Shown here one piece after another: positions 1 through 64,000 of a DNA stretch of 64,000 nucleotides (positions are counted from its first letter, which is position 1; each line of letters begins with the position of its first letter). A model generated the notes under the pieces. That model saw only the letters and a list, made by a program, of their open reading frames with translations, had not been told where the DNA came from and did no database searches. The stretch lies in assembly GCF_010894435.1 (NCBI RefSeq), contig NZ_JAAIXZ010000018.1, forward strand, positions 1 through 64,000. Direction: 5' to 3'. The position numbers and the translations under genes were made by a program. The DNA comes from Pyxidicoccus trucidator. Its GTDB lineage: Bacteria; Myxococcota; Myxococcia; Myxococcales; Myxococcaceae.

Positions 1-8537: not shown

Positions 8538-8801
8538 GCCGACCTCCCCGCTTCCAGCGCTCCCGTGCCGCGCGCCTTTATTCTCCGGGCCCAGGCACCT
8601 TGTGGGCCAGTGACTGCCCAGCGAGCGGACTGCCGAAGCGTCCTGGGACACCCGTTGCCGCCCGGCGGTGACGTCCCAGTCTTGCCGAGGACCCGCGAGC
8701 CTCCGTGCGCCGCGGGCCCCACGTGACACCGAAAAGACACCGGAACCGAAAGCGTCACCGTCACGTGACACGCATTCGCACGCTCGAAGGAGACGCACGC
8801 C

Positions 8802-9605
8802 ATGGCGAACAGGGACTACGAGAATCGTCGCTACCTGGGAGACGACCGGGAGCGGTGGGGAGCCCGGGAGCGGGACTTCGATGACGGCTACCGGACCGGC
8901 GACCTGGGGCCGAGGCAGGAGCGTGGCCCGTGGCAGGGCGGGCAGGGGTACTCGGGTGGCGGCTTCGGCCGCGGCTTCGAGGACTACGGCCGGAGCCCCC
9001 GCGAGGACACCAGCCGCTACAACCGGGACTACGAGTCGGGTGGCCTGGGCCGCTCGCAAGGCTTCTCCGGAAACGACGGGTATGGCCGCCCGCTGGCGTA
9101 CCCGAGCTACTCCACCCCGCCGGGCAACCTCGGCAGCGGCACTTGGTCCGAGCGAGACCTCGGCTACGACCGGGGCTACGACCGCGGCTTCGGAACCTAC
9201 ATGGCGCGCGACAGGGTCGAGGGGCTTCATGGCCGCCGCGACTTCGACGAGCGCGGCCCCCTCGAGCGGTTCGGCGACAGGCTCCGCGAGGGCGTGCGCA
9301 AGCTGGGCAAGGGCCCGAAGACGTACACGCGCTCGGATGACCGCGTCCGCGAGGACATCTGCGACCGGCTCATGCACGGGTGGGTGAACGCCGAGGACGT
9401 GGAGGTCCAGGTGAAGAGCGGCGAAGTCACCCTGACGGGCTTCGTCGACGAGCGCCGCGACAAGCGCGTCATCGAGGACATCGTCGAGGACGTCCTCGGA
9501 GTGAAGGACGTCCACAACCAGCTCAAGGTGGGCCGCCCGGAGACGCTCGGCGCCGCGCCCACCGGGACGCCAGGCACGCCGACCACGAAGCTTCCCCGCT
9601 CGTAG
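8802..9605 (+). CDS. BON-domain protein with long low-complexity N-terminus
   Basis: 267 residues. Roughly the first 170 are Gly/Arg/Tyr/Asp-rich with repeated Y-D-R-G patterns (LGYDRGYDRGFG) and are likely disordered. From about residue 177 a BON domain follows (REDICDRLMHGWVNAEDVEVQVKSGEVTLTGFVDERRDKR, IEDIVEDVLGVKDVHNQLKV). BON domains bind membranes or small ligands and occur in envelope-stress proteins such as OsmY, but this one has no signal peptide and should be cytoplasmic. AAGGAGACGCACGCC precedes the ATG. Confidence 0.8.
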   Translation: MANRDYENRRYLGDDRERWGARERDFDDGYRTGDLGPRQERGPWQGGQGYSGGGFGRGFEDYGRSPREDTSRYNRDYESGGLGRSQGFSGNDGYGRPLAYPSYSTPPGNLGSGTWSERDLGYDRGYDRGFGTYMARDRVEGLHGRRDFDERGPLERFGDRLREGVRKLGKGPKTYTRSDDRVREDICDRLMHGWVNAEDVEVQVKSGEVTLTGFVDERRDKRVIEDIVEDVLGVKDVHNQLKVGRPETLGAAPTGTPGTPTTKLPRS

Positions 9606-9625
9606 CGCGGGCCAGGGAGCCCTTC

Positions 9626-9653
9626 CAGCTCCCCGCCCCGGTGCGGGGAGCTG
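9626..9653 (+). terminator. Hairpin after the BON-domain gene
   Basis: CAGCTCCCCGC and GCGGGGAGCTG form an 11-bp perfect stem with loop CCCGGT, 20 bases after the stop codon. No U-run follows, so it may be a Rho-independent-like terminator or an mRNA 3' stabiliser. Confidence 0.55.
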
Positions 9654-9759
9654 CCGTGCACGCAGCCCACGATTCCCCTTCCAGTCCGCCGCGCTGACGG
9701 CACCGCCAGGCCCCTCGTGTCCCTGGCGGCCTCGGGCCGTGGCCGCGTAGGGTGGCGAC

Positions 9760-10521
9760 ATGGAGAGTCGTCCCATCCTGGTGTTCACCGACGGTGCATG
9801 TTCCGGCAACCCTGGCCCGGGCGGCTGGGGCGTCATCATCGTCACGCCCGACGGACAGGTGACCGAGCTGGGCGGCCATGAGCCGGAGACCACCAACAAC
9901 CGGATGGAGCTGACGGCCACGGGCAAGGCGCTGCGCCACCTGGAGAACACGCCGGGCCCGCTGCACATCCTCACGGACTCCACCTACGTCATCCAGGGCA
10001 TCACCAAGTGGGCCTTCGGCTGGAGCAAGCGCGGGTGGAAGACCGCCGAAGGCGGCGACGTGGCCAATGCCGCGTACTGGAAGCGGCTCATGTCACTGGT
10101 CGTCCAGCGCAAGCAGACCTTCCCGGGCGAGGCCGCCATCGAGTGGAAGTACGTCCGCGGGCACATGGGCGTCCCGGGCAACGAGCGCGTGGACGAAATC
10201 GCCGTCGCCTGGTCCAAGCGCCGCCCCATCGAGCTCTACTCCGGCCCGCTGCAGGGCTACGGCGTGGCCGTGCACGACATCCCCGACGACACCTCCGTCC
10301 CCGAGAAGAAGCCCGGAGAGCGCACCGGCAACAGCAAGGCGTACTCCTACCTCAGCGAGGTGGGCCGCACCGTGAAGCGCCACGCCACCTGGGCAGCATG
10401 CGAGCGCCGGGTGAAGGGCGTGGCGGGTGCCCGCTTCAAGAAGACGCGGAGCGCCCAGGACGAGGCCCAGGTGCTGGAGGAGTGGGGCGTCCAGGCCCAG
10501 GACGTCCAGGCCGAGGACTGA
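9760..10521 (+). CDS. rnhA: Ribonuclease HI with C-terminal viroplasmin-like module
   Basis: 253 residues. Residues 1-152 are a complete RNase HI domain that cleaves RNA in RNA-DNA hybrids. Visible active-site residues are D11 (FTDGACSGNPGPGGWG), E50 (NNRMELTA), D73 (LTDSTYV), H135 (RGHMG) and D145 (NERVDEIA), plus the basic-protrusion tryptophans (WAFGWSKRGWKT). After a Pro/Lys-rich linker, residues about 205-245 (SEVGRTVKRHATWAACERRV, KGVAGARFKKTRS) resemble the caulimovirus viroplasmin/RNase H1 hybrid-binding domain. That domain normally sits at the N-terminus, so the order is reversed here. The domain identity is by eye. Convergent with pstS. Confidence 0.88.
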   Translation: MESRPILVFTDGACSGNPGPGGWGVIIVTPDGQVTELGGHEPETTNNRMELTATGKALRHLENTPGPLHILTDSTYVIQGITKWAFGWSKRGWKTAEGGDVANAAYWKRLMSLVVQRKQTFPGEAAIEWKYVRGHMGVPGNERVDEIAVAWSKRRPIELYSGPLQGYGVAVHDIPDDTSVPEKKPGERTGNSKAYSYLSEVGRTVKRHATWAACERRVKGVAGARFKKTRSAQDEAQVLEEWGVQAQDVQAED

Positions 10522-10543
10522 GCGCGGCGCCGCGTCCTCCGGG

Positions 10544-11440
10544 CTACTTCTTCAGCGGGAAGTAGCCCACCCTCGTGACGATGGACTGCCCCTCGGGAGA
10601 GAGCGCGAAGTCGATGAACGTCTTCGCCGCGCCCGAGGGCTCGCCGCGCGTGTAGAAGAAGAGGTCGCGGCTGAGCGGGTACAGGCCGCTCTGGATGTTG
10701 GCCTCGCTCGGCGCCACCTCCTCGTTGCCGACCTTCACCGCCAGCTCCCGGATGCCCTTGCCGTAGGCCGCGCCACCGAAGCCGATGCCGTGCTTCTCCT
10801 TGGCCACCGCGTTGACCACGGCCGCGGTGCCCGGCAGCGTCAGCGCCTCGGAGGTGAAGTCCTCGCCCTTGAGCACCTCGTCCTTCACGAAGACATAGGT
10901 GCCCGACGAGTTCTCACGCGAGTAGACGACGATGCGCGCGTCCGAGCCGCCCACCTCCTTCCAGTTCTTCACGTCCCCCAGGTAGATGGCCTGGAGCTGG
11001 TCGATGCTCAGCGCCCGCACCGGGTTGGACTCGTGCACGTAGAAGGTGACGCCGTCGCGGGCCACCGGTGTCTCCCGCGCCTGGACCTTGAGCCGCGTCT
11101 GGAGCTGCTGCGCCTCGGCCGGCTTGATGGAGCGGCTGGACATCGCAATCTCGGTGGTGCCGTTGAGCAGCGCGGCGATTCCCGTGCCCGAGCCGCCGCC
11201 CGTCACCTGGATGCGCTGGTCCGGGTTCGCCTTCATGAAGGCCTCGGCCCACTGCTGGCCGAGGATGACCATGGTGTCACTGCCCTTGATGGTCAGCGCG
11301 TTGCCGCCCGCTTGCGGCGCGCTCGCCTCCGGCTTCGCCGCGTCACCCGCCGGCGCCTTCGGGTCCTTGTCCCCTCCCTTGCAACCGGTGACGAGCGCGA
11401 GCAGCGCGAGGGTGAGCAGGGAGGCAAAGGCATTCTTCAT
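10544..11440 (-). CDS. pstS: Phosphate ABC transporter substrate-binding lipoprotein PstS
   Basis: 298 residues with lipobox LVTGCKGG (Cys20). The mature part has the PBP-like-2 signature of PstS: LTIKGSDTMVILGQQWAEAFMK, VTGGGSGTGIAALLNGTTEIAMSSR, and VVYSRENSSGTYVFVKDEVL, whose Ser/Thr/Gly residues contact phosphate. It binds phosphate outside the inner membrane and hands it to PstCAB. No pstCAB, phoU or phoRB is adjacent on the right; the next minus-strand gene upstream is a HAD phosphatase. Solitary pstS copies are common in myxobacteria. Confidence 0.88.
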   Translation of the reverse strand: MKNAFASLLTLALLALVTGCKGGDKDPKAPAGDAAKPEASAPQAGGNALTIKGSDTMVILGQQWAEAFMKANPDQRIQVTGGGSGTGIAALLNGTTEIAMSSRSIKPAEAQQLQTRLKVQARETPVARDGVTFYVHESNPVRALSIDQLQAIYLGDVKNWKEVGGSDARIVVYSRENSSGTYVFVKDEVLKGEDFTSEALTLPGTAAVVNAVAKEKHGIGFGGAAYGKGIRELAVKVGNEEVAPSEANIQSGLYPLSRDLFFYTRGEPSGAAKTFIDFALSPEGQSIVTRVGYFPLKK

Positions 11441-11608
11441 GGAAGCTCCAGGAGCAATGTGGAACGGGTTCAGGCGCGGAAGCGCGAAGGCCAGGTCCCG
11501 GACCTTCCCACGACACTGTCGGAACGCCGGAAGTCACACCACGGCTTCCGTTGTGTCGGCAACTTCGCCCTCCGAGCGGGCCGCTTCCGTGCGTCGACGC
11601 CCGCCGCG

Positions 11609-12265
11609 TCAGGCCCGGTGCGGAAGGTGCGCGAGCAGCCGCTCCAGGTCGGGCTGCAGCTCATCCGGCGTCGCGCTGGCCAGCTCCTCCGGAGAGTGGG
11701 TGCCCCACGTCACGGCGTAGGTGCGCAGGCCCGCGGCCTGGCCGGCTCGCAGGTCCAGCGTCGTGTCCCCCACCATCCACAGTCCGCCGGTGCCCAGCGC
11801 CGCGAGGGCGCGGTGGAGCACGTCCGGCGCGGGCTTGTGCGGGAAGCCATCCGTGCCCTGCACGTGGTGCAGCAGGTCCCCCAGCCCCAGCGCATCCACG
11901 AAGCGCCGCGCCATGTCGCTGCGCTTGGTGGTGGCGACGGCGAGCAGGTAGCCCCGCTCGCGCAGCGTCCGCAGCACCCGCTCCACGCCCGGGAAGGGAC
12001 GCGAGCTGTTGAGGAAGTTGCGCGGGTAGTGCTCACGGTAGGCCACGCACAGGGCGGGCACGTGCTCCGGAGCGAACTGGTTGTACATCACGTCCAGCGG
12101 CTGGCCGATGAGGGCCCGCACCTCCGCATGCGGAGGCACCGGCAGCCCCAGGTGCGTGAAGCCGTGCAGGAAGCTGTCGATGATGTCCGGCAGCGAGTCC
12201 ACCAGCGTGCCGTCGAGGTCGAAGAGGATGCCACGGGGTTCGTTCGCGCTCACGTGCCAGTCCAT
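11609..12265 (-). CDS. HAD-family phosphatase, phosphoglycolate phosphatase-like
   Basis: 218 residues from the ATG at 12265. HAD motif I is ILFDLDGTLVDS, motif II is the VATTK stretch, the conserved Lys is in FPHKPAPDV, and motif IV is MVGDTTLDLRAGQAAG. The cap is the small helical Gph type (GFTHLGLPVPPHAEVRALIGQPLDVM). Relatives dephosphorylate phosphoglycolate or similar small sugar phosphates. The gene is divergent from the large lipoprotein gene, sharing a 119-bp promoter region. Exact substrate unknown. Confidence 0.82.
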   Translation of the reverse strand: MDWHVSANEPRGILFDLDGTLVDSLPDIIDSFLHGFTHLGLPVPPHAEVRALIGQPLDVMYNQFAPEHVPALCVAYREHYPRNFLNSSRPFPGVERVLRTLRERGYLLAVATTKRSDMARRFVDALGLGDLLHHVQGTDGFPHKPAPDVLHRALAALGTGGLWMVGDTTLDLRAGQAAGLRTYAVTWGTHSPEELASATPDELQPDLERLLAHLPHRA

Positions 12266-12384
12266 ACGCCTTCCGGGCCTCCCGTGCACGGAGCTTGTAC
12301 GCCGCCCCGGAGCCTGCCAGCCCCTGGGGAAAGCGAAGATTGTGAGGCTTCCGCGTTCTGCTCCCACCAAAGGAGTCAACGCAC

Positions 12385-15300
12385 ATGAAGTCCTTCCGAA
12401 TCTTTCAGGCCCGCCGGGCATGGGGGCTGGCGTGCGCGCTGGCCCTGAGCGCCTGCGGTGACGCGGGCCAACTCGGAGCGGGCGCACCTTCCGAGCTGGA
12501 GACCGGCACCTCGGCCCAGCCCCTCGCCTTCTCGTCCCCCATGGAGTTCAGCGAGCTGCGCGGACTGCCGCCGCCGCCCGCGGCCATGGACACCACGGTG
12601 GCGGAGCTGCTGCGGGTGCTCCCGTCCCCGCGCTTCGATGACGTGCGCGGCGTGCTCTCCACCCGGCACAACCCCACGGACAAGGTGCGGCTGCTGACGT
12701 CGTACGCGCGGGACTACCCCGTGTTCCTGCGGAAGAACCAGGCCCTGCTCCCCCAGGCGGATGGCGTCCTGGGCGTACAGTCACCCGTGGTGACGAAGGA
12801 GATGCTGTTCGAGGGCGACAGCGCGTGCAGCACCACCCACGCGTGCGCCAACCTGTTCGTGCCCACGACGGAGGAGCCCGCGCTCCAGCCCTATGCGGCC
12901 ATCGTCCTGGTGGCCCCGCGCGTGGAGTTGGCGGCGCCGGTGCAGACGGGTGGGACGACGCTCATCATCGCCGCCGGAGAATACGTCTCCCACGGCTACC
13001 AGGTGGAGACCTCGCCTCTCGAGCGAACCGCCGCGCAACGGCCCGAGGTGTACCCCCTGCCCCCCGCGCGGAACGGCCGCAACGGCGGCAGCTTCGTCCT
13101 CTACACCAACGTCCTCAACGGCGTTCGCGTCAACGCCACCGGAGAGAAGGGCGATGACGGCTGGGCGGGCCGCAACGGACTGGCCAGGGACCTCACCGCC
13201 ACCATCTCCGGCAACAATGGCCCCAACCCCACCGTGAGCTGCACCGCGAGCGCCATCGTCAATGAGGCCCAGAACGGAGGCAAGGGCGGCAAGGGTGGCC
13301 GCGCGGGAGACATCGTCGTCCGCTACACCTCGCTCACCGGGCCCGGCCTCATCAACGAGCCCAACAAGTCCGCGCCGGTGACGCCCGAGCAGTGCTTCAT
13401 GGACGACACGCTGCACTGCCAGAGCCTGCGCTGCCGGTGGAACCCGGCCATCGCCCTGTGCGACGTGATGACGGAGGCGGACAACGCACAGTGCTCCGAC
13501 GGCATCGACAACGACCACAACGGCTACAAGGACTGCGCGGACTACGGCTGCTCGAAGAACCCCCACGTGACGGTGTGCCCGGAGGCCGCCTGGTCTCCCC
13601 TGGCCAGGGAGTCCTCCGCCGAGGCGTGCAGCGACGCCCGGGACAACGACGGCGACGGGAAGACGGACTGCGCGGACCCGCAGTGCGGCATGCGCGGCTT
13701 CTGCCAGCAGGGCCGCCCCTCCAACAGCGAGTTCTCCGAGGACGCCTGCCAGGACGGCCTGGACAATGACGGGGACGGCTACAAGGACTGCGCGGACTTC
13801 GGCTGCACGAAGTACTCGACGACGTGCGGGAGCGCTGGCGAGGGCGGCGACGAGGAGTGCGCGGACCTGCTCGACAACGACGGGGACGGGCTGGGCGACT
13901 GCGCGGACCCGGGCTGCATGAGCCTCTCCGCCTGCTCGCGCGGGCCCGTGCTGGCGCTCACCAGCGGCTTCGAGGAGCTGAGCGACGCGGCGTGCTCGGA
14001 CGGGTTCGACAATGACCTGGATGGCGACGTGGACTGCGCGGACCGCGAGTGCCGCGTCAGCCCCAAGGTCACCACCGCCTGCGGCAGCGAGCGGACGCCG
14101 CAGAGCTGCTCGGACGGCCTCGACAACGACGGGGATGGCCAGGTGGACTGCGGCGACTCCGGGTGCGCGGGCAACCCCTACGTGAAGCTGTGCGAGCCGG
14201 ACACCTACCCCTTCACCCTGGAGAGCACGGCGGCCACGTGCAGCGACGACGTGGACAACGACGGGGACGGCTACGAGGACTGCTCCGACTTCCAGTGCAG
14301 CAACAGCCCACTGACCGGCACCCTCTGCGGCGTGCAGGAGAACACCGTCGCCGAGTGCTCGGACGGGGTGGACAACAACGGGAACAACCTCGTCGACTGC
14401 GGTGACAGCACGTGCAGGAACAACCCGTTCTACGGGGACCTGCTCTGCAAGGGGAAGCTGGCGACGTGGCACGACGTGTCGATGTCCGAGCCCTACAACG
14501 GGCGCTACACGGACACCCGCGCCGGGTTCCTCGACGTCGCCGCGATTGGCGGCAAGAAGGGCCTGGCTGGCAAACAGGACTCCAGGACGGTGACGGTGGT
14601 GGTGCGGGATGCGCCGCCCGGCTCCTGCGAGTTCTACGACGACTACCTCTGCCAGCCGCGCAACGAGCAGCGCATGTGCGTCGTGGGCATCAAGGCCACG
14701 GACGGCACCGCCGGAGCCGTGGGCACCGCCGGCACCGTGAGCACCCTGCGCGCGACGCGGCGGGACGTGGACATGCTGCGCGCGCTGCTGGCGCCCCAGT
14801 CCTGGCGCGTGTCCGGGGCGCAGGGCAACGAGCTCTTCAAGAAGGGAGAGCTGAAGAAGGCCGCCTTCATCTACACGCAGGACATCACCGAGCTGGGCGG
14901 CATCCTCGCCCAGGCGGGGCTCGTCTGTGACGAGGCGCCCACCGGCAGGCCCTTCGCGGACATGTACCTGTACGGGGCGCTCTGCCCGCTGATGGCGCAC
15001 GACGTGACGAAGCTCAGCTACCTCCAGAACCAGCGCAACTTCCATGGCCTGACGAAGGACACAGTGCTCAACCCGCATGTGCGCTACGAGCAGCTCCGCT
15101 CGGAGTTCGACACGCTCTATGGCGTGCTCGACAGCTCGGTGGGCCACTGGCTGACGCTCTCCGCCACCCTGCAGCTCTCCGCGTGGATGTCCGCGCACCA
15201 GGCCGAGCTGGGCAACGAGGTGGTGGCGCTGAGCCAGGAGAAGGCCGTGGCGGACCAGCGCATCGTCGTGGCCGCGGCGGGGCTGAACGCCCTGGAGCAG

Positions 15301-16812
15301 TCCATGGCCAGCCGCAAGGCGGCCATCCAGACGCTGACGCAGGCCACCCAGGCGGCGGACACCCGCATCCAGCAGCACTACAACGGCACGAGCAAGAGCT
15401 TCGGTGACTTCCTGCTCGACATGGTGGGGACGGTGGCCAAGGCCTACGGCGCCGAGTTCGCCACCGCGCTGGGAGGCAAGGCGGCGGAAGCGATGTGGGG
15501 CGAGGTGAAGAAGAGCTTCAAGTCGGAGACGAGCGCCACGTCGGTGCCCGGCGCGGGCCCGCCCAGCAGCGACAGCAAGTCCTTCCAGTCCCTGGCCTGG
15601 GAGGCCCTGAAGACCAGCGGCACCGAGGCGGCGAAGAGCAAGCCCTTCAAGGACAAGCTCAAGAGCGGCGGCACGCAGCTGTGGGACGTCGTCAGCGGCA
15701 ACCAGAAGAAGCCGGCGCGCAGCGTGCTGTCGGACGAGGTGAAGAAGGAGCTCCTCAGCCAATCGCAGATGGAAATCACCCTGGACCTGCTGGACCTCCA
15801 GGCCCAGCTCAGCAAGGCCCAGGCGGAGTACCAACTGGCGATGATGGAGCGCGACACGGTGCTGCTGCGCCAGCGCAACGCGGTGGCGGCGCGCGACGCG
15901 CTCAACGCAATCCTCGCCTTCGGTACGAGCACCGAGCTGCGCCAGTTCGACCAGCTGCTCATCGGCCAGCAGGTGTACAGCACGGCGGTGCGCACGCTGG
16001 ACCAGCTCACCTCGCGCTACTGGGAGCTCATCCGCGTGGCCGAGTACCAGTACCTGCCCTTCGACCCGTCCACCGGCGACAGCGCCATTCCGGCGGACTT
16101 CCGGGAGCAGTACGCCTTCAACCTCGTCTCCTACCCGGACATGCTGACGCGGCTGGTGCAGCTGGACAACCTGCAGGCCCACTACGTGCTGAGCAACACG
16201 AAGTACTACCAGCGCCTGCCGGGCAGCCGCTTCCACCCGCTGACTCCGGACGAGACGGCGCGGATGACGGAGCTGGGCGACCTCATCACCGGGACGACGA
16301 CCTACGTGGGGGCGCGCTTCCAGATTACCGGGAGCGACCTGGCGGCCAGTCCGGAGCTGGCGCTGCGCAACGGCCACCGCGTGCGCAACGTGCGCATCAA
16401 CGTGGTGAACGCCAGCGGCACGACGGTGACGGTGCCGGCCGTGCTGGTGCGCGACACGCTGGATGCCTTCAAGCTCGGCGGCTTCCGCGCGGAGTTCGAG
16501 CTGGTGGACAAGGACCGGTACCCCTCCGGCGCCACGCGGCAGGTGCTGCACTACGTGCCCTTCACCGCCTGCGTGTCCCGCCCGCCGGTGTGCGACCTGG
16601 AGGACGTGGCGTGCTCCACGGACTTCCAGGCGTCGTCCTTCTCCGACGAGTGCAGCGTGGCGCCGGGCGGCTCCAGCCCCGCCAGCAACTCCTTCTATGA
16701 CCGGAGCCTGCTGGGCGAGTGGACGCTGCTGGTGGACTCGGTCCGCTTCGCCGCGCTGGGTGAGGTGCGTGCGGTGGAGGTGGTCTTCATGGCCACCGGC
16801 ACCGTCATCTGA
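12385..16812 (+). CDS. Giant lipoprotein with eight DNDGDG metal-binding repeats
   Basis: 1475 residues. The signal peptide ends in lipobox LSACGD (Cys24). Residues about 369-677 hold eight copies of a C-S-D-G-x-D-N-D-x-D-G-x-x-D-C-x-D-x-x-C unit (starts near 13489; last ends at 14415), the putative metal-binding motif of MopE-type and other myxobacterial surface proteins. Four acidic loop positions and three or more cysteines per unit suggest Ca2+ binding plus disulfides. Copy 8 is degenerate (DNNGNNLVDCGD). A Gly-rich segment precedes the repeats (NGGKGGKGGRAGD). The C-terminal half is helical and coiled-coil-prone, and the last 35 residues (LLGEWTLLVDSVRFAALGEVRAV) look like the end of a P-domain-type beta sandwich. 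Role unknown; an adhesin or matrix protein is plausible. Confidence 0.8.
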   Translation: MKSFRIFQARRAWGLACALALSACGDAGQLGAGAPSELETGTSAQPLAFSSPMEFSELRGLPPPPAAMDTTVAELLRVLPSPRFDDVRGVLSTRHNPTDKVRLLTSYARDYPVFLRKNQALLPQADGVLGVQSPVVTKEMLFEGDSACSTTHACANLFVPTTEEPALQPYAAIVLVAPRVELAAPVQTGGTTLIIAAGEYVSHGYQVETSPLERTAAQRPEVYPLPPARNGRNGGSFVLYTNVLNGVRVNATGEKGDDGWAGRNGLARDLTATISGNNGPNPTVSCTASAIVNEAQNGGKGGKGGRAGDIVVRYTSLTGPGLINEPNKSAPVTPEQCFMDDTLHCQSLRCRWNPAIALCDVMTEADNAQCSDGIDNDHNGYKDCADYGCSKNPHVTVCPEAAWSPLARESSAEACSDARDNDGDGKTDCADPQCGMRGFCQQGRPSNSEFSEDACQDGLDNDGDGYKDCADFGCTKYSTTCGSAGEGGDEECADLLDNDGDGLGDCADPGCMSLSACSRGPVLALTSGFEELSDAACSDGFDNDLDGDVDCADRECRVSPKVTTACGSERTPQSCSDGLDNDGDGQVDCGDSGCAGNPYVKLCEPDTYPFTLESTAATCSDDVDNDGDGYEDCSDFQCSNSPLTGTLCGVQENTVAECSDGVDNNGNNLVDCGDSTCRNNPFYGDLLCKGKLATWHDVSMSEPYNGRYTDTRAGFLDVAAIGGKKGLAGKQDSRTVTVVVRDAPPGSCEFYDDYLCQPRNEQRMCVVGIKATDGTAGAVGTAGTVSTLRATRRDVDMLRALLAPQSWRVSGAQGNELFKKGELKKAAFIYTQDITELGGILAQAGLVCDEAPTGRPFADMYLYGALCPLMAHDVTKLSYLQNQRNFHGLTKDTVLNPHVRYEQLRSEFDTLYGVLDSSVGHWLTLSATLQLSAWMSAHQAELGNEVVALSQEKAVADQRIVVAAAGLNALEQSMASRKAAIQTLTQATQAADTRIQQHYNGTSKSFGDFLLDMVGTVAKAYGAEFATALGGKAAEAMWGEVKKSFKSETSATSVPGAGPPSSDSKSFQSLAWEALKTSGTEAAKSKPFKDKLKSGGTQLWDVVSGNQKKPARSVLSDEVKKELLSQSQMEITLDLLDLQAQLSKAQAEYQLAMMERDTVLLRQRNAVAARDALNAILAFGTSTELRQFDQLLIGQQVYSTAVRTLDQLTSRYWELIRVAEYQYLPFDPSTGDSAIPADFREQYAFNLVSYPDMLTRLVQLDNLQAHYVLSNTKYYQRLPGSRFHPLTPDETARMTELGDLITGTTTYVGARFQITGSDLAASPELALRNGHRVRNVRINVVNASGTTVTVPAVLVRDTLDAFKLGGFRAEFELVDKDRYPSGATRQVLHYVPFTACVSRPPVCDLEDVACSTDFQASSFSDECSVAPGGSSPASNSFYDRSLLGEWTLLVDSVRFAALGEVRAVEVVFMATGTVI

Positions 16813-16824
16813 AGCAGGGGCTGG

Positions 16825-16854
16825 GATGGGCACGCGCCTTGCCGTGTGCCCATC
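16825..16854 (+). terminator. Hairpin after the giant lipoprotein gene
   Basis: GATGGGCAC and GTGCCCATC form a perfect 9-bp stem with a 12-base loop, 13 bases after the stop codon. No clear U-run. Confidence 0.5.
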
Positions 16855-16937
16855 TCACCGCGCCGCCTGGCCAACTCATTTTGCTGCGTTACGGTGGGAA
16901 GGCAGTGACCACCTGACGCTCGGACTGAGAGGGACGC

Positions 16938-17210
16938 ATGCAGGCAAGGAACTTCATCGGAAGCGCGCTGCTGGCCGCCGGAATGCTGGTGTCCGGGGGC
17001 GCCGCGGCAGCTGAAGCGAGCGAGCCGGGCCACCTCGCCCTGAGCGAGGAAGCACTGCCGGACCGCACGGTTCAGGACTTCGAGTACACGTACTACAGCG
17101 ACCCTTCGATGACGGACGTCATCGGTGGCCAGGGCCGTTCCTCGGGCTCCTGGTTCCGCTGGGGCACCACGTCGTCCTACTACGACTACACTTCGGGCCC
17201 CTTCTACTGA
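16938..17210 (+). CDS. Small secreted protein, DUF6289-like
   Basis: 90 residues. The signal peptide ends near AAAAEA. The mature part is about 65 residues, Tyr/Ser/Gly-rich, with the segment EYTYYSDPSMTDVIGGQGRSSGSW. The pattern YYSDxxMTxVxGG is what I recall from short myxobacterial DUF6289 proteins, but those usually end in a Cys-containing tail, which is missing here. Probably an exported peptide of unknown role. The ATG is preceded by GAGAGGGACGC. Confidence 0.6.
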   Translation: MQARNFIGSALLAAGMLVSGGAAAAEASEPGHLALSEEALPDRTVQDFEYTYYSDPSMTDVIGGQGRSSGSWFRWGTTSSYYDYTSGPFY

Positions 17211-17232
17211 GAGTGCCCCACCGGGACGCACC

Positions 17233-17268
17233 GCGGCCCGCTCCGGACACCTGCCGGGAGCGGGCCGC
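17233..17268. terminator. Bidirectional terminator hairpin between convergent small genes
   Basis: GCGGCCCGCTCC (17233-17244) and GGAGCGGGCCGC (17257-17268) form a 12-bp perfect stem with a 12-base loop, lying between the ends of the convergent genes at 17210 and 17286. Confidence 0.7.
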
Positions 17269-17285
17269 CGTGCCGCTGATGCGGG

Positions 17286-17489
17286 CTACTTGTCGGTAGC
17301 GTCCTCGATTTTGTCACCGGCCTCCTCGGCGGCGTCCTCCACCTTGTCGCCGGCCTTCTCCGCGGCGTCCTCGGTCTTCTCGGCGGCCTGCTCCGCGTCG
17401 CTCTCGGCGCTCTCGCGGGTGTTGCGGTGACAGCCCACGCCCAGCACCAGCGCGCCCAGGGCCACGGCCAGCAGCGTCTTCCTCTGCAT
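17286..17489 (-). CDS. Small Ala/Glu/Asp-rich lipoprotein
   Basis: 67 residues: MQRKTLLAVALGALVLGVGC gives a lipobox at Cys20, followed by a charged amphipathic tail built from imperfect 11-residue units of the type AEKAGDKVEDA. This resembles the helical repeats of small envelope or entericidin/Lpp-like lipoproteins. The ATG at 17489 is chosen over one 18 bases upstream because GAGGAGG lies 5 bases before it; the upstream ATG would put that site inside the gene. Role unknown. Confidence 0.68.
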   Translation of the reverse strand: MQRKTLLAVALGALVLGVGCHRNTRESAESDAEQAAEKTEDAAEKAGDKVEDAAEEAGDKIEDATDK

Positions 17490-17583
17490 GTGCTCCTCCT
17501 CGTGCATGGCGCCAGGGCCCGAGGCCCCGGCGCCGGAATGTGCGCGCGAAGATAGTCACGACCTCCCGGGTGCCAAGTGACCG

Positions 17584-19083
17584 CTACCGCGTCGCGCGCA
17601 CCCGGGGCTCGGTGATGTCGTCGAACTTCGACGGGAAGTGGCTCAGGTCCGTGTCGGTGTTCTGGGCCACCGGGTTGTGGCAGCCGAAGCAGCCGGCCTT
17701 GTTCGCGTTGGAGAGACCCGAGCCGTTGGGGTCATACGCCGTGGAGCCCGTCTGGAGGTACGTCTCCAGCGTGGTGTTCGCGAGGTTGGGGAAGCCCACG
17801 GCCGTCTTTTCGGGCACGCCGGACTTGGGCTGCTGGAAGATGGAGATCCAGAAGTCCTCGTTGGGCGCCTGGGTGCCCTTCGTCCACAGCGTGCCGATGA
17901 GCTGGTAGTTCTTCCAGACGCCCGTGAGCTGCGGCCGCACCGTGGCGTTGAGGCACGACACGTTGCCTCCGCTGTTCGCGTTCGGGTCGTTCGTGGACGA
18001 GCCCACCACGGCGCAGTTGGCGTCGCTCACGCCCCCCGCGGGCAGCGCGTCGGTCCGACAGATGTTGACCTGCTCGAAGCCCGAGCCCTCATGCGGGTCC
18101 AGGTTGCACTGGGGGCTCGCCGGGGTGACGCCGCAGGTCTTCGAGGACATCACCCCCGCGGGCGCCGTCGCCGGGTTGAAGAACGACCACGGCGTCCCGA
18201 GCGGCGACTGCGTGTCGATGGGCGTGCTGGAGCCCGGAGCGCAGTCCGGCGTGTTCGCGACGTGCTCGAACGAGGCCCAGACCCACTCACCGTGCGTCGG
18301 CGTCTTCTGCACGAGGTGCAGCCCCACCAGCCCCAGGTTGGTGCCGGCGCAGTACATGACTCCGGCGGGGCAGTCGTTGGCGGGGAACTGCCTCCAGGCG
18401 CTCTTGATTTCGACGGAGCCCATGGCGGTGCCATCTCCCCACGGCAGCCAGAACTGCTGCGGGTTGTTGCAGTTCGTGAAGGGCGGGCTGCCCGCTGGCG
18501 GCTGGCAGAAGGCGTCGTAGTTCTGCTGCGTGTAGTAGCCGCTGCTGACCACCGCGTCATAGAACGGCTGGTTGAAGCGGAGGTCGTAGAGCACCATCTG
18601 CCCCGCGACGTCGATGAGCGCGTCCTGCCCCGCGCCGGCCTGCTTCTGGTCCAGCATGGCGACCTCGAGCGTCGTCTCGCCACCGGGGAACGCGCCGGGC
18701 GCGGACGAGCCGTTCGGCTTCAGCATGTTGTACCAGGGCGCATAGGACAGGAACCGGGGCTTGGTGGGCGTCACCGGGTCGTTCCCGTCCTCGACGATTT
18801 GCGTCAGGTAGAGGAACTGGTTCCACGCGAAGGTGTGGAAGTCGCAGAAGGACTGCTCGGGCAGCGGCACCTCGCCCAGAGGCTGCGGGTTGGCGACGCT
18901 GAGGCGCGTCCCGTTGCTGAAGATGCCGTCGCAGCGCACCTGGGGATTCGTGCCCGCGTCCGGCTGAGGCGCGGGCTCGACCGTATTGGAGTCCTTGCAG
19001 TGGACCAGGGAGGCCCCGAGGGTCGCCGCCACGAGGGTGGTCTTCAGGAGCTGCCGGGGACGGGAGCGCGACGGGAGTGGCAT
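17584..19083 (-). CDS. Secreted lipoprotein with single C-terminal CxxCH heme-type motif
   Basis: 499 residues. Signal sequence with lipobox LVHCKDS (Cys29). The large middle part is rich in aromatic residues, Gly, Pro and scattered cysteines without a family I recognise (for example FCDFHTFAWNQFLYLTQ and QFWLPWGDGTAMGSVEIKSAWRQFP). Near the C-terminus (about residue 465) AGCFGCHNP is a c-type heme attachment motif, seen in myxobacterial proteins where one CxxCH ends a large enzyme-like domain. A Met or His sixth ligand is not obvious. Possibly a periplasmic redox protein. It shares a divergent region with the serine hydrolase gene, which contains two perfect hairpins. Confidence 0.68.
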   Translation of the reverse strand: MPLPSRSRPRQLLKTTLVAATLGASLVHCKDSNTVEPAPQPDAGTNPQVRCDGIFSNGTRLSVANPQPLGEVPLPEQSFCDFHTFAWNQFLYLTQIVEDGNDPVTPTKPRFLSYAPWYNMLKPNGSSAPGAFPGGETTLEVAMLDQKQAGAGQDALIDVAGQMVLYDLRFNQPFYDAVVSSGYYTQQNYDAFCQPPAGSPPFTNCNNPQQFWLPWGDGTAMGSVEIKSAWRQFPANDCPAGVMYCAGTNLGLVGLHLVQKTPTHGEWVWASFEHVANTPDCAPGSSTPIDTQSPLGTPWSFFNPATAPAGVMSSKTCGVTPASPQCNLDPHEGSGFEQVNICRTDALPAGGVSDANCAVVGSSTNDPNANSGGNVSCLNATVRPQLTGVWKNYQLIGTLWTKGTQAPNEDFWISIFQQPKSGVPEKTAVGFPNLANTTLETYLQTGSTAYDPNGSGLSNANKAGCFGCHNPVAQNTDTDLSHFPSKFDDITEPRVRATR

Positions 19084-19107
19084 CGAGGGTCTCTCAGGAA
19101 AGAGGAG

Positions 19108-19143
19108 TCACGGGCCCGCGCCTGGGGGTACGCGGGCCCGTGA
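19108..19143. promoter_or_regulatory. Perfect 13-bp-arm hairpin upstream of the CxxCH lipoprotein gene
   Basis: TCACGGGCCCGCG (19108-19120) and its exact reverse complement (19131-19143) enclose a 10-base loop, 24 bases before the start at 19083. If transcribed in the leftward mRNA it would sit right in front of the ribosome binding site; as DNA it could be an operator. Confidence 0.45.
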
Positions 19144-19322
19144 GCAGGGGTGGACGGGCGGGCGACGTTGCAGGGCGGATGCCATGGCCCGCCGGAGCCG
19201 CCGCCGCGGGTAAGCCCCGGGGATTCCATCGAGGCCTCGTGGCGCCTGCCGGGCCTTGCGTTGTGTGGGTACGCGGGTGCGTCCCGAGCGAACGGCGCTG
19301 GCACCTTCACGGGAATGCAGGA

Positions 19323-19355
19323 CGGGCATCCGGTGTCGGTAGGGCCGGATGCCCG
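19323..19355 (+). promoter_or_regulatory. Perfect 11-bp-arm hairpin just upstream of the serine hydrolase start
   Basis: CGGGCATCCGG (19323-19333) and CCGGATGCCCG (19345-19355) enclose 11 bases and end 22 bases before the ATG at 19378. The ribosome binding site CGAGGAG lies between hairpin and start. Could be a leader hairpin or operator. Confidence 0.45.
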
Positions 19356-19377
19356 CCCACCCGAGGAGCTGGACACG

Positions 19378-20781
19378 ATGAGACAGGCCCATCCAAGGTT
19401 GGCTGCCTTCCTGGTGCTGCTGGCAGCCCTGAGCGCGGGCGCAGCTCCGGCGACGGCGCTCCCGGCGCGACTGACTCCCGAGCAGGAAGCGGCCATCACC
19501 CGCGCCATCGAGGAAGAGCTGCGCGAGTCCGGCGCTCCCGGCGCGGCCGTCGCCGTGATTCAGGGCGGCGAGACGCTCTACCTCCGCACCTTCGGGGTGC
19601 GCAGCAGCGAGGAGCGCACGCCCGTCACGCCGGACACACTGTTCCGCCTGGGCTCCACCACGAAGATGCTCACCGCGCTGGCGACACTCGATGCGGCGGC
19701 GAAGGGTCGGCTCGGCCTGGACGTTCCGGTGCGCACGTACGTGAAGGACCTGAACCCGACGCTGGGGAAGGTGACGCCGCGCCAGCTCCTGTCGCACTCG
19801 GCGGGCATGCGCGAGGCGTCGCCCTCCGTGCAGTCGAAGGACGACGAGGCCCTGGGGCGGATGGTGCGAGGCTGGAAGGGCGACTACCTCTTCGCGCCTC
19901 CGGGCGACGTCTTCTCGTACAGCGGCCCCGGATACTGGCTGGCGGGGCTCGTGCTGGAGCGCGTCCACGGCAAGCCCTATGCGGACACGCTGCGCGAGAC
20001 GCTGTTCCAGCCGCTCGGCATGGAGCGCAGCACGCTCCGCCCGCTGGAGGCCATCACCTCCGACTTCGCGCAGGGCCATGAAGAGAGCGGCAGTGAGCTG
20101 AAGGTCGTCCGTCCCATGGCGGAGAACACCGCGATGTACCCGGCGGGCTCGGCGTTCTCCTCTGCTCGCGAGCTGGCGCGCTTCGCTTCCATCGTGGTGC
20201 GGGGCGGCCTGGACGGGGAGCGCCGCGTGCTACCCGAGGCCGCCGTGCGGGACTTCTTCACCGCGCACGTCCCCCTGCCCGGAGCGGGGCCGGAGGAGGC
20301 GCGTTATGGCTTCGGCCTGGTGCGGCTCCGTCTCGGTGGCACGGAGGTCTTCGAGCATGGCGGCGTGCGCCGGGGGTATGGCTCGCACTTCCGCTTCCTG
20401 CCGGAGAAGCAGGGCGCGGTCATCCTGCTCACCAACAAGAACGGCGTCACGCTGCGGAAGTCACTCGACGTCATCTCCAAGGCGGTCTTCGGCCTGCCGG
20501 AGCAGCCCCCACCGCCCGCGGACGACCCGCCGCTCACCGCCGCCGAGGCGGAGCGCTACACCGGCACGTACCGCCACGCGGACCTCGTGAGCTTCGCGGT
20601 GGCCTGGGATGGGAAGCAGCTCGTGCTGACCCTGGACACCGCGAAGCCGCTCCAGCGAATGAAGCAGGACGGCTTCCGGACGGCGGACGGGCAGGAGCTG
20701 GTGTTCATCTTCAAGCCGGGACAGCCGAAGGCGCGCTACCTCCACATGGACCTGCTGACCGCGGTGCGCTCCGGACGGTAG
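19378..20781 (+). CDS. Beta-lactamase-family serine hydrolase with C-terminal extension
   Basis: 467 residues starting at the ATG at 19378, preceded by CGAGGAGCTGGACACG. Signal peptide (FLVLLAALSAGAAPATA). The class C-type serine hydrolase fold shows SxxK as S93-TTK (LGSTTKM), YSGPGYW in the place of the YxN motif, and HGG (FEHGGVRRGY) for the third motif. After about residue 380 a DUF3471-like beta-sandwich tail follows (AEAERYTGTYRHADLV). Such exported enzymes act as D-aminopeptidases, esterases or penicillin-binding-protein relatives; resistance to beta-lactams should not be assumed. Confidence 0.85.
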   Translation: MRQAHPRLAAFLVLLAALSAGAAPATALPARLTPEQEAAITRAIEEELRESGAPGAAVAVIQGGETLYLRTFGVRSSEERTPVTPDTLFRLGSTTKMLTALATLDAAAKGRLGLDVPVRTYVKDLNPTLGKVTPRQLLSHSAGMREASPSVQSKDDEALGRMVRGWKGDYLFAPPGDVFSYSGPGYWLAGLVLERVHGKPYADTLRETLFQPLGMERSTLRPLEAITSDFAQGHEESGSELKVVRPMAENTAMYPAGSAFSSARELARFASIVVRGGLDGERRVLPEAAVRDFFTAHVPLPGAGPEEARYGFGLVRLRLGGTEVFEHGGVRRGYGSHFRFLPEKQGAVILLTNKNGVTLRKSLDVISKAVFGLPEQPPPPADDPPLTAAEAERYTGTYRHADLVSFAVAWDGKQLVLTLDTAKPLQRMKQDGFRTADGQELVFIFKPGQPKARYLHMDLLTAVRSGR

Positions 20782-20793
20782 GCGGAGCCAGCG

Positions 20794-22242
20794 TCAGTCC
20801 AGCGTCTCGGGAACGCGCGCCCCCGCCTGCTCCACCCACTTGCGCGCCTTCGTCAGCGCCTCATCGAGCCAGGCGGCCGCGTTCTCCTCCTCCACCTCGT
20901 CCCAGGTGAAGCCCGGGCCTTCCGAGACGTGAAGCGGGTGCTCCCGGCGCCAGCGGGCAGCCATGGCACGCGCCAGGTCCGAGCGGCTCCGGGACAGCGC
21001 CACCACCAGCGCCAGCGCCCCCGGCTCACGCTCCATTCCCTGGAGGGCCGCCGCCAGCTCGTGGTGACACCAGGGCCGGTCCAGCACGAAGAGCACGGCC
21101 GTGACGAGCTGCCGCGCGATGGGCGTGGTGGAGCGCAGCGCCAGGCGCACCAGCTCACGCGCGTGCTCGTGCGCATACTCCAGCGCGAGCAGCGCGAAGT
21201 CGCCGATGAACGGGTTGCCACCGTAGCCCTTCACCGGGTTCACCCGTGCGAAGGCGAGCATCGCTTCGAGGACGCGCTCCCGCTCGATTCCCCGCTTCAG
21301 CAGATAGTGCGCGGCGGCGTGCATGGAATAGGGGTGGTGCTCCGTGGGGGACAGCCGCTCCAGCGCGAGGCGCAGCACGGCGTCGCTCCCGGCGGCCCCT
21401 GGCATCCTGTCCAGCCGCTGCACGGCTTCCGCCGTCGCCGCGGACACCGGGCCATGCTCGATGACCCGCGTGCAGGCACGGACCTGCTCCTCGTCGGTGG
21501 AGAGCGACTCCAGGGCCGCGAGGGCGTCGCCCGCCGTCCAGGGACTCCCGGCTTGCGCGAGGAGCCAGTTCCGCCGGGACTGGCGCACCGCCTCGACCTT
21601 CGCCTGGAACACCTCCCCCCCCGGGCGAGACACCAGCGCCTCGAAGTCGCGCAGGTGCGCGAGGCACCGCGCGGTGGCCTCGTCGTTCGATAGGTCGAGC
21701 GCCGCCGCGCTCTCCGCGAGCGTCTCCAGCTCGGCGGGGAGCCGGAACACATTCTGTCGCTGGGGCCGTCCAAAGAGCCCCACCGCGCTCAGGTCATCGA
21801 TGGCGGCCGCCAGGAGCGACGCGCCGGGCAGGAGCGCGCGGAGCCGGGCCTCGGGCAGCTCGGGCGCGGTGAGCGACTCGATTCGATGGGCGAAGAAGTA
21901 CGCGTCGATGGACGCCCCCTCCTCGTCATGGAAGTCCACGTCGATCAGCTCGCCCGGGCCCTCGAAGCAGCAGCCGATGCCATGGAAGTTGTACCGCCAG
22001 CCCGCGTACCCCGGCACGTCGCCTTCATCCTCGTCGAGGCCGCGTCCGGTGATGCGCTCCTTCACCATCTGCGTCACCCAGCGCTGCCGGCTGACCTGCC
22101 GAAGCAGGCACAGCAGGAGCCAGCCATGCGCCACCGAGGGGACGTCGTCCTCCTGGAGTAGCTCCTGTGGCGTCGGCGCGGGCGCCTCCGACACCACGGC
22201 GCGCACCGCCGCCTCGAGCTTCCGTGCGACTTCGCCGTCCAT
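20794..22242 (-). CDS. Hypothetical protein with DUF6896-like N-terminus and helical repeat body
   Basis: 482 residues. The ATG at 22242 is used because CGAGAGGAGGC lies 6-8 bases before it; an extension to 22326 would overlap the preceding gene's end. Residues about 60-130 (GWRYNFHGIGCCFEGPGELIDVDFHDEEGASIDAYFF) resemble DUF6896, the family with an FHGxGC motif seen in toxin/immunity loci. The rest is alpha-helical with HEAT-like stretches (LERLSPTEHHPYSMHAAAHYLLKRGI, RQLVTAVLFVLDRPWCHHELAAAL). No signal peptide. It lies 35 bases downstream of the MBL-fold gene and is probably in the same operon. Confidence 0.6.
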   Translation of the reverse strand: MDGEVARKLEAAVRAVVSEAPAPTPQELLQEDDVPSVAHGWLLLCLLRQVSRQRWVTQMVKERITGRGLDEDEGDVPGYAGWRYNFHGIGCCFEGPGELIDVDFHDEEGASIDAYFFAHRIESLTAPELPEARLRALLPGASLLAAAIDDLSAVGLFGRPQRQNVFRLPAELETLAESAAALDLSNDEATARCLAHLRDFEALVSRPGGEVFQAKVEAVRQSRRNWLLAQAGSPWTAGDALAALESLSTDEEQVRACTRVIEHGPVSAATAEAVQRLDRMPGAAGSDAVLRLALERLSPTEHHPYSMHAAAHYLLKRGIERERVLEAMLAFARVNPVKGYGGNPFIGDFALLALEYAHEHARELVRLALRSTTPIARQLVTAVLFVLDRPWCHHELAAALQGMEREPGALALVVALSRSRSDLARAMAARWRREHPLHVSEGPGFTWDEVEEENAAAWLDEALTKARKWVEQAGARVPETLD

Positions 22243-22277
22243 CTCCGCTGCCTCCTCTCGTCCCGGCCCCGTGCGCG

Positions 22278-23261
22278 CTACCGCGCCTTCACGCAGCCCG
22301 GCGCGCTTCCGAAGAACTTCTCCCACGCGTCGCGGTCATGCGCGGGGAGGAATTGCAGCTCGGGGGCCAGCTCGTGGAGCTGGGACAGCCGGGCCACCTG
22401 GTCGCGCGCGGCCTCCGAGTCCGTGTCCGTGAAGAACTGGAGCAGCGTGCTCTTGGGCAGGCGCCGCTCCACCGACTCGACGAGGTTGACGGTGTCGCCC
22501 ACGTGCACCAGCCGCCGCTCGGGTGAGAGGTTCACGAAGGTGGCGATGCTGCCCGGCGTGTGGCCGGGAATCCGCGCCACCACCACCGCGCCGTCCCCGA
22601 AGACGTCGAAGCTCTCGTCGAAGTTCTCATAGGGCCGGGGCTCGAAGGCCATGGCCGTCATGCGCCCCTCCACCGCCTGGGCGTGCTCGGGGAAGACCTC
22701 CTTGCGCGTCCGCCAGCCCTCGATGAGCGCCTTCTCCTCCGCCGGCAGCAGCACCGGCACCTGCCGCAGCTCCACCATGCCGCCCAGGTGGTCCAGGTGC
22801 GCGTGCGAGGGGATGAACCACTTCAGGCCCTCTGGCGTGGCGCCCACCTTCTGGAACGCCGCCGCCAGCGTGGACCTGTCACGTATCCCCTTCAGCGCCG
22901 ACTCGTTGAAGAAGCGCGCGAGCGGGGGCCGCTGCTTCACCTCCTCGTGCACGTTCGGGCTGTAGCCCGCATCGATGAGCACGTCTCCCTGGGGATGCCG
23001 CACCAGCAGCCCGGAGGCCGTGTTCCGCCACGTGCCCGTGCGCGTGAGCCCCGCCGTGCCGAGCTGGCCCCAGACGTCGCTGCGCGACAGCTCCAGCCAG
23101 CACACCTCCACCTCGGGCAGGGCCTTCAAGTCCGGCACGGCCCGGGCATGCGCGGGCGCGGCAGGCAGCTCCGCCGTGAACAGCTTCACGCCGCCCGCGA
23201 GCAACCCCGCGACCAGGAACATCCCGAAGAGGCGGCCCCAACGAACCTTGAATCTCGCCAT
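22278..23261 (-). CDS. Membrane-anchored MBL-fold metallohydrolase
   Basis: 327 residues. An N-terminal hydrophobic segment (LFGMFLVAGLLAGGVKLF) acts as signal or anchor. The metallo-beta-lactamase motif is HAHLDHLGG (about residue 157), with later metal ligands in RIPGHTPGS and VHVGDTV, and PAHD near the C-terminus. The layout is like AHL-lactonase/AttM-type or glyoxalase II-type hydrolases facing the periplasm. The substrate cannot be told from sequence. First gene of a two-gene minus-strand operon. Confidence 0.82.
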   Translation of the reverse strand: MARFKVRWGRLFGMFLVAGLLAGGVKLFTAELPAAPAHARAVPDLKALPEVEVCWLELSRSDVWGQLGTAGLTRTGTWRNTASGLLVRHPQGDVLIDAGYSPNVHEEVKQRPPLARFFNESALKGIRDRSTLAAAFQKVGATPEGLKWFIPSHAHLDHLGGMVELRQVPVLLPAEEKALIEGWRTRKEVFPEHAQAVEGRMTAMAFEPRPYENFDESFDVFGDGAVVVARIPGHTPGSIATFVNLSPERRLVHVGDTVNLVESVERRLPKSTLLQFFTDTDSEAARDQVARLSQLHELAPELQFLPAHDRDAWEKFFGSAPGCVKAR

Positions 23262-23506
23262 GCGCCGTGCTTACCACGCCCGGCGCGCGGGCTGCCCGGG
23301 GGGTGACGACCCGGCAGGGAGAGAAACGAACGAAGAGCGCGCGCAATGTGAGCGCGCCTCGTGCGGAGGATACGCAATGGCACCGCCCGGGCGATGGCCC
23401 ACGCCCGGGGGAAGGTGCTCGTCCGGATAGGCGAGGCGGCTGGGGAGCGCTTGTCGCTGTAGCGACTGGAGAACGGCTGGTAGCCGCTGGACGCGCTCCC
23501 TTCAGC

Positions 23507-26500
23507 TCATGCCAGTACCGGGGGCGTGGTGCCTCCCTCGTCAGGCGTGAGCGGACCCAGCGCGTCTTCCAGGAAGCGCAGTGCCCCGCGCAGGTCGGAG
23601 GAGGCCGCCTCCGCCGGAGCCCTGCGCGCCCGGTCCATGCGCCGACGCGCCGCTTCCCGGAGCTGCCTTGCCCGCTCGCGGCCTTCCGGCAGGGCTCGCG
23701 CGTCGGCCACGTCCACCGCCGCACGTAGCAGCGCGCCCAGCTCGCGCAGCACCGGGTCGTCCCGCAGCTCCATCGCCCCCTCCAGCACCACGAAGCTCGC
23801 CTCCGCCGCCGCGGGGTCTCCCAGGAAGGCCTCCACCGCCGCGCGGTGGATGGCGAAGCGCAGCGCCTGGCCTCGCGACACCCGGCCCAGGCCGGACACG
23901 GCTTCCGACAGCCGCGCCCATGCCGCCTCCATCGCGCCCAGCGCCAGCTCCGCGCGGCCCAGCTCGCCCAGCGCCGTGCCCTCCAGGAGCCGCTGGCCCA
24001 GCTGCCGTCCCATGCGCCCCGCCGACAGCAGGTGCTCGCGCGCCTCCAGCGACCGGCCCTCCTCCAACAGGAAGCAGCCCAGGTTGAGGCGCGCCAGTGC
24101 GTGGCCCACCCGGTCTCCCACGCTGGCCGAGCGGGTCATCGCATCCTCCAGCAGCGCCAGCGCCTCGCGCGTACGCCCCGCCTCGCCAATGGCCACCGCG
24201 CAGTTGGTGAGGAAGCCCACTTCGAACGTCACGTCCCCCACGTCGCGGAACAGCGCCTGCGCCGAGCGCAGGTGGGGAATGGCCGCCTCCGCGCCACAGC
24301 GCGCCTGCTCCACCAGTCCCAGGTTGCCCACCGCGTACGCCTCCAGCCAGCGGTCGCCTTCCGAGGGCAGTTGCTGCGCCTCGAGCACCAGCGCCCAGGC
24401 GCGGGCCACCTCGCCCTCGTGGCGGGCGACGATGGACAGGTCCACCAGCACGCGCTTCTCCCCCGCCACCGTCCCCAGCACCCGCAGCGTGGAGCGCGCC
24501 CCTTCCAGGTCCTTCCGCGCCGCGTCCAGGTGCCCCGCCTCCAGCAGCACCCGGCCCCGCACCGCCAGCGCCTCGGCCACCAGCAGCGGGGAGACGGCGA
24601 CGGTGCCCGCAATCGCCAGCGCCGAGTCCAGCCGCGCCAGCAGCAGACTCACCGGCCCGCGAGTGATGACCTCCGGCTCCAGCGCGACCAGCGCCTCCAG
24701 GGCCCGCTCCACGGAGCCCACCGTGGCCGGCATCACCAGCAGCGCGTTGTCACACGCGGCCAGGAGATTCTCCCGCTCCACTGCCAGCTGCCGCAGCGCC
24801 TCCGCGCCCCTGGCGCTGCGCACCCGCTCGCGCAGGCCCCGCGCCAGCGTGAGGTACCAGTCCGCATGTCGCTCCGCCAGCGTCTCCCCCCCGCGCAAAT
24901 CCCTCAGCTTCGCGGCGGCGTACTGGCGGATGCTCTCGTACTGTCCCAGTCGCGGCTCCCCGTCCGGACCCTCCGCCTCCAGCACCCGCAGCAGCGACTT
25001 GGAGCGCAGCGACTCCAGCACCTCCAGCACGTCCGGCGCGTCGGGAGGCAGCGCCAGCACCACCTCCGCCGCCTCCAGCGTGAAGCCCCCGCGGAACACC
25101 GAGCACCGCGCCAGGGCCATCTGCTCGACGGGCTCCAGCAGGTTCCAGGACCAGTCGATGGCACCGCGCAGCGTGGCCTGCCGCGCGCTGGCGTCCCGCC
25201 GGCCTCCACGCAGCAGCTCGAAGCGGCGCGGCAGCCGCTCGCGGAGCTGGCTCACGCTCAACAGCCCCATGCGCGCCGCCGCCAGCTCCAGGGCCAGGGC
25301 AATGCCGTCCAACTGGCGCACGATGTCCGCGACGCGGGGCGCGTCATCCACCGTCAACTCGAAGTCGCCCCGGGCCTCCCTCGCGCGCTGGACGAACAGG
25401 CGCACCGCGTCCGAGCGGGCAATCTCCTCCAGCCGCACTTCGCCTGGCTCCGGCACCGCCAGGGGCGTCAAATCCAACAGGCGCTCGCCGGGCAGGCGCA
25501 GCGCCTCGCGCGAGGTGGTGACGAAGCGCGCGCGCGGGGCCAGCGCCATCCACCGCCCGAGCGTGGCCGGCACGTGCCGCACCGCCTGCTCCAGGTTGTC
25601 GAGGATGACCAGCACGTCCCCGCAGTCGCCCAGCGCGCGGCCCAGCCGCTCCACCGGCTCCGTGGGGTCGCCGTCCCGCCGCAGCGCCACGCCCAGCGCC
25701 TGGCCCACGGCATGGCAGAGCGCATCCGCCGTCTGCGCCTCCGCCAGCTCGCACAGCCAGACGCCGCCCTCCCACGCGCCCGACTCCAGCTCCAGCGCGC
25801 CGAAGTGCGAGGCCAGCCGCGTCTTGCCCATGCCCCCGGGTCCCAGCACCGTGACGAGCCGCGCACCGTCCGCGAGCCAGCGCCGCAGCGTGCTCAGCTC
25901 CGAGCTCCGGCCCACCAGCCCTTCCCGCGCCACCGGCACGTTTCCCTGCCTGTCACGCGGCGCCCTCGGCGCGCCGAAGCGCCGGTCCGACAGCGAGGCA
26001 GGCAGCACCTCCACCAGCGCCACCGCGTCGTCGATGCCCTTGAGGCGGAAGGAGCCCAGCGGGCGCACCGCGGTACGGCCCAGCACCTCCACGGAGGGCG
26101 CGGCCTGGGCCCAGGCAGTGCCGCTCACCAGCACCTGTCCGCCATGGCCCGCCGACGTCACCCGCGCCGCCACGTTCACCATGCGGCCCAGGTAGTCCGT
26201 CCGGCCCGTGCGCTCGTCGACGCGGCACTCGGCCTCGCCCACGTGCACGCCCATGCGCACGCGCAGCCCCCGGTGCAGCGGCCCGCGCGGCCCCGCCTCT
26301 TCCGCCGCCTCGGGGTACATGAGGAGCTCCGCCGGCCACGGCGCGCGCAGCAGCGCCTCCTGCGCCTCCAGGCACCAGCGCAGCGCCTCCAGCACCGTGG
26401 AGAACGCAATCATGAAGGAGTCGCCCTGCGTCTTCACCTCATAGCCGGAGCCGTCCTCGAGCAGCGAGCGCAGCACCCCGTCATGCACCTCCAATGCGGC

Positions 26501-26686
26501 GCGCATGCTCGCGCCACAGCGCTCCCACAGCCGGGTGGAGCCCTGCACGTCCGTGAAGACCAGCGCCACCGTGCCCTCGGGCGGCATGGCCCGTGACGTG
26601 TCTCCCGGAGCCGCCGACGCACGGCCCGGGAGGGCTCGCAGTGTGCCCGCCGAGGGAAGAGTCAGCCTTCGCAAAGCATCTCCCAT
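23507..26686 (-). CDS. Class III nucleotide cyclase-STAND ATPase-TPR signalling protein
   Basis: About 1059 residues. An ATG at 26686 is preceded by GGGAGAGGGCG; a GTG at 26707 would add 7 residues without a binding site. Residues about 40-215 are a class III adenylate/guanylate cyclase domain: VALVFTDVQGSTRLWE (metal Asp), KTQGDSFMIAF, and YLGRMVNVAARVTS with the transition-state Asn-Arg. Next is a STAND/AAA ATPase with Walker A GPGGMGKT and Walker B VLVILDNLEQ, then LDGIALALELAAARM and a winged-helix-like segment. The last about 400 residues are TPR-type helical repeats. Such proteins turn a protein or ligand signal sensed by the repeats into cAMP/cGMP output. Both metal-binding acidic positions cannot be fully confirmed by eye. 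Confidence 0.85.
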   Translation of the reverse strand: MGDALRRLTLPSAGTLRALPGRASAAPGDTSRAMPPEGTVALVFTDVQGSTRLWERCGASMRAALEVHDGVLRSLLEDGSGYEVKTQGDSFMIAFSTVLEALRWCLEAQEALLRAPWPAELLMYPEAAEEAGPRGPLHRGLRVRMGVHVGEAECRVDERTGRTDYLGRMVNVAARVTSAGHGGQVLVSGTAWAQAAPSVEVLGRTAVRPLGSFRLKGIDDAVALVEVLPASLSDRRFGAPRAPRDRQGNVPVAREGLVGRSSELSTLRRWLADGARLVTVLGPGGMGKTRLASHFGALELESGAWEGGVWLCELAEAQTADALCHAVGQALGVALRRDGDPTEPVERLGRALGDCGDVLVILDNLEQAVRHVPATLGRWMALAPRARFVTTSREALRLPGERLLDLTPLAVPEPGEVRLEEIARSDAVRLFVQRAREARGDFELTVDDAPRVADIVRQLDGIALALELAAARMGLLSVSQLRERLPRRFELLRGGRRDASARQATLRGAIDWSWNLLEPVEQMALARCSVFRGGFTLEAAEVVLALPPDAPDVLEVLESLRSKSLLRVLEAEGPDGEPRLGQYESIRQYAAAKLRDLRGGETLAERHADWYLTLARGLRERVRSARGAEALRQLAVERENLLAACDNALLVMPATVGSVERALEALVALEPEVITRGPVSLLLARLDSALAIAGTVAVSPLLVAEALAVRGRVLLEAGHLDAARKDLEGARSTLRVLGTVAGEKRVLVDLSIVARHEGEVARAWALVLEAQQLPSEGDRWLEAYAVGNLGLVEQARCGAEAAIPHLRSAQALFRDVGDVTFEVGFLTNCAVAIGEAGRTREALALLEDAMTRSASVGDRVGHALARLNLGCFLLEEGRSLEAREHLLSAGRMGRQLGQRLLEGTALGELGRAELALGAMEAAWARLSEAVSGLGRVSRGQALRFAIHRAAVEAFLGDPAAAEASFVVLEGAMELRDDPVLRELGALLRAAVDVADARALPEGRERARQLREAARRRMDRARRAPAEAASSDLRGALRFLEDALGPLTPDEGGTTPPVLA

Positions 26687-27162
26687 CGCCCTCTCCCGCT
26701 GTGCCACTCGGGGACCCCGGAGCCAGACAGGCCCGTCTGCTGAAGGAGGATCTCACCACGCGAATTCCACGCCGCCCATCCTCGACGGAGACATGCTCGC
26801 AGCGATGACAGGGCGAGCATCAGGCAACGGACGGATGTGAAGCACAGCGTCCACCACGCCACGCGCCAGGTGCCCCGCGAGGCCAGGGGCGCGAAGCCCA
26901 CGTTGCTGCACCGCGAGTCCCGCGACACCCATGCGCGTGGAACATCCATTCCGGGACGCCTGCGCACACACGCGTTCGCCGCCGCACGCATCGAGTGTCG
27001 GGCAACGGGAAGGCCCACGGTGCCCCCCACTTCCTTGGACACGCTCCGGATGCAACTTCTACGCTGGGAATCCCGCCGACATCGTGCCCGTGCTCCTCGC
27101 GTGGTCTTCCTGGACCTCGCCCACAGCGAGTCCGCCGGTGACGTCAAGGTTCCGAGGGGCCG
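26687..27162. other. 476-bp intergenic region between divergent genes
   Basis: No gene I can support. CAGACAGGCCCGTCTG (26732-26747), just upstream of the cyclase gene, contains a CAGAC/GTCTG inverted repeat and could be an operator. A GTG-started open frame at 26837-27166 has high G/C third positions only in its first third and no recognisable protein, so I do not call it. The region presumably holds promoters for the cyclase gene and the first NGLSF lipoprotein. Confidence 0.35.
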
Positions 27163-28089
27163 ATGAAATCGAGACTGTTCGAGAAGACTTGCCGTGTGCT
27201 CATCACCGCGCTGCTGTTCACCGGCGGCTGCGGGCCCGTGGAAGAGGAAGCGTCCCCTCCACCGCTGACGTACGGGGTGCAGGCCGAGCTGTCGGACAAC
27301 GGGCTGTCCTTCAACGGCCTTTCGTTCAACGGGCTGTCCTTCAACGGCCTTTCGTTCAACGGGCTGTCCTTCAACGGCCTGTCCACGAGCAACTTCAACA
27401 CGTGGTTCCAGGCGGACCCGGCGCTCGCCAGCGGGGTGATGCGCTACCTGGTCCGCTGCGCGGTGCCGGCGGGACAGACGCGCACGTACACGTCGTCCAC
27501 CGGCCATCACTACGCGTGGGCCGGCGAGCTGGGACTGGCTCCAGCGTGGGCCTCCGGCGCGGCCCCCACGCTGTACGAGCAGCAGGTGGTGTCCGCGTGC
27601 CTGGCGGCGCACGCCAACCGGCTCGCGACGGAGGTGTCCATCTCCGTCCTGGGCCGGGACGCGGGGGGAGCGGCCATTCCCTATACGTCGGCGGAGCTGG
27701 CCTCGCACTCCCGGCGGGAGTCCTGCTTCTTCGGCAACGTCTTCACCGGGCAGGGCCTCTACGTGGGCACCGAGCGCGAGCCGCTGGGCCCCAACGAGAG
27801 CACCAGCCGGGCCTGCGGCGCCCTGCTCCACGGCGGCACCGAGGCCGCGACGCCCTGCGCGCCCCTGGTGCATGTGGGTGACTGCACGGCGTTCTGCACG
27901 CTGGACAGCAGCGGGCACTTCTTCTCGTCCTGCACCTACAACGGCACCACCTACCACCGGCCCCTCACCACCCGGCTGCGCGTCGAGGACATCCATAAAT
28001 GCGGGGACACCCACTGCCAGGCCACGGAGCGGTGCGGGACCTCCTATCGATATGACAGCTGTGGACTGGACTGCGGTTCCTGCCCCTGA
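27163..28089 (+). CDS. NGLSF-repeat lipoprotein, paralogue A
   Basis: 308 residues. Lipobox FTGGCGPV (Cys23). After a short linker, residues 46-74 are six tandem NGLSF/NGLS units. Then comes a conserved body shared with the paralogue at 28721-29746: NTWFQADPALASGVMRYL, CAVPAGQTRTYT, LGLAPAWASGA, EQQVVSACLAAHAN and RRESCFFGNVF. A Cys-rich C-terminus (KCGDTHCQATERC, SCGLDCGSC) looks like a small disulfide knot. Outer-surface location is likely. No known family; function unknown. Ends 33 bases before the AlgH-like gene. Confidence 0.72.
   Translation: MKSRLFEKTCRVLITALLFTGGCGPVEEEASPPPLTYGVQAELSDNGLSFNGLSFNGLSFNGLSFNGLSFNGLSTSNFNTWFQADPALASGVMRYLVRCAVPAGQTRTYTSSTGHHYAWAGELGLAPAWASGAAPTLYEQQVVSACLAAHANRLATEVSISVLGRDAGGAAIPYTSAELASHSRRESCFFGNVFTGQGLYVGTEREPLGPNESTSRACGALLHGGTEAATPCAPLVHVGDCTAFCTLDSSGHFFSSCTYNGTTYHRPLTTRLRVEDIHKCGDTHCQATERCGTSYRYDSCGLDCGSCP
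27298..27384 (+). repeat. 15-bp tandem coding repeat (NGLSF units)
   Basis: Six units of 15 bp, the last one truncated, alternating AACGGGCTGTCCTTC and AACGGCCTTTCGTTC. This makes a 30-bp higher-order repeat in exact copies, so the array looks recently expanded and could vary by slippage. Confidence 0.9.
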
Positions 28090-28122
28090 GTCCCGGGAGG
28101 TGCCTCCTCCCGGCCGGCTATA

Positions 28123-28701
28123 GTGGGCCGGGTGAAGGGGCTCGCCCGACGGCACCTCGTGGTCCTGCTCGCCTGTGCGTTGCTGATGCTCGTGGCCCTG
28201 CCGCGCATCATCGGCGGGCTCAAGGCGGATGAGGCTCCGTTCCGAGCGCCGGCACCGGGCCTCCTGCTGGTGGCGCGGCCGCACCGGGTGAGCGGCCTGT
28301 TCGACCAGACGGTGGTGCTCCTGCTGGAGACAGGCGGCGAGCGCACGTGGGGGCTCGTGCTCAACCGTGCGCGGCCCCGCCCGGCGGAGGTGCCGACGAC
28401 GGGCGTGGACCGCTGGGGCGGCCCCGTGCATCCCGAGCACCGCATCACCCTGGCGCGCGGGGACACGGTCCCCGCGCAGGCCCGCCGCGTCTTCGAGGAC
28501 CTGTCCTGGTACGAGGGCACGCGGGAGCCAGGCGCGTCCGGGGGCACGTCACTCACCTTCGCGGGCATGGCGGCCTGGGGCCCGGGCCAGCTCGAGGAGG
28601 AGCTGGCCCAGGGCGCGTGGTGGCTGGTGGAGGGCAGCACCCGCGCCGTGTTCACCGCGCCCGAGGCGTCATGGGCGGAGCACGCGGCGCGGCGACTGTG
28701 A
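28123..28701 (+). CDS. AlgH/YqgE (UPF0301) family protein with N-terminal membrane segment
   Basis: 192 residues. A hydrophobic stretch (HLVVLLACALLMLVALPRIIGGL) precedes the UPF0301 fold: PGLLLVARPHRVSGLFDQTVVLLLE, WGLVLNRA, GGPVHPEHRI and AAWGPGQLEEELAQGAWWLV. AlgH/YqgE proteins are usually cytoplasmic and lack any membrane segment, so this copy is probably anchored with the domain on one face of the inner membrane. The start is uncertain (GTG at 28123, or GTG at 28132). It sits between two NGLSF lipoproteins, 33 bases after one and 19 bases before the end of the other. Confidence 0.75.
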   Translation: MGRVKGLARRHLVVLLACALLMLVALPRIIGGLKADEAPFRAPAPGLLLVARPHRVSGLFDQTVVLLLETGGERTWGLVLNRARPRPAEVPTTGVDRWGGPVHPEHRITLARGDTVPAQARRVFEDLSWYEGTREPGASGGTSLTFAGMAAWGPGQLEEELAQGAWWLVEGSTRAVFTAPEASWAEHAARRL

Positions 28702-28720
28702 CGGCCGCCCCGCACCGGCC

Positions 28721-29746
28721 TCAGCCGCAGGTGCCGCAGTCCTCCTTGCAGGAGAGGAAGTCGTTCTTGTCCCCGCAGGACTCGGTGGGCTGGCAGATGC
28801 CGTCACCGCACTTGTAGAGGCTGCGCCGGTCCAGCCGCGTGGTGAGCGACGGGTAGGTGACACCGTTCCAGGTGCACGACGCATAGAAGGACTTCGACTC
28901 ATCCATCACACAGTGTCGCGCGCACCGGCCAATGTAGACGAGCGGCGCGCAGCGGTGGCGGTTGAGCTCCAGCTCCTCGGGCGGGTCCTGCTCGCCGCCG
29001 TCGAGCTCCTCCGCCGCTTCGTCCTCCTTGTCACCCCGACTGGCCGCCACCGAGCAGGCCCGCGACGAGCTCTCGCGTGGCTTGAGCCGCCCCTTGTCGC
29101 GGCCCACGTAGACGCCCTCGCCACTGAAGAGGTTGCCGAAGAAGCAGGACTCCCTCCACTGGTACTGCTTCAGCTCCTCGTCCGTGACGGAGATGGCCAC
29201 TCCATCCGCCCGGCGCCCGAGCACGGAGATGGGGACCCGCTGGTTGTACTTGTTCGCATGCGCGGCCAGGCAGGCGGAGACCACCTGCTGCTCGCGCACC
29301 GTCGCCGTCGCTCCGCCCGCCCACGCCGGAGCCAGGCCCAGCCCCCCCACCCAGCCATACGTGCGGCCTTCCGCCGTGTACGTGCGCACCTCCCCGGCCG
29401 GGACGGCGCAGTGGACCAGGTAGCGCATCACCCCGCTGGCGAGCGTCGGGTTCGACTGGAACCAGGAAGCGAAGGCGCTGCTCGACAGCCCGTTGAACGA
29501 CAGCCCGTTGAACGACAGCCCGTTGAACGACAGGCCATTGAACGACAGCCCGTTCACGGAGAGGCCATTGTCGGTCTCCAGGGCCTGGGCCGTGTTCGCT
29601 GCTCCCGCCGACGTGTCGGCCGGCGCCCACACCCCGCGCTCCTCTGTCGGGCCGCAGCCCACCCCGAGCAGCAGCACCGCCAGGCACAGCCCCACTCCCG
29701 GCCCGACGCGGCGGCACCGGCGCTCTTCCATCCGTATGAGAGTCAT
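28721..29746 (-). CDS. NGLSF-repeat lipoprotein, paralogue B
   Basis: 341 residues from the ATG at 29746, chosen because ACGAGGAAG precedes it; an in-frame ATG 30 bases upstream lacks a site. Lipobox LLLGVGCGP (Cys31). Six NGLSx units follow, then the same body as paralogue A (ASWFQSNPTLASGVMRYL, CAVPAGEVRTYT, LGLAPAWAGGA, EQQVVSACLAAHAN, WRESCFFGNLF). An acidic insertion of about 30 residues (DKEDEAAEELDGGEQDPPEE) is absent from A. The Cys-rich tail is KCGDGICQPTESC then CKEDCGTCG. Convergent with the AlgH-like gene. Function unknown. Confidence 0.72.
   Translation of the reverse strand: MTLIRMEERRCRRVGPGVGLCLAVLLLGVGCGPTEERGVWAPADTSAGAANTAQALETDNGLSVNGLSFNGLSFNGLSFNGLSFNGLSSSAFASWFQSNPTLASGVMRYLVHCAVPAGEVRTYTAEGRTYGWVGGLGLAPAWAGGATATVREQQVVSACLAAHANKYNQRVPISVLGRRADGVAISVTDEELKQYQWRESCFFGNLFSGEGVYVGRDKGRLKPRESSSRACSVAASRGDKEDEAAEELDGGEQDPPEELELNRHRCAPLVYIGRCARHCVMDESKSFYASCTWNGVTYPSLTTRLDRRSLYKCGDGICQPTESCGDKNDFLSCKEDCGTCG
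29480..29569 (-). repeat. 15-bp tandem coding repeat in paralogue B
   Basis: Six 15-bp units on the minus strand, mostly AACGGGCTGTCGTTC or AATGGCCTGTCGTTC, encoding NGLSV then NGLSF copies. The same protein repeat as paralogue A but with different codon choices, so it expanded independently or diverged. Confidence 0.88.
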
Positions 29747-30095
29747 CCGCTTCCTCGTGAGAGTCTTTGGGGACACCGGACGAGGCGCTCCGCCGCATCC
29801 GGAGGGGCGAACGGGGGCAGGAAGGAACGCGGAGAACCCCTCGCGAAAGAGATATCCCTCTTTCTCTCAACCCATAAGCCAACCAGCACCGAAGGCGGAG
29901 ACCTCCCTCCATGGGCAACCTTCGACGCGTCGCTCGGCGGACACGGAGGTTCGACCTTCCGCCAGCAGTCCTCGCGTCCACGCCGTCGAGGGTCATCCTC
30001 CCGACAGAGTCTCCCTGCCGAGAGGCGGAAACAGCCGGAGCGCGGGAACGTGGCTTTCTTCACAGGCTTCGCCGTGGGAGCCTGCTTCTCCCCGC
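29747..30095. other. 349-bp divergent intergenic region
   Basis: Separates NGLSF paralogue B from the hypothetical secreted gene at 30096. No gene seen. GAAAGAG and CTCTTTC (29845-29864, 6-base spacer) form an inverted repeat in a locally A+T-richer patch that is a likely promoter or operator. Confidence 0.4.
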
Positions 30096-31355
30096 ATGCG
30101 CCCTCCTCGCTCCGACTTCCCGACCCTCCTCGCCTCCGCGCTGCTGCTGGCTTCCGCGCTGCTGGCCCTTCCTTCCCACGCGCAGTCCAACACGCCGCTG
30201 GAAGACAACCGCATCATCACCGAGGGCTACATCCAGCTCGCGTACGAGCTGGGCGGCGTGCTGGACCCGACGCTCCAGCCCGGCGGCGTCAGCAGTGTCC
30301 GCCCCAACTGGTTCGTCTTCGCGCCGCACGCGTCGCGCACCGGAGGCGAGGGCATGCTCGGCACGGCCATCGCCCGGCGCATCATCAGTGCGGCCCGCGG
30401 GCAGCCGTCGCTGTCGGTGCTGCACGCCCTGCAGCGCGTGGGACTCACCGGCAGCCTGAGCCTCTCCGCGCAGCGGCTGGGGCTGGAGCTGGTGCTCTAC
30501 GGGATTCCCCTCGACGCGGCCGCCTCGCTCGCCGCGCTGGCCACGGCCATGAACTGGGAGGCGCTCGCGGACCCGCGCACGCTGCTCACCACCGCGGCGC
30601 GCTTCGCCGCGCTCTACTGGAGCGCTCCCGGCTTCTTCCCGCTCGACAAGGCGGAGCGGCTGGTGGTGACGCTGGAGCGCACGCTGCACGAGGGCAACCT
30701 CGCCATCTACACCGACGTCGGGGGGGCCGGACGCCTCTACCTCGACTGGCGCCAGGGCGCGGGCGCGGTGACGCCGGAGCGCGTGCTGACGGAGTTCACG
30801 CTGACTGGCGCGGTGCCGGCCCAGGCGCGTCAGGCGTATGACTTCGCGGTGGCCCACGCGTACGACACGCCGCGCCCCTACCAGCTCCACCTCCTCTTCC
30901 CGGGCATGAACTGGAAGAGCCTGCTGGTGGCCGCCTTCGCCGTGTACGAGCAGGCCCGCCTCGCGCCCACTCCGGCCGCGCGCGACGCGCTCATCGCCAT
31001 GGGCAACAACTACGTCGCCTGGCGCGAGCAGCACGACATGGCCCAGCCCGTCTTCACCCCCGCCTCGCCCCGCGCGGACGAGGTGTCCCGCCCGGCGCTG
31101 ATGGAGACCCTCACCCCGCTGCTCACCACCGACTTCGGCACCATGACGTGGAGCTACGCGGACTATGCCTACAGCCAGGCGGACCGCGACGGCAATCCGC
31201 TCACCTCCCAGCCCACCGAGTACAGCTGGGCCGTCTTCTGGGACCGCTGGACGGGAATCCTGTATGCCTTTGACCAGGCCTATCTCCAGCCCGAGGCGCT
31301 CTGGGCCATGCCGGAGCCCGTGGTGGACCCCACCGCGCCCTCCACCTGGAACTAG
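30096..31355 (+). CDS. Secreted hypothetical protein
   Basis: 419 residues. The ATG at 30096 starts a clear signal peptide (LLASALLLASALLALPSHAQS). The mature part is alpha-helical with Trp/Tyr-rich stretches, for example FFPLDKAERLVVTLERTLHEGNLAIYTDVG, YQLHLLFPGMNWKSLLVAAFAVYEQARL and GNNYVAWREQHDMAQPVF. No family, catalytic motif or lipobox is recognised. Codon use is typical of the host. An upstream in-frame extension overlaps the divergent promoter region and was not used. It ends just before the histidine kinase gene and may be co-transcribed. Confidence 0.62.
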   Translation: MRPPRSDFPTLLASALLLASALLALPSHAQSNTPLEDNRIITEGYIQLAYELGGVLDPTLQPGGVSSVRPNWFVFAPHASRTGGEGMLGTAIARRIISAARGQPSLSVLHALQRVGLTGSLSLSAQRLGLELVLYGIPLDAAASLAALATAMNWEALADPRTLLTTAARFAALYWSAPGFFPLDKAERLVVTLERTLHEGNLAIYTDVGGAGRLYLDWRQGAGAVTPERVLTEFTLTGAVPAQARQAYDFAVAHAYDTPRPYQLHLLFPGMNWKSLLVAAFAVYEQARLAPTPAARDALIAMGNNYVAWREQHDMAQPVFTPASPRADEVSRPALMETLTPLLTTDFGTMTWSYADYAYSQADRDGNPLTSQPTEYSWAVFWDRWTGILYAFDQAYLQPEALWAMPEPVVDPTAPSTWN

Positions 31356-31488
31356 CGCGATGGAAAGCCTCCGGCCCGAAGGTACCCGGGTGGAGTTGCC
31401 GACGCTCGAACGGTCCCCGGGGCCATCGGCTGTCGGCAATGGTCATTCGCTTGACGCCCCCCTGACGCGGGGACACCTTGCAGACGAC

Positions 31489-33036
31489 ATGAGCTCCGTG
31501 CCTCCTTCGGCGCCCGGCAGCCCGGTGGAGCCTCCCTCCACCGAGCGGTCGGCCCAGCCCGCAGCAGCAGCCGACGAGGCGGGCCTCTCCTCCGAGGCGC
31601 GGCTGTGCGTGCTGCGGGAGATGATGGACGAGGCCTTCTTCTCCCTGGACGCGCATGGGCGCATCCGCGAGCTGAACACGCGCGCCGCCACGCTGCTGGG
31701 CCTGCCCGCCGCCGCGCTCCTGGGCCAGGAGCCCTGGCGCGCGTGGCCCGAGCTGGCGGGCTCCGTGCTGCATGAGCGGCTGATGGCGGCGCTCACCACG
31801 CGCGAAGGAGGACGCTTCCTCGCGGAGCTGCCCTCGCGCGTCTGGCTGGAGGTGAATGTCCGCGCCGTGGGCGACGAGACGTGGGTGCTGGCCGCGGACA
31901 TCACCCGCCGCCAGCAGGCCGAGGACGAGGTGGCGCGCACCGTGGAGCGCTTCCGCCAGCTCGGCGAGCGCTTCCAGGTGGCCCTGGAGTCCGCGCAGAT
32001 GGCCGTCTGGGAGACGAACCTCGTCACCGGACACGTGTTCCGCTCCGAAGCGCATGACCGGCTCTACGGCTACCCCCAGCCGCTGGAGGAGTGGACACAC
32101 GAGCGGTTCCTCGCCTCCATCCACCCGGAGGACCGGCCCGCGGTGGAGGCCCAGGTCGCCGCCATCTCCTCCGGGGGCGTGGACGCCTACGCCTCCACCT
32201 TCCGCACCCGCTGGCCGGACGGGACGTGGCACTGGCTCACCAGCCGCGCCACGGTGCTGCGCGACGCGGCGGGAGAGGTGGTGGTGGTGCGCGGAGCCAT
32301 CCTCGACATCACCGCGCTGAAGGAGACGGAGGCCGCGCTCCAGGAGGCGGTGCGCACGCGCGACGACTTCCTGTCCCTGGCCAGCCACGAGCTGCGCACG
32401 CCGCTCACCTCGCTGCGCCTCCAGCTCCAGATGCTCCGGCGCATCGCGGACACCACGCCCGGAGAGCCGCTCGGCGCCGTGAAGGTGGCGGCGAAGCTGG
32501 ACACCACCGAGCGCCAGCTCCGCAGGCTGGGCGCGCTGGTGGAAAACCTGCTGGACGTCAGCCGCATCCAGACGGGCAAGCTGGACTTCCAGTTCAGCGA
32601 AGGCGACCTGGCGGCGGTGGTGTCGGACCTCGTCGCGCGCTTCGCGGACGAAGCGCGGCAGGCGGGCGTGATTCTCAGTGCGCGGGTGGACGGGCCGGTG
32701 CACGGCCGCTTCGACCGGCTGCGCATGGAGCAGGTGGTGAACAACCTGCTGGTCAATGCCCTGCGCTACGGCGCGGGCACCCCCGTGCGCGTGTCGCTGA
32801 CCCACGAGGAAGGCACCACCCGGCTGGTGGTGCGCGACGGAGGACCGGGCGTGCCGGAGACGGACCGCGAGCGCATCTTCGAGCGCTTCGCGCAGAACCA
32901 CCATGCCTCGTACAAGGGCGGCCTGGGGCTGGGGCTCTACATCGTGCGGCAGATTGTCGAGGCGCACGGGGGCCGCGTCCACGTGGAGGACGCGCCCGGA
33001 GGCGGCGCGGCCTTCGTGGTGGACCTGCCGCTGTAG
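31489..33036 (+). CDS. Soluble PAS-PAS sensor histidine kinase
   Basis: About 515 residues from the ATG at 31489. An earlier in-frame ATG at 31360 exists, but the extra 43 codons have clearly lower third-position G+C and look non-coding. Domains: PAS (MDEAFFSLDAHGRIRELNTRA), a second PAS/PAC (MAVWETNLVTGHVFRSEAHDRLYGY, IHPEDR, DITALKE), HisKA with LASHELRTPLTSLR (phospho-His), and HATPase with LLVNALRYGAG (N box), DGGPGVPETD (G1) and GGLGLGLYIV (G2). No membrane segment, so it senses a cytoplasmic signal. No cognate response regulator is adjacent; the nearest regulator gene is the STAND protein downstream on the opposite strand. Confidence 0.85.
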   Translation: MSSVPPSAPGSPVEPPSTERSAQPAAAADEAGLSSEARLCVLREMMDEAFFSLDAHGRIRELNTRAATLLGLPAAALLGQEPWRAWPELAGSVLHERLMAALTTREGGRFLAELPSRVWLEVNVRAVGDETWVLAADITRRQQAEDEVARTVERFRQLGERFQVALESAQMAVWETNLVTGHVFRSEAHDRLYGYPQPLEEWTHERFLASIHPEDRPAVEAQVAAISSGGVDAYASTFRTRWPDGTWHWLTSRATVLRDAAGEVVVVRGAILDITALKETEAALQEAVRTRDDFLSLASHELRTPLTSLRLQLQMLRRIADTTPGEPLGAVKVAAKLDTTERQLRRLGALVENLLDVSRIQTGKLDFQFSEGDLAAVVSDLVARFADEARQAGVILSARVDGPVHGRFDRLRMEQVVNNLLVNALRYGAGTPVRVSLTHEEGTTRLVVRDGGPGVPETDRERIFERFAQNHHASYKGGLGLGLYIVRQIVEAHGGRVHVEDAPGGGAAFVVDLPL

Positions 33037-33045
33037 GGCCGCGGC

Positions 33046-35793
33046 TCAGGCCGCGTCGGGCTCGTCCCGGATGAAGGAGAAGCCCTCCGACGCGTCCAGC
33101 CGGTAGCCGGGGTCCTCGAACACCACCCGCGTGCCGGTGCCCTCCAGCAGCTCGCGCAGGTAGCTCACGTGGACGCGCAGCGAGTTGTCGTGCAGGCGTG
33201 GGTCATGGTCCGTGTCCCACATGGCGCGCACGCACTCCTCCTTCGACAGCGTGCGTCCCGGCTGCCGGGCCAGCGCGTACAGCAGCCGACGCGGGAGGGC
33301 CCGCTTCGCCAGGGACACGGTGCGCCCCGCGACACGCAGCTCGTGCTGGCGCGCGTCCACCACCACCGCGTCTGGCGCGCCAGCGGAGGCGTCCAGGCCG
33401 GGCCTCGGGTCCCCTGGCGCCGCCGCCGGGGATGGGGCCAGCGCGCGGGCCAGCTCCGGAATCAGCTCCGGGTCCACCTCGCCCTCCGCGGCTTCGCGCG
33501 CCGCGGCCTCCAGCGCCGCCTGGGCCTCCGCGCCCCGCTCGGCCCGCTGGTGGAGCAGGGCCCGCGACAGGTGGCCCAGCGCGCGCTCCAGCGCGAAGTC
33601 CTCTCCGCGCGCCAGCGGCTCCAGCGAGGCGAGCAGCCCCGTGACTCGCACGCTGTCGCCCTGCGCCGCGGCCTGGAGCGCGGCGAGCGCACGCTGACGT
33701 GCGGCCACTCCCGGGCGCACCTCGCGCGGCTCCACGGTGACGGGCAGCGCCACCTGCCGCTTCACGTCCGAGGCGCGCGCCACCTCCGCCGCGCGGGCCA
33801 GGCCGCTCGCGCCCCGGGCCCGGGCGTCGGACTCCACCACGTCCAGCAGCGCCAGCCCCTCCGCGCGCCGGCCCAGCTCCAGCAGCATGCGTCCGGCGGC
33901 GACGCGGGAGAGGTGACGGATGAAGAGGTAGCCCGCGTGCTCGGCCCGGGCCTCCGTCTCCCGCAGCTCGGCGAGCGCGGCCCGGCGCTCGCCCCGGTCC
34001 GCCCGGCACCACGCGGCGATGCAGTCCAGCTCCAGCGCCAGCCGGGGGGCGCCGAGCTGCCCCAGCCGCTCGCGCGCGTTCGACAGCGCGGTCTCCGCCT
34101 CCGTGAAGCGCCCCAGCCGGCTGAGGATGCCCGCGGACAGGGCCGTCACCATCGGCCCCCGCGAGTCGAGCGGCGTGCCCTCCAGCAGGGACATGCACCG
34201 GGCCAGCGGCTCCGCCAGCTCGCTGTCGCGGCCCTCAATCCAGAGCATCAGCACGCGGGCATACGCGCACCAGCCCAGCACCCGCCGGTCCTCCGACGCG
34301 GCCGCCGCGCCATCCACCATCTCCAGGGACTCGGCCATCCGGTCCTGGAAGAAGCGCAGCGCGGCCCAGGCCAGCAACTGCTGGAGGAAGACCTCCGGCG
34401 CGCGCGGCATGGGCATGGACCCGAGCGTCCGCTCACACGTGTCCAGCTCCAGCGAGAAGAGCGCCACGCGCACCAGCACCGTGCCCACGTCCTCCCGGAG
34501 CGCGTCGTCGCCGCCGGACGGCGCGGTCTCCAGCGAGGCGCGCAGCTCCCGCAGCTCCGTCAGGGCGTGACGCAGGTCGAGCAGGCGCACCAGCGCGCGC
34601 GCACGGGCCAGGCGCACCCCGGGCGGGCGCGGCTCCGCGGGCAGGGAGTCGAGCAAGGAGAGCAGCTCCGCGGCGGCACCGTGCCGCACCAGCGGCTCCG
34701 CCTGCTCGACGATGAAGGCCGCGCGCTCCGCGTCACGGCCGAGCGCCTGGAGGTGGCGGCACATCGCGCGCACGCGCACCACGGTGGGCAGGGGCTCGCG
34801 CGCGAGCAGCGCCAGCAGCGCCTCGTGCGCGGCGCGCACCTCGTCCGGATTGAGCAGCGACGTGAGCGCCTCGCGCACCAGGTCGTGGACGCCGTGCCGG
34901 CCCTGCGCGTCCGTCTCCACCAGCAGCCTCGCCGCCAGCCGCCGCAGCACGTCGCCAGAGCCACTCGCGGTAGCGCCACTCGCGGTAGCGCCACCCGTGG
35001 TAGCGCCACTCGCGGTAGCGCCACCCGTGGGCGAGTCACTCCCAGGTAGCACGCCCTGGAGCGCCCGCGCCGGCAGCGGCAGCTCGCTGAGCGCCAGCAC
35101 CGCCGCCAGCCGTCTCTCATCCCCGGGCAGCGCCGCCAGCGCCGCGCGCACCGGCTCCTCGTCGCCCGCGTCATCGGCATGTGCGCGGCGCAGGAGGAAG
35201 GGCAGTCCCCGGGAGCGGGCCCACGCGGAGTCAAAGCCCTCGCGCGTGCCGTACAGCGAGTCCAGTTGCTCCCACAGGGCGCGGGCGGCGGGCTCCGGCA
35301 GGCCGTCCAGGCGAAGCTCGAAGCGGTCCGGGCTGGTGGTGCGTCGGGGCACCGCCTCGCGAGAGGTGGCCAGCAGCGCCCCCTGCCGCAGGCGCCCGCC
35401 CACCTCCTCCAGCAGCGCGGCGCGCTCCTCGGGCTTCAGTCCATGCAGGTCGTCCAGCACGCACAGCGCGCGGCGTGCCTCCAGTTCGCGCGCCAGGTCC
35501 TCCAGGCGTGACGCATCCGACAGGGCCTGCGCGACGGGGGCTTCGCGCAGCAGGCGGCGCACGTCGTCCACCACCGCGTCCAGCGTGTCACCGGGACGGA
35601 TGCGGCGGTGCACGACGGGGCCCCGGTAGCGCGCGGCCACGGCCGCCGCCAGCGCGGACTTGCCTACACCGGGCAGGCCGTAGACGACGCCCGTCCGGAC
35701 ACGCCGCAGCATGCTGCCCAGGCGCTGCACCTCCTCGGCACGGCCCACGAAGACAGCGGGGGGCCCCAGGCCCTGACGAGACGACGTGTGCAT
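33046..35793 (-). CDS. STAND ATPase with TPR-like repeats and C-terminal OmpR-type DNA-binding domain
   Basis: 915 residues from the ATG at 35793. Walker A is GLPGVGKSA (about residues 39-47), and Walker B is CVLDDLHG. A low-complexity Gly/Ala/Thr/Ser insert (GGATASGATTGG type) sits near residue 265. The middle is helical repeats. At the C-terminus lies an OmpR/PhoB winged helix (RVAGRTVSLAKRALPRRLLYALARQPG, HDNSLRVHVSYLRELLEGTG, PGYRLD). LuxR- and SARP-type STAND regulators have a similar plan but differ in the DNA-binding domain or its position. Likely a ligand-triggered transcription activator. Ends 9 bases from the convergent histidine kinase gene. Confidence 0.8.
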   Translation of the reverse strand: MHTSSRQGLGPPAVFVGRAEEVQRLGSMLRRVRTGVVYGLPGVGKSALAAAVAARYRGPVVHRRIRPGDTLDAVVDDVRRLLREAPVAQALSDASRLEDLARELEARRALCVLDDLHGLKPEERAALLEEVGGRLRQGALLATSREAVPRRTTSPDRFELRLDGLPEPAARALWEQLDSLYGTREGFDSAWARSRGLPFLLRRAHADDAGDEEPVRAALAALPGDERRLAAVLALSELPLPARALQGVLPGSDSPTGGATASGATTGGATASGATASGSGDVLRRLAARLLVETDAQGRHGVHDLVREALTSLLNPDEVRAAHEALLALLAREPLPTVVRVRAMCRHLQALGRDAERAAFIVEQAEPLVRHGAAAELLSLLDSLPAEPRPPGVRLARARALVRLLDLRHALTELRELRASLETAPSGGDDALREDVGTVLVRVALFSLELDTCERTLGSMPMPRAPEVFLQQLLAWAALRFFQDRMAESLEMVDGAAAASEDRRVLGWCAYARVLMLWIEGRDSELAEPLARCMSLLEGTPLDSRGPMVTALSAGILSRLGRFTEAETALSNARERLGQLGAPRLALELDCIAAWCRADRGERRAALAELRETEARAEHAGYLFIRHLSRVAAGRMLLELGRRAEGLALLDVVESDARARGASGLARAAEVARASDVKRQVALPVTVEPREVRPGVAARQRALAALQAAAQGDSVRVTGLLASLEPLARGEDFALERALGHLSRALLHQRAERGAEAQAALEAAAREAAEGEVDPELIPELARALAPSPAAAPGDPRPGLDASAGAPDAVVVDARQHELRVAGRTVSLAKRALPRRLLYALARQPGRTLSKEECVRAMWDTDHDPRLHDNSLRVHVSYLRELLEGTGTRVVFEDPGYRLDASEGFSFIRDEPDAA
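34960..35034 (-). repeat. 15-bp tandem coding repeat (GATAS-type units) in the STAND regulator
   Basis: Five 15-bp units on the plus strand, GCCACTCGCGGTAGC or GCCACCCGTGGTAGC, the last one diverged. They encode a Gly/Ala/Thr/Ser linker between the ATPase and the helical repeats. Near-identical copies suggest recent expansion. Confidence 0.85.
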
Positions 35794-36105
35794 TCCTGGA
35801 CCATTGTAGGGCCGGAACCACCCAGGCCGCGCGGCACCGGCGCGAGGCCCCACGTCAGGCGTGGGTGTCGGCTCCCGTATACATGCGGGGCCGAGCCCCC
35901 GGCTGTACCGCACCGGAGACGGGGTTCGGCAACCGGGTGCGAGGCTCACACACTTCAGTTTCTTACATGCTGACGCCTTTCGAGAATGAATTGGCGCCGG
36001 AAGTGAAACGAGTCGCTGCTGAATCGCGCATCATGTCGCCGTTACCCGAGGCTCGGGGGCACGCTGTCCAGGTCGCCCGCCGCACCCTCAGGTCCTCCGT
36101 CCGGG
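35794..36105. other. 312-bp divergent intergenic region
   Basis: Between the STAND regulator and the small gene at 36106. No gene seen. Around 35950-36000 the sequence becomes A+T-richer (CACACTTCAGTTTCTTACATG and following), the likeliest promoter for the rightward gene. Confidence 0.35.
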
Positions 36106-36483
36106 GTGCTCAAGATGTGGATCGAGACCATCATCATGCCGCGCGAGGAGTCCGAGCCCTATGTGCCCGCGCAGCAGAGAGACCGACGGAACGTCCTCAA
36201 GGCCGCGGCCAACGAGGGACGGGCACTCCGTGACGCCGTGCTGGATTACCTGAGCACGCACCAGCTCTCCGACGCAGTGAAGTGGATGAGCGAGCCGGGC
36301 TTCCTTCCCATCATCACCATCCACTGCACGGACTTCGCGCTGGCGAAGCTACGCGACGCCGCCGAGTTCGTGGTGGGCTGTGCCGCCCCCGTCGAGGCCT
36401 ACCCGGCCCTGGCCCAGCCAGGTCCCCACGTGGCGCCCGAGGCGCTGCTGCCCGCCGTCTCCATGTACGAGAGCCGGCTCTGA
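36106..36483 (+). CDS. Small hypothetical protein
   Basis: At most 125 residues; the start may be the ATG at 36106, 36115 or 36136. Soluble, mixed alpha/beta, with QQRDRRNVLKAAANEGRALRDAVLDYLSTH and LPIITIHCTDFALAKLRDAAEFV. No signal or known motif. Codon use in the second half is typical of real genes here. No family recognised. Confidence 0.5.
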   Translation: MLKMWIETIIMPREESEPYVPAQQRDRRNVLKAAANEGRALRDAVLDYLSTHQLSDAVKWMSEPGFLPIITIHCTDFALAKLRDAAEFVVGCAAPVEAYPALAQPGPHVAPEALLPAVSMYESRL

Positions 36484-36501
36484 CCCGCTGACCGCTCGAA
36501 G

Positions 36502-36987
36502 CTACCCGCGCCCGGGTTCCACCATCGTCGTGGGCTCGTGCAGGACGGGGAAGTTGACCGAGTTCGCGATGAAGCACTTCGCATGCGCCTCGTGGTGGAG
36601 CGCCTGCGCCTTCTCCCGGTCCGAGCCGGCGGTGATGGTGACTCGGGGCCGCAGCACCACTCGAGTGAAGCGGCCGCCGCCATCCGCGCTCTCGGACATG
36701 AGGCCCTCGGCCGCGTCCACGTAGTCCGTCACCACCACGCCCGCGGTGGCGCACAGGTTCAGGTACCAGAGCTTGTGACACGCGGCCAGCGAGGCCACGA
36801 GCAGCTCCTCGGGGTTCCACCGCTTCGGGTCTCCGCGGAAGGCCGGGTCCGACGAGCCCGGAATCACGGGCTTGCCCTCCACGCTCAGCTCATGCGCGCG
36901 CTCGTAGCCACGGTAGCTCGTGGTCCCCGCGCCCGTGTTGCCAGTCCACTTCAACGCCACCGCGTAGCGATGCTCCTGTCCCGACAT
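36502..36987 (-). CDS. OsmC-family peroxidase-like protein
   Basis: 161 residues from the ATG at 36987 (GGGAGGCGTC before it). OsmC fold with the two redox cysteines in LLVASLAACHKLWYLNLC and HAKCFIANS, and the usual PELLV/WNPEELLV lead-in to the active-site helix. Family members reduce organic hydroperoxides with thiols. The length and the SRGYERAHEL-type N-terminus fit the short OsmC subgroup. Probably in one unit with the DUF1206 gene lying upstream on the same strand (53 bases apart). Confidence 0.87.
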   Translation of the reverse strand: MSGQEHRYAVALKWTGNTGAGTTSYRGYERAHELSVEGKPVIPGSSDPAFRGDPKRWNPEELLVASLAACHKLWYLNLCATAGVVVTDYVDAAEGLMSESADGGGRFTRVVLRPRVTITAGSDREKAQALHHEAHAKCFIANSVNFPVLHEPTTMVEPGRG

Positions 36988-37040
36988 GACGCCTCCCTGG
37001 AGGTCCAGCGCGGGTTGGATACCGCGTCGCGGGCCGCGCG

Positions 37041-37892
37041 TCACGGCGTTGCGATGCGGCGGTAGCGCGCCTCCAGGAGCTGGTAGACGGCGTACGCCAC
37101 CAGCCCCAGCGCCACCAGCCCCAGCAGCCACGGGCCGAACGGCTGCGACGCCAGTGTCTCCAGCGCCTCGCCGAGGCCACCCGCCTCGCCCGGGTCCGCC
37201 TGCACGGCGGCCTGGAGGAAGAAGGTGCCCACCAGCAGGAACACCACCGAGCGGGCCAGTGCGCCGGCCTTGCTGATGCGCTCCACCCAGGTGCGCTGGC
37301 GCGCGGCCAGGCCCGTCAGGCTCAGCTTCTCCAGCATCTTCCCCGTCGTCGCCTGCTTGAACTGGTGCACGGCGAAGCCAATCACCGCCACGCCCACCAG
37401 GGCCACCAACACCTGGCCGAAGGGCCGCGACAGCAGCTCCGCCGTCAGGCTCTTCGTGCCGTCGCCTCCACCGCCGCCACGCCCGCGCAGCAGGTTGAAG
37501 GCGAACAGCGCGAGGCCGGCGTGAATCACTCCGCTGATGCCGAGCACGACGCGCGTCACCACGCCCTTGCCGGAGCGGCCCTTGCCCTCCACGTCCATCA
37601 CCGCCTGCACGAAGCGCCAGACAGCGAAGGCCAGCAGGCCCACGCCCAGCACCACCAGCAGCACCGAGCCGAAGGGCTGGCGCGCCACTTCCTCCACCGC
37701 GCCGTGCGTGTCCGTGGCGCGGCCTCCCTCGCCCGCCGCGAGCATCAGGGCCAGCACTCCAATCACCGCGTAGACGACCGCGCGGGACGCGTAGCCCACC
37801 CGGGCCGCCAGCTCCACACCGCTCCTGCCTGCCTGCCGTCCCGCGTGCGTCATGCGTTGCAGGTCGGGCCCGCGCAGTGTTCCCGTCGCCAT
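37041..37892 (-). CDS. DUF1206 membrane protein
   Basis: 283 residues from the ATG at 37892, which has AAAGGA 8 bases before it; another ATG 9 bases upstream is too close to that site. Three repeats of about 70-90 residues, each with two membrane helices and a shared motif: QPFGSVLLVVLGVGLLAFAVWRFVQA, RPFGQVLVALVGVAVIGFAVHQFKQA and QPFGPWLLGLVALGLVAYAVYQLLEA. Six transmembrane segments in all, the DUF1206 architecture. Function of the family is unknown. Confidence 0.85.
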   Translation of the reverse strand: MATGTLRGPDLQRMTHAGRQAGRSGVELAARVGYASRAVVYAVIGVLALMLAAGEGGRATDTHGAVEEVARQPFGSVLLVVLGVGLLAFAVWRFVQAVMDVEGKGRSGKGVVTRVVLGISGVIHAGLALFAFNLLRGRGGGGGDGTKSLTAELLSRPFGQVLVALVGVAVIGFAVHQFKQATTGKMLEKLSLTGLAARQRTWVERISKAGALARSVVFLLVGTFFLQAAVQADPGEAGGLGEALETLASQPFGPWLLGLVALGLVAYAVYQLLEARYRRIATP

Positions 37893-38176
37893 GTCCCCCA
37901 TCCTTTCGTGCCCCCTCCAGGCGGCCTCGGGGACGATGCGCATGAGCAGACGTTCGCCCAACGAGCGCCCGGCTGGCAGCCTGCTCCAGGGGCGCGAGGC
38001 CGCGGTGCGCTCCAGCCTGGAGCCACACCGTCGGGTGACGGAGTTGGTCGGTAGCACTTCTCCCTACCCATGAGGCCGGAGGGCCGCTCCATGCCCGCAT
38101 ATAATGATGCGGGCTCGGGGTGGGTTGGCGTCCCCACGCTCCACCGGGCATGCTCGCGGCGGACTCCGCCCAACGC

Positions 38177-41071
38177 ATGAACCTCCTGCCCTTCGCTGGC
38201 GTCCGCCGGCCCCCCGTCCCGCTCCCTGGCACCCACCGCGTCGCGGCTCCGGCTCCCAGCCGGAAGCCCTGGCGCCGCGCCCTGCCCTGGCTTGCCGCCG
38301 TCTTCCTCGTCGCCTGCAAGGGCTCCGCGCCCGCGCCAGCCGCCTCGGCTCCGGCTCCCGAGACGAAGCCCGCCGCGCCCGTGGCCGCTCCCGCGCTCCA
38401 GGCGCCGGACGCGGGCCCCACCGCCGTCACGCCCGTGAAGGACGACACGGCCGCGCGCGAGGAGCTGGCCGGCATCCTCACCCGCTACCGGCAGAACATC
38501 GTCCTCGCCGCGGACGAGGACACGCTGGACGAGGACACCCGCGAGCGCGCGTCCGTCATCGGCCGCATGCTCTTCGACGAGAACCGGCACGCGCTGGAGG
38601 CCCTCGGCGAGCGGCTCGGCGGCGCGCTGACGTCCGGCGCCGAGCCTGGCCCCGTCACCGCGTTCCTGGACTGGCTGGAGAAGGACGCCGAGCTGCACGA
38701 CGCCGACAAGCTCGCCTTCAAGGACACGCTGGCGGACCTGCACGACGCGCTCACCGCCCTGTCCCCCGCGCCCGCGTGGAAGGCGCCGCTGCTCGCCCGC
38801 CTCGAGGACGACCAGCGCGCGCTCCAGACCATCCGGTCGCTCTACGAGAAGGAGATGCAGGCCGTCTTCGGCCGCTTCGACACCCGGGGCATGACGATGC
38901 GCCGCGAGGCCTGGGAGGCGTACCTCGCCTTCCTCAAGGGCCGCTTCACGCGCGAGTCCATCCTCCAGTCCTTCGAGGAGACGCTGGGCTCGCTGGGCGG
39001 GGGCATGCGCGGCAAGGGCCCGCGCAAGGAGGACCCGAACATCATCACCGGCAACACGCTGCCGCCGAAGACGCTGGTCCTCACCTTCGACGACGGCCCG
39101 CACCCGAAGCACACCGCCTCCATCCTCGCCACGCTGGAGAAGTTCGGCGTGAAGTCCATCTTCTTCGAGGTGGGGCAGAACGTCGCCGTGCGCACGAAGA
39201 ACGCGGGCGACGCGGGCACGCTCACCCGCACGGAGGCGTCCGCGTACTCGGAGCGCATCCTCCAGGCGGGGCACATGCTCGCCAACCACTCGCTGACGCA
39301 TGCCTTCCTGCCCAAGCTCAGCGACGAGCGGCTCACCCGGGAAATCGACGAGTCGAAGCGCATCATCGAGGAGGTGACGAACAGCCAGATTGCCCTCTTC
39401 CGCCCGCCCTACGGCGCGCGCAACGAGAAGGTGCACGCGGCGCTCGCGGCCCGGAAGCTCAAGGCGTACCTGTGGAACGTGGACTCGCTCGACTGGAGCG
39501 ACCCCATCCCCACCTCCATCGCCAACCGCGTGGTGCAGCAGGTGGAGGCCAACGGGCGCGGCGTCATCCTCCTCCACGACGTGCACAGCCAGACGGCGGA
39601 GGCGCTCCCGCTCATCCTGGAGACGCTCCAGGCCCGGGGCTACCGCTTCGCCCTCTGGGACGGCACCACGGTGGTCGGCGATGCGGCGGACGGCGGCACG
39701 CCCCCCGCGCCCACCCCCACGCCCGGCGACCTCTACCGCGAGAGCTGGGCGGTGGTCATCGGCATCAACGCGTACCAGAAGTGGCCGAAGCTCTCCTACG
39801 CGGTGAACGACGCGGAGGGCGTGCGGGACTTGCTGGTGCGCAAGTACCGCTTCAAGCCGGAGAACGTCACCGTGCTGCTGGACGCGCAGGCCACGCGCGA
39901 GCGCATCCTCTCCGTGCTGGGGGACGCGCTGGCGGACCCGGCGAAGGTGCAGCGCGAGGACCGCGTCTTCGTCTTCTTCGCGGGCCACGGCATCACCCGC
40001 CGCCTGCCCAACGGGAAGAGCCTCGGCTACATCGTCCCGGTGGACGCGGACACGTCCAACTACCAGAGCACGGCCATCTCGATGACCAACTTCCAGGACA
40101 TCAGCGAGGCCATGCCCGCCAAGCACGCCTTCTTCGTCATGGACGCCTGCTACAGCGGGCTGGCGCTGACGCGCGGCGGGGCACCGGCGGGCGCGGACGT
40201 GCGCAAGTACCTCCAGGAGGTGACGCGCCGGAGCGTGCGCCAGGTCCTCACCGCGGGCGGCGCCGACGAGCAGGTGGCGGACCAGGGCCCCAACGGCCAC
40301 TCCATCTTCACCTGGACGCTGCTGCAGGGAATGGAGGGACAGGCGGACCTCAACGCCGACGGCTACGTCACCGCGTCCGAGTTGGCTGCCTACGTGGGCC
40401 CCACCGTGTCCTCACTGTCGCGGCAGACGCCCGCCTTCGGCAGCATGCCCGGCAGCGAGGGCGGCGAGTTCGTCTTCGAGCTGTCCCGCGAGGGCGAGTT
40501 CCTCAGCGAGAGCTCCGAGCAGCTCGACACCGAGGCCATCACCCTCAACGCCGAGCTGGAGCGCGTGCGCTCCGAAATCGCCGCGAAGACGGCGCGCAAC
40601 GAGGCCCTGGCGCGCGAGCTGGCGGAGGCGAAGAGCCAGCTGTCCCGCCTGCAGGACGCCGGCACCACGAGCGCCGTGGCGACCACGCCGGTGCCGCCCG
40701 CCACGCCCGCGGAGGAGGCCCGCCGCCGCAGCGACCGGGGCATGACGCTCTACCGCGAGAAGCGCTACGACGAGGCCCTGGCCGAGTTCCAGGCCGCCGC
40801 GCGCCTGGACCCGACGGATGCGCAGGCCACCAACAACGTGGGCTTCGTCCACTTCCGCCGCGGCGAGTATGCCGAGGCGGTGAAGTGGCTGGAGAAGACG
40901 CTCGTGCTGGACCCGCAGCGCGCCGTGGCCTTCCTCAACCTGGGGGACGCGTACGACAAGCTGGGCAAGGGCGCGGACGCGGCGAAGGCCTACGGGCGCT
41001 ACCTGGCGTTGCTGCCGGACGGCCCCGCCGCCGTCACCGTGAAGGAGAAGCTGGTGCGACTGGGCCGCTGA
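38177..41071 (+). CDS. Lipoprotein fusing NodB polysaccharide deacetylase, caspase-like protease, coiled coil and TPRs
   Basis: About 964 residues (starts at 38120, 38150 or 38177 possible; none has a good ribosome site). Signal with lipobox FLVACKGS (Cys47). A helical region runs to about residue 290. The NodB deacetylase follows with all five motifs: TFDDGP (about 303), HSLTH, RPPYGARN, the DSLDW region and LLHDVH. From about 521 there is a caspase (C14) p20-like domain: WAVVIGINAYQKWPKLSYAVNDAEGV, catalytic His604 in FAGHG and Cys658 in MDACYSG. After that come EF-hand-like DLNADGYVTASELAAYV, a coiled coil (about 790-835) and TPRs to the end. Each domain has its active-site residues. The protein faces the periplasm or surface; the combination is new to me. 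Confidence 0.85.
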   Translation: MNLLPFAGVRRPPVPLPGTHRVAAPAPSRKPWRRALPWLAAVFLVACKGSAPAPAASAPAPETKPAAPVAAPALQAPDAGPTAVTPVKDDTAAREELAGILTRYRQNIVLAADEDTLDEDTRERASVIGRMLFDENRHALEALGERLGGALTSGAEPGPVTAFLDWLEKDAELHDADKLAFKDTLADLHDALTALSPAPAWKAPLLARLEDDQRALQTIRSLYEKEMQAVFGRFDTRGMTMRREAWEAYLAFLKGRFTRESILQSFEETLGSLGGGMRGKGPRKEDPNIITGNTLPPKTLVLTFDDGPHPKHTASILATLEKFGVKSIFFEVGQNVAVRTKNAGDAGTLTRTEASAYSERILQAGHMLANHSLTHAFLPKLSDERLTREIDESKRIIEEVTNSQIALFRPPYGARNEKVHAALAARKLKAYLWNVDSLDWSDPIPTSIANRVVQQVEANGRGVILLHDVHSQTAEALPLILETLQARGYRFALWDGTTVVGDAADGGTPPAPTPTPGDLYRESWAVVIGINAYQKWPKLSYAVNDAEGVRDLLVRKYRFKPENVTVLLDAQATRERILSVLGDALADPAKVQREDRVFVFFAGHGITRRLPNGKSLGYIVPVDADTSNYQSTAISMTNFQDISEAMPAKHAFFVMDACYSGLALTRGGAPAGADVRKYLQEVTRRSVRQVLTAGGADEQVADQGPNGHSIFTWTLLQGMEGQADLNADGYVTASELAAYVGPTVSSLSRQTPAFGSMPGSEGGEFVFELSREGEFLSESSEQLDTEAITLNAELERVRSEIAAKTARNEALARELAEAKSQLSRLQDAGTTSAVATTPVPPATPAEEARRRSDRGMTLYREKRYDEALAEFQAAARLDPTDAQATNNVGFVHFRRGEYAEAVKWLEKTLVLDPQRAVAFLNLGDAYDKLGKGADAAKAYGRYLALLPDGPAAVTVKEKLVRLGR

Positions 41072-41083
41072 CAGCGGCCCGCT

Positions 41084-41905
41084 TCAGCCGAAGCGCTCGC
41101 GGAAGGCACGCAGGTTGGGTCCATCTCCCCCGCGCTCCCACACCGCGAACACCACCCGCTCGAACACGCCGGGGAACGCGTCCAGGGCCTGGGCAAAGGC
41201 CTCCGCCGCGTCGTGCGGGTCGTTCCGGAAGGCGCCGCAGCCCCACGCGCCCAGCACCAGCGTGCGGTGGCCCTCGTGCGCCGCCACCTGGAGCACCTTG
41301 AGCGCCCGCGCCTGGAGCACCCCGGGGACCTGGGGGAGCAGGTGCGGAGCGTTCTTCGCGGCCGCTCCGGCATTGGGCGCGGGCGCGGTGATGACGGACA
41401 CGGAGAAGGGCTGCTCCAGGAGCGTGAGCCCCTCGTCCCGGAAGAAGGGCACCTCGGGTGAGTAGATGAGGTGGTCCGTGTACAGCGGCGAGTGCTGCGC
41501 GCGATTGGCGTCGTAGTACTCGCGCTGAGTGAGGAGGCACGCGTACAGCGCCGAGCAGCGCGCCAGGTCCTCCTCCTGGGCCTTCGCCCCGCCCAGGAAG
41601 CCGCCGCCCGGGTTCTTCGCCGAGGCGAAGTTGAGCGCGACGGCGTCCGTCACGCCCTCCTTCTCCACCAACCGGCGCGACGCGGCGCCCGTCTTCTCCG
41701 ACGTCACCTCGATGCGGGGCGGGCCCTGGCCCACGAGGCGCTCGGGCTGTGGCAGCCGCTTGAAGTCACCCGGCCGGTAGAGCGCCGTGCCCTGCATGGC
41801 GTGCTCCACCGCGTCCCGGAACGAGACGGGCCGCCCGGACGGCGCCACGTACTCCCCCCGGTGCGTGATTCCCACCGTCTCCTCTGCGAGTCCCTTCAGC
41901 GACAT
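41084..41905 (-). CDS. TIGR02452-type poly(ADP-ribose) glycohydrolase
   Basis: 273 residues from the ATG at 41905, with GGGAGCAGGCC just before. The PARG signature is NPGGGFLGGAKAQEEDLARCSALY (GGG and the QEE pair, near residues 120-135 of the protein), with the macrodomain end LGAWGCGAFRNDP and the DAFPGVFERVVFAV strand. Bacterial enzymes of this family remove ADP-ribose polymers or monomers from proteins. Convergent with the deacetylase-caspase fusion, 12 bases apart. Confidence 0.87.
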   Translation of the reverse strand: MSLKGLAEETVGITHRGEYVAPSGRPVSFRDAVEHAMQGTALYRPGDFKRLPQPERLVGQGPPRIEVTSEKTGAASRRLVEKEGVTDAVALNFASAKNPGGGFLGGAKAQEEDLARCSALYACLLTQREYYDANRAQHSPLYTDHLIYSPEVPFFRDEGLTLLEQPFSVSVITAPAPNAGAAAKNAPHLLPQVPGVLQARALKVLQVAAHEGHRTLVLGAWGCGAFRNDPHDAAEAFAQALDAFPGVFERVVFAVWERGGDGPNLRAFRERFG

Positions 41906-41996
41906 GGCCTGCTCCCGGCTGACAGCCACCTCACGGGCTCGGCCCGAAAGGCATGGTGTCCAATGCACACGAAGATTGACCCGGGAGCCTGACAAG

Positions 41997-42036
41997 CCCG
42001 GGGCGCGAGGGGGACCTGCCCCACTCGCGCCCCGGG
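41997..42036 (-). terminator. Strong hairpin after the Asp-rich lipoprotein gene
   Basis: CCCGGGGCGCGAG (41997-42009) and CTCGCGCCCCGGG (42024-42036) form a perfect 13-bp stem with a 14-base loop, 23 bases past the end of the leftward gene at 42060. Confidence 0.7.
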
Positions 42037-42059
42037 AGTGACGACGGTGCGACTAGCGA

Positions 42060-42899
42060 CTACTGGCAGCCGATGCGCTGGGTGCTGCTGACCGCGACGT
42101 TGTCGATGAACGTCTCGGAACCGGACGGGCCCAGCGGGTGGACGAAGCCGTAGCCCACGTTGAAGGTGTTGAAGGCGCGCATGCCGATGTTGGTGAAGTC
42201 GTGGATGAGGGTGCCGTCCACGTAGACGCGGGTGTTGCCGTGCGTGCTCGCCGCCGTGGGGCGACGGATTTCCCACTCCAGGCACACCCAGCGCCCCGCC
42301 TCCATGCCACGTGTCACCGGCTCGGGCTGACGGTTCCAGCCCTGGCCCTGGCGGAAGGACCAGTCATCCAGCGCGAAGCCCTTGTCCTGCATCACCTGCA
42401 GCTCGAAACCGCCGAAGTCCGAGCCCAGGTTCGAGACGACGAAGAACGTCCCCATCTGGCCGAAGGCGCCGGGCAGCGAGCGCATGAACACGTGCGCGCG
42501 AACGAAGAGCTGCGTCCCGAAGGCGGGGATGGAGCGCGACCAGCGCGCGATGGCCTGGCCCTGGCCGTTCCGCTCGTCGAGGCCATTCTCGGTGACGATG
42601 TGCAGCCGGCCATTCTCCGCCGCGATGGTGGCGTGCTCCCCGCTGGACTCCCACCCATTGAGGCCGCTGCTGAAGGACTCGCAGACGATGGAGCCGGCCG
42701 GGCACGTGCCGGCCGGGCTGGTGCCCGGGTCCGTCCCCGCGTCGGGGAACGTGACGGTGCCCGAGTCCTCGGTGCCCGCGTCGGCGGACGTGCCCGAGTC
42801 GGGGTTGTCGTTGTCGTCGTCGTCGTCGTTCGAGCACGCCGGCAGCGCGCCCAGCGCGAGCAACGCGAGGGGCAGCACCACGAACCGATTGAAGCGCAT
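42060..42899 (-). CDS. Lipoprotein with Asp-rich linker and jelly-roll (lectin/lyase-like) domain
   Basis: 279 residues from the ATG at 42899. Lipobox ALPACSND (Cys22), then a run of Asp (SNDDDDDNDNPDSG) and a Ser/Thr/Asp linker. The globular part is a beta sandwich of the concanavalin/polysaccharide-lyase type: ESFSSGLNGWESSGEHATIAAENGRLHI at the start, GRWVCLEWEIRRP and TRVYVDGTLIHDF near the end, and a Cys close to the C-terminus. Myxobacterial proteins of this layout are surface-exposed and probably bind carbohydrate. No catalytic residues are obvious. Confidence 0.7.
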   Translation of the reverse strand: MRFNRFVVLPLALLALGALPACSNDDDDDNDNPDSGTSADAGTEDSGTVTFPDAGTDPGTSPAGTCPAGSIVCESFSSGLNGWESSGEHATIAAENGRLHIVTENGLDERNGQGQAIARWSRSIPAFGTQLFVRAHVFMRSLPGAFGQMGTFFVVSNLGSDFGGFELQVMQDKGFALDDWSFRQGQGWNRQPEPVTRGMEAGRWVCLEWEIRRPTAASTHGNTRVYVDGTLIHDFTNIGMRAFNTFNVGYGFVHPLGPSGSETFIDNVAVSSTQRIGCQ

Positions 42900-43299
42900 A
42901 GGGTCCTTCGTCCTTCCAAGCCGGGCGTTGGAGCCCGGCGATGTTTCCGAGTGCCCGCGGGGCCGGGCTGGCCTGGGGTAATGACGTCGGACGGGCTCCC
43001 CGTGCCGGCGCCGACCGCCCTGGACACCTATCACCCGCGCCCGCTCCAGGTCACCTCGGGCCGGGCTGACCCGGTGGTCGCGGGGCCCACCGTGGACCGG
43101 CCGGGCGCACGAGGGAGCAGCCAGGCACCGCCGCCCGGTGTGACAGGGAGGGCAGGCGGGGTGGGACAGGGGCTTCGTGAGGGTGGAACAGCAGTCACCG
43201 GGTGGCGGGACGCGATGTCACACCCGCGTGCCATGGCTTCGGGCCCAGGGGCCCCAGGGAGGCCCGGACAGCGACGGGGCCTTCCCTCCACCGCCCCGC
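42900..43299. other. 400-bp intergenic region
   Basis: Lies upstream of the Asp-rich lipoprotein gene and downstream of the alpha/beta hydrolase gene. G+C-rich throughout; I see no gene, RNA or clear repeat. Confidence 0.35.
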
Positions 43300-44160
43300 T
43301 CAGCGGTTTTCGATGAAGCTGGCAATCAGGTCCGCGCACAGCCGCGGCGCTTCGTGCTGCGGGCCGTGGCCCATCTGTGGGAGCACCATCAGGTGCACCG
43401 ACTTCGTCTGCGGCGCCACGTCGAACCAGTTCTCGACCGGGAAGACGATTTCCTGGTCTCCGGAGATGACCAGCACGGGGATGTCGGTGGCCTTGAGGAA
43501 GTCACGGTAGCCGTTGTCGTCGACGAAGATGTCGTCGGCCTTCGTCTCCGCCAGCAGCTTCATCACGGTCTCAATCGGAATCGCCGGACTGACATCCGTG
43601 GTGCGGGCCGCGATGCGGTTGTGCGAAGCCACTGCGGCGGCGCGGGACTTCTGCGACTCCGGATGGAAGAACAGCACCGTCTCGTCGTCCAGGTCGTTCA
43701 CCGGCTTCAAGGCGCGCTCGAAGAAGATGGGCTTTGCTCCGGCGCGCACCCGCCCCGGAGGGCTGGTGCCAATCAGCAGCAGCTTGAGGATGCGCTCGGG
43801 GTGCAGACGCATCGCCACCTGCGCCGCGAGGCCCCCCAGCGACCAGCCGCCGAGGACGAAGCGCTCCAGGCCGAGCGCGTCCGCCAGGTCGATGGCGTCC
43901 TGCGCCAGCCTCGTGCGCACATAGCTGGGCGTGCCGGTCGACTGGCCGAGGCCGGAATAGTCGAAGGTGATGACGCGGTGCTGGGCCGCCAGCGCATCGA
44001 GGAAGGCGGGGTCCCAAGAGTCGAGGATGCCACGGAACCGCAGGCACAGGAGGATGGGCACGCCCTCGCCGATGTCGCGATAGGCGAGGCGGCGGCCCTT
44101 CACCTCGACGAAGCGGGTGGGCGCGTTGACGGCGGTAACGGCGTGGGTTCGCATGTCCAT
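43300..44160 (-). CDS. Alpha/beta hydrolase 1 of the FixLJ-like module
   Basis: 286 residues. The nucleophile elbow is GGWSLGG (Ser near 109), the acid is likely in ISGDQEIVFP, and the His in QMGHGPQHEAP. The usual HGxxG oxyanion motif is replaced by CLRFRGILDSWDP, a variant typical of one proteobacterial branch. No signal peptide. Likely an esterase or lactonase acting in the cytoplasm. Divergent from hydrolase 2; the shared region holds the CCTAAACCTTCGTAT element. Confidence 0.83.
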   Translation of the reverse strand: MDMRTHAVTAVNAPTRFVEVKGRRLAYRDIGEGVPILLCLRFRGILDSWDPAFLDALAAQHRVITFDYSGLGQSTGTPSYVRTRLAQDAIDLADALGLERFVLGGWSLGGLAAQVAMRLHPERILKLLLIGTSPPGRVRAGAKPIFFERALKPVNDLDDETVLFFHPESQKSRAAAVASHNRIAARTTDVSPAIPIETVMKLLAETKADDIFVDDNGYRDFLKATDIPVLVISGDQEIVFPVENWFDVAPQTKSVHLMVLPQMGHGPQHEAPRLCADLIASFIENR

Positions 44161-44286
44161 GAGCAGACTCCTTCAGGGGCTGGCGCTGACGTAAAGGCAG
44201 ACATGCTGCGGCGTCACCCTCACGAAGCTTGAGCGCAATGATGGCGACCTGGCTTCGCGCCGTCTTCTGTACTGTGGGCCAGCCAA

Positions 44287-44301
44287 CCTAAACCTTCGTA
44301 T
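44287..44301. promoter_or_regulatory. 15-bp shared element, copy 1: CCTAAACCTTCGTAT
   Basis: Lies in the divergent region between hydrolase 1 and hydrolase 2, 92 bases before the ATG at 44393. An identical 15-mer occurs at 49014-49028 in the other divergent region of the module. Chance identity of 15 bp with an A+T-rich core in this G+C-rich DNA is unlikely. Proposed binding site for the FixJ-like regulator (inference). Confidence 0.6.
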
Positions 44302-44308
44302 GAGGCCG

Positions 44309-44323
44309 CCCAAACCCCCGTAC
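44309..44323. promoter_or_regulatory. Degenerate second copy of the shared element
   Basis: CCCAAACCCCCGTAC matches CCTAAACCTTCGTAT at 11 of 15 positions and starts 22 bp downstream of copy 1, about two helical turns on the same face. It could be a second, weaker site. Confidence 0.4.
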
Positions 44324-44392
44324 GATGGCGCGTCCGAATCCCCCTGCGCATCCTCGCGGCGCCTCAACTCCCTGCGCCGAAAGGAAGCGCCC

Positions 44393-45268
44393 ATGGATAC
44401 CCGGAGCCGTCCCAACACCGACCAAGCCGGCAAGCTCAGTGGCAGCTATCTCACCACCCGGGACGGCACCCAGCTCTACTTCAAGGACTGGGGCCCGAAG
44501 GACGGTCAGCCCATTGTCTTCTCGCACGGCTGGCCCCTCAGCTCCGACGCCTGGGAAGACCAGATGCTGTTCCTGTCGGAGCACGGCTACCGCACCATCG
44601 CCCATGACCGCCGCGGCCACGGTCGCTCCTCGCAGCCGTGGGGCGGCCATGAGATGGACACCTATGCTGATGACCTCGCCGAGCTGACGGCCGCGCTCGA
44701 CCTCAAGAAGGCCGTCCACATCGGCCACTCCACCGGCGGTGGCGAGGTCGCCCGCTACATTGGCCGCCACGGCACCTCGCGCGTCGCCAAGGCCGTGCTC
44801 ATCGGCGCCGTGCCGCCCATCATGCTCAAGACGGACTGGCACCCGAACGGCCTGCCCCGCGAAGTGTTCGACGGCATCCGTGCCGGCGTGCGCGCCGACC
44901 GCTCCAGCTTCTTCAAGGAGCTGAGCATGGCGTTCTACGGCTTCAACCGTCCGGGCGCGAAAGTCTCGGAAGGCCTGCGCGAGAGCTTCTGGATGCAGGG
45001 GATGATGGGCGCGCTGAAGGCCGAGTACGACTGCATCAAGGCCTTCTCGGAGACCGACTTCCGCGCCGACCTCGCGAAGTTCGACGTGCCCACGCTGGTG
45101 ATGCACGGCGACGACGACCAGATTGTCCCCATCGAGGGCGGGGGGAAGCTCACCGCCACGCTCGTCAAGGGCGCGAAGCTGAAGGTCTACCCGGGCTTCA
45201 GCCACGGCATGACGGCGGTCAACAAGGACGTCATCAACGCGGACCTGCTGGCCTTCATCAAGGGCTAG
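44393..45268 (+). CDS. Alpha/beta hydrolase 2, non-heme chloroperoxidase-like
   Basis: 291 residues from the ATG at 44393, with GAAAGGAAG before it. [14 protein letters not shown] provides the oxyanion region, GHSTGGG the nucleophile Ser, HGDDDQIVP the Asp, and GFSHGM the catalytic His. It matches the cofactor-free haloperoxidase/perhydrolase branch of the fold closely along its whole length. Such enzymes are esterases with side perhydrolase activity. Transcribed towards the kinase gene, which converges on it. Confidence 0.87.
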
Positions 45269-45280
45269 GGCGCGTCGACC

Positions 45281-45307
45281 GGCCGCGCGGCTCGCTTCCG
45301 CGCGGCC
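45281..45307. terminator. Bidirectional terminator hairpin
   Basis: GGCCGCGCG (45281-45289) and CGCGCGGCC (45299-45307), a 9-bp perfect stem with a 9-base loop, lies between the convergent ends of hydrolase 2 (45268) and the kinase gene (45312). Confidence 0.6.
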
Positions 45308-45311
45308 TGCT

Positions 45312-46982
45312 TCAGGGCGCGAAAGGCAGGGTGAAGAGGAAGCGCGCCCCGCCGGCTGGCAGGTTCTCCGCCCAGATGCGGCCGCCGTGCGCCTCGATGA
45401 TGTTGCGGCAGATGGACAGCCCCATTCCGAGGCCGTTCGCCTTGGTGGTGAAGAAGCTCTGGAAGAGCCGGGAGTGAGCCTCCGGCGGGATGCCCGGCCC
45501 CGAGTCCTCGAGCTCGAAGCGCAGCTCCCCGTCCCCCGCCCGGGTCCGCAGGACGAGCCGCGGCTGCGAGCAGCGGGCGCGCGTCATCTCCTGCATGGCG
45601 TTGAGCGCCAGGTTGACGACGGTCTGCTGGAGCTGCACGCGGTCTGCCTCGATTTCCGGCAGGCCGTCCGCGAGCTCGAGGCGCGGCTCGACCTCATGCG
45701 CCAGCAGCTCGTGGTGGAGGAAGTGCACCGCCTCCTCCACGACGGGGTTGGGCGACAGGCGCTGCCGCTCCGAGGCCTTGTTCGAGGCCATGGCGCGGAG
45801 GCGGGCGATGATGTCGGCGGCGCGACGCGCGTCACTGACCATGTTGGCGTGGATGGCGCGCACCTCGTCGAGGTCGGGCTGCGGCCGCGACAGCCAGCGT
45901 GCCCCCGCCGCGCCATTCGCGGCGATGGCGGCCAGTGGCTGGTTCACCTCGTGGGCAATCGACGCCGTCAGCTCTCCGAGCATCGACAGGCGCGACGCGT
46001 GGGCGAACTCGCTCTGCAGTTGCCGCAGCGCCTTCTGGGCCGACACGCTCTCGGTGAAGAGGTTGCGATAGCGCACCTCGCTGGCGCGCACCTCCTGCTC
46101 CGCGGCCACCCGGTCGGAGAGGTCGATGACGCCGACCAGGACCGTGCCGCGCCCATGGTGGCCCGACGGCCAGCAGACCGTGAACAGGGCATCAATCATC
46201 CGTCCGTCGAGCGTGGACAGGCGCGTCTCGCGCGACAGGCTGGGCAGGCGGTGAATCGAGGCCAGCAGGCTCTCCGCATAGACGTGGCGGCTCTCCGGCG
46301 GCCAGAAGGGAGCGACCGTACCGCCGACGAGGGCCTCGCGGCTTCCGGCGGCGAACAGCATCGCCGTCTTGTCGTTGACGTCGACCACCCGAGTCGTGGC
46401 GATGGCGGCGTCGATGAACTCGGGATGCGCCTCGAAATAGGCACGGAAGTCCGTGACACCGCCGTGCATGAGCTCGGCCAGCATCTTCCGCACGTCCGAG
46501 AAGTCGAGCTCCCAGAACGACGCCGCCATGGCCTGGAACAGGTTGCGGTAGCGGTGCGCCTGCAGCCGGGACTCCAGCTCGAGGTCGCTCAAGCGGGTGA
46601 TGTCGCGGCCGTATTCGATGATGGCCGCCGGCTGGCCGTCCGGGCCGGGCTGCACCTTCCACCGGACTTCGACGCGCCGCTCCTCGCCGGACGCGGTGGT
46701 CCGCTTCAGCTCACCTTCCCAGTGCCCCTGCTCGAGCAGGTGTCGCTCCAGGCCCGCGAGGGTCGACGGGTGATGGGCATTGAGGCTGGCATGGAGGTCG
46801 CGGCCCAGCATGGCGTCGCGCGTGAAGCCGTAGAGCGCCTCGGACGCCTTGTTCCACAGCAGGACGCGGCCTCGCGAGTCCCGGACGATGACGCTCTCGA
46901 CCAGGCCGTCGACAACCGGGGCGAGGAAGTCCACCGAGCCCGGCAAGGTGTCGTCCGACTCCGGCCTGTTTCCTTCGGGCAT
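45312..46982 (-). CDS. FixL-like PAS sensor histidine kinase
   Basis: 556 residues. N-terminal PAS (VIVRDSRGRVLLWNKASEALYGF), further PAS-like segments (VDVNDKTAMLFAAGSREALVGG), then HisKA with SIAHEVNQPLAAIAANG, the form typical of FixL-type kinases. HATPase follows with LALNAMQEM, DSGPGIPPEAHSRLFQSFFTT and NGLGMGLSIC. No transmembrane segment, so the signal is cytoplasmic. No heme-binding His of true FixL is claimed. It is the third gene of a leftward operon after the FixJ-like regulator and the single receiver (9-base gap). Its style is closer to alpha/beta-proteobacterial proteins than to neighbouring myxobacterial kinases. Confidence 0.87.
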   Translation of the reverse strand: MPEGNRPESDDTLPGSVDFLAPVVDGLVESVIVRDSRGRVLLWNKASEALYGFTRDAMLGRDLHASLNAHHPSTLAGLERHLLEQGHWEGELKRTTASGEERRVEVRWKVQPGPDGQPAAIIEYGRDITRLSDLELESRLQAHRYRNLFQAMAASFWELDFSDVRKMLAELMHGGVTDFRAYFEAHPEFIDAAIATTRVVDVNDKTAMLFAAGSREALVGGTVAPFWPPESRHVYAESLLASIHRLPSLSRETRLSTLDGRMIDALFTVCWPSGHHGRGTVLVGVIDLSDRVAAEQEVRASEVRYRNLFTESVSAQKALRQLQSEFAHASRLSMLGELTASIAHEVNQPLAAIAANGAAGARWLSRPQPDLDEVRAIHANMVSDARRAADIIARLRAMASNKASERQRLSPNPVVEEAVHFLHHELLAHEVEPRLELADGLPEIEADRVQLQQTVVNLALNAMQEMTRARCSQPRLVLRTRAGDGELRFELEDSGPGIPPEAHSRLFQSFFTTKANGLGMGLSICRNIIEAHGGRIWAENLPAGGARFLFTLPFAP

Positions 46983-46991
46983 GACCCGAAC

Positions 46992-47360
46992 CTACAACGA
47001 AAGGGCACGCTCGACGCAGGCGACGAACTCCTCGCTGTCGAAGGGCTTCTTCAGGAGGCAGTACGGGTTGCACGCCTGCGCCTTCTCCATCACTGCCGCC
47101 TCGTCCCTGGCGGTAATCATGATGACGGGCACCGTGGAGCCCCGCGCGTCGAGCTCCCGCTTGAGGTCGATGCCGCTCATGCCGGGCATGTGGATGTCGG
47201 TGATGATGAGGCTCATGCGCGGAAGCTCGCCCGATGCCAGGAACGCCTCGGCGCTGTCGAACGCCAGTCCCTTCAGCCCGAGCGACCTCAGCAGGCTGAC
47301 CAGCGCCAGGCGGACCGACACGTCGTCGTCGACTACGGAGATGAGGTGTTCTGGCGGCAT
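46992..47360 (-). CDS. Single-domain response regulator receiver
   Basis: 122 residues, a lone CheY-like receiver: VVDDD acidic pocket, phospho-Asp in ITDIHMPGMSG, Thr in MITAR, and Lys in CLLKKPF. No output domain. Begins 2 bases after the FixJ-like gene ends and ends 9 bases before the kinase gene. It may act as a phosphate sink or relay competing with the FixJ-like protein for the kinase. Confidence 0.88.
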   Translation of the reverse strand: MPPEHLISVVDDDVSVRLALVSLLRSLGLKGLAFDSAEAFLASGELPRMSLIITDIHMPGMSGIDLKRELDARGSTVPVIMITARDEAAVMEKAQACNPYCLLKKPFDSEEFVACVERALSL

Positions 47361-47362
47361 GA

Positions 47363-48019
47363 CTAGGATTTTCGCGCCTGGGATGGAGTCGGGGCCGGGG
47401 TGAGCGCCTTGGGGAGCTTCAGTGCCTCGGCCATGCGCACCAGGTCGGCCAGGGACTGCGCCTCCATCTTCCGCATCACCGAGCCGCGATGAATCTTGAC
47501 CGTGATTTCACTCAGGTTGAGCTCGCCGGCCACCTGCTTGTTGAGGAGCCCCGCGGTGACCAGCGTCATCACCTGCTGCTCTCGTGCCGACAGGCTGTCG
47601 AAGCGCTTGCGCAGGTCGGCCGCGCCCTCGCGCTCGGAGCGCTGGCCGCGATGGCGCTCCACCGCCAGCGCCACGGCGTCGAGCAACTCCTGCTCGCGGA
47701 AGGGCTTGGGCAGGAAGTCGACCGCGCCCGCCTTCATCGCACTCACCGACATCGGGATGTCGCCGTGGCCGGTCATCATGATGACCGGCAGGTCGATGCC
47801 GAGCGACGCGAGCTGCCCCTGGAAGGCGAGACCACTGGTGCCGGGCAGGCGCACGTCGAGCAGGAGGCAGCCGGGTGCATCCGCCCGCTCGGCATCGAGG
47901 AAGGCCCGCACCGAGTCGTAGGCCCTGGCCTTCATTCCGATGGAGCGGAACAGGGTCTGCAGCGCGGTACGCAGCGACGTGTCGTCGTCGATGATGTGGA
48001 TGACGGCTTCCTCGCTCAT
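47363..48019 (-). CDS. FixJ-like response regulator (receiver plus LuxR-type HTH)
   Basis: 218 residues from the ATG at 48019. Receiver: [28 protein letters not shown] (phospho-Asp), [12 protein letters not shown] and FLPKPF. The linker leads to a LuxR/Ger[47 protein letters not shown]. First gene of the leftward operon. A weak match to the shared element (CAACTTCGCAT at 48025-48035) lies just upstream of its start and might give autoregulation. The most likely regulator of the two divergent promoter regions flanking the operon. Confidence 0.88.
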
Positions 48020-48082
48020 GAAGGCAACTTCGCATGGCGAAATAGCGCCCGCAATCGACCCGGCCATGGTGCTGTGCGGGCC

Positions 48083-48937
48083 TTACGCCGTGCCCGTGCG
48101 CGGCTGCGTGTCCTCGCTGGCCGCCTCCACGACCTTGATGGGTGCGAAGGACCGGGCCGCGTCGACCGCCCAGTCGAGGGCGTAGTCGGCCACCTCCTCC
48201 CAGCCCTCCTCCTGGCACAGGAAGTGTGAGCGGGCCGGAAAGAACTTGTACTCGGTCTTCGACGGCGACTTCGACTGCTTCTTCGTGATCGACTTGACCA
48301 TCGGCGTGGGCACCGTGCGGTCGAACTCGGCGGCGGTGAGCAGCAGGGGCGGACGCGTCTTGGGGGACGTGAGCTTCGAGCCCTTGCCCAGCAACGCCTC
48401 GAAGAAGATGCGGCCCGGCGTCGGCACGATGTACTTGTCGTAGGCCGCGCGCATCTCCGACTCCGGCAGGGTGTTGGCGAAGCCGGTGGTGAAGTCCTTG
48501 AAGCTCATCGTCAGCGCGCGGTTCCACGAGTTCCACGTCGTGAAGACGGACAGCGACGTCCAGACGGCCACGGGATGCGCCGGCACGCCGAAGGGCGGCG
48601 CCGGGTCGATGGCGACGCCCGCTGCGCCCAGGCCGCGGTCGAGCAGCATCTGCACGACGAGGCCGCCGAACGAGTGGCCCATCAGGATGGGCTTCTCGGG
48701 CAGCGCGCGAATCACCGCGTCATAGTGGTCGACGATGTCCTTGAAGTGCAGCTTGCTGAAGCGCGGGTCCAGGTTGGTGCGAAGCTCATCGACGCTCTTG
48801 TCCAGGTAGGGCCAGGCGGGGGTGAGCACCTTGAAGCCCTTGGCTTCGTAGCGGGCGCGGAAGGACTCCCAGGCGGCGGGCGTCAGCCAGGCGCCGTGGA
48901 TGAGCACAATGGTCTTCGGGGAGGGAAGAGCAGGCAT
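48083..48937 (-). CDS. Alpha/beta hydrolase 3 of the FixLJ-like module
   Basis: 284 residues from the ATG at 48937 (AGGAGTTCCC before it). IHGAWLTPAAWESF holds the oxyanion region, GHSFGG the nucleophile, and the final His is probably in ARSHFLC. There is no signal peptide. The fold and the SFGGLVVQMLLDRG stretch match esterases often found beside FixJ-type regulators in proteobacteria. Lies 63 bases upstream of the FixJ-like gene on the same strand, so the four genes may be one transcript. Confidence 0.83.
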   Translation of the reverse strand: MPALPSPKTIVLIHGAWLTPAAWESFRARYEAKGFKVLTPAWPYLDKSVDELRTNLDPRFSKLHFKDIVDHYDAVIRALPEKPILMGHSFGGLVVQMLLDRGLGAAGVAIDPAPPFGVPAHPVAVWTSLSVFTTWNSWNRALTMSFKDFTTGFANTLPESEMRAAYDKYIVPTPGRIFFEALLGKGSKLTSPKTRPPLLLTAAEFDRTVPTPMVKSITKKQSKSPSKTEYKFFPARSHFLCQEEGWEEVADYALDWAVDAARSFAPIKVVEAASEDTQPRTGTA

Positions 48938-49013
48938 GGGAACTCCTGAGCGGTTGATGACGGCAAGATGCCTGGAGCGTGCGCCAGAACCCATTGCACC
49001 TGGGGTTGAGCGG

Positions 49014-49028
49014 CCTAAACCTTCGTAT
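49014..49028. promoter_or_regulatory. 15-bp shared element, copy 2: CCTAAACCTTCGTAT
   Basis: Identical to 44287-44301. It lies 76 bases before the leftward hydrolase 3 start and 114 bases before the GST start, so one site could serve both directions. Confidence 0.6.
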
Positions 49029-49142
49029 ACCGCTCACCGCTGGGGACGCCGGAAGCGCTGACCGCGCGTTTCCGTGGCGCGGCGACGAAGAAGCGTGCAG
49101 AAATCCGCGCCGCTCAACATAGGGCGTAAGGATTCCACACAC

Positions 49143-49754
49143 ATGAAGCTCTTCTACACCCCGGGTGCTTGTTCCCTGTCGCCGCACATCGTCCTGCGCG
49201 AGGCGGGCCTCTCCTTCGAGACCGAGAAGGTCGACATCCGCGCCAAGAAGACGGAGCACGGCGAGGACTACTTCGGCATCAACCCCAAGGGCTATGTCCC
49301 CGCCCTCCAGCTCGACGAAGGCGGCCTGCTCACGGAGGGCCCCGCCATCGTCCAGTACCTCGCGGACAAGGCCCCCGAGAAGAAGCTGGCCCCGGCCAAC
49401 GGCACCCTGGAGCGCTACCGCCTCCAGGAGCTGCTCAACTTCATCGGCACCGAAATCCACAAGAGCTACAGCCCGCTCTTCAACCCCGCGCTCCCCGAGG
49501 AGGTGAAGTCCGCCTTCCGAGACCGCATCGCGCTTCGCTACAAGGTCATCGAGGACCGACTCGCGGCGAAGGGCCCCTTCCTCATGGGCGACCAGTTCAC
49601 CGTGGCGGACGCGTACCTCTTCACCGTGACGAACTGGGCGGGCAACCTGAAGGTGAGCCTGGAGTCCTTCCCCGCGCTGCGGGCCTTCCAGGCGCGCGTG
49701 GCGGAGCGCCCCGCCGTGCAGGCCGCGCTGAAGGCCGAAGGCCTCACGAAGTGA
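49143..49754 (+). CDS. Beta-class glutathione S-transferase
   Basis: 203 residues. MKLFYTPGACSLSPHIVLREAGL gives the bacterial beta-class N-terminus with Cys10, and His106 (IGTEIHKSYSPLF) is at the position of the second active-site residue of that class. EGPAIVQYLAD is the glutathione-binding Ser/Glu loop region and QFTVADAYLF the N-capping box. Conjugates or reduces electrophiles with glutathione in the cytoplasm. Its stop overlaps the start of the following VOC gene by 4 bases. Confidence 0.9.
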   Translation: MKLFYTPGACSLSPHIVLREAGLSFETEKVDIRAKKTEHGEDYFGINPKGYVPALQLDEGGLLTEGPAIVQYLADKAPEKKLAPANGTLERYRLQELLNFIGTEIHKSYSPLFNPALPEEVKSAFRDRIALRYKVIEDRLAAKGPFLMGDQFTVADAYLFTVTNWAGNLKVSLESFPALRAFQARVAERPAVQAALKAEGLTK

Positions 49755-50110
49755 CGCCGGCGTTCGTCAAGCTGCTCGTCTCGGACGCCGCGCGCTCGCT
49801 GGCGTTCTACGAGGCGCTCGGCTTCGAGCGCGTGGGCACCGAGCCGCCCTTCGTCCACCTCCGGTGGGCGGGGGCGGTGGACGTCTACCTCGTCACGCCT
49901 CCCCCCATGCTGAAGCTGGAGGGGCGGCGCGGCCTGGGCGTGCTGGTGGGCTTCCGCACCGAGGGCCAGAGCGGCCTCGACGAGCTGCTCCTGCGCGCCC
50001 AGTCGCAGGGCGCCGCCGTGGAGGGCCCCGTGGTGCAGCCCTGGCACACGCGCGAGGTCATCGTCACCGACCCGGACGGCTACCGGCTCAACTTCATCGA
50101 GCCCGCGTAG
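49751..50110 (+). CDS. VOC (glyoxalase/bleomycin-resistance) family protein
   Basis: 119 residues from a GTG at 49751 that shares GTGA with the GST stop, so the two are translationally coupled. One VOC module pair: FVKLLVSDAARSLAFYEALGF, FVHLRWAGAVDVYLV, LRAQSQGAAVEGPVVQPWHTREVIVTDPDG and LNFIEP. Candidate metal ligands are the His in VHLR, the His in PWHTREV and the Glu of FIEP. A thiol- or glutathione-linked detoxification role fits its partner. Its last 17 bases overlap the end of the convergent TetR gene. Confidence 0.8.
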   Translation: MTPAFVKLLVSDAARSLAFYEALGFERVGTEPPFVHLRWAGAVDVYLVTPPPMLKLEGRRGLGVLVGFRTEGQSGLDELLLRAQSQGAAVEGPVVQPWHTREVIVTDPDGYRLNFIEPA

Positions 50111-50753
50111 TCCCACCCCCTGGGGGGCGCGCGAAGCCCCCCAGGAGCAGGTCCAGCATCAGGTCGACGGACTTCCCCAGCGGCCGCAGGGTGAGCCACT
50201 TGTCCTTGTCCATGACGAGGTGGAGCGACACCAGGCCGTGCAGGCCGCCCCACAGCGTCTGGCTGACGAGGTCCACGTCCTGGTACTCGGGCTTGAAGCA
50301 GCCCGCGTCCCGCGCCTCCTGCACCATCTTGCAGACGAAGGCGTAGGCGTCCTGCTCCGGGTTGCCCTGCTGGATGGCGCGGCGGTCTTCGTCCTCGAAC
50401 TCCGCCGGGTGGCGCTGCATGAAGAGGAGCTTGTAGGTGGTGGGGTGCTCCTGGGCGAAGGCGAGGTACGCCCGTCCCAGCTTCCGCAGCCGCTCCATCG
50501 GGTCCTGCACGCGGGCGACCTTGTTCAGCGTCTCGGCGAAGCGCAGGAAGTCATGGGCACACAGCTCACGGATGAGCGCGGCCTTGTCCTTGAAGTGCAC
50601 GTAGATGGCGGTGGGGCTGTACTCAATCTTCTCGGCGACGCGCCGCATCGTCACCGCCTCGTAGCCCTCATTGACGAAGAGCTCGCGGGCGGCGTCGAGG
50701 ATGAGCTGCCGCGTCGCCTGCTTCTCCCGCTCTCGCCGCTCCTTGATGCCCAT
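50094..50753 (-). CDS. TetR-family repressor of the efflux operon
   Basis: 219 residues from the ATG at 50753 (AAGGAGACC before it). N-terminal HTH: RQLILDAARELFVNEGYEAVTMRRVAEKIEYSPTAIYVHFKDKAALIREL, followed by a C-terminal TetR ligand domain with QEHPTTYKLLF and MDKDKWLTLRPLGKSVDLML. Last gene of the adaptor-pump-TetR operon, 14 bases after the pump gene. Probably represses the operon through the palindrome at 55139-55155. Confidence 0.88.
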   Translation of the reverse strand: MGIKERREREKQATRQLILDAARELFVNEGYEAVTMRRVAEKIEYSPTAIYVHFKDKAALIRELCAHDFLRFAETLNKVARVQDPMERLRKLGRAYLAFAQEHPTTYKLLFMQRHPAEFEDEDRRAIQQGNPEQDAYAFVCKMVQEARDAGCFKPEYQDVDLVSQTLWGGLHGLVSLHLVMDKDKWLTLRPLGKSVDLMLDLLLGGFARPPGGGTTRAR

Positions 50754-50767
50754 GGTCTCCTTCAGTA

Positions 50768-53700
50768 TCAGGCAGGGGCGGGGGCCACGGGAAGCGCCCC
50801 GGTGGCCGGCGCCTCCTCGGACTCCACCTCCGGTGCCAGCAGCTTGTACACCACCGGCGTCACCACGCGAGTCAGCAGCGTGGAGGAGATGAGCCCACCG
50901 ATGATGACCCACGCCAGGGGCGAATAGAGGCTGCTGTTCTCCAGCGCCAGCGGCAGCAGGCCGCCCAGGGCCGTCAGGGTGGTGAGCAGGATGGGGAGGA
51001 AGCGCGTCTCGCCCGCCTGCTCGATGGCGGCGTCCAGCCCCACGCCCTTCGCGCGGAGCTGGTTGGTGAAGTCCACCAGCAGGATGCTGTTCTTCACCTC
51101 GATTCCCACCAGGGCGATGAAGCCGATGGAGGCGGTGAAGGACAGCGTGTTGCCGGTGAAGAACAGCGCGGCGATGCCGCCCACCAGCCCCAGCGGAATC
51201 ACCGACGCCACGATGAGGGTGCTCTTGAAGGTGCGGAACTCCAGCACCAGCACCGCGAGCACGCCGAACGCCGCGATGATGGCCGCCGAGGACACGCCGC
51301 TGAAGCTCTCCTCTCGGCTCTCCAGCTCTCCGGCCGCCTCCCAACGGTAGCCCGCGGGCAGCTTCAGCCCCTGGTCCAGCCGCGCCATCACCTGCCGGGT
51401 GACGCTGTCGGTGTTGTAGCCGGTGGCGACGCTCGCGGTGACGGTGACGTTGCGCTCGCCGTCCTTGTGGGTGATGCGGCTGGGGCTGGCCTCCAGCCGC
51501 ACCTGGGCCAACTGCCCCAGCGGCACGAGGTTCCCCGTGACGCCCGCGACGTGCAGCCGCTCCAGCGCGCCCAACTCCGGCCACGCGCCGGACTCCAGCG
51601 GCAGCCGGACGAGGATGGGGTGGTCCTCGCCATCCGCGTCGCGGAACGTGCCCGCGGGCAGCCCCGCCAGGCCGAAGCGCACGGTGCGGGCCACCTCGGC
51701 CACCGGCACGCCCAGCAGGCCCGCCTTCTCGCGGTCCACGTCCACCTCCAGGTCCGTGCGCCGCGTCTGCACGGGGTTCTTCACGTAGAGGGTGCCCGGC
51801 GTCGTCTCCAGCACCTTCTGGACGTCCACCGCCAGCGTGCGCAGCGTGTCCAGTTCCGGCCCCACCAGCCGCACCGCCACGGGCGCGTCGATGGGCGGCC
51901 CCTGCTCGAACTCGAGCACCTCGATGCGGGCACCGGGATACGCATCCAGCTCCGCGCGCAGCCCGTCCAGCAGCGCGGGCGTGGTGTCCGCGTCGTACGT
52001 GTGGAGCTGCACGAAGACCTCGCCGGTGTTGGGCCGCTCCGCGCCGGGCCGCACGTTGTAGTAGACGGACGGGTGGCCCCGGCCCGTGTTGGCGGCGACG
52101 CTGGACACCTCGGGCCGGCGGCGCAGGGCGTCTTCCACGAAGCGCACCGCGCGGTCCGTCTCCGCCAGGCTGGTGCCGTCCGGCGTCTCCACCATGACGT
52201 GGAACATGGGCGTGCCCGCCTTGGGGAAGAGGCTGAAGCCCACCACCGGCACCAGCGCGAGGCTGCCCACGAAGAGGGCCACCGCCACGCCCAGCGTCAG
52301 CATGGGGCGGGCCAGCGCGCGGTGCAGCACCGGGCGGTAGCTGCGCTCGATGAAGTGGTGGAAGGCGCGCAGCACGCGGTTGCCCTCCGGATGGCCCTCC
52401 TCCTTGAGGAACAGGCTGGCCAGCAGCGGAATCACGGTGAGCGACACCAGCAGCGACGCGAGGATGGTGAACACCACCGCCATGGGCAGGCTGCGGATGA
52501 ACTGCCCGGCCGTGCCCGGCAGGAAGAGGAGCGGCACGAAGGCCAGCACCAGCGTGGCGGTGCAGCCCAGCACCGCGAGGCCAATCTGGGACGTGCCCTC
52601 AATCGCCGCGCGCACCCGGCCCATGCCCTGGCGCAGGAAGCGGGCGATGTTCTCCACGACGACGATGCTGTCATCCACCAGCAGGCCCAGGGCAATCACG
52701 AAGCCGACGATGGAGAGCTGGTTGAGCGAGTAGCCGGCGAAGTCCAGCGCCGCGAGCCCCAGCGCCAGGGACAGCGGAATGGACACCATGACGATGAGGC
52801 TGGCGCGGAAGCCCAGGGGCAGCAGCGTCAGCAGCACCAGCGCCAGGGCCAGCGCGAAGTCCGCGGCGAAGCCACCCAGCCGGCGCCCCACCTGGAGCGA
52901 CTGGTCAAACCCCGTCTCCAGCCGCATGCCCGGAGGCAGCTCCTTCGCCCACTCGCGGGCGGCGGCGAGCGTGGCGTCGCGCACCGCGAAGACATTCTGT
53001 CCCTCCTTCTGGGTGACGCCGAGGAAGGCGGCGCGCTCGCCGTTGTAGCGGCCCAGGTGGACGGCGTCCTGGTCTCTGAAGGACACGTCCGCCACGTCAC
53101 CCAGGCGCACCACGCCCTGCGCTCCGCCGCCCACCACCGTGGCGCGCACCTGCTCCAGCGAGCTGAACTCGCTGCTCGTCTGCACGTTGAAGCGCCGGGT
53201 GCCCACGTCCACGCTGCCCGCCGGCACGTTGAGGTTGGCCCCGCCCAGCCCCTGGAGCACCTGGGACAGCGGCACGCCCACGCGCGTCAGCCGCTCCAAA
53301 TCCAACGAGACGCGCACCTCCTGCTTGGGCACCGCGAACACCTCGGCCTTCTTCACGCCCGTCACGTTGGACAGGCGCTCGGCCAGCGCGTCGGCCCGCC
53401 GCTCCAGCTCTCGCGCCGGAGCGTTGGGGCCCACCAACGCCAGCTGCACCACGTTCACGTTGGCCGCGCTGAAGCGCACCACCTCCAGCCGCAGCAGGCC
53501 CGGCGGCAGCTTCGGCCGCGTGGCGTTCACCTGCCGCAGCACCTCCGCGTACTTGTCGTCCGCGTCCGAGGACGCATCGAACTCGATTTCGACGAGCGCC
53601 AGCCCGTCCTCCATCCGGCTGCGCACCTCCTTCACGTCGTCCAGTTCGTCGAACGCGTCCTCCAGCGGGTCCACCACGAGCTGCTCCAGGTCTCGGGGAC

Positions 53701-53863
53701 TGGCGCCGGGATAGACGGCGACGATGGAGAAGCCCGGCATGGGGAACACCGGGTCCTCGGCGCGCGGAATGGACATCGCGCTGGAGATGCCGAGCGCCAC
53801 CAGCATGGCGAACACGACGAGGGTGAACTGCGGGTTCTTCACGGCGGCGGTGGACAGCTTCAT
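50768..53863 (-). CDS. RND-family efflux pump
   Basis: 1031 residues with the two-fold RND plan of 12 membrane segments and two large periplasmic loops. AEDPVFPMPGFSIVAVYPGASPRDLEQLV is the porter-domain start. GLLVDDSIVVVENIARFL carries the paired Asp of the proton relay in TM4. The FLPGTAGQFIRSLPMAVVFTILASLLVSLTVIPLL stretch and the LVGIEVKNSILLVDF region complete the two halves. It belongs to the hydrophobe/drug exporter (HAE-like) group rather than the metal exporters. Follows the adaptor gene by 45 bases. Confidence 0.9.
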   Translation of the reverse strand: MKLSTAAVKNPQFTLVVFAMLVALGISSAMSIPRAEDPVFPMPGFSIVAVYPGASPRDLEQLVVDPLEDAFDELDDVKEVRSRMEDGLALVEIEFDASSDADDKYAEVLRQVNATRPKLPPGLLRLEVVRFSAANVNVVQLALVGPNAPARELERRADALAERLSNVTGVKKAEVFAVPKQEVRVSLDLERLTRVGVPLSQVLQGLGGANLNVPAGSVDVGTRRFNVQTSSEFSSLEQVRATVVGGGAQGVVRLGDVADVSFRDQDAVHLGRYNGERAAFLGVTQKEGQNVFAVRDATLAAAREWAKELPPGMRLETGFDQSLQVGRRLGGFAADFALALALVLLTLLPLGFRASLIVMVSIPLSLALGLAALDFAGYSLNQLSIVGFVIALGLLVDDSIVVVENIARFLRQGMGRVRAAIEGTSQIGLAVLGCTATLVLAFVPLLFLPGTAGQFIRSLPMAVVFTILASLLVSLTVIPLLASLFLKEEGHPEGNRVLRAFHHFIERSYRPVLHRALARPMLTLGVAVALFVGSLALVPVVGFSLFPKAGTPMFHVMVETPDGTSLAETDRAVRFVEDALRRRPEVSSVAANTGRGHPSVYYNVRPGAERPNTGEVFVQLHTYDADTTPALLDGLRAELDAYPGARIEVLEFEQGPPIDAPVAVRLVGPELDTLRTLAVDVQKVLETTPGTLYVKNPVQTRRTDLEVDVDREKAGLLGVPVAEVARTVRFGLAGLPAGTFRDADGEDHPILVRLPLESGAWPELGALERLHVAGVTGNLVPLGQLAQVRLEASPSRITHKDGERNVTVTASVATGYNTDSVTRQVMARLDQGLKLPAGYRWEAAGELESREESFSGVSSAAIIAAFGVLAVLVLEFRTFKSTLIVASVIPLGLVGGIAALFFTGNTLSFTASIGFIALVGIEVKNSILLVDFTNQLRAKGVGLDAAIEQAGETRFLPILLTTLTALGGLLPLALENSSLYSPLAWVIIGGLISSTLLTRVVTPVVYKLLAPEVESEEAPATGALPVAPAPA

Positions 53864-53908
53864 GACGCGCCTCGATGGCGGAAGGGGTTGGCGGGCTTCA
53901 GGCGGGCT

Positions 53909-55045
53909 TCAGCGACGCGACGTGGGTCCCCCGGCGGGCGTCTCCACCACCGCCACCGCCTGACCATCCCGGAGGAAGGCGACGCCGTCGGTGATGACGC
54001 GCGCGCTCCCGCCCGGCCCCTCGGACAGCGCCGCGCGCCCGTCGGTGGCGGACAGGAAGGCCACCCGGACGCGCTGCCGCCGCGCGGTGCGTCCGTCCTC
54101 GGCGAGCGTGAAGACGCTGGCCACCTCGCCGTCCCCCTCCAGCAGCGCCTCCACCGGCACGAGCTGCACCGCCTGCCGCTCCGACGGCGTCACCACTGCC
54201 TTGGCGGACAGGCCGGACAGCAGCCTCGGCGCCTCGGTGCCGTCCGCGGCGCGCGTGTCCAGCGCCAGCTCCACCTCGGCGGTGCCCACGCCCGGCGTGG
54301 CGGCGCTGGCCACCTCGCTGATGCGCGCGCGGAAGGTGCGGCCCGGGTAGGCGTCCAGCGTCACCTCGGCGGAGTCCCCCTCCTGCACGCGCACCACGTC
54401 GCGGTCCGTCAGCCCCACGCGCACCACCCAGCCGCCGTCGGTGCTGGCGAAGAGGAAGAGGGGCTGGCCCGGAGCCACCACCTCCCCCGGCTCCACCATG
54501 CGCTTGAGGATGCGGCCATCGGACGGCGCGAGCACGGTGGCCTGCCGCTGGTTGAAGGCCGCCGCGCGCCACGCCGCGTCCGCCACCTCGTAGCCGGTGG
54601 TGGCGTCCTGGAGCTGCACCAGCGTGGCCACCTGGTCCGCGTGGAGCTGCTTCACGCGCTCCAAATCCCGCACCGCCTTCTCCCGCGCCTCGCGTGCCTG
54701 CGCCACCTGCGGGCCGATCTCCGACAGGTCCAGCGCGGCGAGCACCTGGCCGCGCTTCACCTTCCGTCCCTCGTCCACGGACACCGTCTGCACCACCCCG
54801 CCCACCTTGGTGGACAGCCTCACCTCCTGCTTGCCGGCCAGCGTCCCACTGGCGCGCACGGGGCGGGCCACCTCCTCGGTGACGACGGGCGCCAGCCGCA
54901 CCCGCACGGGAGCCTCGGCGGAGGCCACGGGCGTGGGCGCCGCGGAAGCCGACCCCGAGCACCCCGAGGACAGCAGACCGAAGAGCAGGACCGCGAGCCC
55001 GCCGAGCAACGCGGCGGAGAGGGTTGGCGACGGGGCACGCACCAT
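53909..55045 (-). CDS. RND periplasmic adaptor (membrane fusion) lipoprotein
   Basis: 378 residues; lipobox LLSSGCSGS (Cys29). HlyD/AcrA-type layout: lipoyl half KVGGVVQTVSVDEGRKVKRGQVLAALD, helical hairpin (QVAQAREAREKAVRDLERVKQLHADQVATL), second lipoyl half APSDGRILKRMVEPGEVVAPGQPL, then beta-barrel and membrane-proximal domains. It links the inner-membrane pump to an outer-membrane channel, which is not encoded nearby. First gene of the operon; AAGGAGTCGCCTC precedes the ATG. Confidence 0.9.
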   Translation of the reverse strand: MVRAPSPTLSAALLGGLAVLLFGLLSSGCSGSASAAPTPVASAEAPVRVRLAPVVTEEVARPVRASGTLAGKQEVRLSTKVGGVVQTVSVDEGRKVKRGQVLAALDLSEIGPQVAQAREAREKAVRDLERVKQLHADQVATLVQLQDATTGYEVADAAWRAAAFNQRQATVLAPSDGRILKRMVEPGEVVAPGQPLFLFASTDGGWVVRVGLTDRDVVRVQEGDSAEVTLDAYPGRTFRARISEVASAATPGVGTAEVELALDTRAADGTEAPRLLSGLSAKAVVTPSERQAVQLVPVEALLEGDGEVASVFTLAEDGRTARRQRVRVAFLSATDGRAALSEGPGGSARVITDGVAFLRDGQAVAVVETPAGGPTSRR

Positions 55046-55138
55046 GAGGCGACTCCTTGTTGCCGCGCCTCGGCGGGCGCGGGGCAGACGAATCCCCAGG
55101 CGCGGGAACGCGGGCTCCGGGGTTAACTACGCCTCTAG

Positions 55139-55155
55139 ACTTAACGGTGTTAAGT
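55139..55155. promoter_or_regulatory. 17-bp palindromic operator of the efflux operon
   Basis: ACTTAACGGTGTTAAGT has perfect 7-bp arms around GGT, 94 bases upstream of the adaptor start, in a locally A+T-rich patch. A further GTTAAC lies at 55122-55127. The size and form fit TetR-family operators, and the TetR gene ends this same operon, so autoregulation is the natural reading (inference). Confidence 0.7.
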
Positions 55156-55343
55156 GAGTCAGGCAAGTGCCCTGACAAAACTTCACAAACCGGCGAGCGG
55201 CCGTGCGCTGTCGCCCTCGCGACAGGCCGCAAGCCCTCCGGCCGTGCACCGTCCCGAGCTCTCCCACGTGCGGCCTTGCGGGGGTGGTGCGGTGTACGGT
55301 GCGGGGTCGGTCCCCCGCTCGTGGTGGGGACGCCTCTCCGCGC

Positions 55344-56435
55344 ATGGACTCCCGCGTCGACTCACTCCTCGCCCACGTTCGCGAGCACGCCGAGAACCGC
55401 CCCGGGGTCTACCGGATGCTGGGGCCCTCGGGCGAGGTGCTCTACGTGGGCAAGTCCGTGCGGGTGCGGACGCGGCTGCTCTCCTACTTCCGCGCGGACG
55501 ACAGGGAGAAGGCGGCGGAAATCATCTCCCACGCCCACCGCGTCGAGTGGGACTACACCGCGAGCGAGTTCGCCGCGCTGCTCCAGGAGTTCCGGCTCAT
55601 CAAGTCGCAGCGCCCGCTCTACAACGTGGAGCACAAGCGGGACCGGGGCCACTGCTTCATCCACCTCACGCGCGAGGCGGTGCCCCGACTGCGCGTGGTG
55701 GGCCGGGCCAACGGAGAGAGCGGCGACTACTACGGCCCCTTCCACGGCCGCGAGTCCGTGTCCGAGGTGGTGCGCGCGGTGAGCGACCTGCTGGAGCTGC
55801 GCGACTGCGCCTCGGACACGCCCATGCGGCTGGCGGACCAGGGCCAGCTCTTCCCGCTGAAGCAGGAGCCGCTGTGCATGCGCGGCCAGCTCTCGCGCTG
55901 CCTGTCGCCCTGCGCGGGCGGCTGCACGCAGGCGGAGTACCACGCGCGAGTCCTCCAGGCCCGGGCCTTCCTGGAGGGCACGTCCGACACGCCGCTCACC
56001 GTGCTGCGCGAGCGCATGGCCCTGGCGGCCCGCCGCCTCCAGTTCGAGTACGCCGCCGAGCTGAGGGACCGCGCGGAGCGGCTGGAGCAGATGCGCGGCT
56101 GGATTGTGGAGCTGGGCCGCACGCTCAAGCTCCTCTCCTTCGTCTACACGGTGCCCGGCCACGGCGGCGAGGACCGCACCTACGTCGTGCGTCGCGGCAG
56201 CGTGCGAGCGGAGCAGCCCGCGCCCCAGACCGACGAGGAGCGCGAGGCCCTGGAAGCGCGAGCCCGCGAGGTGTTCGAGCGCCCGGAGCCGGAGACACTC
56301 GGCCTGCGCGCGCACGAGGCGCAGGAGGTGATGCTCATCGCCCGCTGGTTCCGCCTCCACCCCGAGGAGCTGGAGCGCACGCTCCCCGCGAAGCAGCTCC
56401 TCGCGCTCCCGGACCTCTCCACGCCCACACCCTGA
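55344..56435 (+). CDS. UvrC-like GIY-YIG nuclease without the second nuclease domain
   Basis: 363 residues from the ATG at 55344. A GIY-YIG domain opens the protein (PGVYRMLGPSGEVLYVGKSVRVRTRLLSYF). The UvrC cysteine cluster (EPLCMRGQLSRCLSPCAGGC) and a UVR helix pair (LAARRLQFEYAAELRDRAERLEQM) follow. It then ends with an unassigned helical tail, lacking the RNase H-like endonuclease V and HhH domains of full UvrC (about 600 residues). This resembles the Cho protein and related short homologues that incise DNA once beside a lesion, or partner a polymerase. Divergent from the efflux operon across the palindromic operator. Confidence 0.82.
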   Translation: MDSRVDSLLAHVREHAENRPGVYRMLGPSGEVLYVGKSVRVRTRLLSYFRADDREKAAEIISHAHRVEWDYTASEFAALLQEFRLIKSQRPLYNVEHKRDRGHCFIHLTREAVPRLRVVGRANGESGDYYGPFHGRESVSEVVRAVSDLLELRDCASDTPMRLADQGQLFPLKQEPLCMRGQLSRCLSPCAGGCTQAEYHARVLQARAFLEGTSDTPLTVLRERMALAARRLQFEYAAELRDRAERLEQMRGWIVELGRTLKLLSFVYTVPGHGGEDRTYVVRRGSVRAEQPAPQTDEEREALEARAREVFERPEPETLGLRAHEAQEVMLIARWFRLHPEELERTLPAKQLLALPDLSTPTP

Positions 56436-56603
56436 GCACCGCCGCTCCAGTCTTCTTGGAAGCTGGCAACCCGGGGTTTTCCGTCGCAAGGCGAAGAATC
56501 CGCGCCGGCCTCGTTCTCCAGCCCGTCACCGGACTTCCGAGGCACGTGCATGCCGCATGACCCGAGGCCGTGGCGATGACGCATCGACCTGGGGAACGAC
56601 ACG

Positions 56604-58214
56604 ATGAGCAAGCGGCGGATTCTGTTGGGGGCGCTGGCGGTGGGACTGCTGGGCGGAGCCTGCGGGGGCTCGGAGCAGCAGCACGCCGTGGAGGACGCGG
56701 TGAACGGCAGCCTGCTCGCGCGGGTGGAGCTGAGCGCCACGCACCAGGTGGAGTTCTACGAGTTCGCACCGGGCCAGGTGGGCCTGCGCGAGAGCGGCAC
56801 GGTGGATGAGCCCACCGCGCTGGGGCCAGAGCGCCTGTCGCTGCCCATGGACGCGCTCTATCAGGAGCTGCGCGGTGGCGCTGCACCCGTGCCCCAGGCG
56901 CTGGCGGAGGCCCTTCAGCGCCGGCAGGCGGCGAAGGCGCCGGGCGCGGTGGAGGCGATGACGGAGCCCTCGGCCGAGGTGCGACAGAGCGCCAGGCCCG
57001 TGGAAGGCCCCGGGCCGCTGGTGAGCTTCGGCAACTGGGAGAGCTGGGAGGCGGATGCGCAGTGGTGGCGGGACAACTTCTGCGGCGGCACCGGGATGGA
57101 CGAGGTGTTCTGCCCCACGAACACCGGCTGGGCGGACAGCGGCTGGCGCAAGACGACGTACTACGAGGCGTCCGGGCTGGCGGCGGACTTCGTGGGCTCG
57201 GCCGTGTTCTTCATGGATGGGTGGAACTGCGACGGGGGCTGTAGCTGGAAGCGCCTGTACACCTGGAACCTGGCGCCGCGTTACTACCAGCGGTGGATCA
57301 TGGACACGACGGGCTGGTTCCGCTCGCGCATCGACGTCGTCTCGCCCTCCGTGCGCGTGGACTTCGCGGCGAAGTGGCGCAGGGCCTTCCCGGACCTCCA
57401 GGTGGCTGGCGAGTTCCCCTCCAACTCCTCGCCCGGCTACACGGACAACATCCAGGGCGTCACCCATGACGCGAGCAACTGGTACATGACCAACACGGGC
57501 ACGCTCTACAAGATGCCGGTGGGCCGCAACCTGTCGCAGTCGGGCTATGCCTCCATCGCGCGCGGCATCCCCTCGCAGCTCAGCGCCTACAACCACCTGG
57601 GAGACCTCTCCTATTACGGCGGCCGGCTGTTCGTGCCGCTCGAGGGCTCCACGCCGGCCGTGGGCGTGTTCGACACGAACCTCAACTACGTCGCCCACTC
57701 CATCCTGCCGGGCGCGGGGGACGCGCCGTGGTGCGCGGTGAACCCGGTGGATGGGCACCTGTACGCGTCCAACTTCAACAGCAACGTCATCCGCAAGTAC
57801 AAGATCATCTGGCTCGGCAGCACGAACCCGACGGTGCCGCTGCGGGTCGAGTTCGAGTGGGTGGCGACCATCTACCTCCGCGACATCAACGGGACTCCCG
57901 TCACGCTGTCGCGCCTGCAGGGCGGCGAGTTCTCCCCGAAGGGCAACCTCTACCTCGTCTCGGACGTGGTGGGCCGCGGCGTGATTGGCGTGGACGTCCG
58001 CACGGGCCGCATCCAGACGGAGATTCCGGTGAACTACACCGGAGGCAACGAGGAACTGGAGGGCATCACCATCTGGGACCTGGACAGCGGAATCGCTCCG
58101 GGCATCAGCGGGCAGGTCCACGTCCAGATGATCGACAACGACTTCTGGAACCAGGACGACTTCTACTTCAAGCACTACCGGGTCGCCGATGCGGCGCTGA
58201 AGCAGGACCTCTGA
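56604..58214 (+). CDS. Secreted lipoprotein with C-terminal propeller-like domain
   Basis: 536 residues. Lipobox LLGGACGGS (Cys20). A helical pro-like stretch to about residue 130 is followed by an aromatic, Cys-bearing segment (NWESWEADAQWWRDNFCGGTG, CDGGCSWKRLYTW). From about 270 strands of a beta-propeller kind appear: DNIQGVTHDASNWYMTN, GRLFVPLEGSTPAVGVFDTN, PWCAVNPVDGHLYASNFNSNVIRKYKI and GEFSPKGNLYLVSDVVGRGVIGVDV. No enzyme motif recognised. Surface or periplasmic; function unknown. Followed by a terminator hairpin. Confidence 0.68.
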   Translation: MSKRRILLGALAVGLLGGACGGSEQQHAVEDAVNGSLLARVELSATHQVEFYEFAPGQVGLRESGTVDEPTALGPERLSLPMDALYQELRGGAAPVPQALAEALQRRQAAKAPGAVEAMTEPSAEVRQSARPVEGPGPLVSFGNWESWEADAQWWRDNFCGGTGMDEVFCPTNTGWADSGWRKTTYYEASGLAADFVGSAVFFMDGWNCDGGCSWKRLYTWNLAPRYYQRWIMDTTGWFRSRIDVVSPSVRVDFAAKWRRAFPDLQVAGEFPSNSSPGYTDNIQGVTHDASNWYMTNTGTLYKMPVGRNLSQSGYASIARGIPSQLSAYNHLGDLSYYGGRLFVPLEGSTPAVGVFDTNLNYVAHSILPGAGDAPWCAVNPVDGHLYASNFNSNVIRKYKIIWLGSTNPTVPLRVEFEWVATIYLRDINGTPVTLSRLQGGEFSPKGNLYLVSDVVGRGVIGVDVRTGRIQTEIPVNYTGGNEELEGITIWDLDSGIAPGISGQVHVQMIDNDFWNQDDFYFKHYRVADAALKQDL

Positions 58215-58223
58215 GTGGGAACC

Positions 58224-58249
58224 GGGCGGCCCGCCCCCACGGGCCGCCC
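58224..58249 (+). terminator. Hairpin after the propeller-like lipoprotein gene
   Basis: GGGCGGCCCG (58224-58233) and CGGGCCGCCC (58240-58249), a 10-bp perfect stem with a 6-base loop, starts 10 bases after the stop codon. No U-run. Confidence 0.6.
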
Positions 58250-58467
58250 AGGCACGTCCAGCGCCTCGCGGCGTCCGTCCCACCGTCACCCGGAGTGACG
58301 CCGCGACGGAGTCCTCTACGGGGTTCTACGCGCATGAAGGACTCCACGCGGCGGGTGGGTCGATAGCAAGGCGGATGTCAGGCACAGGGCGTATGACTGC
58401 GTGGACAACCCTTGCCTCGTACCCCAGTGTGCGCGGCGCCACTCTGATGAATCTGGGGGATGAAGAC

Positions 58468-58752
58468 ATGAAGACGAAGCTCTCGGCGGCAACCCTCGTG
58501 ACAGCCCTGCTCGCGTCCTCCGCGGCGTCGGCGGCCGTCACCGTGCGCTACTACAACCGTGACTCGCGCGACTACACGTGGTCGGCGGTGTGCAGCGGCG
58601 TGAAGACCAACGTGACGTTCGGCCGGAGCCAGACGGCCTCGGTGACCATCCAGGGCTCCGGTCCCTGCACCGTCCAGACGGACGCGGGCAAGGTGGTCCT
58701 CAAGGGCGGCGAGAACCTCGACATCAAGGACGGCAAGCTCCAGGTGAACTAG
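58468..58752 (+). CDS. Small secreted protein
   Basis: 94 residues from the ATG at 58468. Signal peptide SAATLVTALLASSAASAA. The mature part is a short all-beta domain with one disulfide-capable Cys pair (AVCSGVKTNV and GPCTVQTDAGKVVLKGGENLDI). No lipobox. No family recognised. Codon use is typical of the host. No strong hairpin after it. Confidence 0.62.
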   Translation: MKTKLSAATLVTALLASSAASAAVTVRYYNRDSRDYTWSAVCSGVKTNVTFGRSQTASVTIQGSGPCTVQTDAGKVVLKGGENLDIKDGKLQVN

Positions 58753-58939
58753 CCCGCCAGCCCTCGGGTGGGCAGCCAGGCAGGCGCACCATCCGTCATC
58801 CACCCACCTGAACCCGCATCCAAAAGAACAAAATGCAGCGGACTTAGCTTAGTTGAGTGAGAATTAAGACCAGCCAGCGTTGAAATTATCGAAGACCCGA
58901 TCCACAATGCATTGCGTCAGTCTTCCGTGGGGAGGCGCA

Positions 58940-60334
58940 ATGAAGAAGTGGTTGGCGGTGGCCCTTCTGGTGGGTGTGGGTGTGGCGGGCCTGCTGGTGA
59001 ATCCGGCGGCACAGGTGAAGCAGGGCGGGCCCATCAACGCGGCGGATACCGCGTGGATCCTCACCGCGACGGCGCTGGTGCTGTTGATGACGCCGGGCCT
59101 GTCGTTCTTCTACGGCGGGATGGTGCGGCTGAAGAACGTGGTGTCCACGCTGCTTCAGAGCTTCATCGCCATGGCGGTCATCAGCCTGCTCTGGGTGGTG
59201 GTGGGCTTCAGCCTGAGCTTCGGCGACAGCTTCCACGGCTTCATCGGCGACCCGCGCACCTTCTTCATGTTCAGCGGCGTGGGTGGCGAGACGCACCCTG
59301 ACCTGGCGCCGACGATTCCCCTGCTGCTGTTCGCGCTGTTCCAGCTCAAGTTCGCCATCATCACCCCGGCGCTCATCACCGGCGCGTTCGCCGAGCGCGT
59401 ACGCTTCAAGGCGTACCTGCTGTTCATGGTGCTCTTCACCCTGTTCATCTACGCGCCCCTGGCCCACTGGACGTGGCACCCGGAGGGCTTCCTGCGCAAG
59501 TGGGGCGTGCTGGACTTCGCGGGCGGCACGGTGGTGCACATGTCCGCGGGCTTCGCGGCGCTGGCGGGCGCGCTGGTGCTGGGGCGGCGGACGGTGCACG
59601 TGGAGAACACCGCGCACACGCCGGCCAATGTCCCCTTCGTGATGCTGGGCACGGGCATGCTGTGGTTCGGCTGGTTCGGCTTCAACGCGGGCTCGGCGCT
59701 GTCGGCCTCGTCGCTGGCGGCGCTGGCGTTCGCCACCACGAACACGGCCTCGGCGGCGGCGATGCTGGGGTGGATTGCCTTCGACTGGCTGCGTGGCCGC
59801 AAGCCGAGCGCGATGGGTGCCTGCATCGGCGCGGTGGTGGGGCTGGTGGCGGTGACGCCGGCGGCGGGCTTCATCACCGTGGGCCAGAGCATCGTGGTGG
59901 GCCTGGTGGCGAGCTTCGTCAGCAACGCGGCGGTGCACTTCAAGAGCCGCACGGCCATCGACGACACGCTGGACGTGTTCCCCTGCCACGGCCTGGGCGG
60001 GGTGGTGGGCATGGTGCTGACGGGGGTGCTGGCAAAGGACGTGGGCCTCATCCACGGCGAGACGCGCACCTTCATGATGCACATGGTGGCGCTGGTGCTG
60101 GTGTCGGTCTTCTCCTTCGTGGGCTCGTACCTGCTCTACAAGGTGGTGGACCGCATCGTCCCGCTGCGCGTCACCCGCGAGCAGGAGGAGCAGGGGCTCG
60201 ACCTGAGCCAGCACGGCGAGACGGTGGGCGAGGGGTCCACGACTCCGGCGCCGCACGTGCCCGTCGTCGCCGCGACCACGGCCACCGCCGCGCCGACAGA
60301 GCCGCCGAGCACCTCCGTGCCGCTGCCCGCCTGA
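58940..60334 (+). CDS. amtB: Ammonium transporter AmtB
   Basis: 464 residues from the ATG at 58940 (GGGGAGGCGCA before it). N-terminal signal-like helix, then 11 membrane segments of the Amt/Rh fold. LTATALVLLMTPGLSFFYGGMVRLKNV is the entry, GGTVVHMSAGFAALAGALVLGRR holds the first pore His and FPCHGLGGVVGMVLTG the second. The C-terminal cytoplasmic tail is Thr/Ala/Pro-rich and unusually long. No glnK/glnB follows, unlike the usual arrangement. Conducts ammonium/ammonia into the cell. The A+T-rich stretch 58815-58900 upstream should hold the promoter; no certain sigma-54 site was found. Confidence 0.9.
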   Translation: MKKWLAVALLVGVGVAGLLVNPAAQVKQGGPINAADTAWILTATALVLLMTPGLSFFYGGMVRLKNVVSTLLQSFIAMAVISLLWVVVGFSLSFGDSFHGFIGDPRTFFMFSGVGGETHPDLAPTIPLLLFALFQLKFAIITPALITGAFAERVRFKAYLLFMVLFTLFIYAPLAHWTWHPEGFLRKWGVLDFAGGTVVHMSAGFAALAGALVLGRRTVHVENTAHTPANVPFVMLGTGMLWFGWFGFNAGSALSASSLAALAFATTNTASAAAMLGWIAFDWLRGRKPSAMGACIGAVVGLVAVTPAAGFITVGQSIVVGLVASFVSNAAVHFKSRTAIDDTLDVFPCHGLGGVVGMVLTGVLAKDVGLIHGETRTFMMHMVALVLVSVFSFVGSYLLYKVVDRIVPLRVTREQEEQGLDLSQHGETVGEGSTTPAPHVPVVAATTATAAPTEPPSTSVPLPA

Positions 60335-60360
60335 CGCGCACCTCCCGAAGCCTCACCCGG

Positions 60361-60389
60361 CGCCCGTGCTCCCCAGGGGAGCACGGGCG
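60361..60389 (+). terminator. Strong hairpin after amtB
   Basis: CGCCCGTGCTCCCC and its exact reverse complement surround a single A: a 14-bp palindromic stem, of which the innermost pairs open to make the loop. It starts 27 bases after the stop; the following TTGGCATTTG is mildly U-rich. Confidence 0.75.

Positions 60390-64000: not shown

Follow-up and report, generated by a model that had tools for sequence, protein, structure and literature searches.

Two putative NGLSx-repeat lipoproteins beside an AlgH paralog in Pyxidicoccus trucidator and their large myxobacterial family

What are the two repeat-bearing lipoproteins A and B of Pyxidicoccus trucidator, what is their repeat for, and does the AlgH-like protein encoded between them (AlgH2) act on them? 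Myxobacteria live by cell contact, through swarming, predation and membrane exchange, and to our knowledge a large part of their outer-membrane lipoproteins still has no name. The locus lies in the window, that is the whole stretch of 64,000 nucleotides that was analysed (contig NZ_JAAIXZ010000018.1), and comprises the following features.

27163..28089, + strand: gene A, an NGLSx-repeat lipoprotein of 308 aa; the predicted lipid-attachment cysteine is residue 23
27298..27387, + strand: array of A, residues 46-75, six units (NGLSF x5, then NGLST)
27388..27996, + strand: cysteine-rich body of A, residues about 76-278, 8 conserved cysteines
28000..28086, + strand: tail of A, residues 280-308, six cysteines (CGDxxCxxxExC...C..DCG.C)
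28090..28122, + strand: gap of 33 bases between A and AlgH2, with a strong GC hairpin reaching into the AlgH2 start (-30.2 kcal/mol, z -3.7)
28123..28701, + strand: AlgH2, an AlgH/YqgE paralog of 192 aa that starts with a hydrophobic helix; in our judgement a neighbour outside the lipoprotein system
28721..29746, - strand: gene B, a second NGLSx-repeat lipoprotein of 341 aa, with a low-complexity acidic insert
29480..29569, - strand: array of B, six units (NGLSV, NGLSF x4, NGLSS)

A and B within a family of lipoproteins

The coordinates and strands match the gene order given in a preliminary description of this DNA, in which A and the AlgH-like gene are co-directional and B is convergent. That description had also taken A and B for paralogous lipoproteins with six NGLSx units each, a shared body and a CGDxxCxxxExC tail, and all of this was borne out. 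The two proteins are 57% identical over their whole length, and their signal regions end in a cysteine, preceded by FTGG in A and by LGVG in B. Both contain the body motifs, including WFQxxPxLASGVMRYL and ESCFFGN, and a tail that reads CGDTHCQATERC in A and CGDGICQPTESC in B. For B there are two start candidates, an ATG at 29746 or a GTG upstream at 29776. The locus is flanked by a nucleotide cyclase domain fused to an ATPase and TPR protein (23507-26587) and by an ATPase with a transcriptional-regulator domain (33046-35793).

From sequence comparison, A and B belong to a large myxobacterial lipoprotein family that has no name as yet. The own genome encodes seven of its members, namely A, B, one each on contigs C5, C12, C1 and C4, and a divergent one on C9. 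A search with A over 96 genomes of the taxonomic family found members in 66, each of them with 1 to 15 matches, and a 33-row profile found it in 85 of the 195 genomes of the phylum sample. Some member was present in all 27 genomes of the genus; of the 26 searched besides the own genome, 14 had an A ortholog (E below 1e-120). Genes for which no start was located do not appear in the member listing. The alignment holds 33 of the 43 listed members; omitted were L011, L043, L045, L046 (B, uncertain starts), and L051-L054, L056 and L061 (near-duplicates). In the tree, B formed its own monophyletic group and the A clade joined the clade of the C5 copy, not B (fork support 90/78, which is modest), so that a fresh tandem duplication giving A and B was not supported. 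The C9 type (L011, also L168, L169 and L176) had no array but did have the first half of the body, with an hhalign value of 97.9% across 76 columns.

Members are laid out as a signal region with a conserved cysteine, a tether of about 20-25 residues, a six-unit array, the body with its eight conserved cysteines and the six-cysteine tail. Fifteen cysteine columns, that of the lipid cysteine included, are at least 90% conserved in the 33-row alignment, and Cys23 was kept in 33/33 aligned members. AlphaFold2 on this alignment gave a mean pLDDT of 72.9 and a pTM of 0.73. In the body, most positions of residues 91-200 and 241-270 exceeded a pLDDT of 90; confidence was low for the signal region, the tail and the greater part of the array. 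Within the array pLDDT was about 42-60 across most of its length, with a rise to 76 towards the end, and the model does not establish a rod shape such as the right-handed quadrilateral beta-helix of pentapeptide repeats.

The preliminary description had called for a profile search with the body and with the repeats, and had named membership of the body in a well-known family as grounds for refutation. In Pfam, NCBIfam and PHROGs, any matches were to low-complexity models or fell under the cut-off, and membership of a named family was rejected. The PADLOC defence library likewise gave no match to the body. Fold searches with the body found no match in the PDB at E below 4.9, with no VIA Z of at least 2 among 115 aligned chains, and no significant match in BFVD (best E 0.34); a profile search of PDB sequences was not significant either (best E 0.48). 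In these searches the modelled body thus matches neither a named family nor a solved fold, which falls short of proving a new fold. Reading the alignment by eye, we found no likely catalytic set among the family-conserved residues that is retained in distant members. In open-access full text, we found no paper with the repeat strings, with 'ADYC domain' (a second lipoprotein head, see below) or with anything on the lipoprotein family. The analysis thereby defines one multi-copy lipoprotein family, with a head that is confidently modelled and has no solved counterpart.

The repeat array

A pattern of two array units occurred 33 times in the 12.67 Mb genome, always within the lipoprotein family, and not once in the reversed control, indicating that the arrays are non-random. 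The general NG-x3 pattern over four units was found at 22 places in the same genome, 21 in the lipoprotein family and 1 in an ADYC protein (reversed control 0). In some genomes of the wider sample, for instance G053, G090, G093, G094 and G095, the reversed control matched more often than the pattern itself, and we therefore relied on the NG-x3 pattern in the own genome only.

The units are five residues long and of the NG-L/M-S/T-x type. Within one array the fifth position mostly holds a single residue, F, V, A, L or T, and paralog groups differ in which one. Of the 42 members counted, 34 have six units and 5 have five, while four, seven and nine units occur in one member each; L011, which lacks an array, was left out of the count and the tree. 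Between neighbouring units we counted 401 synonymous and 67 replacement codon differences (syn:non 6.0, where about 0.37:1 is expected from the codons), and 387 against 18 when the variable fifth codon was excluded; these counts are given without a probability, since the members are related and the units are not independent. Only 34 of the 207 neighbouring pairs had identical DNA. The synonymous excess and the constancy of six units show that the array peptide is maintained, and in the NGLSx group also its length. In line with what the preliminary description had proposed, the repeat peptide itself is under purifying selection.

The array length is not universal, as distant relatives have none (L011, L168, L169 and L176), about 11-13 NGLMP units or about 40 NGINT units. 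Relatives with NGLMP, NGIMT, NGVFT, NGINT or NGLLS arrays differ greatly in array length. L162 and L164 carry long NGVFT or NGINT runs ahead of the same body (41 units counted in L164); a lipobox cysteine was not seen in L162. Four secreted proteins of one genome, L166, L180, L185 and L186, are encoded in a tandem cluster (G141, contig C107); they combine about 11-13 NGLMP units with a body-like region and a long additional C-terminal region. L179 and L184 (G044, contig C13) have long NGLLS arrays and the body, followed by putative beta-propeller type repeats.

AlgH2 and its association with the lipoproteins

AlgH2 matched the Pfam family DUF179/AlgH (PF02622) with an E of 3.5e-16 and 60 bits, against a cut-off of 27, whereas its best score with the NCBIfam YqgE equivalogs (60 bits) was far under their cut-offs of about 200-280. 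A second, better-scoring AlgH copy is encoded on contig C1. The hydrophobic stretch of AlgH2 lies behind basic residues, with a mean hydropathy of 2.73 over 19 residues, and this N-terminal anchor was kept in 20/20 AlgH2 orthologs (L076 read with a later start than called). By the positive-inside rule, the AlgH2 domain would face the periplasm. Strong matches to AlgH2 (E 6e-38 or better) were found in 20 of the 96 family genomes, weaker matches only in 72 and none in 4; the weaker matches fit the canonical copy, as expected. By its sequence, AlgH2 is a distinct AlgH/YqgE paralog.

The preliminary description had suggested that the anchored AlgH-like protein recognises or controls the lipoproteins, and had proposed conservation of the three-gene order as a check, with a lack of co-conservation as what would refute the idea. 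We scored the presence of A, B and AlgH2 by tblastn, because the ORF caller mis-calls some ORFs (e.g. L109, L114, L118 and L123). Among the 27 genomes of the genus, an A ortholog (E below 1e-120) and AlgH2 occurred together in 3, A only in 12, AlgH2 only in 11 and neither in 1, a negative association with a Fisher p of 3.4e-4, uncorrected for relatedness. The order was not co-conserved: B lies beside A in 7 genomes, with AlgH2 between them in 3 (the own genome, G068 and G079) and without it in 4. Conversely, AlgH2 had neither A nor B nearby in 17/17 other genomes read (tblastn, flanks of about 6-8 kb), 11 of the genus and six of other genera. Genes for a 419-aa protein and for a histidine kinase lie downstream of a stretch that contains, depending on the genome, A, AlgH2 and B, A and B, A alone or AlgH2 alone, and in the AlgH2-only regions of the genus the kinase gene was present in 11/11 and the 419-aa gene was called in 10/11. 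On the A tree, the presence of AlgH2 is patchy. Differential loss from a shared locus would explain these patterns better than a functional unit.

We also looked for signs that A and AlgH2 are co-transcribed. No promoter-like site was found in the search made for one, and here the strong hairpin separates the two genes; a comparably strong fold is absent from the A-AlgH2 gap of the two other genomes with the same gene order. Strong hairpins also occur in the A-B gaps of G069 and G054 (z about -2.4), where they are perhaps terminators for the convergent genes.

The proposal that the three genes form a unit, in which the outward-facing anchored domain of AlgH2 binds or controls both surface lipoproteins, can draw on the co-directional arrangement of A and AlgH2 with a gap of 33 bases, on the order kept in three genomes and on the anchor preserved in every ortholog read. 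Against these stand the 12 genus genomes with A and no AlgH2 and the 11 with the reverse, in which the same downstream genes lie beside AlgH2, as well as the six genomes of other genera and the patchy distribution across the A tree. The proposal is thus largely refuted by non-co-conservation, and we regard it as very improbable. As all 27 genus genomes carry some family member elsewhere, AlgH2 could depend on such members in trans. On the gene-order data and the patchy co-presence, AlgH2 was rejected as a partner; it is probably an unrelated neighbour and not a controller of the lipoproteins, which removes a misleading lead.

Predicted outer-membrane display and related systems

The family harbours a lipobox with an invariant cysteine; because A and B depart from the usual residue at -3, their lipid attachment is predicted. 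Lipoproteins of M. xanthus with neither Lys at +2 nor Ala at +7 are reported to be sorted to the outer membrane (PMC5562445). A has G at +2 and E at +7, and B has G and R at these positions; Lys at +2 was found in 0/42 members and Ala at +7 in only 3/42. Under the rule as given there, outer-membrane sorting is predicted for the family.

With moderate confidence, we propose that A and B are outer-membrane display proteins consisting of a lipid anchor, a tether, a short repeat rod and an exchangeable disulfide-rich head. Their route to the outer membrane would run through signal peptidase II and the Lol system. Related in form to the solenoid of pentapeptide repeats, the array would make up a short rod that keeps a disulfide-stabilised, non-enzymatic binding head away from the membrane. 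The targets bound may differ among paralogs, and a role in contact or with prey is conceivable. The AlgH2 gene would be a chance neighbour with its own history.

The array is also found with a second head, ADYC. L170, which was found by its lipobox and array match to the profile, has an ADYC head (E 3.3e-51) and an array of NGVSL x8 that matched Pfam Pentapeptide (PF00805) at E 1.5e-9, above the cut-off. The own genome encodes an ADYC lipoprotein with NGRNL units, and 10 of the 12 ADYC loci read had an NG-x3 array behind a lipobox-like start (L219 and L220 had no array). Homology between the body and ADYC was not detected (hhalign probability 4.6%), and A and B gave no match to Pfam ADYC (PF20032). 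ADYC was present in 65 of the 96 family genomes, and the lipoprotein family in the same 65 and in G088; this concordance closely follows one large-genome clade and may reflect nothing more. An equivalent anchor and array on a second head suggests that the array is a general display or linker module, and makes deletion or swapping of the array a direct test of its role as a module. A wider reading, that lipobox and NG-x3 array are a dedicated myxobacterial display or delivery module, carried by two unrelated cysteine-rich heads that the same genomes keep side by side, and serving to set ten or so paralogous heads on the outer membrane for cell-cell or prey contact, is tentative and rather doubtful.

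Two other explanations concern the array and the proteins as a whole. If the array were just a low-complexity linker, prone to slippage and lacking a specific role, its low-confidence prediction, its widely variable length outside the NGLSx family and its fifth residue, homogeneous in most arrays and different among paralogs as unit copying would give, would all be accounted for; exactly six units in 34/42 members, a syn:non of 6.0 where 0.37 is expected and identical DNA in only 34/207 neighbouring pairs are not, and we consider it unlikely. Still less probable in our view is a part for the lipoproteins in TraAB outer-membrane exchange or in kin competition, where they would act as cargo or factors in the manner of SitA and the NG array would serve for transfer or escort. 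Myxobacteria are reported to exchange outer-membrane lipoproteins (PMC5562445; PMC3325183), the family is multi-copy and clade-restricted, and an equivalent module occurs on two unrelated heads. However, no toxin or nuclease domain was matched in the lipoproteins, their C-terminal head is conserved and not polymorphic, and no conserved immunity-like partner lies beside A or B.

The proposed display proteins and their neighbour can be compared with several known systems. SitA exchange toxins have a variable C-terminal toxin domain together with sitB and an immunity gene, whereas the C-terminus of A and B is conserved and no such neighbours were seen. AlgH2 shares the core domain of canonical YqgE/AlgH, but adds an N-terminal anchor and does not have the MGVDPAML segment with which the canonical copy differs at the C-terminus. 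The five-residue xGLTT-like units of the GLTT repeat (PF01744) resemble NGLSx in what is a composition-type match, and GLTT has no counterpart of the A/B body; low-complexity repeat models matched part of the aligned members (Lamprin 20/33, GLTT 10/33), and a relative with many NGVFT units matched GLTT strongly.

Pentapeptide repeat proteins (PF00805) have the five-residue period in common with the NGLSx arrays, which comprise six units only and gave no match to the model (0/33 aligned members at E 0.1). In the classical pentapeptide consensus the position held by Leu in NGLSx is usually small, and in the classical helix geometry six units make only about one and a half coils; the same consensus fits the NG-x-x-L arrays of the ADYC type. 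ADYC lipoproteins (PF20032) have such arrays (NGSDL, NGRNL), unlike NGLSx, and a head that is not detectably homologous to the A/B body, but share with the A family a lipobox-type N-terminus, an NG-x3 array, a cysteine-rich C-terminal domain, multiple copies and the same 65-genome clade.
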